A DNA stretch of 42,877 bases from a virus. The notes under the pieces were generated by a model, which worked only from the letters and a program-made list of their open reading frames with translations, was not told the origin of the DNA and searched no databases. Below, in pieces: positions 1-42,877 of this stretch. The stretch is taken from the IMG/VR virus record IMGVR_UViG_3300032006_000022, positions 1-42,877 of that record; one strand, written 5' to 3'. Position 1 is the stretch's first letter. The number at the start of each line of letters is the position of its first letter. Position numbers and translations under genes: made by a program.

Positions 1-1
1 A

Positions 2-1549
2 CCAATATCAGTTAACTATCCCTTCTTTTTCAAGCCAATCCAGGACGGTATGGACCGCCCCAAGACGGAACTCGCGTATAGAGTCCCTGCCTCGAAGCTT
101 ACCAGAAAAAAATTGGACCAGAATAGTAAGATCGAAGACCTCCAGGGGTTGGATACAACCATCGATTGGAAGAATACCGGCGACAACTCCTACGATGGGG
201 AGAAGTTACAACTCCTTGCGCACGACGAGTCAGGGAAATGGGAGAGGCCGGATAATATCCTCAACAACTGGAGAGTCACGAAAACGACGTTAAGATTAGG
301 GAGTAGAATAGTTGGAAAATGTATGATGGGATCTACATCAAATGCATTAGACAAAGGTGGTGATAACTTTAAAAAATTATATGACGCTTCAGATGTTACA
401 AAAAGAAACCGCAATGGACAGACTAATACAGGATTATATAGTTTGTTCATACCTATGGAATGGAATTACGAAGGATACATCAATACTTATGGCATACCTG
501 TATTCGAAACTCCAAAAAAAGCCGTTAAAGGGATTGACGGATCACAAATTAATATCGGGGTTATCTCTCACTGGGAAAACGAAGTTGAAGGTTTAAAAGA
601 AGATCAAGACAGTTTAAATGAATTTTATAGACAATTCCCACGAACTGAAAAACACGCTTTTAGAGACGAAGCAAAACAATCTCTTTTTAATCTTACAAAA
701 ATATATGAACAAATAGATTATAATGAAGATTTACGTAATACAAACATTATAAGTCAAGGTAATTTTCAATGGGAAAATGGGATTAAAGATACTAGAGTTA
801 TTTTTATACCTAATAATAATGGAAGATTTTTTATTTCGTGGATTCCTCCTTATAATTTACAAAACAGGTATAATATAAAAAATGGAATACGATATCCTGG
901 TAATACTGATTGTGGCGCTTTCGGTTGTGATCCTTACGATATTTCAGGAACTGTAGATGGTAGAGGTTCAAAAGGTTCTTTGCATGGTTTAACTAAATTT
1001 ACAATGGAGGATGTTCCTCCTAATAGCTTTTTTTTAGAATATATAGCAAGGCCTCAAACTGCAGAAATCTTTTTTGAAGATGTTTTAATGGCATTAGTAT
1101 TTTATGGAATGCCACTTCTTGCAGAAAATAACAAACCTAGATTATTATATTATTTAAAACGAAGAGGTTATAGAGGATATTCTATGAATAGACCAGATAA
1201 AATTTATAATAAATTATCAGTAACAGAAAGAGAAATAGGTGGTATACCTAACTCTAGTGAAGATATCAAACAAGCTCATGCCGCTGCTATAGAAGATTAT
1301 ATAGAAAATTTTATAGGATATAATGGTGAAAATTATGGAGATTTATATTTTCAACGCACTTTAGAAGATTGGGCAAGATTTAATATAAACAACAGAACAC
1401 TTCATGATGCCTCAATAAGTTCAGGCTTAGCAATTATGGCATGTAATAAAAATAGATATAGACCAACCGCTGAAAGAAAATTAACATCAGTACCTTTAGG
1501 TTTTAAAAAATACGATAATAAAGGAGTAAATTCAAAAATTCTAAACTAG
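2..1549 (+). CDS. Terminase large subunit (TerL), partial at 5' end
   Basis: This is the DNA packaging motor: an ATPase that feeds DNA into the procapsid through the portal, joined to a nuclease that cuts the concatemer. The frame is open to the window edge (upstream codons read PISVNYPFFFKPIQDG before the first Met at 50), so the N-terminal ATPase part with Walker A lies outside. Visible parts are a Walker B-like LLAHDESGK just inside the edge and a coupling-motif-like KCMMGST. An RNase H-like nuclease domain follows, with its acidic residues in GCDPYD, AENN and HDAS near the C-terminus. The stop at 1547-1549 abuts the portal ATG. The first 300 bases are far richer in G+C than the rest of the gene. 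The family call is firm; the true start is not visible. Confidence 0.93.
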   Translation, partial: PISVNYPFFFKPIQDGMDRPKTELAYRVPASKLTRKKLDQNSKIEDLQGLDTTIDWKNTGDNSYDGEKLQLLAHDESGKWERPDNILNNWRVTKTTLRLGSRIVGKCMMGSTSNALDKGGDNFKKLYDASDVTKRNRNGQTNTGLYSLFIPMEWNYEGYINTYGIPVFETPKKAVKGIDGSQINIGVISHWENEVEGLKEDQDSLNEFYRQFPRTEKHAFRDEAKQSLFNLTKIYEQIDYNEDLRNTNIISQGNFQWENGIKDTRVIFIPNNNGRFFISWIPPYNLQNRYNIKNGIRYPGNTDCGAFGCDPYDISGTVDGRGSKGSLHGLTKFTMEDVPPNSFFLEYIARPQTAEIFFEDVLMALVFYGMPLLAENNKPRLLYYLKRRGYRGYSMNRPDKIYNKLSVTEREIGGIPNSSEDIKQAHAAAIEDYIENFIGYNGENYGDLYFQRTLEDWARFNINNRTLHDASISSGLAIMACNKNRYRPTAERKLTSVPLGFKKYDNKGVNSKILN

Positions 1550-3961
1550 ATGATTAAAATCAACTACAATAGTGCTTTTCCTGATCAGGTGGTACCTGAA
1601 GAAGAGAAAAAATCTAGAGAGTATGGACTACAAGTAGCGCAAGCAATTGAGCATGAGTGGTTTAGAAACTCAAGTGGTCAAAACCGCTTTATTAGTAATT
1701 TTCAAAATTTTAATAGATTAAGATTATATGCAAGAGGAGAACAACCAGTTCAAAAATATAAAAATGAATTAGCTATTAACGGTGATTTATCTTATCTTAA
1801 TTTAGATTGGAAACCTGTTCCTATATTATCTAAATTTGTAGATATTGTTGTAAATGGAATGACAGATAAAGGATATGAAATAAAATCCTACGCAACAGAT
1901 CCTTTCGCTACCAAACAAAGAACAAATTATGCAGCTAATGCTTTAAGAGATATTCAAAATAGTGCTGAAATACAGCAATTAAATGAATTAACAGGAAGAA
2001 ACTTTTATTCTTCAGCTGATCCAGAATCACTACCTGAAGATCAAAATGAGTTAGATCTTTATATGCAACTTAATTATAAACAAAGTATAGAAATTGCAGA
2101 AGAAGAAGCAATTAACAATATTTTAGATTATAATAAATATGATGAAATTAAAAAAAGATTAGCTTATGATTTAACTGTTTTAGGAATGGGTTGTGTTAAA
2201 ACTGATTTTAATTTATCAGAAGGAATTACAGTTGATTATGTTAATCCTGCTAATATAGTTTATTCTTATACTGATGATCCTAATTTTGAAGATATATATT
2301 ACGTAGGTGAAGTTAAAAATATGTCATTATCAGAAGTTAAAAGACAATTTCCATGGTTAACCGATAGTGATTTAGAAGAAATACAAAAATATCCAGGAAG
2401 AAATTCTTATGTAGAAAACACATGGTGGGGACAAGAAACTCAAGATCAAGTTCAAGTTTTATATTTTGAATATAAAACATATCAAGATCAAGTTTTTAAA
2501 ATAAAACAAACTGAACAAGGATTAGAAAAAACATTAGAAAAGCCCGATACATTTAATCCGCCACAAAATGATAATTTTGAAAGAGTTTCCAGAGCAATAG
2601 AAGTACTATATTGTGGTGCAAAAGTATTGGGATTAGGAGGTAATTTACTTAAATGGGAATTAAGTGAAAATATGACTAGACCTTATGGAGATACAACTAA
2701 AGTTAATATGAATTATATAATTACAGCTCCTAGAATGTATCAAGGTCGTATTAATTCAATAGTAGAAAAAAGTATTGGATTTGCTGATATGATTCAATTA
2801 ACTCATTTAAAACTCCAACAAGTATTATCTAAAATGGTGCCAGATGGTGTATATTTAGATGTAGATGGATTAGCAGAGGTTGATCTAGGTAATGGTACAA
2901 ATTACAATCCAGCAGAGGCTTTGAATATGTATTTTCAAACAGGAAGTATTGTGGGAAGATCTTTAACCCAAGATGGTGAACTGAATAGAGGAAAAGTACC
3001 AGTTCAAGAATTACAAACTTCAAATGGTATGGGTAAAATTCAATCTATGATTCAAACTTATCAATATTATTTACAAATGATAAGAGATGTCACTGGATTA
3101 AATGAAGCTAGAGATGGTAGCACACCGGCAAAAGATTCGTTAGTTGGTTTACAAAAATTAGCTGCAGCAAACTCTAATACAGCAACCAAACATATATTGC
3201 AGTCGTTAATGTATTTAACTGTTAGGACGTGTGAAAATATTAGTTTGAGGATTTCAGATATGTTACAATTTCCTTTAACTCAACAAAGTTTAATGACCAG
3301 TATTAATACTTTTAATACACATACACTTAAAGAAATAGAAAAATTAAGTTTACATGATTTTGGTATATTTTTAGAATTAGAACCAGAAGAAGAAGATAAA
3401 GCTAATTTAGAACAAAATATTCAAATGGCTTTACAACAACAAAATATAAGTTTAGAAGATGCTATTGATTTAAGAGAAATTAAAAACATAAAACTTGCTA
3501 ATCAAAGTTTAAAAGCTAAACAAAAGAAAAAACAAGAATTAGATAGAGCTCAGCAATTAGAAAATATAGAAGCTCAAGCTGCTGCAAACGCGGAATCTGC
3601 AGAAAAAGCTGCATTAGCTGAAGTACAGAAAAATCAAGCAATGGCAGAAACAGAAATTCAGATTGAACAAGCAAAATCTCAATTTGAAATTGCTAAAATG
3701 GAAAGAGAAGCTGAAATTAAAAAACAACTCATGGCTGAAGAATTTAATTATGATATAGAGTTAGCAAGACTTCAAGGTCAAGTACAAAAACAAAAAGAAG
3801 CTGAAATAGAAAATAGAAAAGACAAAAGAGTTAAAATACAAGGAACACAACAAAGTGAACTTATAGCTCAGCGTCAAAACGATTCGCTACCTAAAGATTT
3901 TGAATCAGCAGGTAATGATAATTTAGATGGTTTTGGATTAGAACAATTTAGTCCATCTTAA
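1550..3961 (+). CDS. Portal protein
   Basis: This would be the dodecameric ring at the capsid vertex through which DNA enters and leaves. It starts directly after the terminase stop, the usual place for a portal. The 803-residue length is at the long end for short-tailed phages. The N-terminal half is mixed alpha/beta, with a segment (LSYLNLDWKPVPILSKFVD) that resembles the portal start region of related marine phages. The last 170 residues or so are a long Ala/Glu/Gln/Lys-rich predicted coiled coil, comparable to the helical barrel seen in long P22-type portals. There is no catalytic motif, and none is expected. The call rests on position, length and overall resemblance. The barrel function of the C-terminal helix is inferred. 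Confidence 0.85.
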   Translation: MIKINYNSAFPDQVVPEEEKKSREYGLQVAQAIEHEWFRNSSGQNRFISNFQNFNRLRLYARGEQPVQKYKNELAINGDLSYLNLDWKPVPILSKFVDIVVNGMTDKGYEIKSYATDPFATKQRTNYAANALRDIQNSAEIQQLNELTGRNFYSSADPESLPEDQNELDLYMQLNYKQSIEIAEEEAINNILDYNKYDEIKKRLAYDLTVLGMGCVKTDFNLSEGITVDYVNPANIVYSYTDDPNFEDIYYVGEVKNMSLSEVKRQFPWLTDSDLEEIQKYPGRNSYVENTWWGQETQDQVQVLYFEYKTYQDQVFKIKQTEQGLEKTLEKPDTFNPPQNDNFERVSRAIEVLYCGAKVLGLGGNLLKWELSENMTRPYGDTTKVNMNYIITAPRMYQGRINSIVEKSIGFADMIQLTHLKLQQVLSKMVPDGVYLDVDGLAEVDLGNGTNYNPAEALNMYFQTGSIVGRSLTQDGELNRGKVPVQELQTSNGMGKIQSMIQTYQYYLQMIRDVTGLNEARDGSTPAKDSLVGLQKLAAANSNTATKHILQSLMYLTVRTCENISLRISDMLQFPLTQQSLMTSINTFNTHTLKEIEKLSLHDFGIFLELEPEEEDKANLEQNIQMALQQQNISLEDAIDLREIKNIKLANQSLKAKQKKKQELDRAQQLENIEAQAAANAESAEKAALAEVQKNQAMAETEIQIEQAKSQFEIAKMEREAEIKKQLMAEEFNYDIELARLQGQVQKQKEAEIENRKDKRVKIQGTQQSELIAQRQNDSLPKDFESAGNDNLDGFGLEQFSPS

Positions 3962-3989
3962 AAATTAATTAATTTTATATTATTATATT

Positions 3990-5279
3990 ATGTCAAAAAA
4001 AGTAGAAGAAACAATAAAAGAAAAAGTATTAGAAAAAGTAGAAGAAGCTAAAGAAACAGTTGAAGCTACTCAAGAAAAACCTACTAAAGAAGAAGGTAGT
4101 TTTAAAATAAAAAAAGTAACTAAACCTAAACAATTAGGTGATGAAAAATTAGTTCCTGATTTAGTTAAAGTAGATTTAAGTAAACCTAAAAAAGAAGAAC
4201 AAGATGCCATTCAAGTCGGAGAAACAAAGGAAGTGGCTGTGGGCGAACAAACCGGAGATAGCGCTCAGGTGGACGAATCGGTATCAAAGTCCAGCGAAGT
4301 TTCTGAAACTCAAGAAGAAAAAATAGAATCGGATTCACCTTTACAAGAAATTACTGATGAAGAAGATAATACTAACGAGACAGGAATGGATGGAAGCACT
4401 GAAACTACCACTGCCTCACAAAAACAAGAAGAAATACAACAGGAAGGAGAAACACAAAAACTTCCTGAAAATATAGAAAATTTAGTAAAATTCATGGAAG
4501 AAACAGGTGGAACTGTTGAAGACTATGCTAGATTAAATGCAGATTATAGTAAAGTAAATGACGAAGTATTATTACATGAATATTACAAACAAGCTAAGCC
4601 TCATTTAAACATGGAAGAAAGAAGCTTTATTATTGAAGATTCTTTTAACTATGATGAAGAGGTGGACGAGGAGCGAGATATAAAAAAGAAAAAACTCGCT
4701 TACAAAGAAGAGATAGCTAAAGCCAAAAACTTTTTAGAAGATCTTAAAAGTAAATATTATGCCGAAATCAAGTTGAGACCCGGTGTAACACAAGAACAAC
4801 AAAAAGCAATGGACTTTTTCAATCGCTATAACGAAGACCAAGCAGCAAACCAAGCTAAACATGAAAGATTTGTATCTAAAACTAAAACACTTTTTAACGA
4901 AGATTTCAAAGGTTTTGATTTTAAATTAGGAGATAAAAAATTTAGATACGGAGTAAAAGATCCTTCAAATGTTGCCGATAATCAAAGTGATATATCCAAT
5001 TTTATTAAGAAGTTTCTTAATAAAGAAGGAGAAATAGTTGATGCACAAGGTTATCATAAAGCTTTATATGCAGCGCGAAATGCTGATACGCTAGCTAATC
5101 ATTTTTATGAGCAAGGTAAAACTGATGCAATTAAAGATCAATTAGCAAAATCTAAAAACATTAGTACTGAACCTAGAAAAACAGCTTCAGGAGAAGTGTT
5201 TGTAGGTGGATTAAAAGTAAAAGCAATTAGTGGACTTGATTCTTCAAAATTAAGAATAAAAAAGAAAACGTTTAATTAA
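3990..5279 (+). CDS. Acidic, probable scaffolding / capsid assembly protein
   Basis: This 429-residue protein sits between portal and capsid, where scaffolding proteins are normally encoded. The first 165 residues or so are low-complexity and rich in Glu, Lys, Thr and Ser (repeated KEE, VEE and TQE runs). Charged helical stretches follow, and the C-terminus is basic (SSKLRIKKKTFN). Acidic, helical, disordered proteins with a basic C-terminal tail are typical of phage scaffolds, where the tail binds the coat protein. No protease motif was seen. A GC-rich patch at about 4201-4320 encodes part of the acidic linker. The scaffold role is inferred from position and composition, not from a recognised domain. 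Confidence 0.6.
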   Translation: MSKKVEETIKEKVLEKVEEAKETVEATQEKPTKEEGSFKIKKVTKPKQLGDEKLVPDLVKVDLSKPKKEEQDAIQVGETKEVAVGEQTGDSAQVDESVSKSSEVSETQEEKIESDSPLQEITDEEDNTNETGMDGSTETTTASQKQEEIQQEGETQKLPENIENLVKFMEETGGTVEDYARLNADYSKVNDEVLLHEYYKQAKPHLNMEERSFIIEDSFNYDEEVDEERDIKKKKLAYKEEIAKAKNFLEDLKSKYYAEIKLRPGVTQEQQKAMDFFNRYNEDQAANQAKHERFVSKTKTLFNEDFKGFDFKLGDKKFRYGVKDPSNVADNQSDISNFIKKFLNKEGEIVDAQGYHKALYAARNADTLANHFYEQGKTDAIKDQLAKSKNISTEPRKTASGEVFVGGLKVKAISGLDSSKLRIKKKTFN

Positions 5280-5298
5280 AAATAAATAATTATCAATT

Positions 5299-6750
5299 AT
5301 GGGTGTATTAACTCCACAATTTGGTTCAATAGTTCCTGCTCCTAATCAGCAGCTATTGGCCAGTAATTACCTATCTTTTACAGATGGTAATAATGATTTT
5401 GCTCAGCAATATCTACCAGAAATATACGAACAAGAAGTAGAGAGATATGGAAATAGAACTCTATCAGGTTTTTTACGTATGGTAGGAGCTGAAATGCCTC
5501 TGACTTCAGATCAAGTTGTTTGGTCAGAGCAAAATAGATTACATATAGCATATGAAAACTGTGTTAACGATCAAGCTAACCCATCTACTATTACCGTACC
5601 TGCTGCAACAGCTCCTGGTGTTACAAGAAATGTAGTATCTCCAGGTCAAACTATTGTAGTTTTAGACGATAATGGTAATGAAGCAAAGTGTGTTGTAACA
5701 GCTTCAGTAACTAATACTGGTGTTATAACTGTTGCTCCTTATTTAAGTACAGATCTAAGCGGTCTAGGTACTTCAGTAAAAATATTTGTTTATGGTTCAG
5801 AATTTATTAAAGGCGCATCAACATCTAATGCAGGTGCTGGAGCTTTAGCTTTAAATAACACTGTACAACCACAAATAACTATTACTCCTGCTTTTCAGCA
5901 ATATAACAATTCACCAATCATCATCAGAAATGTTTATACAATAAATGGTTCTGATATGGCTCAAATTGGTTGGGTTGAAGTTGCAACGGAAGATGGAACT
6001 ACTGGATATTTATGGTATTTAAAAGCTGAATCTGAAACAAGATTAAGATTTGAAGATTACCTAGAAATGGTATGTGTTGAAGGTGAGATCGCTGTTGCGG
6101 CTGCTGGAAATAATGCTGCTGCTTCAGGTTTTAAAGGTACTGAAGGTCTTTTTGCAGCTATCTCATCAAGAGGTAATGTAGAAGTTGGATTCGCTGGAGC
6201 ATCTGGTATAGATGACTTTGATGAAATACTTAAAAACCTAGATACTCAAGGAGCTATTGAAGAAAATATGTTATTCTTACAAAGATCAACTGCGTTAGAA
6301 TTCGACAACATGTTATCTCTAATATCTGCAGGAAGTTCTGGTGGTACTGCTTATGGATTATTTGAAAACTCAGAAGAAATGGCTTTAAATCTTGGATTTA
6401 GCGGTTTCAGAAGAGGATCTTATGATTTCTATAAGACTGACTGGAAATATTTAAATGATGCGTCTACAAGAGGTGCTATCGCTGGAACTCAATCAATAGA
6501 GGGAGTGTTAATACCAGCTGGTACATCTACTGTTTACGATCAAATTTTAGGTACAAATATCAGACGACCATTCTTACACGTTAGATATAGAGCTTCTCAA
6601 ACAGAAGACAGACGTATGAAGTCTTGGTTAACTGGATCAGCTGGAGGTGCTTACACTTCTAATCTTGATGCAATGGAAGTCAACTTCCTTTCAGAAAGAT
6701 GTCTTGTAACTCAAGCTGCTAATAACTTTGTATTATTTAAAGGTATTTAA
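5299..6750 (+). CDS. Major capsid protein (candidate)
   Basis: Probably the shell-forming HK97-fold coat protein. Reasons: 483 residues, a place directly after portal and scaffold, mixed alpha/beta composition with little low complexity, and slightly higher GC and more regular codons than its neighbours, as in the most highly expressed gene. The N-terminal part (NDFAQQYLPEIYEQEVERYG) predicts as a long helix, like the spine or N-arm of coat proteins. A central Gly/Ala/Thr-rich beta region (residues about 90-200) could be an inserted domain. A strong UUCG-capped hairpin follows the stop, as the T-phi terminator follows the coat gene in T7. The identity is based mainly on context. Mass spectrometry of virions would settle it. 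Confidence 0.75.
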   Translation: MGVLTPQFGSIVPAPNQQLLASNYLSFTDGNNDFAQQYLPEIYEQEVERYGNRTLSGFLRMVGAEMPLTSDQVVWSEQNRLHIAYENCVNDQANPSTITVPAATAPGVTRNVVSPGQTIVVLDDNGNEAKCVVTASVTNTGVITVAPYLSTDLSGLGTSVKIFVYGSEFIKGASTSNAGAGALALNNTVQPQITITPAFQQYNNSPIIIRNVYTINGSDMAQIGWVEVATEDGTTGYLWYLKAESETRLRFEDYLEMVCVEGEIAVAAAGNNAAASGFKGTEGLFAAISSRGNVEVGFAGASGIDDFDEILKNLDTQGAIEENMLFLQRSTALEFDNMLSLISAGSSGGTAYGLFENSEEMALNLGFSGFRRGSYDFYKTDWKYLNDASTRGAIAGTQSIEGVLIPAGTSTVYDQILGTNIRRPFLHVRYRASQTEDRRMKSWLTGSAGGAYTSNLDAMEVNFLSERCLVTQAANNFVLFKGI

Positions 6751-6779
6751 TCCTGTGAAACCAAAAGGGATTTAATATC

Positions 6780-6820
6780 AGTAAAGATAGGGGCGTCTTC
6801 GGATGCTCCCATTCTTTACT
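6780..6820 (+). terminator. UUCG-loop hairpin after capsid gene
   Basis: The two arms (6780-6797 and 6802-6820) pair almost completely around a C(TTCG)G tetraloop at 6798-6801, with one mismatch and one bulge. The lower stem AGTAAAGA/TCTTTACT is perfect. The following bases are only moderately T-rich (TTTAACTATTTAA). It may therefore be a partial terminator or an mRNA 3'-end stabiliser for the capsid transcript rather than a full stop. Confidence 0.6.
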
Positions 6821-6844
6821 TTAACTATTTAATTATATTATATC

Positions 6845-7669
6845 ATGGCAAAAAAAATAAAAAATGAAAAGGTTGTTTTAGAAGAACCTATACAGGTTGA
6901 ACAACCAAAAAAAGAAAAAATAACTCTTAAAGATAATTGGGAGGTAAAAGATAGAACTTATGTTTTAACAGGTGATAAAACACCTTTAACATATAAAATT
7001 CCATCTAGGCATACTACTCGTCACGCACTTTTGTGGTATGATCCTAAAACTAGAGAGCAACGAGAAATTAGATATGCAACTAATCAAAATTCTCCATTTA
7101 AAGATGAACAAAAAGGAGAAGCTACTTTAGGACATATTGTTTTTAGAGACGGTGCTTTATTAGTAAAAAAAGAAAAAGAAGCATTACAAAAAATATTATC
7201 TTTATATCATCCATTAAAAGGAGCAAGATATAGAGAGGTAGATGAAGTTGTGCAAGCTCAAGATGAATTAATAGATTTAGAATTAGAAATAGACGCATTA
7301 AATATGGCTAGAAATATTGATATAGATCAAGCTGAAGCTATATTAAGAGTAGAAATGGGATCTAAGGTATCAGAGATGAGTTCTAAAGAAATTAAAAGAG
7401 ATCTATTAGTATTTGCTAAAAAGAACGCAAAATTGTTCTTAGATTTAGCAAATGATGAAAATGTGCAATTACGCAATTTTGCAATAAAAGCTACAGAAGC
7501 GGGAATTATAAAATTAAGTTCCGATCAAAGAACCTTTATGTGGGCGTCTAATCAAAAGAAACTTATGACTGTGCCTTTTGATGAGCATCCATATTCAGCA
7601 ATGGCTCAATTTTTTAAGACAGATGAAGGCTTAGCAGTCTTCAAATCAATAGAGAAAAAACTTTCTTAA
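6845..7669 (+). CDS. Conserved phage protein of unknown function, late module
   Basis: A 274-residue protein encoded between the capsid and connector genes. I do not recognise a named domain. It has a Lys/Glu-rich N-terminus (residues 1-35), a beta-rich part around residues 36-100 (IPSRHTTRHALLWYDPKTRE), and a helical, acidic rest that ends LAVFKSIEKKLS. Hairpins flank it on both sides, so its mRNA level may be set separately from the capsid gene and from the tail genes. Position suggests a minor head or head-completion protein, but it could also be non-structural. There is no membrane segment or signal peptide. Confidence 0.7.
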   Translation: MAKKIKNEKVVLEEPIQVEQPKKEKITLKDNWEVKDRTYVLTGDKTPLTYKIPSRHTTRHALLWYDPKTREQREIRYATNQNSPFKDEQKGEATLGHIVFRDGALLVKKEKEALQKILSLYHPLKGARYREVDEVVQAQDELIDLELEIDALNMARNIDIDQAEAILRVEMGSKVSEMSSKEIKRDLLVFAKKNAKLFLDLANDENVQLRNFAIKATEAGIIKLSSDQRTFMWASNQKKLMTVPFDEHPYSAMAQFFKTDEGLAVFKSIEKKLS

Positions 7670-7680
7670 TCTATATTAAT

Positions 7681-7709
7681 AAGGGAGGCTCTCGGGCCTC
7701 CTTTATTTT
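7681..7709 (+). terminator. Intrinsic terminator
   Basis: A GGAGGC/GCCTCC stem, extended by A-T and G-T pairs (arms 7681-7689 and 7696-7704), closes a TCTCGG loop and runs into TTTATTTTAATA. It has the classic form of a rho-independent terminator. It lies 12 bases after the stop of the preceding gene and 20 bases before the next start, so it separates the head and connector transcription units or attenuates read-through. Confidence 0.75.
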
Positions 7710-7724
7710 AATAAAACAATATAA

Positions 7725-8501
7725 ATGGCTATAAACGTAAATACAGTATATCAAACTGTTTTGCTTATACTTAATAAAGAACAGAGAGGATATATAACTC
7801 CTACTGAATTTAATAGTCTAGGAGCACAAGTACAGTTAGAAATATTTGAAAAATATTTTGAAGATTTAAATCAACAATTAAGAGTTCCTCAAACTGATAC
7901 TGATTATGCAGATAGAGTAGTAAATCTTGATGAAAAAATAGCTATATTTAAAACTTATGGTGACGCAAATTATGTTACTACTACTCCTTCTGGAGCTAGT
8001 TCAAGTTTATCTTATTGGACTTTACCAGGATTAGATGCTTATGGAGAAGAAGTAACCTTCTACCGCTTAGGTACAGTTTTATACAATAATGAAATTGAAA
8101 TTCAAAGAATTGATAGAAAAGAATTTTATGAAGTAGATAAATCTCCCCTTACCAAACCCTCAAAAATTTTTCCGGTTTATTTATACGAGAATTATAAATT
8201 ATTTATTAAACCTAACACTATAGCAACGCAAGGTGATGTTCAAATAGATTATATACGTCAACCTATAACTCCTATTTGGGGTTTTGATGTAGGTACGTTA
8301 GGTCAATATACTTATAATTCAAGTCTATATAATGCTAATACTATGCCCACGGGATCAAGAGACTTTGAATTGCATTTATCAGAACAAACTAATGTAATAT
8401 TACAAATATTAAAATATGCGGGGATTATTATAGAAGATCCATTAATAGTAGAAAATGCAACTCAACAAGTTGCAATGAACGAACAAAACGAAAAAATATA
8501 A
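7725..8501 (+). CDS. Head-tail connector (ring / adaptor-type) protein
   Basis: Probably a ring protein placed below the portal. The N-terminus (NTVYQTVLLILNKEQRGYITPTEF, followed by a helix with LEIFEKYF) matches the pattern I associate with the first ring protein of crAss-like phages and their marine relatives: an N-terminal helical segment with NKEQRGYITP, then a beta-rich body. The middle has the RIDRKEFYEVDKSPLTKPSK and PVYLYENYKLFIKP elements seen in such adaptors. It is 258 residues long and is followed after 6 bases by another connector gene. The resemblance is from memory. A structure-based search against crAss001 ring proteins and T7 gp11 would test it. Confidence 0.65.
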   Translation: MAINVNTVYQTVLLILNKEQRGYITPTEFNSLGAQVQLEIFEKYFEDLNQQLRVPQTDTDYADRVVNLDEKIAIFKTYGDANYVTTTPSGASSSLSYWTLPGLDAYGEEVTFYRLGTVLYNNEIEIQRIDRKEFYEVDKSPLTKPSKIFPVYLYENYKLFIKPNTIATQGDVQIDYIRQPITPIWGFDVGTLGQYTYNSSLYNANTMPTGSRDFELHLSEQTNVILQILKYAGIIIEDPLIVENATQQVAMNEQNEKI

Positions 8502-8507
8502 TAAGCG

Positions 8508-9731
8508 ATGGCAAAACCAGATGTAGGATTAATTAAAGAAACAAATTCGCAATATTATGCAGGAGCTCAAATGTTTGTTGCAACAGCAGATCAAACGGCG
8601 TTTACTGCTACTTTTAATACAGATATAACATTTGGTAGTTATGATCCAGCATCCCCTGATTATAATTTAAATAATTTTAGATTATATACAAGTTTAACTG
8701 GAAATCCGGGAACATTCACTGAATACACCACTACTTATACTGTATTAAACAACGTATTTACGTTAGCGGCTCAAGCAGCTGGTACTTATGTAGTTATTCA
8801 ATTATTAACTGAAACTGGAGGGCAATTTGGAAATAAAGACGCTTATGGTAAAGTAACTCAAGAAAATTATAATAGTTATTCTTATATTAAAGTAGAAGAT
8901 TTAGTAAATAACTTTTTAGTAGCTTATGTAGGAGAAGGTAAATTAATTCCTAGTGTAAAAAGAACAGATGTTATTTTTCATACCAAACGAGCTTTACAAG
9001 AGTTTAGTTATGATACTTTAAGAAGTATTAAATCACAAGAATTAACTATTCCTTATCATTTAAGTGTACCTATTCCTCAAGATTATGTTAATTATGTTAA
9101 TGTTTCTTGGGTAGACGATGTTGGAATAACTCACATTATTTATCCTACTACTTTAACAAAAAATCCTTATACTAAACCTATTCAAGATGCAGAAGGTATT
9201 GCCACACAAGATAATTTAGGAGAGAATTTAACAGGAACATCGATTACAGAAAAAAGATGGGATGATAGAAACACTGAAATATTACAAGAAATAAGAGATG
9301 ATATAACTGGAAGATTAATTGCTGATGGGTTATATGGATGGTATGGTAATTGGTTTTATGGATATGGTCAACGTTATGGTATGCAACCTGAGGTTTCTCA
9401 ATTAAATGGTTGGTTTACTATAAATGAACGTAACGGAACATTTAATTTTTCTAGCGATTTAAAAGATAAAATTATAGTTTTAGAATATATATCCGATGGA
9501 CTTGGATATGAACAAGATATGCGTGTACCTAAATTAGCAGAAGAAGCTGTATATGCTTATTTAAGTCATGCTATTTTAGCAAGTAGAATTAATCAACCTG
9601 AATATATAGTTCAACGTTTAAGAAGAGAAAAAAGTGCAAAACTAAGAAATGCAAAAATAAGATTATCAAATATAAAATCTAATGAGTTTGTTCAGATTAT
9701 GAGAGGTAAATCTAAATGGCTTAAATTTTAA
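8508..9731 (+). CDS. Connector/tail ring protein with N-terminal beta domain
   Basis: This 407-residue structural protein appears to have two parts. Residues about 15-105 look like a small beta-sandwich of the kind repeated in phage tail and fibre proteins (a 'FVATADQTAFTATF ... GTYVVIQLL' pattern). The rest is helical and beta mixed, with a basic C-terminal helix ending QIMRGKSKWLKF. That ending is very similar to the C-terminus I recall for crAss-like ring/tail tubular proteins. It lies between the adaptor gene and the stabilisation protein, the normal place for the second ring component. The added N-terminal sandwich could be decorative or could bind the fibre. The domain assignments are inferences. 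Confidence 0.62.
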   Translation: MAKPDVGLIKETNSQYYAGAQMFVATADQTAFTATFNTDITFGSYDPASPDYNLNNFRLYTSLTGNPGTFTEYTTTYTVLNNVFTLAAQAAGTYVVIQLLTETGGQFGNKDAYGKVTQENYNSYSYIKVEDLVNNFLVAYVGEGKLIPSVKRTDVIFHTKRALQEFSYDTLRSIKSQELTIPYHLSVPIPQDYVNYVNVSWVDDVGITHIIYPTTLTKNPYTKPIQDAEGIATQDNLGENLTGTSITEKRWDDRNTEILQEIRDDITGRLIADGLYGWYGNWFYGYGQRYGMQPEVSQLNGWFTINERNGTFNFSSDLKDKIIVLEYISDGLGYEQDMRVPKLAEEAVYAYLSHAILASRINQPEYIVQRLRREKSAKLRNAKIRLSNIKSNEFVQIMRGKSKWLKF

Positions 9732-9735
9732 ATAA

Positions 9736-12700
9736 ATGGCAGAAGCTAAAAATTCTTTTATTAAATCCAAAATGAATAAAGACCTGGATGCCAGGTTGTT
9801 ACCCAATGGGGAATATCGTGAAGGAATTAATATACAAGTAAGTAAATCAGAAGGTGCCGACGTCGGAGCGTTAGAAAATGTGTTAGGTAATCAAGAACTT
9901 GTTGATTTAAAAACACTAAGCGGTTGTAATTGCGATTTAACCACCATCGGTTTATATACTGATGAAGTTAATAATAATATTTATATATTTTTAACTGATT
10001 ATAATGAAACTAAATTAGAGGGTTATAATTTACAAGCTTTAAATTATTCTTCTTCTGCTAATAATTATATTTATGTTCATAATGTTTCAAGTAAAATTAC
10101 TACTGAACTTGTTAAAGGTGCTTTTTTAAATTTTTCTACTACACATCCTATATTATCGGTTAATTTATTAGAAGGAATATTGTTTTGGACTGATAATAGA
10201 AATCAACCAAGAAGAATTAATGTAGAAAGAGCAACTACTCCTGATTATTATACAACTGAAGATCAAATTTCTGTTGCTACTTATGCACCTTTTCAACCTA
10301 TACAATTATATAGAAGAAGAAATGGGGCATATTATGTTCAGTCGACTAATTCAGAAGGACAAAACTATAACCCTTATTTTGCGTGGAATAATAATGTTGT
10401 GCCTATATGGCCTAATGGAGGAGCGGGTATAACAGACGGGGTTACAGGTTCAGGTACGGATAAAATAAAAATATTACCTGATTATAGAGAAGGCTTAGCT
10501 AGAGAATTTAGTCCAACTAATACTAAAGTACTAGTAGGTGCTATAGTTACTGCTTTAGATCCAGCAACTGGCGCTCAAATTGCAGCATTTCCTACAGATA
10601 CAGTTTTAAATAGTTTTTCTACAACTACTAATGAAGCAGAATTAATTTTAAAAACAAACCTTAGTACAGGTAGTCCTCCTGCTAATACAATTTTATCTAT
10701 TCCCGCTGGTAGCATTTTATGTTTTAATGAAAATGTTATACCAGGTACTGCTGATCCTTTAGCAGGTACAAACCAATGGTCTACAAGTATGGAAGACGCT
10801 AGTACGCCTATGAATCCCGGTTCAGCTACAACTTATAGTACTGATTTCCCTGGTCTTACTGAAAATCCTAATTATAATCCCAAGTTTAATGGAGATCCAG
10901 ACTTTTTAGAAGATAAATTTGTAAGGTTTAGTTATAGATTTAAATATGAAGATGGTAATTATTCTATAATGGCACCGTTTACTCAACCTGCTTTTATACC
11001 TAAACAAGATGGATATTTTTTAACTAATACTAGTCCACAAGGTATGACCGCTGATGAACAAGCTGCTTATAGAAGTACTGTTGTAGGATTTATGGAAAAT
11101 AAAGTTAATAATATTTATCTTCAAATACCTTTACCTTTAGATAAAGATAATAATGGAATTCAAGCAAAGCAACTTTTTAATTCCCTTAAAATAGATGAAA
11201 TAGAAATTTTATATAAAGAATCTGATAGTTTAGCTGTACAAGTAGTTGATGTAATTCCTAGAGAAGGTACAACAACAGGATATGAAAGATTTGATACAGC
11301 TACTACAATTGAATATAATTATCAAGGAGGTAAACCTTATAAAACATTACCTGAAAGTGAAATAATAAGAGTTTACGATAAAGCGCCAGTTAGAGCACAC
11401 GGTCAAGAAATTATTAGTAACCGTTTAGTATATAGTAATTTTCAAAATAAACATACTCCACCTGAAACTATTGATTACAATGTAGCGGTATCTGATAAGT
11501 TTACTAATTTTAGTGTACATGCAGATAACCCAGATGTTCAAAGACCTATTGAAAGAACTGTCTCTAGAGAATATCCTATGCATACGGTAAAGCAAAATAG
11601 GAATTATCAAGTTGGTATTGTGTTATCAGATAGATATGGTAGAAGTTCTACAACAATTTTATCTTCAGTTAGTAAACAAGCAACTAATGCTGATGACTTA
11701 ACACTTCTAGGAGATACAGTATATTTTCCATATAACGAAGTATCTTCAACGTCAAATGCAGATAATAATATAAATACGTGGCCTGGTGATTCAATAAAAG
11801 TGTTATTTAACACCCCTATTGAAGAATTAATACCTCACAACGTAATTACAGGATGGCCTAGTTTATATAATGGTGATGTTACAAGTGCTGATTATAATCC
11901 TTTAGGTTGGTATTCTTATAAAATAGTAGTAAAACAAACAGAACAAGAATATTATAATGTTTATTTGCCAGGTATAATGAACTTTTATCCTGCTTTTTCA
12001 GCACCAGGAGATGATCCTGATGTTGCTGGTAGTGTTTCTTATATAACATTATTAAATGATAATATAAATAAAGTTCCAAGAGATTTAGCAGAAGTAGGCC
12101 CTGAACAAAAACAATTTAGAAGTTCTGTACAGTTATATGGTAGAATTGCTCCAAAATCTATTCTTCAACCTTTAAATAATTATCAATTTAATCCCGTAAA
12201 TTCTACTACTAAAATAGCTATTTCTGATACTGTTTCTACTATATCTGATCAAAATGATTTATTTGATAATACTACAAATATTAAATTTGGTTCTATTTAT
12301 CAAACAGCTTCTAACCCTCTTATGGGTAGAGTAAATCTTTCAGATCTAGCTAATCCTATAGGATCTACAGAGCCAGCTGCAAATGACACCCCTGTAAACA
12401 CTTGGTTATCAGTGTTTGAAACAACTCCTGTAGAATCTAGAATTGATATATATTGGGAAACTTCATCATCGGGAACAATCTCTGAATTAAATGAAGCTAT
12501 TAAAGAAGGTGAAACTGCTATTAAAGATTTTACTACTGGTTCTCTACCTCCAACAGGAGGAAGTGGTCCAGAGACTTGGACTTTTAATTTAGCTGAAGAT
12601 ATTACTCCAGGAGCATCTATGACAGCTTCTTATTCAAATGGTACATATACTTCAGTTCCATTTTTCCCTTATTCCCTTGCTGTTAATGGTGATATGATTC

Positions 12701-15285
12701 CAGTAATGAATAGTGATATAGATTTAAATGGAGGATTTTGGGTAAAAAATTCTTTACAAGAAGATGTAACACATAAATTTATTTTAACTAGAACTCCTAA
12801 TTCTGGTTCTCCAGATTTATATAATATTACTGTTGCGCCTGATACTTATTTTTATTATGGACCAGAAGGTGAAGGAGATGATTCAATTGCAAAAAATACT
12901 TTTGAATTTAATTTTGTAGTAAAAAATAATGATGCTGGTGGAAGAGAAGCAACTATTACTAAGTTTGAAAAATTATTGAATGTTCCGCCTACTATTGATT
13001 GCCCAACTGATGGTATTGTAGTAGAACCGGGACAAACACCAGTTTATAGTTTTACAGGAGTTAATGGAACAACAGATAATAGTAAAAATACAGAAGATCT
13101 TAGATGGTCTATTACATCGCAAGATCCTGTAGGAGATGGAATTCCTCAATTAGAAATTGATAATAACGGAGTCGTAACTGATCCTTGTGCAGATGGAAGT
13201 TGTCCACAGCTTAATCAACCTGTATCACTTACTATTTCTTTAACAGACGCTGGTACTACAGAGACCACTATTACATCTAGTGGTGGAACTGGAGGAAATC
13301 CAATTGTAACTTGCGCACCTTCGGTAGATGGAAATACAGGATATGACACTTTTCCATTAAACGAAAGTTTTGGGCGTGTTAAAAATCAATGTGTAAATCA
13401 GGCATCGGAATCTTCTGGTTTTTATTGGGCTGTTCCGAGTTCAAACCCTGTAGATTCATCTTTAATTCCTCCAGTAAATAGAAATCCTATAAATTCAGGA
13501 AGTTTAAATTTAGGTACTTCATTACCAAGTTATGGATCACAAGCTGCATCTAATTGTAGTGGTTGGAGTTGGAAAAACTCTAATAGAAATATGAATATTT
13601 CAATGGGAGAAACTAATTCTGGTCTTGGATCAGTTGTAGTTGAAGGAAGAACAGATTGTAAAACCACTGGACCTATTGCTAGTCCAGAAGGAATAACCGA
13701 AGGAACAACAGCACAACCTGGAGGTAGTGCCTATATTATAGTGGATTTTGAATTAGGAAATTATGCTCAAGCTCCAAACGATAGACCAGGAGTAATATGG
13801 CCAGCATATTTACAATATAGACAAGACGCTGGATCTACGTGGCAAGACGCTAAAGATGTAGAAGGTAATGTAATAAAATTTGGTGGTGCTCAAGCAAATA
13901 CTTATTATAGGGCTAGTTCAGATAGTGCTGTTACAATTGGTGGTGGTAATGTTTATAGTGGCACTAGTCAACCAACAGCTTTTTATACCACTGGAGTAAA
14001 AGATCAATTAAGTTCCGCAATAACTCAAGAAGGAACAAGTGGTGATCCTGCTAAAACAGATAGTTTTGAATCCTGGATGGAATCAAGAGAATCAACTACT
14101 GATCCTGAATTGATTTCTATCGGAAGAAAATTATTTGTAATTGGACGAAATCAAGCTTATAGAGAACCTAGTGGTAATGCTCCTACAGATGCTCAAGATA
14201 TGTTTGGCGAATATAGATTAGTAGTTAGATATCCTTATGGTAATAACATTTCACCTACTAATTCTGTTTCTACCACTAATCCTAAAATACCTACATTAGG
14301 AATAAATAATTGTCCTACAGGTGCATATGCTAATTATGATAATGCTCAAATGTATCAAAGAGTTTATTTAAGTTTTGGTGATTTTTATAATCCTAGTCAA
14401 TTAGCATCAAGTTATTATAATGGATCTGGTAATGATTTAGTTCCTCCAGCATCATTTGCATATAGAGTTAGTAGCGTTCCTGCTGATAGTAGAGAAGCTG
14501 CTTCTGGTACTTTTCCAGATCAAGTTGTCTACGCAAGGGAATGGGCATTTAAATATATTTCTAGATTTTATATGGATCCAGAATTAACTGTTGGTTGGTC
14601 TCCTGGAGCTACAAATAAATGGTTTGCTTATAGAGGTATAGCTACTGGAGATGGAACTTTAAATGTAGAATGGGGTAATGAATATGCTTCTACAAGAGCT
14701 GGTGCTCCAATTTATCCAGATCCTATGGTTTTTGATGGTAGTTCAATAGTAGGAAAAAGTACTGGTTTTAGAGATATGAAATGGACAGCACAATTTGATC
14801 AAAATGGTAAAAAAATTATTAGAACCGCTGAACCTTGTGTAGCTGATTTAGATCCAGCTACTGGAGGAAATGTAAACCCTTGTCCTGTTCCATCTAATTC
14901 ATATAAATACGGATCAATGAAGATTGTTAGACTAGGGGCAAATCAAATACAATTCGTACAAACATTAAGTGCTTTAACGATGAATTCAACTTGTAATTTA
15001 GCTACATTATTTGGTAAACTAACAAACAATGCCGCATTAGATAGAAACGCGTTGCTTGTAGGAGTTGCTAAATTAGTTATTTATGGTAACACTGTGTGTG
15101 ATCAAATAGGTAGTATGAGTTTTATTGCAGGCGCAAGAGCTGTGTATGAAACAGTATCATTAGGTGGTTATAGTGGAACATATGTGCAAATGACTATAAC
15201 CGGGGCATCAAGTGCTTTAACCTCTTTTAATCAAGGTGGTTATGCTAGAAATTTTTATATTAATGGAACAACCCCTTGTCCTTAA
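9736..15285 (+). CDS. Giant tail stabilisation-type protein (P22 gp10 / crAss stabilisation-like N-terminal part)
   Basis: This is an 1849-residue tail protein. The N-terminus (MNKDLDARLLPNGEYREGIN, then GALENVLGN) has the form of the stabilisation proteins that sit under the ring in crAss-like and P22-like tails. Other matching parts are a beta-propeller-like region with RYRFKYEDGNYSIMAPFTQP-type strands at about residue 400, VYDKAPVRAHGQEII with RLVYSNF at about 545-575, and RNYQVGIVLSDRYGRSS at about 620. From about residue 1080 a Cys-containing, Ser/Thr/Gly-rich, Ig-like or receptor-binding-like region begins (VEPGQTPVYSFTG), which ends in PCP. The usual C-terminal half of the family seems to be on the next gene. 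The C-terminal expansion may reach out as a fibre or spike. That role is inferred. Confidence 0.7.
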   Translation: MAEAKNSFIKSKMNKDLDARLLPNGEYREGINIQVSKSEGADVGALENVLGNQELVDLKTLSGCNCDLTTIGLYTDEVNNNIYIFLTDYNETKLEGYNLQALNYSSSANNYIYVHNVSSKITTELVKGAFLNFSTTHPILSVNLLEGILFWTDNRNQPRRINVERATTPDYYTTEDQISVATYAPFQPIQLYRRRNGAYYVQSTNSEGQNYNPYFAWNNNVVPIWPNGGAGITDGVTGSGTDKIKILPDYREGLAREFSPTNTKVLVGAIVTALDPATGAQIAAFPTDTVLNSFSTTTNEAELILKTNLSTGSPPANTILSIPAGSILCFNENVIPGTADPLAGTNQWSTSMEDASTPMNPGSATTYSTDFPGLTENPNYNPKFNGDPDFLEDKFVRFSYRFKYEDGNYSIMAPFTQPAFIPKQDGYFLTNTSPQGMTADEQAAYRSTVVGFMENKVNNIYLQIPLPLDKDNNGIQAKQLFNSLKIDEIEILYKESDSLAVQVVDVIPREGTTTGYERFDTATTIEYNYQGGKPYKTLPESEIIRVYDKAPVRAHGQEIISNRLVYSNFQNKHTPPETIDYNVAVSDKFTNFSVHADNPDVQRPIERTVSREYPMHTVKQNRNYQVGIVLSDRYGRSSTTILSSVSKQATNADDLTLLGDTVYFPYNEVSSTSNADNNINTWPGDSIKVLFNTPIEELIPHNVITGWPSLYNGDVTSADYNPLGWYSYKIVVKQTEQEYYNVYLPGIMNFYPAFSAPGDDPDVAGSVSYITLLNDNINKVPRDLAEVGPEQKQFRSSVQLYGRIAPKSILQPLNNYQFNPVNSTTKIAISDTVSTISDQNDLFDNTTNIKFGSIYQTASNPLMGRVNLSDLANPIGSTEPAANDTPVNTWLSVFETTPVESRIDIYWETSSSGTISELNEAIKEGETAIKDFTTGSLPPTGGSGPETWTFNLAEDITPGASMTASYSNGTYTSVPFFPYSLAVNGDMIPVMNSDIDLNGGFWVKNSLQEDVTHKFILTRTPNSGSPDLYNITVAPDTYFYYGPEGEGDDSIAKNTFEFNFVVKNNDAGGREATITKFEKLLNVPPTIDCPTDGIVVEPGQTPVYSFTGVNGTTDNSKNTEDLRWSITSQDPVGDGIPQLEIDNNGVVTDPCADGSCPQLNQPVSLTISLTDAGTTETTITSSGGTGGNPIVTCAPSVDGNTGYDTFPLNESFGRVKNQCVNQASESSGFYWAVPSSNPVDSSLIPPVNRNPINSGSLNLGTSLPSYGSQAASNCSGWSWKNSNRNMNISMGETNSGLGSVVVEGRTDCKTTGPIASPEGITEGTTAQPGGSAYIIVDFELGNYAQAPNDRPGVIWPAYLQYRQDAGSTWQDAKDVEGNVIKFGGAQANTYYRASSDSAVTIGGGNVYSGTSQPTAFYTTGVKDQLSSAITQEGTSGDPAKTDSFESWMESRESTTDPELISIGRKLFVIGRNQAYREPSGNAPTDAQDMFGEYRLVVRYPYGNNISPTNSVSTTNPKIPTLGINNCPTGAYANYDNAQMYQRVYLSFGDFYNPSQLASSYYNGSGNDLVPPASFAYRVSSVPADSREAASGTFPDQVVYAREWAFKYISRFYMDPELTVGWSPGATNKWFAYRGIATGDGTLNVEWGNEYASTRAGAPIYPDPMVFDGSSIVGKSTGFRDMKWTAQFDQNGKKIIRTAEPCVADLDPATGGNVNPCPVPSNSYKYGSMKIVRLGANQIQFVQTLSALTMNSTCNLATLFGKLTNNAALDRNALLVGVAKLVIYGNTVCDQIGSMSFIAGARAVYETVSLGGYSGTYVQMTITGASSALTSFNQGGYARNFYINGTTPCP

Positions 15286-15319
15286 GGTAATATTCTAAAT
15301 AAATATGCAATTATAAATT

Positions 15320-16807
15320 ATGGCAGCAACTATTGAAGTAAAGTTTTTTAACAGTTTTATTTTACGTAAAACAGCGACAGACGGAACTCAACCATCCGCA
15401 GTAGGATGGAATGGATCTAGAGGAGATAGAACACTTGGAGCTTTACCACAAAACATGAATAACTGGGCTGTTGAAGAAGCACGTATTAGAGGTGGTTATA
15501 ACAATACATACGCGGGTCAAGGAGTAAAAGCATATTTAGTTGAAGATGAACCAAAAGCTTCTGTAAGGATTAACTCTATGATTTATTCTGGAGTATTTAA
15601 CGCAAGAACTGGTGTAAATGATACAAATGTATTTTCTGTTGGAGAAGATATTATTAAAAGTGTTGATCCAGCAAATGGTAGTATACAAAAACTTTATGCT
15701 GAAGATACTAATTTAATTATATTTCAAGAGAAAAAAGTTAGTCGAGCACTAATAGATAAAGATGCTATTTATTCTGCAGAAGGAAATGCAACCGTAACAT
15801 CTGGGCCTAATGTTATTGGCCAAGTACAAGCTTTTACAGGAAATTTCGGTATAAGTAAAAACCCTGAAAGTTTTGCTGTATATGGAAATAGAAAATATTT
15901 TACCGATAAAGATAGAAATGCTGTAATGAGACTTTCTTCAGGTGCTGGAGGAGGTGATGGTCTTACAGAAATATCAAATTATGGTATGATTGATTTCTTT
16001 AGAGATCAATTTGGAACCATGGGTAATGGTAAATTAACAGGTGGTTGGGATATATATAATAAACAATATGTTTTATCTATACAACCTCAAGATACAACTG
16101 TTGCTTATAAGACTTTAACATTTGACGAGAATATTCAGGGTTGGACTAGTTTATATACTTATAAACCTGGTATGATGTTAAGTTTAAAAAATAAATTTTA
16201 TACTACTGGGCCATCAACTGTTGGAGCAGATGACACCGCTAGTCTATATCAACACTATATTTCTACTCAACCACGTTGTCAATTTTATGGTGTAGATAAT
16301 GATGCATCTATAGAATTTATTTTTAATCCCGATGTAAGTGTTTCTAAAGTATTTAAAACAATTAATTATGAAGGAAGTAATGGGTGGGAAGTAGATAGTT
16401 TTGTTTCTGATTTAACTGGAATAGGTTCTGTAAATACAGATTTTCAAGGTTTTGGAGTAACAAATACACAAGATACTATTGCAGCTATTAAAAGTTATAA
16501 TGAAGGAGCATATGATGAGAGAGGAAATACTTTTGCTAATTTTACATCAACACCACCTACTCAAAATGCAACAGCTTTAATTCCTCCTATTCAAAGAGCG
16601 GGATTTGATAGAAAAGAAAATAAATATATGGCTAACTTAATTAATAACAGTACTGCTGCTCCAGGAGAAATTATATGGGGTAATCAAATGACTGGTATTA
16701 AAGGCTATTATGCAACAGTTAAAATCTCTACTGATACATTAACCGATCCAGGGGGCATGAAAGAATTATTTGCAGCTTCTTCGGATTATGTCGAATCATC
16801 ATATTAA
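15320..16807 (+). CDS. Tail stabilisation protein, second half-like
   Basis: A 495-residue structural protein. It carries motifs I associate with the C-terminal half of crAss/P22-type stabilisation proteins and their marine homologues: SVDPANGSIQKLYAEDTNLI, then IFQEKKVSRALID, then KNPESFAVYGNRKYFTDK, then NIQGWTSLYTYKPGMMLSLK with KFYTT and SLYQHY. Since the preceding gene carries the N-terminal half motifs, the two products probably assemble as one unit. The spacing to the upstream gene is 34 bases, with an A/T-only leader. No frameshift remnant joins the two frames; this gene has its own start and a new N-terminus of about 70 residues. Confidence is good for a tail structural role and moderate for the split-protein reading. 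Confidence 0.7.
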   Translation: MAATIEVKFFNSFILRKTATDGTQPSAVGWNGSRGDRTLGALPQNMNNWAVEEARIRGGYNNTYAGQGVKAYLVEDEPKASVRINSMIYSGVFNARTGVNDTNVFSVGEDIIKSVDPANGSIQKLYAEDTNLIIFQEKKVSRALIDKDAIYSAEGNATVTSGPNVIGQVQAFTGNFGISKNPESFAVYGNRKYFTDKDRNAVMRLSSGAGGGDGLTEISNYGMIDFFRDQFGTMGNGKLTGGWDIYNKQYVLSIQPQDTTVAYKTLTFDENIQGWTSLYTYKPGMMLSLKNKFYTTGPSTVGADDTASLYQHYISTQPRCQFYGVDNDASIEFIFNPDVSVSKVFKTINYEGSNGWEVDSFVSDLTGIGSVNTDFQGFGVTNTQDTIAAIKSYNEGAYDERGNTFANFTSTPPTQNATALIPPIQRAGFDRKENKYMANLINNSTAAPGEIIWGNQMTGIKGYYATVKISTDTLTDPGGMKELFAASSDYVESSY

Positions 16808-16814
16808 AATAAAA

Positions 16815-17093
16815 ATGGCGGAATTAAGCGAAGACACAAAGTTTAACATAAGTATAAAAACACTTATAGGTATTGGAGCGGCAATATTTACATTGGTAGG
16901 AATGTGGTTTGCATTACAACAAGATATAGAAGAAGCAAAACTTTTACCCGAACCACCGGTTTCGAGAACAGAATATGATTTAAAAGATGAATTAGTCCGT
17001 AAGTCTATTATGAATACGGAAGAAAAAGTAGAAGAAAATTCTCAAAAACTCGATAAAATCGATGAAAAATTATATGAAATAATTAAAAAATAA
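16815..17093 (+). CDS. Small single-pass membrane protein with coiled-coil tail
   Basis: A 92-residue protein with one hydrophobic segment at about residues 14-34 (TLIGIGAAIFTLVGMWFAL) and then a charged, heptad-like helix to the C-terminus. I chose the start at 16815 (MAELSEDTKF) rather than upstream Met codons that overlap the previous gene by up to 38 bases. This start follows the stop by 7 bases and has the AAAAATGG context common here. One TM helix followed by a cytoplasmic coil fits a pinholin- or spanin-like lysis accessory protein or a superinfection factor. The sequence does not decide between these. Confidence 0.7.
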   Translation: MAELSEDTKFNISIKTLIGIGAAIFTLVGMWFALQQDIEEAKLLPEPPVSRTEYDLKDELVRKSIMNTEEKVEENSQKLDKIDEKLYEIIKK

Positions 17094-17097
17094 TAAA

Positions 17098-17448
17098 ATG
17101 AAATATATATTAACTCTGGTTTTAATCTTAATTGCTTATGTGGGTTTTGCACAAAATCCTCCTGTTGAAATATTACAAATTAATGCCAAATGGAATCAAC
17201 ATAATAATGTACTTCTTGATAAAATGCCTAAAAATTACCGCGGCTATATTATTAAAGTTAAATACGCTTTATTAGAAGAGCAAGGTCCTGGTTTTAAAAA
17301 AAGTTTTGCTGGTAAACCTTTACCTATTGTAGTGTTAAGAATAGGTGGGCAAACAAAATACCAGTGGAGTGCTGATCTTTCTTTTAGATTAAAGTTAGGA
17401 GCACATGATGTTTTAGGAACAATAGATAAAGTTACTGGATTAAAATAA
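17098..17448 (+). CDS. Secreted small protein, possible thioredoxin-fold
   Basis: A 116-residue protein with a clear signal peptide (MKYILTLVLILIAYVGFAQN, cleavage likely after GFA), so it should act in the periplasm. The mature part has an order of elements resembling a thioredoxin-like fold: ILQINAKWNQHNN where the first strand and helix would be, then KPLPIVVLRI before the KYQWSADLSF strand. There is no CxxC active site, so redox activity is not expected. The stop overlaps the start of a tiny membrane ORF (TAATG). Function unknown. A structure prediction and comparison with thioredoxin-fold proteins would test the idea. Confidence 0.65.
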   Translation: MKYILTLVLILIAYVGFAQNPPVEILQINAKWNQHNNVLLDKMPKNYRGYIIKVKYALLEEQGPGFKKSFAGKPLPIVVLRIGGQTKYQWSADLSFRLKLGAHDVLGTIDKVTGLK

Positions 17449-17525
17449 TGGAATTTTTGTTATATGTACTAGTGTTAATAATCCTAGGAGGATTATGTGT
17501 ATTAAGTGCAAAGCATGTAGAATAA
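17448..17525 (+). CDS. 25-residue hydrophobic peptide
   Basis: The start ATG overlaps the TAA of the preceding gene (TAATG), suggesting coupled translation. The peptide begins MEFLLYVLVLIILGGLCVLS and ends AKHVE, a single hydrophobic helix with a short polar tail. Tiny one-helix proteins in late operons can be lysis accessories, but nothing here proves a function. The coupled junction, identical in form to others in this genome, is the main argument that it is translated. Confidence 0.5.
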   Translation: MEFLLYVLVLIILGGLCVLSAKHVE

Positions 17526-17543
17526 AATTATAAAAAAAATAAA

Positions 17544-18032
17544 TTGAATTTAATTAAATATATTAAACACACGATACGCGCCGCTAAATTTGAAAATAAA
17601 ATCTCTAAAGTAATAAAAAATGTTTTAGCGGTAGAATCTAATAACATTATAACTCATAACAACGGTAAACTAGTTAGGCAAAAAGCAAGTTGGGGAGAAA
17701 TTAAACATAATTTTGTACCGGGAATTTATTTAAGACAAATGATATTAAATCCAGGGTCTATAATAATAAGTGGTATACATAAACGAGATCATGTGTGGTT
17801 TCTTTTAGAAGGAGATATTACTATTGTTACAAAAGATGGAGAAGAAAATTATACAGCTCCATATATAGGTTTTTCAAAAGCGGGAACTAGAAGAGTAATT
17901 AGAGGGAATGAATATTCTATATTTCAAAATGTATTTCCCAACCCTTCAAATAATCAAGATTTAGATTTTGTAGAAAATTACAATTACGCTTTAACTAAAA
18001 AAGAATATAAAGAATATATTAAAAACAAATAA
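17544..18032 (+). CDS. Cupin-fold protein (TTG start)
   Basis: This 162-residue protein appears to start with TTG at 17544; there is no good ATG in frame upstream. Residues about 60-140 show the cupin pattern of short beta strands with turns: YLRQMILNPGSIIISGIHKR, DHVWFLLEGDITIVTKDGEE, then YTAPYIGFSKAGTRRVI. The first cupin motif keeps only a His-x-Arg-Asp-His version (HKRDH) of the metal-ligand set, and the second motif lacks an obvious His, so catalysis is doubtful. Cupin-like proteins near tail genes occur in several marine and gut phages, and some are virion parts. It lies just before the ejection protein genes. Confidence 0.7.
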   Translation: MNLIKYIKHTIRAAKFENKISKVIKNVLAVESNNIITHNNGKLVRQKASWGEIKHNFVPGIYLRQMILNPGSIIISGIHKRDHVWFLLEGDITIVTKDGEENYTAPYIGFSKAGTRRVIRGNEYSIFQNVFPNPSNNQDLDFVENYNYALTKKEYKEYIKNK

Positions 18033-18035
18033 ATT

Positions 18036-18773
18036 ATGTCATCAGTATTAATAGCAGCAGGCATTGGCGCGGCAGTATCTATAGGCGGAACTATTTTTGG
18101 AGCTAGTAAAGCTAAAAGAGAAAGAAGAAGAGCCGAAAAAAAAGCTAAAAGATTAAACGCTAAAATAGAACATTTAGAAAAAAATAGAACAAAAATTATT
18201 AATCCATTTGAAGGAATAACTGATTTGTCTGGTATGGCTCAAGATTTAAGTTCTATGGCTTCGGCTCCTAAAATGAATTTAGCAGTGGCTACAAAAGCAG
18301 CAGAAATGCAGTCTGAAGAAGCTGATATGGCTTTAGCTAATACTCTTGATACTTTAGCAGCAACTGGTGCTTCAGCAGGTGGGGCTACAGCCTTAGCTCA
18401 AATGGCTTTAAAAAGTAAACAAGGGGTAAGCGCAAATATTGAACAACAAGAGGCTAGGAATCAAGAAATGATGGAAAAATCTAGAATTGAGGGAGAGCTT
18501 AGAATTCAAGACATTAAAATGAGTGAAGCAAAAAGAATGCAAGATGTTAAAATGAGTCAAGCTGAAAAAGTACAAACTGCAGAAGCTAAAGGTAAAGAAT
18601 TTGAATATAGAGAAAAAGACAGTAGAGACATGCAGAGATTAAATAGATTATCCGCGCAAATGTCAGGTCAACAACAACAAGCTGCGGCCGCTAAAGCATC
18701 AGGTAATGCTGCTATTGCTTCTGGAATAGGTGCCGTAGGAAACATTGCAAGTTCTGCTGTAGGTAATTTATAA
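18036..18773 (+). CDS. Internal virion / ejection protein (T7 gp14-like position)
   Basis: A 245-residue protein with a hydrophobic Gly/Ala-rich N-terminal segment (residues 2-24, IAAGIGAAVSIGGTIFGASK), a long basic and Met/Gln/Glu-rich helical middle, and a second Ala/Gly/Ser-rich hydrophobic C-terminus (ASGIGAVGNIASSAVGN). T7 gp14 has the same make-up: small, helical, with membrane-seeking ends that form the outer-membrane pore of the ejection channel. It is the first of three consecutive genes that end with a giant protein, as with T7 14-15-16. Identity is by architecture and order; direct sequence similarity to T7 is not claimed. Confidence 0.7.
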   Translation: MSSVLIAAGIGAAVSIGGTIFGASKAKRERRRAEKKAKRLNAKIEHLEKNRTKIINPFEGITDLSGMAQDLSSMASAPKMNLAVATKAAEMQSEEADMALANTLDTLAATGASAGGATALAQMALKSKQGVSANIEQQEARNQEMMEKSRIEGELRIQDIKMSEAKRMQDVKMSQAEKVQTAEAKGKEFEYREKDSRDMQRLNRLSAQMSGQQQQAAAAKASGNAAIASGIGAVGNIASSAVGNL

Positions 18774-18793
18774 TAATAATATAAACAACAAAA

Positions 18794-20557
18794 ATGGGAG
18801 CATACGAAAATCCAACACAAGCTATCGATCGAGAATCAGGAATGATAATTGCTAACGCTATTAGTCGTATAGGGCAACAAACAGCTAATTATCTTCAAAC
18901 TTATGCAGACGCAAGAAATAAAGAGGTTGAAGAGGCTAAAAAAGAAGAAGATGCTAGGCTTGCTGCGCAAGAAATTAATAGAGATACAATACATGCTAAC
19001 ATACAAAAAGCGGGTGGTAGGTCCCAGAGTTGGTTTGATTTAGCTGATAACGCAATTAATCTTAAATTTAAATATGAAGGTTTATTAGACGATGCCCCTG
19101 ATGAAGATATTGAAAATGAGGATGGTACTATTACTTATAGTAAAAAAACTTTACATGGTTTAATAAATAAAGAAAAAGCAAAAATTAGAACTTTAACGCA
19201 GTCTTTACTAGATATAAAAGCTTGGTCAGGTACTCAAGGACAAAAACTTTTAAATTCTAAAACCAATGAAGCTGGAGGTATTTATACTGGAAGTTGTAAA
19301 GAAGGTAGTTCTAAATTTAATAAAAGTATATGTCAAGATTACGAACGTAAAATGGCTTTAATGGGTACACTTACTAGAGACGGTAAAGTGGTGTCAGATG
19401 TTAAATATGACATAAGAGAAATATGTCCTGATCCTGATGATTCTAATTCTTGTATTCCAAGTGTGTGGGCCACAATAGATGGTAAAGATTCTTTTAATGT
19501 ATCAGATATATTAGCACAAGATTATGCAGAAGCAGAAAATATATTTAAAGGTGAAGATAATGATGGAATTAATTTTGTTACTGGTGAAACCGGTATTTTT
19601 AATAAACAAGATAAGTTAATAGATAGCATGATGGAAGCACCTTTTATGGAAGATGTAATTGATCAGCAAACTGGTAAAAAAATTGGAGTAAAAGCTATAA
19701 GGCCTGTAGATATTAATAAAGTTCTAGGCGTATTAACCCCTGCATACGAAGCTCATTTTGTAAGTATGGTTAATAGTGTAGAAAACCGTCAAGATTACAA
19801 TGATTTAATGGCTACATATTTAGTTTATTCTAAAGATGGAGAAGATCTTGAAACAGTAGCTGATGGTGTATGGAAATTAACTGATGAAGCTAAGTCAAAA
19901 TTTGTACAGGCGATGGTGGGTTATTCTTTAGAGAAAAAAATTCCAGGATATGAAACTATTTCAGCAAAAGAAAATGAAGATGGCACGATTACTTTTCTTA
20001 ATCAAGAAGGGCAAGAAGAGACGGTTGAAGCTAATACCAAATATTCTTATAAAGGTGAAATAGGGGAGTTAACGGGTGAATTTGCTGACAGAGTTACAGA
20101 AGATCTTACGGGACCACAAGGTCCACCATCTAAAAAATTTAGTGAACAAGAAATAAAAGATATTAATAATACTGTTGCGGCTTTTAAAAGGGGAGCAGCA
20201 TACACAAATACAGCTGTAGGAATGACTTATGGAGGTAAAAAAGTAAGTAGCGTTGGTTTTAATGATAATAAAGTAACTTTGAATTATATAGATAAAAACG
20301 GAGATGAAGTTCCAATTCCTCAATATGATGGTACTAAATTAAATAGAGATGAATTAGAACGTATGGTTAAAAAATATGTAAATACTCAATATGATTTAGG
20401 TCAAAAACAAAGAAGTAAGTTAACTAATCAAATTATTAATGAACTTATGAAAAAAGAGATTACACAGGGAGATCCAAACAATTTACCTACAGGAGATTCC
20501 CAAGAAAACAATTTAAAGATTTTAGCTAAGCAGTTGAGAAAAAGTTTTAAAAATTAA
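18794..20557 (+). CDS. Internal virion / ejection protein (T7 gp15-like position)
   Basis: A 587-residue, mostly helical, acidic protein beginning MGAYENPTQAIDRESG. Residues 1-70 contain a Gln/Ala/Glu/Lys-rich coil. A Cys-bearing region at about 170-225 (SCKEGSSKF, CPDPDDSNSC) stands out because Cys is rare in the other late proteins. There is no enzyme motif. Position between the gp14-like and giant gp16-like genes suggests the middle component of the ejection channel that spans the periplasm. Unlike T7 gp15 I see no obvious hydrolase fragment. The function is inferred from gene order. Confidence 0.65.
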   Translation: MGAYENPTQAIDRESGMIIANAISRIGQQTANYLQTYADARNKEVEEAKKEEDARLAAQEINRDTIHANIQKAGGRSQSWFDLADNAINLKFKYEGLLDDAPDEDIENEDGTITYSKKTLHGLINKEKAKIRTLTQSLLDIKAWSGTQGQKLLNSKTNEAGGIYTGSCKEGSSKFNKSICQDYERKMALMGTLTRDGKVVSDVKYDIREICPDPDDSNSCIPSVWATIDGKDSFNVSDILAQDYAEAENIFKGEDNDGINFVTGETGIFNKQDKLIDSMMEAPFMEDVIDQQTGKKIGVKAIRPVDINKVLGVLTPAYEAHFVSMVNSVENRQDYNDLMATYLVYSKDGEDLETVADGVWKLTDEAKSKFVQAMVGYSLEKKIPGYETISAKENEDGTITFLNQEGQEETVEANTKYSYKGEIGELTGEFADRVTEDLTGPQGPPSKKFSEQEIKDINNTVAAFKRGAAYTNTAVGMTYGGKKVSSVGFNDNKVTLNYIDKNGDEVPIPQYDGTKLNRDELERMVKKYVNTQYDLGQKQRSKLTNQIINELMKKEITQGDPNNLPTGDSQENNLKILAKQLRKSFKN

Positions 20558-20574
20558 TTTAACATTACCATAGC

Positions 20575-23500
20575 ATGTGGGAACTAGACGGTCAAGCATA
20601 TAATCAAAGCGATATTCAATCAGTTGCAGATAGACTTGGTATTTCTTTTGATGAATATGTAAAAAAATTCAATCTTAAAAAATTAGATGATAGTATAGAT
20701 ATTATGGAAGAAATAGAGCCTACTACTTTTACTCTTTCTGATACCTTTAATCAACTTTCCACACAAAGTGTAGACGATAGCATATATAATATGGATGCTT
20801 CTGAAAGTAGTGAAAACATTAAAACATTATTAGATGGAAGTAATGTTATTTTTAATAGAGAAACTAGAAAACCTCAAACATTTGGTTACGGTGCAGGAGG
20901 ACCCGTTGGATTTACTAATAAAGGAAAACTCTCTTATACAGGTTTAGACGGTAATTTAATAGAATCTGATTATTTAATTCTTGATACTGACGATGAAGAA
21001 GTAATAAAACGTAATAATGAAATTTTAAAAGATTTTGTATTAGAAAAAAGAAAATTATCTGCTGAAGAAGAAAAAGAATATAAAAAAAAGCAAGAGGGAA
21101 AACTTACAATTTTTGAAAACACAGTATTAAACAACCAAGAAGTTAGAGATGAAATAAATAAAAAAGAAGAAGAATATAATAATCCTGATTTATTTACTCC
21201 ATATCAAGTAACTAAAGAGGTTTATGGACGAGCCAACACAGGTTATACATTTGAAGAAACTGTAAAACCTTATGAAGCAGAATTAATTGAAGCGCGTCGA
21301 AATCTTTTAAAATCTGAAAATACTAAAGGTTGGAATGAAGAAAAACTAAATGACCAAGTTGAAAAAACAGTAAGAGATCAATTAAAGTATCAATCACGTT
21401 TAGATATTAATTATAAAGCTACGCAAAAAGCTATTGAACAAAATCCATCTTTACAAGATGAATTATATGTAGGAAGTTTATTGTCTGAACAAAAAGAACT
21501 AAAAAAATTAAAAAAAGTTCAAGAACTTATTGAAGTTAATGCACCAATTTTTGAAAATGTTTATAATGCATATTCAAAATTTCTTGTTTTATTAAATGAT
21601 GTTCAACCTTCTGATATTAGATCTACTAGACCATCTTTAACTCCTACACAATTAAAAGAACTACAAGACGAACTTGATTTATTAAATATTAATGTTGATC
21701 CTAATGATCCTAACACTGTTACCCTTAATAATGGTAAAGTTATTAGTCAATCACTTTTTGATGCTTGGAACATTGTAAATTCAAATTTAATAGGTGGTGC
21801 GGCAACTTATTCTCATTTAATGGAAGAAATGAATGAAGCGTCTGAAGATGCAGGTAGTTCTAAAATGGCTTTAATGGCTGCTAAAAAAAATTATAGTTTA
21901 GTTGAAAAAAATATAAACAAAACAGGACTAGGATTTTTAGATATGTTTGTTAGTATAGCTACTATAGCAGAAAAAGCGCGTTTGCAATTTACACCTGTAG
22001 GAATGCTACAAAGTTATGTTGTTGAACCTAAGTTAAAGGAACAAGGTACTATAGAAAGCACTTCATTAGATAAATTAAAAAAAGCACAAGTAGATTATAC
22101 CATGTGGAGTAACAAATATAGAGAAGAATTTGTTGATGATGTTCCTTTTGAAGAAGCTTTTGATAGTCCTGGAAATTTTGGAAAATTTGCTGCCCAAGAA
22201 ATTGCACAACAAATACCAATTATTACTGCTATTATGTTATCTGGAGGATCTGCTACTGCAGCTGCTACTATTGGTGTTAGCACTGCAGGACAAAAAATGA
22301 TGGATATGCAAACAGAAATAGCTACAGGTAGAAAAGAATATACTGAAACGGAAATGTGGCTTAAGTCTTTAGGTTATGGTGCTGCAGAGGCTGGGTTTGC
22401 TTCTTTAACTACAATACCTATATTAAGACAAGCTAAACAAAGTTTGCTTACGTCAACTACTAAGTCGGTTGTTGATAATACTTTAAAAGGAATGGGTAAT
22501 TGGTGGAAAGATAAAAGTTATTTAATATATGCGCCTTTTTTAGAATCATTAGGAGAAAGTGGTACTCAAATAACTCAAAATCTTATTGATGGAACAAACC
22601 CTTTATTAGGTGTAGATCACGCTGGTTTTAGTGGATTTTCTTTTGGTTTACTTTTTAGTGCCGTACCGTTTGCTCAAAGTGTTTATACTTCAGCTTTTAC
22701 TGACTATAACATGCATCAAGGCTTAAGGAAATTACAAAAACAAAGAGCCGAATTACTTAGTAAATATAACAGGGCTAGCGTTAATAAACCATTATGGGCA
22801 GAGAGAATAGTAGATATAGATAAAAAAATTGAAGTTGAAGAAACAAATATTAAAAATAGTATAAATAATACTATTAGTGGTAGAGCTGCTCAGTCTTATA
22901 TTAATCTTATACGTTATAAAGAAAATTTAAGAATTGAAGCAGACCAAATAAGAAACGATAATTCCTTAACTGTTGAAGAAAAAAGGAAGGAAATACAAGA
23001 TCTTCAATTGGAGTTTGATGCTGTTGAAAATATTATGCAAACATATTTAAATCCAGATAATCAACCACTTATTAGAAATGAATTTCCTCTACTGGAAAAA
23101 GCTGTTAACAAGGATGGAACACCAGATGTTGAAGCAAGAGAGCGTTATAAGGATTTAATGAGAAAGGGTCGAAAAAAAGCAATGGAGAATCGAGGTCCTG
23201 AGTATAGACCTGACGAAAAAGAAATCAAAAGATTTGCTTATGATACTTATTTAGAAGAAGAAATTAGAGCGGAATATGAAAGAGCCAGAAACAATGAAGG
23301 TGTTAAATTTACAGTATTTGAAACAAAAAAAGAAGCATTAAACTTTATTAAAGGAAAAGAAAGTTGGTGGGAAAATAATCCTAAAAAAGCTCAAGAAGCT
23401 TATGATGGAATTGAAGGGGGCGCTGATGGATTTAATTTTGAAGGAGAAAAAATTATAGTTTTTGAAAATCAATTTGAAAATGAACGAAAAGGTATAGTTT

Positions 23501-26500
23501 TTCATGAAATAGGACACGATGTATTTTGGAATATTTTTGGAAAAAATTCTAAAGCTTTTGACGAAATAGCTGAACAATTATTAAAAACTGTACAAAATTC
23601 AGATTCTAAATTATATAAACAATGGATAGCTAATTTCCCTGAAATTAATCCAGATAATAAAGATACTTATAATAGTCAAGAAGTTATTATGAGGTTTATT
23701 GAATTAGCAGGGCGAGATAACTTTGTATTAAACGAAAAACGTAAAGGATTAGCTGGATTTTTTGGAGCAATGGTTCAAAGACAATTTCCCGAATCTTTTG
23801 ATTTTAAAGGAGAAAATGATATAGTAAATTTTGTAGTAGGTTTAGCTAAAAAAATATCAGCTGGTACACTTAAAAAATCAGATATTGTTGCTGCTAGAAA
23901 ATCTAAAATAATACCTAAAGAATCAAAAGTAGACATGGAAAAACAATATGATCTTGCTTTTTCTGTAAGTCCCAATACATTAAACCAATTAGCAAAGGAA
24001 TACAAAGAAAATGTAGATACTATGTCTACAGAAAATCTTACTTCTTTTGTTAATCAATATAGAAATGTAGCTTTAAAAGCTTTAGGATTTGACCCTGCTA
24101 AAGGTACTATTACTAAAGCTGAAGCTATTAGTTTTGTAGATAAATATTTTCCTAACATTACTAGAGGATTTAAACCCACTGAATCTCAATTTAGTACATA
24201 TTTAACTAATACTATATTAAAGAAAAGACAAGAATTCTATGAAAAAGAAATAGGTGATAAATCAAAAACAACAAGTGTTGATGATCCTAGAGCTAAACAA
24301 GTTATTGCAGATACTGAAACTGTACCTTTACAAAAAGATATAGCACCAACAATAGATCCATTAAGATTATTTACTGATACAGCTTTAAAAGATAAATTTA
24401 TAAAAACAACTGAAAAAGCTTTAAAAGATCAAGATATAAATGCATTAAACTATAAAACATTAAAAACTTTAGATGAAGATGCTATAGCAGATCTTATTGG
24501 AATACCTGCTAAAAAAATATTTGATCCTACCGCTAATCTTAGTAAAGAAGAATTAACTAAAGCTTTAATGTTTATAAATAAAAATGCTTCAACTTTATTT
24601 AATTTATTGCCAAAAGCAAATACAGATTTAGCTAGAGTACCTTATTTAAATGATCCTAGTAAAACAACTTTAGTTGGTGGAGATCCAACCGGTATACCTA
24701 GATCAGTATTAAATTTATTTTATAACAAAGGAAAGAGAATAGGTAATAATTATCAATGGACTAAAAAACCTGGATTAACAGTAGATAAATTTAAAAAAGC
24801 ACTAGGTATAGAAGGTAATGTTAAATCTCCTGATGTTAAAGTGAGAACAAACACTTCTCAAGCTGTAAAAGGTATATTAGAATTAACAGGTAGAGCATTA
24901 ACTAATAAAGCTGTAAGAGATATTTTAACTAAACAAGGATTTACACCGAGTCAAGTTTTACCTATAGCTGAAGGTAAAAGTGATTTAATGTTTAGCCAAG
25001 CTAACACTGGTAAACAAAAGTTAACTTCTAAACAATTAGATTTTGTTAAAACTAAAAGCGCAAATATAATTACAACTATTTTTAATGCTGTTGAAACTTT
25101 AGATTATAATTTTCAAAATGCAACATTATTAGCTTTAACAGAAAACTTATCGGAAGTTAATATTCCAATAGAAGTATTAGAAAATTATGCTAAAAATTTA
25201 TCTAAAATAGCTCCAAAATTTATAAAAAATTTAAAGAAAGATTTAGTAAAAAAAGGAGAATTTATAAATATAGCAGAAGAAGCTTTAGAATTATGGGCTG
25301 CAGATATTACTATTAAAAATGAATTAGGACTTGAAATAAATCCTGGTTTAGGGTTTGATAATATTGATCAATTAAAAACATTTAGAAAAATACAAAATGA
25401 TTATCAACTAAATCAAATAAAAAAATTAGGAGATTTAGAAGGTATTATTCATATTATAAAATTTCTTAAAGATTTTAATACAAGTGCAGGAAGAATTGGG
25501 AAAGGAAGATATCAGGGTTATGCTGGTTCTTTAGATTGGATAAATACTCTTAATGAAACATTAGCTCCAAATAATATTAAAATAATATTTAGTGGTACTA
25601 AAAATATTAGAATAAAAAATGTAGAGTTTAATGGAAAAACAAAATTAAGCGATAAAGAGTTTAAAGAAAAAATTAAAAATTTTTCTCAAAAAAATAACTT
25701 ACCTAAAAATATACTTATTAAAGAATATAAAGATAGAAAAAAAGAAGCTAACGATTCTTTTGATGCTATGATAGATTATCTTAATTATGTAAAGAAAAAT
25801 GGAGATAAATATCAATTTGGTATGGCTTTAATGGCTCTTAAATCTAATATGAATGCTTTAGGAAAGCGAGTGGCTTATCCAAAATATTTTTATAAAGGTA
25901 AAGCAAAAGGAGAAATCAGATTTGAACACATGTATCCTTCTTTGGTTTTATCTAAAGATATGATTAAACATTTTTATGGTGAAGGTGTAGATTTAAAAGT
26001 GTTGAAAGAAAATCAAGTTGTTGCTATGATTCCAGTAGAAATGGATAAAAGAATAAATGTATTACATCAAGAGTCTATGCCTTCTTGGTGGAAACTTGAA
26101 ATGGGTGTTTTACCTAGATATTATAATGCATTAAATAAAGGGTTTAAAGATATGTATGCGTTAGAATCTATAGGTGGAAGAGATAAAGGAAAAATATATG
26201 GAACAGAATTTTTAGCTTTAAATAATTCTATTTTAAAAGCTGCTCCTATTAATAATAAAATTTTACCTAAAAAAGATCAAGTTAAAGGAGAGTTAATTAA
26301 TGATGTGGTATTAGATAAAATGGCAGAAGTTGATAATATTGAGAACGAAAAGCGTTTGGCATTTAGTAAATCACAAAATTTAAGTAATGACTTTAATAAG
26401 ATAATAGAAAACAAAACTGGTATTGGCGCTGATAAAGTTTATTCAGATGTTAAAGCTCAAGTAGTTGGTGCAAATAAAGGAAAATTTAATTTCTTTGTTC

Positions 26501-28371
26501 CACCATCTGCTGAAGATTTTGTAGGGTTATTATATAAAACCTTAGGTAAAGGAAAACTTGGAGATGCTCAAATGGCTTGGTATAAGAAAAACTTATTAGA
26601 TCCTTTTGCTACAGCAATGGATAACATATCAAGAGATAGAATAGCACTTATGAATGATTTTAAAGCTCTTAAAAAAGAATTAAAAATTGTTCCTAAAAAT
26701 CTTAAGAAAAAATTACCAGGAGAACCTTTTACTCAAGAACAAGCAGTAAGAACTTATATTTGGAATAGACAAGGAATGTTACCAGAAGGTATGTCTAAAA
26801 AAGATTTAAAAGATCTAACTGATTTTGTAGAGAGTAAACCCGAATTAGTTACTTTTGCAAATCAATTAATTGCAATGCAAAAAGGAGATCAATATCCGGC
26901 CCCTAAATTTGGTTGGTTAGCTGGCAATATTACAACTGATTTAATTGATGGTATTAATACTATTAAAAGAGCTAAATATTTAGAACAATGGCAGTATAAT
27001 GTAGATGAAATATTTACTAAAGCTAATTTAAACAAACTCGAAGCCGCTTATGGTAAAGGATATAGAGATGCTCTCGAAAATATATTAAAAAGAATGCGTA
27101 CGGGTAGAAACAGAGAATTTACTTCTGATTCTTTAACAGGTAGAGTAACAGATTGGTTAACTAATTCTATTGGCGCAATAATGTTTTTTAATACAAGATC
27201 AGCGGTTCTTCAAACTATATCTGCTGTTAACTTTATAAATTTTAAAGACAACAATTTATTTGCTGCGGGTAAAGCGTTTGCAAATCAACCTCAATTTTGG
27301 AAAGATTTTCTTACACTTTTTAATAGTGATTTTTTAGTAGATAGAAGAAACGGATTAAGATTAAATGTTAATGAAACTGATATAGCTGATATGGCTAAAA
27401 AAGGTGGAGTAAGAGGAGTTATAAGTGAAATACTTCGAATAGGATTTTTACCTACGCAGTTAGCAGATAGTTTTGCTATAGCTTCAGGAGGTTCTACTTT
27501 TTATAGAAATAGAGTTAAAAAATATATAAAAGAAGGTACGTCTAAAGCAGAAGCAGAGAATCAAGCTTTTATAGATTTTAGAGAAATTGCAGAAGAAGCT
27601 CAACAATCAAGTAGACCAGATAGAATTAGTCAACAACAAGCTGGACCATTAGGACGCGTTATATTGGCTTTTGCTAATACTCCAATGCAATACACTAGAT
27701 TAATTAAAAAAGCCGCTAGTGATCTTAGAAATGGCCGAGGAGACAGAGTAACAAATATGTCTAAAATACTTTACTATGGTTTTATACAAAATTTAATATT
27801 CAACGCTATGCAACAAGCGTTGTTTGCAATGGGTTTTGGAGATGAAGAAGAAGAAACAGAAAAAAGACAAGAAAAATATTATAATATAGTAAATTCTATG
27901 GCCGATAGTATATTAAGAGGCGCTGGTGTAGGAGGTGCTATATTTTCCGTGTTAAAAAACACAGCTATCAAATTAACTAAAGAAAGTCAGAAAAAATCAC
28001 CTAAATTTCAAGATGTATTAGTTAAAGAAATAGCTCAACTTTCTCCTCCTATCTCTTCTAAACTAAGTAAATTAAAAGCGGCTGGTAGAACTTATGATTG
28101 GAATAAAAAAGAAATAAGAGAAAAAGGATTTTCATTAGATAATCCTGCATATTTAGCAGCAGGCCAAGTTATCGCTGCTACAACAAATATTCCTTTAGAT
28201 AGAGCATTTAAAAAAATTGACAATATAAGAAAAGCAAGTAGTTCAGATTATGAAGCGTGGCAAAGAATAGCAATGCTCGCAGGATGGTCAGATTGGGAAC
28301 TAGGAATTAAAAAATCTAAATCAAAACAAAAACCCAAAAAGAAAAAAGCAACAACAACCTGGAAACGATAA
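20575..28371 (+). CDS. Giant internal virion protein with zinc metallopeptidase motif
   Basis: This 2598-residue protein is the longest in the window and last of the three ejection genes, the place of T7 gp16. The N-terminus (WELDGQAYNQSDIQSVADRL) is a short domain I associate with large proteins of marine phages. Hydrophobic stretches lie at about residues 540-570, 595-615 and 685-710. A gluzincin-type motif HEIGH is at residues 977-981, with a candidate third ligand E1036 in NSQEVIMRF. A long helical Lys-rich region follows. The C-terminal 500 residues (about 2090-2598), with SIGAIMFFNTRSAVLQTISA and LAFANTPMQYTRL, resemble domains of phage 'large polyvalent proteins'. It is probably ejected with DNA; the protease could open a path through the envelope or act on a host protein. 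No DxDxD motif of a virion RNA polymerase was seen. Confidence 0.8.
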   Translation: MWELDGQAYNQSDIQSVADRLGISFDEYVKKFNLKKLDDSIDIMEEIEPTTFTLSDTFNQLSTQSVDDSIYNMDASESSENIKTLLDGSNVIFNRETRKPQTFGYGAGGPVGFTNKGKLSYTGLDGNLIESDYLILDTDDEEVIKRNNEILKDFVLEKRKLSAEEEKEYKKKQEGKLTIFENTVLNNQEVRDEINKKEEEYNNPDLFTPYQVTKEVYGRANTGYTFEETVKPYEAELIEARRNLLKSENTKGWNEEKLNDQVEKTVRDQLKYQSRLDINYKATQKAIEQNPSLQDELYVGSLLSEQKELKKLKKVQELIEVNAPIFENVYNAYSKFLVLLNDVQPSDIRSTRPSLTPTQLKELQDELDLLNINVDPNDPNTVTLNNGKVISQSLFDAWNIVNSNLIGGAATYSHLMEEMNEASEDAGSSKMALMAAKKNYSLVEKNINKTGLGFLDMFVSIATIAEKARLQFTPVGMLQSYVVEPKLKEQGTIESTSLDKLKKAQVDYTMWSNKYREEFVDDVPFEEAFDSPGNFGKFAAQEIAQQIPIITAIMLSGGSATAAATIGVSTAGQKMMDMQTEIATGRKEYTETEMWLKSLGYGAAEAGFASLTTIPILRQAKQSLLTSTTKSVVDNTLKGMGNWWKDKSYLIYAPFLESLGESGTQITQNLIDGTNPLLGVDHAGFSGFSFGLLFSAVPFAQSVYTSAFTDYNMHQGLRKLQKQRAELLSKYNRASVNKPLWAERIVDIDKKIEVEETNIKNSINNTISGRAAQSYINLIRYKENLRIEADQIRNDNSLTVEEKRKEIQDLQLEFDAVENIMQTYLNPDNQPLIRNEFPLLEKAVNKDGTPDVEARERYKDLMRKGRKKAMENRGPEYRPDEKEIKRFAYDTYLEEEIRAEYERARNNEGVKFTVFETKKEALNFIKGKESWWENNPKKAQEAYDGIEGGADGFNFEGEKIIVFENQFENERKGIVFHEIGHDVFWNIFGKNSKAFDEIAEQLLKTVQNSDSKLYKQWIANFPEINPDNKDTYNSQEVIMRFIELAGRDNFVLNEKRKGLAGFFGAMVQRQFPESFDFKGENDIVNFVVGLAKKISAGTLKKSDIVAARKSKIIPKESKVDMEKQYDLAFSVSPNTLNQLAKEYKENVDTMSTENLTSFVNQYRNVALKALGFDPAKGTITKAEAISFVDKYFPNITRGFKPTESQFSTYLTNTILKKRQEFYEKEIGDKSKTTSVDDPRAKQVIADTETVPLQKDIAPTIDPLRLFTDTALKDKFIKTTEKALKDQDINALNYKTLKTLDEDAIADLIGIPAKKIFDPTANLSKEELTKALMFINKNASTLFNLLPKANTDLARVPYLNDPSKTTLVGGDPTGIPRSVLNLFYNKGKRIGNNYQWTKKPGLTVDKFKKALGIEGNVKSPDVKVRTNTSQAVKGILELTGRALTNKAVRDILTKQGFTPSQVLPIAEGKSDLMFSQANTGKQKLTSKQLDFVKTKSANIITTIFNAVETLDYNFQNATLLALTENLSEVNIPIEVLENYAKNLSKIAPKFIKNLKKDLVKKGEFINIAEEALELWAADITIKNELGLEINPGLGFDNIDQLKTFRKIQNDYQLNQIKKLGDLEGIIHIIKFLKDFNTSAGRIGKGRYQGYAGSLDWINTLNETLAPNNIKIIFSGTKNIRIKNVEFNGKTKLSDKEFKEKIKNFSQKNNLPKNILIKEYKDRKKEANDSFDAMIDYLNYVKKNGDKYQFGMALMALKSNMNALGKRVAYPKYFYKGKAKGEIRFEHMYPSLVLSKDMIKHFYGEGVDLKVLKENQVVAMIPVEMDKRINVLHQESMPSWWKLEMGVLPRYYNALNKGFKDMYALESIGGRDKGKIYGTEFLALNNSILKAAPINNKILPKKDQVKGELINDVVLDKMAEVDNIENEKRLAFSKSQNLSNDFNKIIENKTGIGADKVYSDVKAQVVGANKGKFNFFVPPSAEDFVGLLYKTLGKGKLGDAQMAWYKKNLLDPFATAMDNISRDRIALMNDFKALKKELKIVPKNLKKKLPGEPFTQEQAVRTYIWNRQGMLPEGMSKKDLKDLTDFVESKPELVTFANQLIAMQKGDQYPAPKFGWLAGNITTDLIDGINTIKRAKYLEQWQYNVDEIFTKANLNKLEAAYGKGYRDALENILKRMRTGRNREFTSDSLTGRVTDWLTNSIGAIMFFNTRSAVLQTISAVNFINFKDNNLFAAGKAFANQPQFWKDFLTLFNSDFLVDRRNGLRLNVNETDIADMAKKGGVRGVISEILRIGFLPTQLADSFAIASGGSTFYRNRVKKYIKEGTSKAEAENQAFIDFREIAEEAQQSSRPDRISQQQAGPLGRVILAFANTPMQYTRLIKKAASDLRNGRGDRVTNMSKILYYGFIQNLIFNAMQQALFAMGFGDEEEETEKRQEKYYNIVNSMADSILRGAGVGGAIFSVLKNTAIKLTKESQKKSPKFQDVLVKEIAQLSPPISSKLSKLKAAGRTYDWNKKEIREKGFSLDNPAYLAAGQVIAATTNIPLDRAFKKIDNIRKASSSDYEAWQRIAMLAGWSDWELGIKKSKSKQKPKKKKATTTWKR

Positions 28372-28376
28372 TAAAA

Positions 28377-28796
28377 ATGAAAATAGCAAACGGCGTAGCC
28401 AAAGAATTAAGACATTATGTAGGAGCGATTGGTATATTTCTATTGGTAATAGGTATACTAGTGTTCTTATCTTATAACGAAATACCAAATATGAATAAAG
28501 ACGTAGTTGTATCTATAATAGGTATGATTGTAGGTTCTTTATCAGTGGTAATAATGACTGTCATCGGGAGAAATCCAGATGAAGTAAATGAACTTAAAAA
28601 ACAAAATGAAGGTTTAACTTCTAAAGTAGATCATTTAGTAACTCAAAAAGATGAGCTTGAAAAAATGTTAATTAAAATACAAACTAACATGATTGATCAA
28701 CTAACTCTATTAGGTGCAAACGCATTTGATACTCTTTATAGTAAAAATAAACAATGCACTTGTGGAGAAAATAATTGTAAATGTAAAGGTAAATAA
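28377..28796 (+). CDS. Two-helix membrane protein, holin candidate, with Cys-rich tail
   Basis: A 139-residue protein with two hydrophobic helices (residues about 14-32, VGAIGIFLLVIGILVFLSY, and 43-64, VVVSIIGMIVGSLSVVIMTVI). A Leu/Lys/Glu coiled coil spans about 70-105, and the C-terminus CTCGENNCKCKGK carries four Cys. Two TM helices plus a charged tail, placed two genes before the endolysin, fit a class II holin. The Cys cluster is not usual for holins and may bind a metal or mark another role. It is co-oriented with, and close to, the M15 lysin. Confidence 0.65.
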   Translation: MKIANGVAKELRHYVGAIGIFLLVIGILVFLSYNEIPNMNKDVVVSIIGMIVGSLSVVIMTVIGRNPDEVNELKKQNEGLTSKVDHLVTQKDELEKMLIKIQTNMIDQLTLLGANAFDTLYSKNKQCTCGENNCKCKGK

Positions 28797-28797
28797 T

Positions 28798-28875
28798 ATG
28801 AAAAAATTTATAGATAAACTACAAGCGGCGTGGAATGCGCTATTGTATAAATTAATGTTTAAAAAATACAAATAA
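28798..28875 (+). CDS. 25-residue basic amphipathic peptide
   Basis: ATG at 28798 follows the previous stop by one base, and the TAA at 28873 overlaps the endolysin ATG (TAATG). The peptide starts MKKFIDKLQAAWNALLYKLM and ends FKKYK, a cationic amphipathic helix. It sits inside the putative lysis cassette, so a membrane-active accessory role is possible but unproven. Tight coupling on both sides argues that the frame is real. Confidence 0.55.
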   Translation: MKKFIDKLQAAWNALLYKLMFKKYK

Positions 28876-29228
28876 TGCAATACTTTAACATTACCGAGTT
28901 TGATTCACCCGATGAAATGGGTAGTGGAAGAAATATGAAGCAAGAAATGCTAGATAAAATAGATCTAGTACGATCTAAGTTTGACAGAGCAATCCACATA
29001 AATAGTGGTTATCGAACAAAAGAACATAATAAAAAGGTTGGGGGAAAAAAGAATTCCTCTCATCTTAAAGGTTTAGCAGTTGATATTCATTGTATAAACT
29101 CAAGAGACAGATATGATCTTCTTAATTGTTTATTAGATGTAGGATTTACTAGAATAGGTATAGGAAATACCTTTATACATGTAGATATGGATCCTGATAA
29201 AGATCCCGATGTAATGTGGACATATTAA
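28875..29228 (+). CDS. Endolysin, peptidase M15A family
   Basis: A 117-residue single-domain peptidoglycan peptidase that would cut the peptide cross-links of the cell wall at lysis. It opens YFNITEFDSPDEMGSG, typical of M15A phage lysins. SGYRT (residues 44-48) is followed by the zinc-binding set SSHLKGLAVDIH (H63, D70) and FIHVD (H102). The length matches one catalytic domain without a wall-binding domain, as is common in phages of Gram-negative hosts. There is no signal peptide, so it would need a holin; the two-helix protein upstream is the candidate. It is the last rightward gene and is followed by a strong terminator. Confidence 0.9.
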   Translation: MQYFNITEFDSPDEMGSGRNMKQEMLDKIDLVRSKFDRAIHINSGYRTKEHNKKVGGKKNSSHLKGLAVDIHCINSRDRYDLLNCLLDVGFTRIGIGNTFIHVDMDPDKDPDVMWTY

Positions 29229-29234
29229 TAAAAG

Positions 29235-29271
29235 GGAACACGATAAAATGGGCTCCACACCCCAAAGTTCC
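29235..29271 (-). terminator. Possible leftward terminator after nrdA
   Basis: On the minus strand a GGAAC/GTTCC outer stem (29271-29267 with 29239-29235) encloses a TGGG/CCCA inner stem (29264-29261 with 29252-29249). It is followed by CCCTTTATTAAT. The structure is weak and interrupted, so this is only a candidate for ending the leftward transcript. Confidence 0.3.
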
Positions 29272-29278
29272 TGTATTG

Positions 29279-29310
29279 AAGGGAGATCGAAAGGTCTCCC
29301 TTCTTTTATT
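29279..29310 (+). terminator. Intrinsic terminator ending the late module
   Basis: A 10-bp stem (arms 29279-29288 and 29293-29302, AAGGGAGATC with GGTCTCCCTT, including one T-G pair) closes a GAAA tetraloop and is followed by CTTTTATT. It lies 50 bases after the endolysin stop, and the T-tract overlaps the last codon of the leftward nrdA gene. It would stop late transcripts from running antisense into the nucleotide metabolism operon. Confidence 0.85.
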
Positions 29311-31027
29311 ATCCATCGCAGCTAACACAACCTGGGTCCATTGCATTAGCAGCAATATCACCTCGTAATACAGACTCAGTTCTCATATAATAAAGTGTTT
29401 TAACGCCTTTTTTCCAAGCATCTATATGAACTTTATTTATCCATTTAGGTGGAGCTTCTGCTGGAAAAGCTAAATTTAAACTAACTGATTGATCTATATA
29501 TTGTTGTCGTATGCCAGCTTGATTTATTAATTCAAGTTGATTTATTTCTTTAAATGTTTTAAAAACGTCTTTAGCCGGTATGTCGTTAGCAAGAACCACA
29601 GAATCAAGTTCATCAATGGCTTGCACCGAACCACCATCCGCCAAAATTTTATCCCAAATTTCATTTGTATTTAATTTATGTTTTCTTAAAAGTTTAACTA
29701 GTGTAGGGTTTTTTCTAATAAAAGTTCCTTTAGCGGATTGTTCAGTAAATACATTAGCCGCCCATGGTTCAATACCTGGTGATACATTACCAGATAATTT
29801 AGAATTACTTACCGTTGGTGCTATAGCTCTTAAATGAGTGTGTCTCATTCCAGTACCTTTGCACCATAAAGGTTCTCCATAAATCTCAGCAAGTTCCATA
29901 CTAGCTCTTTCTGATTCTATTTTTATTTGACTAAATATTCTCCTTGTTTCAAATTGAGCTAACAAACCTTCAAAAGGTAAACCTTTTTCTTGAAGATAAG
30001 TATGCCATCCTAAAACTCCTAAGCCTAATGCTCTACCTTTCTCTGCTGATCTTACAGAATTTTCAAAACCTTTTCTATATTTAGCTTTTTGAATAAACTC
30101 TTCTAATACTCCATCTAAAAACCATATTGAATCATATATAATGTTAGTATTTTTCCACTCTTCATATTTAGCTAAATTTAAACTAGATAAACAACAAACA
30201 AAACTATGAGACTCATCTGTATGTAAAACAATTTCACTACATATATTTGTCATGTGTACTTTTAAAGCATTATCTTTATATGCTGATGGATTTGCTTTAT
30301 TGGTATTACCTTTAAATAAAATATAAGGTTCTCCCGTTGCTTTTCTTTTTTGTAATAACTTACTCCATTTATTTCTTGATACTGAATCACCGGCTTCAAG
30401 TCTTCTCATAAATTTATCTCCTACTACAGCACACTGATGTAAATTAAGTGATTGTCTATTTACATCACCTTTAGGTTCTCTTATTTCTAACCAATCTAAA
30501 AAATCTTTATGTTCTATATTTATATTAACTGATGCTGCTCCGCGTCTAACACTACCTTGATTTGTCGCAAGTATAGTAGAATCATAAATTTTACAAAATG
30601 GTACTACGCCATCTGATGTGCCATTACCAGTTATTTTAGCTCCTGCAGGACGAATCATATTAACACCAATACCCACTCCTCCTCCGTGTTTAGCCAGCAT
30701 CATCATTTCTAAATTCTTTTGACCTATATCATTAATACTATCAGCTACATCAATCCCAAAACAGCTTATGGGTAAACCTCTATCTGTGCCAGTATTAGAT
30801 AAAACTGGAGAAGCTAAACAAAGCCAACCATTCCAAATATATTCAAAAAACCTTTCTGATAATTCGGGTTTATATAAACGTTTTGCAACTGTTTTAGCTA
30901 CTCTTTGATAAGCCTCACGAGGAGTTTCTGTAGGTAATAAATAACCTCCAGTTATAGTTTGTTTATATATATCGTTATTACCCCAAGTAGGATAATCTTC
31001 TCCTTTTACCCAATCGTTATTCCACAT
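29309..31027 (-). CDS. nrdA: Class I ribonucleotide reductase, alpha (catalytic) subunit
   Basis: Reduces ribonucleoside diphosphates to deoxynucleotides together with the beta subunit encoded just upstream. Residues expected of class I alpha are present: C89 in PISCFG and C278/C279 in FVCCLSSLN (the active-site thiol pair), N261/C263/E265 in NICSE, the Tyr pair Y546-Y547 for radical transfer, and a C-terminal CVSC (C567, C570) that is re-reduced by a thioredoxin or glutaredoxin. At 572 residues it is much shorter than bacterial NrdA (about 750) and begins close to the catalytic domain. No ATP-cone is visible, so dATP feedback inhibition through that domain should be absent. ATG overlaps the upstream TAA. 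No intein. Confidence 0.95.
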   Translation of the reverse strand: MWNNDWVKGEDYPTWGNNDIYKQTITGGYLLPTETPREAYQRVAKTVAKRLYKPELSERFFEYIWNGWLCLASPVLSNTGTDRGLPISCFGIDVADSINDIGQKNLEMMMLAKHGGGVGIGVNMIRPAGAKITGNGTSDGVVPFCKIYDSTILATNQGSVRRGAASVNINIEHKDFLDWLEIREPKGDVNRQSLNLHQCAVVGDKFMRRLEAGDSVSRNKWSKLLQKRKATGEPYILFKGNTNKANPSAYKDNALKVHMTNICSEIVLHTDESHSFVCCLSSLNLAKYEEWKNTNIIYDSIWFLDGVLEEFIQKAKYRKGFENSVRSAEKGRALGLGVLGWHTYLQEKGLPFEGLLAQFETRRIFSQIKIESERASMELAEIYGEPLWCKGTGMRHTHLRAIAPTVSNSKLSGNVSPGIEPWAANVFTEQSAKGTFIRKNPTLVKLLRKHKLNTNEIWDKILADGGSVQAIDELDSVVLANDIPAKDVFKTFKEINQLELINQAGIRQQYIDQSVSLNLAFPAEAPPKWINKVHIDAWKKGVKTLYYMRTESVLRGDIAANAMDPGCVSCDG

Positions 31028-31260
31028 TATACTTCTAATTTTTTTTCTTTTTTATCTTTAACAATATCTTTATCTTTTAATTCTTTTATTACTTTATCCC
31101 ATTCTTTTTCCCCCATAAAAGTTTTAAGTGTGGTTAAAGTACCTTGTGCTAAATTTTCTACATTACCTAGATCTTGTATTATTTTACGTAACACATTAGT
31201 AACTGCAGTCATTTGCTTATCTAATTTGTTAAATTTTTCTATTAATTTACTTTCTTTCAT
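31027..31260 (-). CDS. Small coiled-coil protein between nrdB and nrdA
   Basis: A 77-residue, Lys/Glu-rich, mainly helical protein (LIEKFNKLDKQMTAVTNVLR) with a basic C-terminus. No known family. Its start overlaps the upstream stop (ATGA) and its stop overlaps the nrdA start (TAATG), so its translation is coupled to ribonucleotide reductase. It could be a small regulator or simply a passenger. Confidence 0.65.
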   Translation of the reverse strand: MKESKLIEKFNKLDKQMTAVTNVLRKIIQDLGNVENLAQGTLTTLKTFMGEKEWDKVIKELKDKDIVKDKKEKKLEV

Positions 31261-31475
31261 TGTAATATAGTTTTATTTAATATAATTGGTGAAGCATCTT
31301 TATTGTTTTTTACTTCAATATGAGTATCTTTTATAGATATTAAAACGGGTAAATTTTTAGATTTAGTTCTCATTATTTTACCTCGTGTCGTTGGTTCAAG
31401 TACTGTGTATTTTTTAACAAAATGTTTTTTATAATACTTTAAAGCGTATTCTTTTATTTTTTCTATATCATCCAT
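31257..31475 (-). CDS. Hypothetical 72-residue protein
   Basis: A basic protein with a helical N-terminus (MDDIEKIKEYALKYYKKHFV) and a beta-rich remainder (LPVLISIKDTHIEVKNN, SPIILNKT). I do not recognise it. It overlaps the zinc-ribbon membrane gene upstream by 8 bases and the coiled-coil gene downstream by 4 bases, so it is part of the nrdB-nrdA operon. Confidence 0.6.
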   Translation of the reverse strand: MDDIEKIKEYALKYYKKHFVKKYTVLEPTTRGKIMRTKSKNLPVLISIKDTHIEVKNNKDASPIILNKTILQ

Positions 31476-31824
31476 TATATAATAAATAAATTAAGTAACC
31501 AATTGTTACATTTAAATTAACTAAAACTAAATTCCATTGTTTAGCAACCCATACTTGAGGTATACATACAATACCTCCAATAATATATGTAATTGCACCT
31601 ATGTTTCCATATGGTAACAAATATGGACTGATCATTATAAAAGCGGTTCCAAAATATCCAAGTCTATTAGCTATTCTTTCTTTTGCACTAAGTCTTCTAT
31701 CATGAACTAATAATCTTAAAAAAGATCTTTTCCATCTAAACTCACAACGTTTACACGTTTTCTTGTTTATGTGTTTAAACTTTGAATCTTTTTTTTGTTT
31801 ACCGCAAATATTACACGCTCTCAT
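31468..31824 (-). CDS. Zinc-ribbon membrane protein
   Basis: A 118-residue protein with an N-terminal two-CxxC motif (C4, C7, C24, C27: CNICGKQ and TCKRCEF), which should bind one zinc. A basic stretch follows, then about three hydrophobic segments from residue 55 onward (GYFGTAFIMISPYLLPY, AITYIIGGIVCIPQVW, LVLVNLNVTIGYLIYLLY). It begins immediately after the nrdB stop. The zinc ribbon would face the cytoplasm, next to the membrane. Function is unknown; its place inside the ribonucleotide reductase operon is the only clue. Confidence 0.65.
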   Translation of the reverse strand: MRACNICGKQKKDSKFKHINKKTCKRCEFRWKRSFLRLLVHDRRLSAKERIANRLGYFGTAFIMISPYLLPYGNIGAITYIIGGIVCIPQVWVAKQWNLVLVNLNVTIGYLIYLLYNG

Positions 31825-32793
31825 TTACCAAATATCTTCAAAATCTTCACCCTCGTTAGCTTTCGAGTAATCAGTAGGACGAATAGCAAAAAAATCAGTA
31901 TGAGTATGCCCCCCGGTAAGATGGTAGAACCAGTCAAGATTTTTTGCTGCGTTTTCGTCAAAATCAAAGTATTTCCGTTTGTTTGTGTAACCGAGTTCAA
32001 TAATTTTTTCGTTGAGTCTTTTACGGATAAATTGTTTAAGGTCGTAAGCTTTAAGGTTTTCGATATCACCGAGCTCGAACATTTTATCAATGTACTTTTC
32101 TTCGGCTTTAAGCATTGTTTCTGCTGCATCAAATATATCTTTTTTAGATTTGTTTAACAACTTAGGATCTTCTTCACACATATGTCTGAAGAGTTGACAT
32201 CCCATTTTAGAATGAAGAGATTCATCTCTTACACTCCATTTCATTTGTTGCCCTACTCCTTTTAAAAGATTTCTGAGTTGAAAACTATATAAAACAGCAA
32301 AGGCAGAATAAAGACTAACACCTTCAGCAAATGCGCTAAAGATGGCAATGCTTCTTGCAATTCCAGTGGTGTTATTTCCGTCATAACTAATTAAATTATC
32401 AAAGCGTTCCATTGTTGCCTTGTCTTGTAAGAACGCTTCAAAATTTTCCAAACCAAGAGTTTCATTTAAATATGAATAAGCTACTGCATGTATGGTTTCT
32501 TGCGACCCAAATATCATAGCCATTTGTTGTATCTCATGTTTTGGAAACCAAGATACTACTTTTTGTGTCCAATAATCTGATACTGCACATTCTGTCTGAG
32601 CAAAACCTAGTAAGATATTACCTACTAGGTTCTTCTCTTCTTTAGTTAATTTTTCATTCCAATCTTTAACATCGCTAGACATTGGTATTTCTGTATGAAG
32701 CCAAAATGCTTGTGCTTGTTTAAGCCAACCTTCATTATAATATTCTGGATATTCAAAAGGTTTGTAAGGAATTCTTTCATCAAATAAACCCAT
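31825..32793 (-). CDS. nrdB: Class I ribonucleotide reductase, beta (radical-generating) subunit
   Basis: Houses the dinuclear metal centre that makes the radical used by the alpha subunit. Visible ligands are E68 (TEC), E99 and H102 (ETIH), E157 (FAEGVS), and E191 and H194 (ESLH). The radical Tyr is likely Y106, four residues after H102, as in classical beta subunits. The first ligand is Glu where the best-known enzymes have Asp, a feature of class Ic and several phage/marine beta proteins. The acidic C-terminal tail GEDFEDIW should dock to the alpha subunit. 322 residues is normal. ATG overlaps the stop of the upstream lipoprotein gene (TAATG). Confidence 0.94.
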   Translation of the reverse strand: MGLFDERIPYKPFEYPEYYNEGWLKQAQAFWLHTEIPMSSDVKDWNEKLTKEEKNLVGNILLGFAQTECAVSDYWTQKVVSWFPKHEIQQMAMIFGSQETIHAVAYSYLNETLGLENFEAFLQDKATMERFDNLISYDGNNTTGIARSIAIFSAFAEGVSLYSAFAVLYSFQLRNLLKGVGQQMKWSVRDESLHSKMGCQLFRHMCEEDPKLLNKSKKDIFDAAETMLKAEEKYIDKMFELGDIENLKAYDLKQFIRKRLNEKIIELGYTNKRKYFDFDENAAKNLDWFYHLTGGHTHTDFFAIRPTDYSKANEGEDFEDIW

Positions 32794-33086
32794 TATTTTC
32801 TAAACTTTTTTAATTCAAGTGTTTGATTTGTAATTTGTTTTTTAACTATATTTTTTATTTGATTTTTTTTACCATCAAATAAATATTGTCTATATGTTAA
32901 TCTAATCTGAGGGTTGAATTGGTCTAACCCAGATACGTTTTTAGCATCAGATTCCATTATAGTTTTATTTATATGTCCATTGTTATTTAATGGAACATCA
33001 TAAGTAGTTCTTGCTTCTAAAAACAATTGGCTTCCAGAACAAGAACATATTAAAGCTATTAAGCTTATATATAATAATTGTTTCAT
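32793..33086 (-). CDS. Small putative lipoprotein
   Basis: A 97-residue protein with a signal sequence, MKQLLYISLIALICSCSGSQ. The stretch ICSC can serve as a lipobox with C16 lipidated, so the mature product would be anchored in a membrane. The rest is polar, with a basic C-terminal tail. Lipoproteins of this size in phages include outer spanins and superinfection exclusion proteins, but this one lies in the nucleotide metabolism operon, not beside the lysin. It is coupled to nrdB. Function unknown. Confidence 0.6.
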   Translation of the reverse strand: MKQLLYISLIALICSCSGSQLFLEARTTYDVPLNNNGHINKTIMESDAKNVSGLDQFNPQIRLTYRQYLFDGKKNQIKNIVKKQITNQTLELKKFRK

Positions 33087-33101
33087 AATATTTAATTTAA
33101 T

Positions 33102-33245
33102 TTAATCTTCAAAAACCTCTAGACAAACGTCTACAAAAGGGAGATACACAACGTGTTGTGTTGATCCTGTATGAGAATAACTTCTCATCCCTATTAAAAT
33201 TCCCGGATAAAAACCTATTGTTAACTCCCAACTTTTATTATTCAT
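33102..33245 (-). CDS. 47-residue conserved-looking small protein
   Basis: The frame starts MNNKSWELTIGFYPGILIGM and continues with RSYSHTGSTQHVVYLPFVDVCL to a stop at 33102. I recall similar 'IGFYPGIL ... YLPFVDVCL' peptides from other marine phages, where they are also small and uncharacterised, so I consider it real despite its length. It starts one base after the stop of the next upstream small ORF. Beta-rich, no membrane segment. Function unknown. Confidence 0.65.
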   Translation of the reverse strand: MNNKSWELTIGFYPGILIGMRSYSHTGSTQHVVYLPFVDVCLEVFED

Positions 33246-33246
33246 T

Positions 33247-33417
33247 TTAATAACATTTTATATTAAATTTTTCTTGCATTTCAACAAGATCTCGATAAAA
33301 TAAATACCCTTTTACTTCCATTCTCCATTTAACCCACTTGTCAATTTGACGTTCAGCATATTTTTGTCTTGCTAATTGTTTTTGGACTCTAATATCAGGC
33401 TTATTGTTGCGTCGCAT
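33247..33417 (-). CDS. 56-residue basic small protein overlapping the resolvase gene
   Basis: A Lys/Arg/Gln-rich helical peptide (MRRNNKPDIRVQKQLARQ at the start, ending KFNIKCY). With the first ATG at 33417 it overlaps the 3' end of the endonuclease gene by 46 bases; an internal Met at residue 33 would avoid the overlap. It is followed one base later by the next gene. Translation is likely from the tight packing, but the start is uncertain. Confidence 0.45.
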   Translation of the reverse strand: MRRNNKPDIRVQKQLARQKYAERQIDKWVKWRMEVKGYLFYRDLVEMQEKFNIKCY

Positions 33418-33821
33418 TCTTTTTGATTTTGTGGTTTATACAAAGTTACTCCAGGTAAATGTTTAACTACATATCTTTTAAACATTTTCCATCGTAAAGG
33501 AAAACTTTCATTAGCTCTTCCTTTAGTTTCTATAATAAATCCTTTCCCTATAAAATCGGGTGTATATTTTATATTAAGAATTTTCTTACTTCCTCGGTTT
33601 TTATAATCACCTTTTCCGTTACCGCATCTTTCATATGCTTTATTCGGAAAATCAAAACCTTCAAATATTTCGTAAGTTTGTCCTTCATATACTGCTTGTA
33701 TTTTAGCTTTTTTTAAAGCTATATACATATATTTCTCAAGTCCAGATGAAAATGTAATACCGTCATGATTTATTTTTTTTGATACTACAGGTCCTTTCTT
33801 TTTTCTTCTAAACCGTTTCAT
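33372..33821 (-). CDS. T7 endonuclease I-type Holliday junction resolvase
   Basis: This should cut branched DNA (Holliday and packaging-blocking junctions) made during replication and recombination. The 149-residue length matches T7 gp3, and the catalytic set is in the right order: SGLE (E29), YTPDF (D89) and IETKG (E98, K100), corresponding to T7 E20, D55, E65 and K67. The N-terminus is strongly basic (KRFRRKKKG), which should help bind DNA. An insert between E29 and D89 (about residues 60-80, Gly/Lys/Asn-rich) makes that spacing longer than in T7. It overlaps its upstream neighbour by 14 bases. Confidence 0.9.
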   Translation of the reverse strand: MKRFRRKKKGPVVSKKINHDGITFSSGLEKYMYIALKKAKIQAVYEGQTYEIFEGFDFPNKAYERCGNGKGDYKNRGSKKILNIKYTPDFIGKGFIIETKGRANESFPLRWKMFKRYVVKHLPGVTLYKPQNQKECDATISLILESKNN

Positions 33822-34071
33822 AGTTTACATGAAGTTGATTTAACATACATTCTTCAACCTCGTCTTGGAGACATCTTTTAGCAGCTTCTATATACAAGAG
33901 AGTATCCATTATTTCTTCTTGCACATCATTAAGAAACCGACTTAAATCTTTTTTTTGTCCTTCGATTTCTTCCATCATAGTTGCACCATATTTCTTTTGG
34001 CCAACTAAACTACGTTCATCCATTTTCTTTAAAACAGATAAAACTATTTGATCTTTAGTATTAATTTTCAT
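33808..34071 (-). CDS. MazG-like / all-alpha NTP pyrophosphatase-like small protein
   Basis: An 87-residue helical protein. It contains VGQKKYGATM followed by a helix with EEIMD in VQEEIMDTLLYIEAAK, an EExxD arrangement like the second metal-binding helix of all-alpha nucleotide pyrophosphatases. The first EExxE helix is not clear; MMEEIE is the nearest. It may be a shortened, dimeric member or an inactive partner. Its start overlaps the gene for a larger MazG-type protein by 11 bases, so the two may work on the same nucleotide pool. Family membership is inferred. Confidence 0.55.
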   Translation of the reverse strand: MKINTKDQIVLSVLKKMDERSLVGQKKYGATMMEEIEGQKKDLSRFLNDVQEEIMDTLLYIEAAKRCLQDEVEECMLNQLHVNYETV

Positions 34072-34834
34072 CTTTTACAAATGTTCCGTTAATCATTCTA
34101 CCTGTACGTCCTTTAATTTCATTATATGCAGAACTAATACAAGTCTCTATATGTGTTCCTCTTTGATGTGCTAAGTTTGTTAATACAACAACTATATCTC
34201 CTATAGCATCTATAACTTCTGTTTGATCATCTTTTAATAAAGCTTTAGCTAATTCTCCACACTCTTCTTGAAGTTTTATATATTGAATTCTTGCATTACC
34301 TGTTTTATATAACCCTCTTTCTTCAGCCCAATCTCTTATTTGCTGAAACATTTTTAAAGGTTTTTTACTACACTTAACATTTTCTTTTTTAACACAGTTT
34401 TCATAAAAAGCTTTGTTGTATACATAAGATCTATTCTGGTTATACATAGATACGTGCACATTAGACATAATCCATTTAATATTATTATCTGTTAGTTTGA
34501 ATGTACCAAACTGAGTTTCCCAAATCATTCCGTTGTGTTTAACAAGGGCTTCTTCCAATTCATTTACTGGATATGGGAAAGTAGAAGTTTGCTCTGTTGC
34601 GTTTATGTTCATATCATTTGATTTTTTATATAATTCATTGTACTTACGTCTATCTACTTTATAGCCATAAGACTTTTGAAGTTCTATCTCTCGATCAGAT
34701 ATATAATTAATATCTTTACTTGATTCTAGAACTTCGTACTCTCCTTCTTTATACCCTTGTATAAGTGTAACTCTTGTATTAAGATTACTTGTAACACCTA
34801 TTTTTTTACCAGGTATGTGATATAAATAATACAT
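34061..34834 (-). CDS. GIY-YIG-like domain fused to MazG-type NTP pyrophosphohydrolase
   Basis: I place the start at 34834, giving 257 residues. The longer frame would add a hydrophobic leader overlapping the upstream gene. Residues 1-65 resemble a compact GIY-YIG fold: YYLYHIPGKKIGVTSNL, R21, and a helix with REIELQK. A linker region (about 75-160) follows, and the C-terminal 95 residues are MazG-like, with EECGE (190-194) and EVIDAIGD (206-213) forming the metal sites. MazG enzymes hydrolyse NTPs/dNTPs, and in phages they may clean the pool or lower ppGpp. The GIY-YIG-like part may be a nuclease, but its catalytic residues are only partly evident. Confidence 0.75.
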   Translation of the reverse strand: MYYLYHIPGKKIGVTSNLNTRVTLIQGYKEGEYEVLESSKDINYISDREIELQKSYGYKVDRRKYNELYKKSNDMNINATEQTSTFPYPVNELEEALVKHNGMIWETQFGTFKLTDNNIKWIMSNVHVSMYNQNRSYVYNKAFYENCVKKENVKCSKKPLKMFQQIRDWAEERGLYKTGNARIQYIKLQEECGELAKALLKDDQTEVIDAIGDIVVVLTNLAHQRGTHIETCISSAYNEIKGRTGRMINGTFVKDEN

Positions 34835-34841
34835 ATTTATT

Positions 34842-35495
34842 TTATTTAATTTTATTGTTATACAAATGGAAATTATGTGCAAAATGATAATAATTTCCAA
34901 GTTCAATAGATAGCCTCTCTGCAATCATTTTTTGTAACATAACAAAACAATACTGATCATTACAAAAGCCATACCAGAGATCATTAGATCTCATCATAAC
35001 AGCCATATTTAGTTTATTATTTACGATAGTAAACTGTATTGCATAAGTACAAGGAGTATCTTTAGCATAAGTGTTAATTTCTTTTCCATCATAAATAGAT
35101 ATTGCAGCGTGTCTTGTATCTTTTACATCTTTTAATTTGGCTACAACATAATCTATTTGATGATTTCTGTTCCATTGCCACCCGTAATTAGACCTACACT
35201 TTCTTTCTGAATCAGCCATTTTATCCCATATTGGAGGAACTTTACCATATATTTCTCCTAATTTTTCTACACTAGGATCTCCTGATAAATACCATTGCCA
35301 TTCTGCTTCCGCATAATCTATATTCCAATTTCTATTTGGATGCGTTATATTAACTTGTAAAGGATTATCTAAATAAAACCCTACATTAAATAAAGCTTTT
35401 GTATCTCCAAAATCTATACCATATTTTTTAATATGAAAATAGAAATATTTAAAAGCTTCGTTAGCATTTTTAAAATTATTTTTCACGTTTGTCAT
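34842..35495 (-). CDS. Thymidylate synthase-family enzyme (TS or dCMP hydroxymethylase-like), short
   Basis: A 217-residue member of the thymidylate synthase / pyrimidine hydroxymethylase family. The start is taken at 35495 (MTNVKNNFKN); the frame open further upstream encodes an unlikely hydrophobic leader. Landmarks are WQWNRNHQID, the phosphate-binding Arg in DTRHAA, the nucleophile C149 in TPCT, RSND (R169-D172), and HLY near the end. At the base-recognition loop, where TS has PFNIAS, this protein has GFCNDQ. The GGD before the HLY motif is FAHN. The chain stops just after HLY, so about 50 C-terminal residues found in TS are missing. The substrate (dUMP or dCMP) and product are therefore open. 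It overlaps the upstream gene by 20 bases. Confidence 0.78.
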   Translation of the reverse strand: MTNVKNNFKNANEAFKYFYFHIKKYGIDFGDTKALFNVGFYLDNPLQVNITHPNRNWNIDYAEAEWQWYLSGDPSVEKLGEIYGKVPPIWDKMADSERKCRSNYGWQWNRNHQIDYVVAKLKDVKDTRHAAISIYDGKEINTYAKDTPCTYAIQFTIVNNKLNMAVMMRSNDLWYGFCNDQYCFVMLQKMIAERLSIELGNYYHFAHNFHLYNNKIK

Positions 35496-35754
35496 AATAA
35501 TATTTACACATTTGATAGTAAGAATAAGAAAAATTATCTTTAGTATATATATTAGGGGACAAATGAGGAGTTTCACCTTTTTTATATTCCCCAATATTAA
35601 TACCTATTTTCCACACACCTATTTCTCCACTAACTGGTACAGGAAATAGTCTTATATCATTGTCTGTACAATAAATATACCATTTTCTTTCGTCTGAATT
35701 AGGTATGTAATTAGGTATAGGATTGGTTTTCTTTTTTCTGTTTTTTATTCCCAT
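35476..35754 (-). CDS. Hypothetical 92-residue protein
   Basis: Basic N-terminus (MGIKNRKKKTNPIPNY), then a beta-rich, aromatic-rich middle (RKWYIYCTDNDIRLFPVPVS, GVWKIGINIG) and a Tyr-rich end (YSYYQMCKYYYDKREK). No family recognised. It overlaps the primase-helicase gene by 10 bases and the TS-family gene by 20 bases. Confidence 0.6.
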   Translation of the reverse strand: MGIKNRKKKTNPIPNYIPNSDERKWYIYCTDNDIRLFPVPVSGEIGVWKIGINIGEYKKGETPHLSPNIYTKDNFSYSYYQMCKYYYDKREK

Positions 35755-37463
35755 GGCATAATATCATTTATTACTTGTTGATCTTCTTGTGGAATAAAAC
35801 ATCCAGATTTAGGTTCCCATTTAAAATGAGCTTCAGCACCATTTTCACCTAAGTTTTGAAATTTAACTTTCAATACTTTCGCTTTTACTGTTTTAGCCTC
35901 GTAATCTCTATGAACTAAAATCCCGTGATAAGAAGCATCATACCATTCTCCACCGCCTTTTATATTATACATATTAGGTTCTTCAATTTTACCATCTTTA
36001 TCTTTATACATTTTAGTTGGATGAGCAACAATAAAAACTAATACATCAAATTTCTTAGCAAATGTTTCTATTTTTGTTAGATATTCCATTGTATATCTAT
36101 TAACATCATCCGTATTAGAATCTATATCTCTAATCTTATTAAAAGGATCTATAACTAAACATTTAATTCCTTTACGTTTAACAAGTTCAGCTCCTTTTCT
36201 TAATATAGATTCAAGAGTATATCTTTCCATATCTATAAAAAAGAAATTGTCATTCACATGCTCTGCTACTTCGTTCCATTTTTTACTATTAATATCTCCC
36301 GGTGTAGGCATTCCTTGCCATACCTTTCTCATTAATTTATGAGCATGAAGATATGTAGGTTGATTCTCAGGTGATGCAAAAGCTGTTTTCCATTTATAAT
36401 TTAAATTGTACCCGATAACCATTTGATCAACAAAATCAGATTTACCACTAGATGGTATACCAGTAACAGTAATAAACTGACCAGTATAGGTGCTAAAGAT
36501 ACGATCAAAATTCGCCAAACCCACTTGGTAACCTGGTTTGAAACCATGTTTAACAAAGTCTGTAACCTCTCCTTCAATGTCTTTAAACGTTGTAACATTT
36601 TCCAGAGGGACTGGTTTTGCTTTTGTAATTTGCTGGATAAGGTTTTCTTTTCCATGTTTTAATAAATATTCGTTTGCATCTTTACAGTCTTCAAAATCTA
36701 CAGTAAAACAAACTTCAGCTCCAAGGCGTCTTATCAGTTCTTGTTGTAAGGCTTGGCCAGGTTCATCATTATCGACTGCTAAGATTATTTTATCTTTATC
36801 TTCAAAATAATCTATACAATTATCTAAATAATCTAAATTATTTGAATTAAGAGTTGCACCATTTGGTACTGATATAACATTAGGTAATCCAGCTTCATGA
36901 AAACTTAATGCATCCATTTCGCCTTCAACAATTATACAAGTATCATAACCTATAATACTATTAATGTTATAAAATATTTTTTCAGCACCCTTATATAATT
37001 TAAAGTTCTTCTTACCATCTCGATACTTAATATTAATCAAAGTATCACCCATCATGTAATTGAACTTTATCGTATTCTCGGATTTACCGGTTTGTGGCAT
37101 AAATTCTGGACCTTCAGATACTTTTAAATCTTTTAAAGTCTTTTCAGATACACCTCTTGTATTAAACCATTGTACAACCTTTGAACCTGGTTCTGCTAAA
37201 TACATTTTAGGTTCTTCAGTAGGTTTTAAATAAACCTTTTCGCTATTACCTTTACGTTGGTAAGTATGTAATTGAAAAGTTGTGTTACAGTTATGACAAG
37301 TACCGAGACCCCGTTCCCAATCATATGAAGCACATTTAAGCTTTTGATTTTTAGGTTGTCTAGAAGAGGAACACAAAGGACAAGTCCCTTGTGTTTTTCC
37401 TTCCTCTAAACTATATTGATTGAAATTATCAATCAAGAATCCATTGATCTCTGTTGTCTGCAT
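35745..37463 (-). CDS. T7 gp4-like bifunctional primase-helicase
   Basis: Unwinds DNA at the fork and lays down RNA primers. Domains in order: zinc-binding primase finger (C28, C31, C56, C59); TOPRIM primase core with VEGEMDA (E180) and AVDNDEPG (D231, D233); a linker; then a RecA/DnaB-type hexameric helicase with Walker A GIPSSGKS (335-342), Walker B CLVIDPFN and a VAHPTK motif. 572 residues is close to T7 gp4 (566). A second primase is therefore not needed. It lies after the SSB-like gene and before the TS-family gene. No DNA polymerase gene accompanies it in the window, which is unusual for a T7-type set. Confidence 0.94.
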   Translation of the reverse strand: MQTTEINGFLIDNFNQYSLEEGKTQGTCPLCSSSRQPKNQKLKCASYDWERGLGTCHNCNTTFQLHTYQRKGNSEKVYLKPTEEPKMYLAEPGSKVVQWFNTRGVSEKTLKDLKVSEGPEFMPQTGKSENTIKFNYMMGDTLINIKYRDGKKNFKLYKGAEKIFYNINSIIGYDTCIIVEGEMDALSFHEAGLPNVISVPNGATLNSNNLDYLDNCIDYFEDKDKIILAVDNDEPGQALQQELIRRLGAEVCFTVDFEDCKDANEYLLKHGKENLIQQITKAKPVPLENVTTFKDIEGEVTDFVKHGFKPGYQVGLANFDRIFSTYTGQFITVTGIPSSGKSDFVDQMVIGYNLNYKWKTAFASPENQPTYLHAHKLMRKVWQGMPTPGDINSKKWNEVAEHVNDNFFFIDMERYTLESILRKGAELVKRKGIKCLVIDPFNKIRDIDSNTDDVNRYTMEYLTKIETFAKKFDVLVFIVAHPTKMYKDKDGKIEEPNMYNIKGGGEWYDASYHGILVHRDYEAKTVKAKVLKVKFQNLGENGAEAHFKWEPKSGCFIPQEDQQVINDIMPWE

Positions 37464-37485
37464 ATATATATTATCTGCGAATTTT

Positions 37486-37499
37486 CGTATTTAGTTTGT
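37486..37499 (-). repeat. ACAAACTAAATACG element, copy 1
   Basis: A 14-base sequence lying 23 bases before the primase-helicase start, in the short gap after the SSB-like gene. An identical copy is at 42493-42506 and a relative with two extra C at 39272-39287. All are on the leftward strand and directly upstream of a start codon. Confidence 0.45.
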
Positions 37500-37500
37500 A

Positions 37501-37812
37501 TTAAAATGGTAAGTCAGTTTCTTCTGCTGGTGCTGCTTTAGGCATTGCTTTAGGTTGATCCATTCTTGGTGCTGCTTCTACATTTTGACCATTAGTCCAA
37601 ACGACTCTAGCATTACCAAGATATACTTTACCTACTTTAGCTTCTCTTTCTTCTTTAGTTTGTTCTACAATCACAGGACCATTATTACCAAACTGATCTA
37701 CTTCATCATTTAAAGTTATACTAATAGGTAAATACTTACCTTTAGCTCCTACAATGATTTTATCCTTAGGGATATTATTTAAATTAATACTTGTTTTTAA
37801 TATTGATGCCAT
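37501..37812 (-). CDS. SSB-like protein with acidic LPF tail
   Basis: A 103-residue protein with a compact beta-rich body (residues 1-75: LPISITLNDEV, GPVIVEQ, KVYLGNARVVW), then a Pro/Ala/Met/Lys-rich disordered linker, and a C-terminal tip EETDLPF. This plan (small OB-size body, linker, acidic tip ending in Pro-Phe) is that of bacterial SSB (DDDIPF), whose tip recruits replication proteins. Its place directly before the primase-helicase and after the recombination genes supports ssDNA binding. Sequence similarity to SSB in the body is not obvious, so the fold is inferred. The start overlaps the upstream TAA. Confidence 0.65.
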   Translation of the reverse strand: MASILKTSINLNNIPKDKIIVGAKGKYLPISITLNDEVDQFGNNGPVIVEQTKEEREAKVGKVYLGNARVVWTNGQNVEAAPRMDQPKAMPKAAPAEETDLPF

Positions 37813-38021
37813 TATGCTACTGTTGTATTTAAGTTAGTAAAGAGTTCACGTAAATCCATAGTAGTTACGTTAGTATCTTTTAATCTACGTCTAAAGTTAT
37901 CTGCTACTTTAGAATAAGGATGATATCCATCCACTGTATTTGTGTTTCTATAAAATTGTGATACAGGAAATCTTAATCCTGTCATTGTACAAGTTTTTGT
38001 ACGTCTATTTACTCTTGCCAT
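37812..38021 (-). CDS. Hypothetical 69-residue protein
   Basis: A basic N-terminus (MARVNRRTKTC) leads to GLRFPVSQFYRNTNTVDGYHPY, which faintly recalls the zinc-ribbon part of HNH-type phage nucleases (FYRN ... DG). However, only one Cys is present, so no zinc site can form. The rest is helical. It is coupled to the SSB-like gene by a TAATG junction and may be a partner of the replication or recombination proteins. Function unknown. Confidence 0.6.
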   Translation of the reverse strand: MARVNRRTKTCTMTGLRFPVSQFYRNTNTVDGYHPYSKVADNFRRRLKDTNVTTMDLRELFTNLNTTVA

Positions 38022-38022
38022 A

Positions 38023-38754
38023 TTATAAAATTTCAGTTTTAAAAAATTGTTTAGGATCGAATTCTGGTGATTTAAAAAATAATTTGTATTGAGCTACAGC
38101 TTCTTTTACTTTCTCACGACCCCTATCATAGAAAGCATCTGAGCATTCACAAATTTTTATTTGATGAGTTGTTTTATCTATAGTTATAAATATCATCTCA
38201 TATCCAAATAATTTACTATAAATAAACGCTTGACTGTCATAATTATAACGAGAAGCACTATATTTAAAATTATCTATATCTGAGGTGGTTTTTAAATCTA
38301 CAATAACTCTTTCATCATGATTTATTATATCAGCTTTACCTTTCCATAGTTCACCTTCTATTTCGGAAATGCCTGGAATTTCATATTCTATTTTTTTACC
38401 TCGAATTAGATCTTTACAAACATTATTAGCTAAAACAGTATCAACCATAAGTTCTATTTGATCTACTTCTTGTTGTAATAAACATAATTCTCCGTCTGAT
38501 ATCTCTTTATACGTTTTTGTATTTCTTGTATTAGACTTTATAATTTTAAACTTTTTAAGTTTGTCTGGTTCAAGAATGGCGGTATGAAAATAACCGCCAA
38601 TCAAAAACGCAGGTGTCTGTTTACTAGGTGTGTGTAACGCTAAAGGGTTTTTTAATAAAGTAGAAATATCAGAATTACTAAGATATTGTTGACCAAATTC
38701 TCCGTAATAATCTTCATCATTTTCTAACTTTTTTAAAATCTCTTTTTTTGTCAT
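38023..38754 (-). CDS. PD-(D/E)XK exonuclease, ExoVIII/RecE-like
   Basis: A 243-residue nuclease that should resect double-stranded ends to give ssDNA for annealing. Motifs: GGYFHTAIL (H57), GKAD (D142), VDLKTT (D153, K155) and YDSQAFIYS (Q175, Y179), the pattern of the RecE / Cas4-like branch. It starts directly after the ERF stop with no gap, so the two form a two-component synaptase-exonuclease recombination pair. No helicase domain. It would generate recombination intermediates and concatemers for packaging. Confidence 0.88.
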   Translation of the reverse strand: MTKKEILKKLENDEDYYGEFGQQYLSNSDISTLLKNPLALHTPSKQTPAFLIGGYFHTAILEPDKLKKFKIIKSNTRNTKTYKEISDGELCLLQQEVDQIELMVDTVLANNVCKDLIRGKKIEYEIPGISEIEGELWKGKADIINHDERVIVDLKTTSDIDNFKYSASRYNYDSQAFIYSKLFGYEMIFITIDKTTHQIKICECSDAFYDRGREKVKEAVAQYKLFFKSPEFDPKQFFKTEIL

Positions 38755-39270
38755 TTAGAGTGTTGTTAATTCCTTTTCAACTTCTTTAGTTAAAGAGTAC
38801 TTAGCTTTAATTGCATCTATTTTTCCTCCTGATTTAATAAACTGTTTAGCTTTTGCTACTTGATCTGCGCTCATTGCGGTTTTATGATCGTTTACAGCAT
38901 CACTATCTTGTGTATCATCAATTAGAAATAAATTACCTAAAGCATATTTCTTCCCATAACTCGATGCTGACCCAAATTGTTGAGGTGTTTGCATACCTTT
39001 CTGTAATAGATCTACTCCTACTAAAGCTGTTGCTTGAATAGAATTTTCTCCATCAGAAATAGTAGCCATACTTTCAATTACAGGCATAGGTTCACTAGCT
39101 ATTAAATTTTCATTTAATACCACTGTAACTCCTAATTCTAATAAAAAGGGTTTTGTTGCTTCGAGAATGTCTTCGGCTGAGCGGAAGTAATATTTGCCGA
39201 ATGAATTAAATCTACTTTTTTTCGATTTAAATTTAGTCTGAATAGTTGCTAACTTGTCGTTGATATTCAT
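38755..39270 (-). CDS. ERF-family single-strand annealing protein
   Basis: A 171-residue recombinase of the ERF family (P22 Erf). Supporting segments are FGKYYFRSAEDILEATKPFL-type N-terminal signature (residues 25-44), the central GSASSYGKKYALGNLFLIDD, and an acidic/basic helical tail. It anneals complementary ssDNA and acts with the adjacent ExoVIII-type nuclease. At 39272-39287 just before its start lies a copy of the ACAAA...CTAAATAC element seen upstream of two other genes. A 62-base intergenic space separates it from the sigma gene, the widest gap in this module. Confidence 0.9.
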   Translation of the reverse strand: MNINDKLATIQTKFKSKKSRFNSFGKYYFRSAEDILEATKPFLLELGVTVVLNENLIASEPMPVIESMATISDGENSIQATALVGVDLLQKGMQTPQQFGSASSYGKKYALGNLFLIDDTQDSDAVNDHKTAMSADQVAKAKQFIKSGGKIDAIKAKYSLTKEVEKELTTL

Positions 39271-39271
39271 A

Positions 39272-39287
39272 GGTATTTAGGGTTTGT
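39272..39287 (-). repeat. ACAAACCCTAAATACC element, related copy 3
   Basis: Differs from the 14-base element by two extra C in the middle and a different last base. It ends one base before the ERF start codon. The position next to a start codon suggests a promoter, initiation or transcript-processing element, but three sites are few and spacing varies. Confidence 0.35.
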
Positions 39288-39326
39288 CTATTAATATAAT
39301 TACATATAAATTTTAAGATTTACTAC

Positions 39327-39339
39327 CTGTAAGTTACAG
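39327..39339. promoter_or_regulatory. 13-bp palindrome at sigma/ERF boundary
   Basis: CTGTAAGTTACAG is a perfect inverted repeat (6-bp arms around a single G) that overlaps the stop codon of the sigma-factor gene and precedes the ERF gene. It could be an operator for a dimeric DNA-binding protein such as the HTH protein encoded upstream, or it could be chance. No T-tract follows closely, so it is not an obvious terminator. Confidence 0.25.
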
Positions 39340-40086
39340 ATAATCAATCACTTGCGAGTGATCTACATTTTCTATTAATTTTCTTACAGCTTGTTTTTTC
39401 AGCTCTGAAACACGCACATAACTACTAGGTCCTTTAATTCCAATTTTAGGCGCTATATCTTTAGCAGAATGTTTATCACAATCAAGTCCATAAGATAATC
39501 TTAATACTTCGTATTCACTTTCATTTAAATATTTTCTCATTAAACCTTTTAAATAAGTATTTAACAATCCAATATTATAAGGTTCAGAATCATCTGGTAT
39601 TTGATATAACAATTCTTCATCTTGAGTTTGTAATTTAGCATCAATACTCAAAAATATAGAATTAAAAAACATTTCTACCATTTTCTTATCCTTAGGGTTC
39701 TTACGTATTTCGTTCATTTTATGTTCAGGTATACGTATATTACCTCTATTAGTGTCTATAGCTCTTCTTATTGCTCCTTTAATTCTTTTAAAAAAGAAAG
39801 ATTTTAAAGTTTTCTCTTTATCTTTTGAATCCTTCAACATAGTATAATCTAATTTATCTACAGCTTTAGTTAATCCAGCAGATCCTTCTTGGATAAAATC
39901 TAAAACACTCATAACTCCAGCCGCTTGCTGAGAAGTAGAGAATTTTCTAGCTATATTTTCTACTAATGGTAAAAATTTAACTATTAATTCATTACGATCA
40001 TAATCTAATAAATCCTTTTTAATTGGTTGAGAATTTTTTAAATCTTCTTTATACTTAATATAATTTGATATATTATATTTTTTCAT
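39334..40086 (-). CDS. Phage-encoded sigma-70 family factor
   Basis: A 250-residue alternative sigma factor that would redirect host RNA polymerase to phage promoters. Region 2 is clear (residues about 31-120): RNELIVKFLPLVENIARKF, then VLDFIQEGSAGLTKAVDKLD, a near-consensus core-binding segment, then FFFKRIKGAIRRAIDTNRG with IRIPEHK where -10 recognition continues. Region 4 (about 185-240) has LNESEYEVLRLSYGLD, SAKDIAPKIG and a recognition helix SYVRVSELKKQAVRKL. Region 1.1 is absent, and region 3 is reduced. ATG overlaps the TGA of the HTH gene (ATGA). There is no phage RNA polymerase in the window, which fits dependence on the host enzyme. Confidence 0.9.
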   Translation of the reverse strand: MKKYNISNYIKYKEDLKNSQPIKKDLLDYDRNELIVKFLPLVENIARKFSTSQQAAGVMSVLDFIQEGSAGLTKAVDKLDYTMLKDSKDKEKTLKSFFFKRIKGAIRRAIDTNRGNIRIPEHKMNEIRKNPKDKKMVEMFFNSIFLSIDAKLQTQDEELLYQIPDDSEPYNIGLLNTYLKGLMRKYLNESEYEVLRLSYGLDCDKHSAKDIAPKIGIKGPSSYVRVSELKKQAVRKLIENVDHSQVIDYL

Positions 40087-40697
40087 AACATTTTATTTAA
40101 TTGATCTTTTTCTTGTTTTAATTGATTTCCCATTGTTCTGTAAACTGTTCTTGTAGAACATTTTAAAGACTTAGCAATTTTATTCATTGTAATTTTCTTA
40201 CCGAGGTCATTTATATCTAACATGCATTGATAAATATCTTCTTCATAAATAGTTTTACTTCTTCCTACCAATTGTCCTACTATTTTAAGTTTATCTTCTG
40301 TACTTAAATTAGTTTGTTGATTAAATATTACTTTTCTTTTTCTATTAACTGGAGGTTTATCTAATTCATCATCTAATTTATCAAGCATATTTATTAAATA
40401 TTTTTCTTTAATATTAAATGTAATAAAATTATTTTGCTTATTTGTTATAAAATATGCTATATCTTTAAATTTATGATCTTCTAAATCAGGATTTAAGTAT
40501 CTTAGGACTAACAAATGCCATTTTAATGATTTAAAACTACTTATTTTAGCTTTACTTTTAAATAATTCATAACATTCGAAAGTCCCATATTTATAATACT
40601 TTCCCCAATGATAAACTTGTGTTGGTATATCATTTATTGGATCTCTATTGTATATAATTCTATTTCGATTTAAATAATCGATCCGTCTTTGTGACAT
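40083..40697 (-). CDS. Helix-turn-helix DNA-binding protein upstream of sigma factor
   Basis: A 204-residue basic protein. Residues about 168-190 (KITMNKIAKSLKCSTRTVYR) form a standard helix-turn-helix with a recognition helix starting at STRTVY. The N-terminal 110 residues are aromatic and Lys-rich, partly helical, with no recognised family. Its stop overlaps the sigma-factor start by 4 bases, so equal expression of both is likely. It could be a repressor/activator of phage promoters, a co-factor or anti-sigma-like partner of the sigma protein, or a replication initiator. The HTH is seen; the role is inferred. Confidence 0.7.
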   Translation of the reverse strand: MSQRRIDYLNRNRIIYNRDPINDIPTQVYHWGKYYKYGTFECYELFKSKAKISSFKSLKWHLLVLRYLNPDLEDHKFKDIAYFITNKQNNFITFNIKEKYLINMLDKLDDELDKPPVNRKRKVIFNQQTNLSTEDKLKIVGQLVGRSKTIYEEDIYQCMLDINDLGKKITMNKIAKSLKCSTRTVYRTMGNQLKQEKDQLNKML

Positions 40698-40735
40698 TAG
40701 CTTGTTATTCTATTATATATTATTACCTATTGTCA

Positions 40736-40939
40736 TTATCTCAGCGTGGGCTGAGTTTCAAATTTTCTTAATTTATCTGAATATTTAATTATTAATTCTG
40801 CTTTATGATCTAGTTTTTTTACATTAATCTTCTTATCCTTAGCCTTACATGTTAAAACATAATTTGTTATATCAGTCCTTAAATCATAAATAGAGTCCCA
40901 TAAATAATCTTTATGAGATCTTTTTCGTGCTTTTGGCAT
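40736..40939 (-). CDS. Small basic protein
   Basis: The 67-residue version starts MPKARKRSHKDYLWDSIYDL; two further Met codons upstream (40957, 40996) are possible starts. Basic, helical, with Lys-rich KAKDKKINVKKLDHKAEL. No family recognised. It overlaps another small basic frame upstream by about 29 bases, so one of the two may be untranslated or the start may be further in. It could bind nucleic acid by charge alone. Confidence 0.5.
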   Translation of the reverse strand: MPKARKRSHKDYLWDSIYDLRTDITNYVLTCKAKDKKINVKKLDHKAELIIKYSDKLRKFETQPTLR

Positions 40940-41036
40940 ATTTTTTATTCCGAACATCTTTTTTAGTTTTACGTTTAGCGTTAATACCGAATGCATTAAC
41001 TTGAATCATGTGTTTATATAATTTAATTCTACTCAT
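40911..41036 (-). CDS. 41-residue lysine-rich peptide (possible)
   Basis: The frame starts MSRIKLYKHMIQVNAFGINA and ends KKYAKSTKKIS, very basic. It follows the membrane-protein gene with an 8-base overlap, as real genes do in this operon, and fills a space otherwise without a gene. Against it: short, Lys-rich frames arise easily in AT-rich DNA, and it overlaps the next gene. Confidence 0.4.
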   Translation of the reverse strand: MSRIKLYKHMIQVNAFGINAKRKTKKDVRNKKYAKSTKKIS

Positions 41037-41295
41037 CGCTTAAATATTTTTGATATAATATAAATGTAATTATTTTTAATATTGTTCCAAGCATTATACC
41101 CATCATCATTTGTATCTTTGTTGTTCCAATAGCATAAAACATATATACTATAAAACCATCAAATAATAACATACATGTTACAGGTATAATGATTACTTTT
41201 TTTATCCAGTCTCCTACTAAGGCTACCATATAACCGCTTAAAGCCATAATAAGAGACATAAAGAAGGGTATTATTAAATCTAATAAACTACTCAT
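41029..41295 (-). CDS. Small polytopic membrane protein
   Basis: An 88-residue protein, almost all hydrophobic, with about three helices (LLDLIIPFFMSLIMALSGYM, VIIIPVTCMLLFDGFIVYMF and MMGIMLGTILKIITFILYQ). It overlaps the ligase gene by 8 bases. Being in the leftward, probably early module, it may act on the host membrane (for example in superinfection exclusion) rather than in lysis. That is speculation from position. Confidence 0.65.
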   Translation of the reverse strand: MSSLLDLIIPFFMSLIMALSGYMVALVGDWIKKVIIIPVTCMLLFDGFIVYMFYAIGTTKIQMMMGIMLGTILKIITFILYQKYLSDE

Positions 41296-42121
41296 AATTT
41301 CTTATACATTTAAATAGAGGATGTCTATATGATCCAGATGGAGTCTTTTGGAAATATGTAAAGGTAGCGGTTTTACCAATATACCAATCTGCTATATCAT
41401 ACATTTTTTCCATTATTTTATAATCATCCATAATAGGCATCCCAAAAGTGATCCCATTACTATCAATAGCCAAGAATTTTCCAATTGTCCCAGTTCTTTT
41501 CCCTTGACCTTCAACCCATCCTGTAATTTTTGCTTCAGAATCTTGAAAGTCTTTAAATTTTTGTAAGTTATAACTTCTTTTTTGTTCATAGGGTTTATTT
41601 AGTCTTATTATACTACCTTCATAACCTTGTTTTAGGAAATCTTCATGCCAAAGTTTAGCCGATTCAATTATCGACACATCATGAGTTGGTACCTCAACTA
41701 TATGTCTTGATTTTAATTCATTAATTTTACTTTTAATATTTTCATTTCTTATTTTAAAAGGATAATTATGAATATCAGAATAATAATCGTACCAATGAAA
41801 CTGAATATAACGAGTTGCCTCATCTATTTCTTGAGCATTGGGCTTTTGTTTTCTCACAAGGGATATAATTTTATTGAAATTATCTTTAAATTGGTGATTA
41901 TATAATTCACCATCAACCACAAGATCTGGGTTGGTTTTAAATAAAGGTTTAAATGCATCTTTAATATGATCTACAGTTTTAAACTCTTTATGATTACGGC
42001 TGAAAGCACCGTCTTTTGTTATATAGCATCTAACCCCATCAAGTTTTGGTTGAATAAAAGAATCTGTATTAAATTCTTTTTTACCATAAGGGTGAGCTAG
42101 CATTACTTTAAAGTCACTCAT
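41288..42121 (-). CDS. ATP-dependent DNA ligase
   Basis: Seals nicks between Okazaki fragments and after recombination. The 277-residue length fits a minimal phage ligase with nucleotidyltransferase and OB domains only. Motif I is QPKLDGVR with K26 as the adenylated lysine. Motif III-like VDGELY, motif IV EGSIIR and motif V KFKDF follow in order, and the end carries an OB-fold region (GWVEGQGKRTGTIG). No zinc finger, BRCT or NAD-binding domain. Its ATG overlaps the stop of the UVR-like gene (ATGA). Confidence 0.93.
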   Translation of the reverse strand: MSDFKVMLAHPYGKKEFNTDSFIQPKLDGVRCYITKDGAFSRNHKEFKTVDHIKDAFKPLFKTNPDLVVDGELYNHQFKDNFNKIISLVRKQKPNAQEIDEATRYIQFHWYDYYSDIHNYPFKIRNENIKSKINELKSRHIVEVPTHDVSIIESAKLWHEDFLKQGYEGSIIRLNKPYEQKRSYNLQKFKDFQDSEAKITGWVEGQGKRTGTIGKFLAIDSNGITFGMPIMDDYKIMEKMYDIADWYIGKTATFTYFQKTPSGSYRHPLFKCIRNYE

Positions 42122-42363
42122 TTTTTGTATTTTTTATTAATTATTTCTATTTTTCTTTTAATAATAGCGGCTTTTTCATACTGTTCTTGTTGTTCATAAC
42201 GTGACAAAAGACTATTAAGCCGTTTTAATTCAATTTCTATAACCTCTGATTCACTAGGTCTATAAACCTCTAATGTTTCATGGTTATCATAGTATTCCGT
42301 AAAAGCTTTTAATACTTTATCAGCTATTTTTCTTGCTAATATATCTAATTCTTTTTCTGTCAT
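42118..42363 (-). CDS. Small protein with UVR-like helical hairpin
   Basis: An 81-residue helical protein. Residues about 45-78 (ELKRLNSLLSRYEQQEQYEK, then AAIIKRKIEIINKK) resemble the UVR motif, the two-helix hairpin by which UvrB and UvrC contact each other and which also occurs in clamp-loader and stress proteins. It could therefore bind a host repair or protein-quality factor, but the motif is short and coiled coils can mimic it. Coupled at both ends (TAATG upstream, ATGA into ligase). Confidence 0.6.
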   Translation of the reverse strand: MTEKELDILARKIADKVLKAFTEYYDNHETLEVYRPSESEVIEIELKRLNSLLSRYEQQEQYEKAAIIKRKIEIINKKYKK

Positions 42364-42485
42364 TAATAAATATTTAATTTTCTAGGATTTTCTAAAAAAT
42401 AAGAAATATCAGATTGTCTTTCTTCTAACACTTCTATTCTTTCTATTAATTCTTTTATTTTATTATTTATATCTATATTATCCAT
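42363..42485 (-). CDS. 40-residue coiled-coil peptide
   Basis: The frame starts MDNIDINNKIKELIERIEVL and continues EERQSDISYFLENPRKLNIY. Heptad-like hydrophobic spacing suggests a short coiled coil. The stop overlaps the next ATG (TAATG), and the start lies one base beyond the stop of the upstream gene, so the fit between neighbours is exact. Function unknown; it may form a pair with the UVR-like helical protein encoded next. Confidence 0.6.
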   Translation of the reverse strand: MDNIDINNKIKELIERIEVLEERQSDISYFLENPRKLNIY

Positions 42486-42486
42486 T

Positions 42487-42858
42487 CTAAACCGTATTTA
42501 GTTTGTGATCTTTTATTTCATACTTTTTAATTAATTCATCAGGTGTACCTACAAACATAACGTATTTATTATATACATCATAAATAGATATGTAAGTTGG
42601 TTCACCTTCTTTAGGATAAAGAGTGTAAATATATTCTTCCCAGTGATCTCCTAACTCACCATTACACTCATGTAGATAAGTATATCCTACATCTTTTTTA
42701 AATTCCTGCACTATCTGAGCTGCTAAACAACCCGGACCATTAGCATATTTACCTATTTTAACTGAACCTGAAATACCATTTATTATTTTAATTGGTTTTA
42801 CAAACTCAGCTAATTTAACACCTACATAAGATGGATAACCATCATATTGTTGGTACAT
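42487..42858 (-). CDS. Conserved phage protein, first leftward gene in window
   Basis: A 123-residue protein beginning MYQQYDGYPSYVGVKLAEFV. A Gly-rich centre (KYANGPGCLAAQIVQEFKKD) and aromatic strands (WEEYIYTLYP, YISIYDVYNKYVMFVG) follow. I recall a family of the same shape (a 'W/YDGYP ... GCLAAQ' protein) in other marine and enterobacterial phages, annotated only as hypothetical. No catalytic motif is evident. Upstream sequence to the window end (about 19 bases) is A/T-rich and too short to show a promoter. Confidence 0.7.
   Translation of the reverse strand: MYQQYDGYPSYVGVKLAEFVKPIKIINGISGSVKIGKYANGPGCLAAQIVQEFKKDVGYTYLHECNGELGDHWEEYIYTLYPKEGEPTYISIYDVYNKYVMFVGTPDELIKKYEIKDHKLNTV
42493..42506 (-). 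repeat. ACAAACTAAATACG element, copy 2
   Basis: Identical to copy 1. It overlaps the last codons of the first leftward gene and ends 7 bases before the start of the 40-residue coiled-coil gene. Confidence 0.45.
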
Positions 42859-42877
42859 ATTTATTATCGACTTCTTG

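Follow-up and report, generated by a model that had tools for sequence, protein, structure and literature searches.

A sigma-70 factor and an adjacent helix-turn-helix protein as a putative transcription-switch module in uncultured marine short-tailed viruses

The window, i.e., the whole stretch of viral DNA analysed here (42,877 bp), is a fragment; it covers ~61% of a podovirus genome that is ~70.5 kb long and circularly permuted. A complete genome was ruled out by the terminase, which is cut at the left end of the window, and by a longer permuted copy of the same virus (the 70,473-bp record G001; about 94-99% identity across most aligning stretches), whose two ends are joined by the right end of the window. 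The 27.6 kb absent from the window carry GroEL/GroES-like genes, large fibre-like proteins and small early ORFs (read by eye). Other landmarks include the genes for both subunits of ribonucleotide reductase, large and small, where the early/middle block ends (window 29309-33086), a tRNA-like gene in the early region (G001 69082-69160, by eye) and, between two late genes at about 7675-7710 of the window, a strong hairpin (GGGAGGCTCTCGGGCCTCC) followed by T-rich DNA, which resembles an intrinsic terminator. The features at the locus under study are the following.

35745-37463, minus strand: DNA primase/helicase gene (phrog_239, 1.6e-87), downstream of a class-M element
37469-37500, minus strand: class-M promoter-like element TACAAACTAAATACGA..AGATAATA, upstream of the primase/helicase gene
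38755-39270, minus strand: 171-aa gene, the first after sigma and directly downstream of the class-L element; presumably ERF-like, from a reading of its sequence and not from a profile match
39295-39324, minus strand: class-L promoter-like element AGTAAA-N14-TGTAATTATA, between sigma and the next gene
39334-40086, minus strand: sigma-70 family factor of 250 aa, with regions 2, 3.2 and 4 and profile matches
40083-40697, minus strand: HTH protein of 204 aa, with a C-terminal helix-turn-helix at about 165-190 and an N-terminal domain without known fold
40692-40735, no strand assigned: inverted repeat TGACAATAGGTAATAATATATAATAGAATAACAAGCTAATGTCA, an operator candidate whose right arm overlaps the HTH start codon (ATGTCA = Met-Ser)
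41288-42121, minus strand: ATP-dependent DNA ligase gene (phrog_114, 1.1e-67), in the gene string shared with HTH and sigma
42476-42507, minus strand: class-M promoter-like element CACAAACTAAATACGG..GGATAATA, upstream of the string running from ligase to HTH and sigma

An earlier note on this DNA had described a small sigma factor with regions 2 and 4, and this description is borne out by profile searches of the protein and of 42 relatives. Taken singly, the protein matches the Pfam profile Sigma70_r2 above the cut-off (E=1.4e-5) and region 4 at E=0.04, while among the relatives region 2 was detected in 42/42 and region 4 in 37/42 (best 6.5e-7). The sigma factor family PHROG_351 is matched at 2e-24, and TIGR02937 of NCBIfam above its cut-off (E=8.8e-16) over residues 31-239. 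Region 2 lies at about 34-113 and region 4 at about 187-240; IRIPEHK at about 118-124 is region 3.0-like and the acidic stretch SIDA..DEELLYQIPDDSEPYN at 147-171 is sigma-finger-like (both by eye), and no region 1.1/1.2 was seen in the 250 residues. The predicted model (pLDDT 78) finds sigma chains as its best PDB matches. Judged from profiles and the model, the protein is a genuine sigma-70 factor. IMG/VR contains at least 555 stretches with a gene for a relative, and it is a large family of uncultured marine short-tailed viruses that bears the sigma-HTH module. A 66.4-kb record (G067, contig of L144) holds two full-length sigma matches with unequal scores (3695-4444 and 64909-65658), and in G064 (contig of L140; 55767-56520) several stop codons break the homologue, owing to either sequencing error or decay of the gene.

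For the HTH protein, Pfam matches of the single sequence are weak (HTH_22, 7.6e-4; HTH_11, 9.4e-4), while HTH_11 matches 31 of the 32 members of its family (best 6e-7). Its model reaches pLDDT 89 and has one similar viral model (A0A516MIB4); no fold match in the PDB was significant. Kinship with sigma was considered and rejected on the same PDB comparison and on a profile comparison probability of 0.1%. The two genes are closely linked: an HTH homologue lies just upstream of sigma in 84/87 loci. In the window both ORFs occupy the positions given above and, as had been claimed, the start of sigma overlaps the stop of the HTH gene in an ATGA on the minus strand. This coupling is true of the window but not general, with junctions varying from a 4-nt overlap (15 loci) to a 14-nt overlap (37 loci) or a gap (about 20). 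The conserved feature is the adjacency of the HTH and sigma genes, not the exact ATGA overlap.

The virus had further been described as short-tailed without a visible RNA polymerase. Since the window is a fragment, this absence was assessed in 32 near-complete records, nearly all of 60-80 kb (the near-complete copy of the window virus, G001, and 31 relatives). The PF00940 profile for T7-type RNA polymerase found no match in any of them, while the T7 control scored 1e-110; the claim thus holds in the window and, for the T7-type enzyme, in the 32 records.

By portal, the nearest named phages are Elemovirus, Callevirus (Pervagoviridae), Maribacter phage Panino and the Pachyviridae, and portal matches are restricted to phages of Flavobacterium, Cellulophaga, Tenacibaculum and Maribacter together with one environmental record. 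Shine-Dalgarno-like sequences precede just 52/1147 genes, a scarcity that recalls Bacteroidota, which lack such sequences (PMC6847099). The hosts are probably Bacteroidota. Assignment of a host from genome contigs failed, as sigma turned up only on MAG contigs, which are binned to very different phyla. Promoters of Flavobacteria carry TTTG and TAnnTTTG (PMC6847099, PMC9723704). Within intergenic DNA, the TAnnTTTG box is over-represented in four sigma-less relatives (45 vs 26.2+-4.6; full pairs 7 vs 1.0) and under-represented in 19 sigma-bearing genomes (56 vs 85.8+-8.2, with full pairs at 4 vs 4.0), a comparison that rests on the Flavobacteria consensus, from which the hosts of the sigma-bearing lineage may simply differ. 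Bacteroidota sigma-A promoters are not enriched in the sigma-bearing viruses, and the lineage seems to have left the host promoter class. E. coli-type promoters were also considered and set aside as too weak (44 seen vs 36.5 expected in intergenic DNA).

Two classes of virus-specific promoter-like elements were found. Class M (consensus TACAAAC-N18-GATAATA, fixed 18-bp spacing) emerged from inspection of early intergenic DNA as TACAAACTAAATACGA-N8-(A/G)GATAATATA with constant spacing, and some lineages retain just ACAAAC-N18-GATAATA. It is essentially confined to the early strand: with up to one mismatch, the sigma loci hold 180 non-redundant matches on the sigma strand vs 2 on the opposite one, and a weight matrix gives 229 vs 1, of which the strand bias is the meaningful part as the matrix derives from the same matches. 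Most complete genomes carry 5-9 sites, nearly all on the early strand. At zero mismatches, M is absent from six sigma-less relatives and from T7, while viral contigs of at least 54 kb picked blind by M alone encoded sigma in 17/17 cases. As a chromosomal promoter of the MAGs tested M is unsupported, with no match in three of six bacterial genomes and matches on few contigs in the other three. The base before GATAATA (-13) is uniform within genomes and variable between them; its covariation with sigma or HTH residues was no better than with two control proteins and is not informative on the class that sigma reads. In 73 of the 180 sites, the first ATG stands exactly 10 or 12 nt past the G of GATAAT (e.g., window 37469-37500). 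If GATAAT is a -10 box, many start codons would coincide with the expected transcription start and the mRNAs would therefore be nearly leaderless; such mRNAs are rare in flavobacteria (5.5%; PMC9723704).

Class L (consensus TGTAAA-N14-TGTAATTATA) occupies sites behind sigma and before the late operon. With up to 4 mismatches allowed, it is present (as TGTAAA or similar) in the short gap behind sigma in 63/69 loci, where no inverted repeat adjoins it. On the opposite strand, an L-like element also stands before the first late ORF, and further elements lie before a ~95-aa gene preceding GroEL and before a distal late gene. The -10 part of L is nearly invariant, as are the DNA-reading segments of sigma. 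Contigs picked by L alone carried sigma in 25/27 cases; the remaining two were rejected as lineage members, being unrelated phages with one chance L site each.

The third element is an inverted repeat of about 43 bp (TGACAATAGCC...GGCTAATGTCA), which occurs essentially twice per genome: one copy covers the start codon of the HTH gene, and the other lies in the divergent region, shortly before the late L element. Strict sites number 30 in 19 genomes against 1.6 expected in Markov sequence, and nearly all lie at these two places. Of 77 loci, 68 have the repeat at the HTH start. Coding does not account for it, since loci whose start codon is GTG or TTG (L005, L041, L061) retain the TGTCA arm, and in L031 and L042 an arm lies about 40 nt upstream of the start. 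At the late promoter it is present in about 27 of 39 genomes, ending 2-28 bp before L in most and at 7 bp in many; phasing of these distances is no more than suggestive (Rayleigh p=0.04 on distinct distances). The 50-kb record G042 (L033), the sole HTH-less genome examined, encodes sigma and lacks the canonical repeat at its late promoter, while G048 carries the same unusual arm (GCGAC / GTCGC) at both sites. These genomes, two cases only, suggest that it is the HTH protein that reads the repeat. Clusters of TGACA/TGTCA unlike the repeat at the HTH start were also seen near the first early promoter (G001 67245-67287, G003 5186-5358, G042 36590-36623, G008 about 13800) and are possibly sites of another regulator. 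A GC-rich conserved stretch (AGATATATAGGAGTATGGGGTTACCCCC..., G001 66808-67427, early orientation), which could be a terminator, an origin or a packaging signal, separates the late repeat from the first M site and recurs at the same region in G009, G010, G019, G033 and G038.

Taken together, these elements suggest, with somewhat better than even confidence in the full reading, that the sigma-HTH pair is a transcription-switch module of a podovirus lineage without T7-type RNA polymerase. Sigma would bind the host core polymerase and direct the host enzyme to virus promoters. The HTH protein would bind the inverted repeat, thereby limiting its own synthesis and perhaps that of sigma, and, from its site 2-28 bp upstream of late L, would gate the ~53-kb late operon, probably by helping polymerase. 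Early genes would be driven by M promoters or, at the onset of infection, by promoters that the host reads and that escaped recognition in this analysis. The redirection of host polymerase proposed in the earlier note is consistent with the sigma-70 factor, the lack of a T7-type polymerase, the conserved pair and the virus-specific promoter-like elements. Its view of the HTH protein as a possible co-regulator would, on the best reading, be changed to that of a DNA-binding regulator of its own gene and the late promoter, contact with sigma or polymerase being conjectural.

As the target of sigma, class L is the likelier choice by a modest preference, given its sites behind sigma and ahead of the late genes, its near-invariant -10 part and the precedent of phiEco32 and 7-11. 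Class M, to which we give somewhat less than an even chance, is possible as the target because it is the more numerous class and is equally tied to sigma-bearing viruses. Either choice would carry a cost: a sigma factor reading L only would need another reader for M, yet M is unlike the Bacteroidota sigma-A promoter, while one reading M would leave the sigma gene needing another promoter at the start of infection. A scheme built on the latter choice, in which sigma reads the many M promoters including that of its own operon (positive feedback) while late L is read by another holoenzyme with HTH activating, is a rather unlikely competitor. The clean two-part form of M, its 18-bp spacing, its 5-9 copies per genome, its strict strand specificity and its confinement to sigma-bearing viruses all favour it. 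Nevertheless, M sites precede genes expected before sigma, and M varies by lineage (in the -13 base, the TACGA part and ACAAAC/ACAGAC) whereas the DNA-reading segments of sigma hardly vary.

The position of the repeat bears on a second, still less probable explanation, by which the HTH protein simply represses its own operon and the late promoter, being co-transcribed with sigma but sharing no joint function with it. An operator over the gene's own start codon is the classic autorepressor position, and gaps part the two genes in about 20 loci; however, the late repeat lies 2-28 bp upstream of L and not over it, a better fit to an activator. It is improbable that M and L are read by the real host's own sigma factors, differing from the Flavobacteria consensus, with the phage sigma playing a minor part. 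Uniformity of the M -13 base within genomes and its variability between them would be expected with differing hosts, but M and L are confined to sigma-bearing viruses and no chromosomal class was seen in the MAG genomes tested. Early transcription by a virion-packaged RNA polymerase inside the giant 1849- or 2598-aa structural proteins is very improbable: N4-like phages do encode such giant proteins and the 2598-aa protein has no PHROG match, but neither protein has a D-x-D-x-D or DxDG motif, the 1849-aa protein matches a virion structural PHROG and the PF00940 search was negative.

The preferred reading, in which the pair switches host polymerase towards virus promoters, could be carried a step further. 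Even the early genes may use virus-specific M, with sigma or a virion-borne factor retargeting polymerase from the first minutes and the HTH repeat acting as an early-to-late timer; this extension is speculative and, on balance, unlikely. If true, the lineage gave up the host primary promoter class altogether. The module is present in hundreds of uncultured viruses, and the M, L and operator sequences allow the scheme to be tested directly on short DNA templates. Furthermore, a sigma factor overriding the unusual Bacteroidota promoter would serve as an orthogonal expression tool in Bacteroidota.

Among T4-, SPO1- and phiEco32-type phages, sigma factors of the phage's own are well documented; the literature search found no paper on one in Bacteroidota phages. 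Unlike the T7-like Autographiviridae, the present lineage lacks PF00940 in its 32 near-complete records. It resembles the Pervagoviridae (Callevirus phi38:1), Elemovirus, Panino and the Pachyviridae in its portal (25-50% identity over most of the length) and in late gene order, with GroEL/ES genes in several; no sigma or HTH homologue was detectable in the six named relatives of this group tested and, unlike the present lineage, four of them, taken together, show host-type promoters. In T4 late transcription, the sigma factor is gp55, which has no -35-reading domain; gp33 binds the beta flap but does not read DNA, and gp45 serves as the clamp (PMC2988020). The proposed scheme likewise pairs a phage sigma with a second factor for late genes, but here region 4 is retained in sigma, the partner has an HTH and the genes are adjacent, T4's being far apart. 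Closest in strategy are phiEco32 (phi32_gp36 sigma and phi32_gp79) and Salmonella phage 7-11 (SaPh711_gp47), podoviruses that encode a sigma factor but no polymerase of their own, in which the phage sigma reads middle/late promoters and the late promoters have a virus-specific consensus (tAATGTAtA; GTAAtg-(16)-aCTA) (PMC8948821). The use of an own sigma without an own polymerase is thus already known (PMC8948821), and the likeness extends to reliance on host RNA polymerase, to late genes running opposite in direction to early/middle genes and, in phiEco32, to a second small regulator besides sigma (gp79 there, the HTH protein here). Virion genes related to those of phiEco32-like podoviruses were not found; the head genes, including the portal, match Bacteroidota podoviruses instead of enterobacterial ones, and the promoter sequences differ. 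Unlike phiEco32 and 7-11, the present lineage has an HTH partner with its own operator candidate in place of gp79 and two virus promoter-like classes; as far as the literature was searched, this host group, the HTH partner with a shared operator candidate and the two element classes are undescribed features of an otherwise known strategy.
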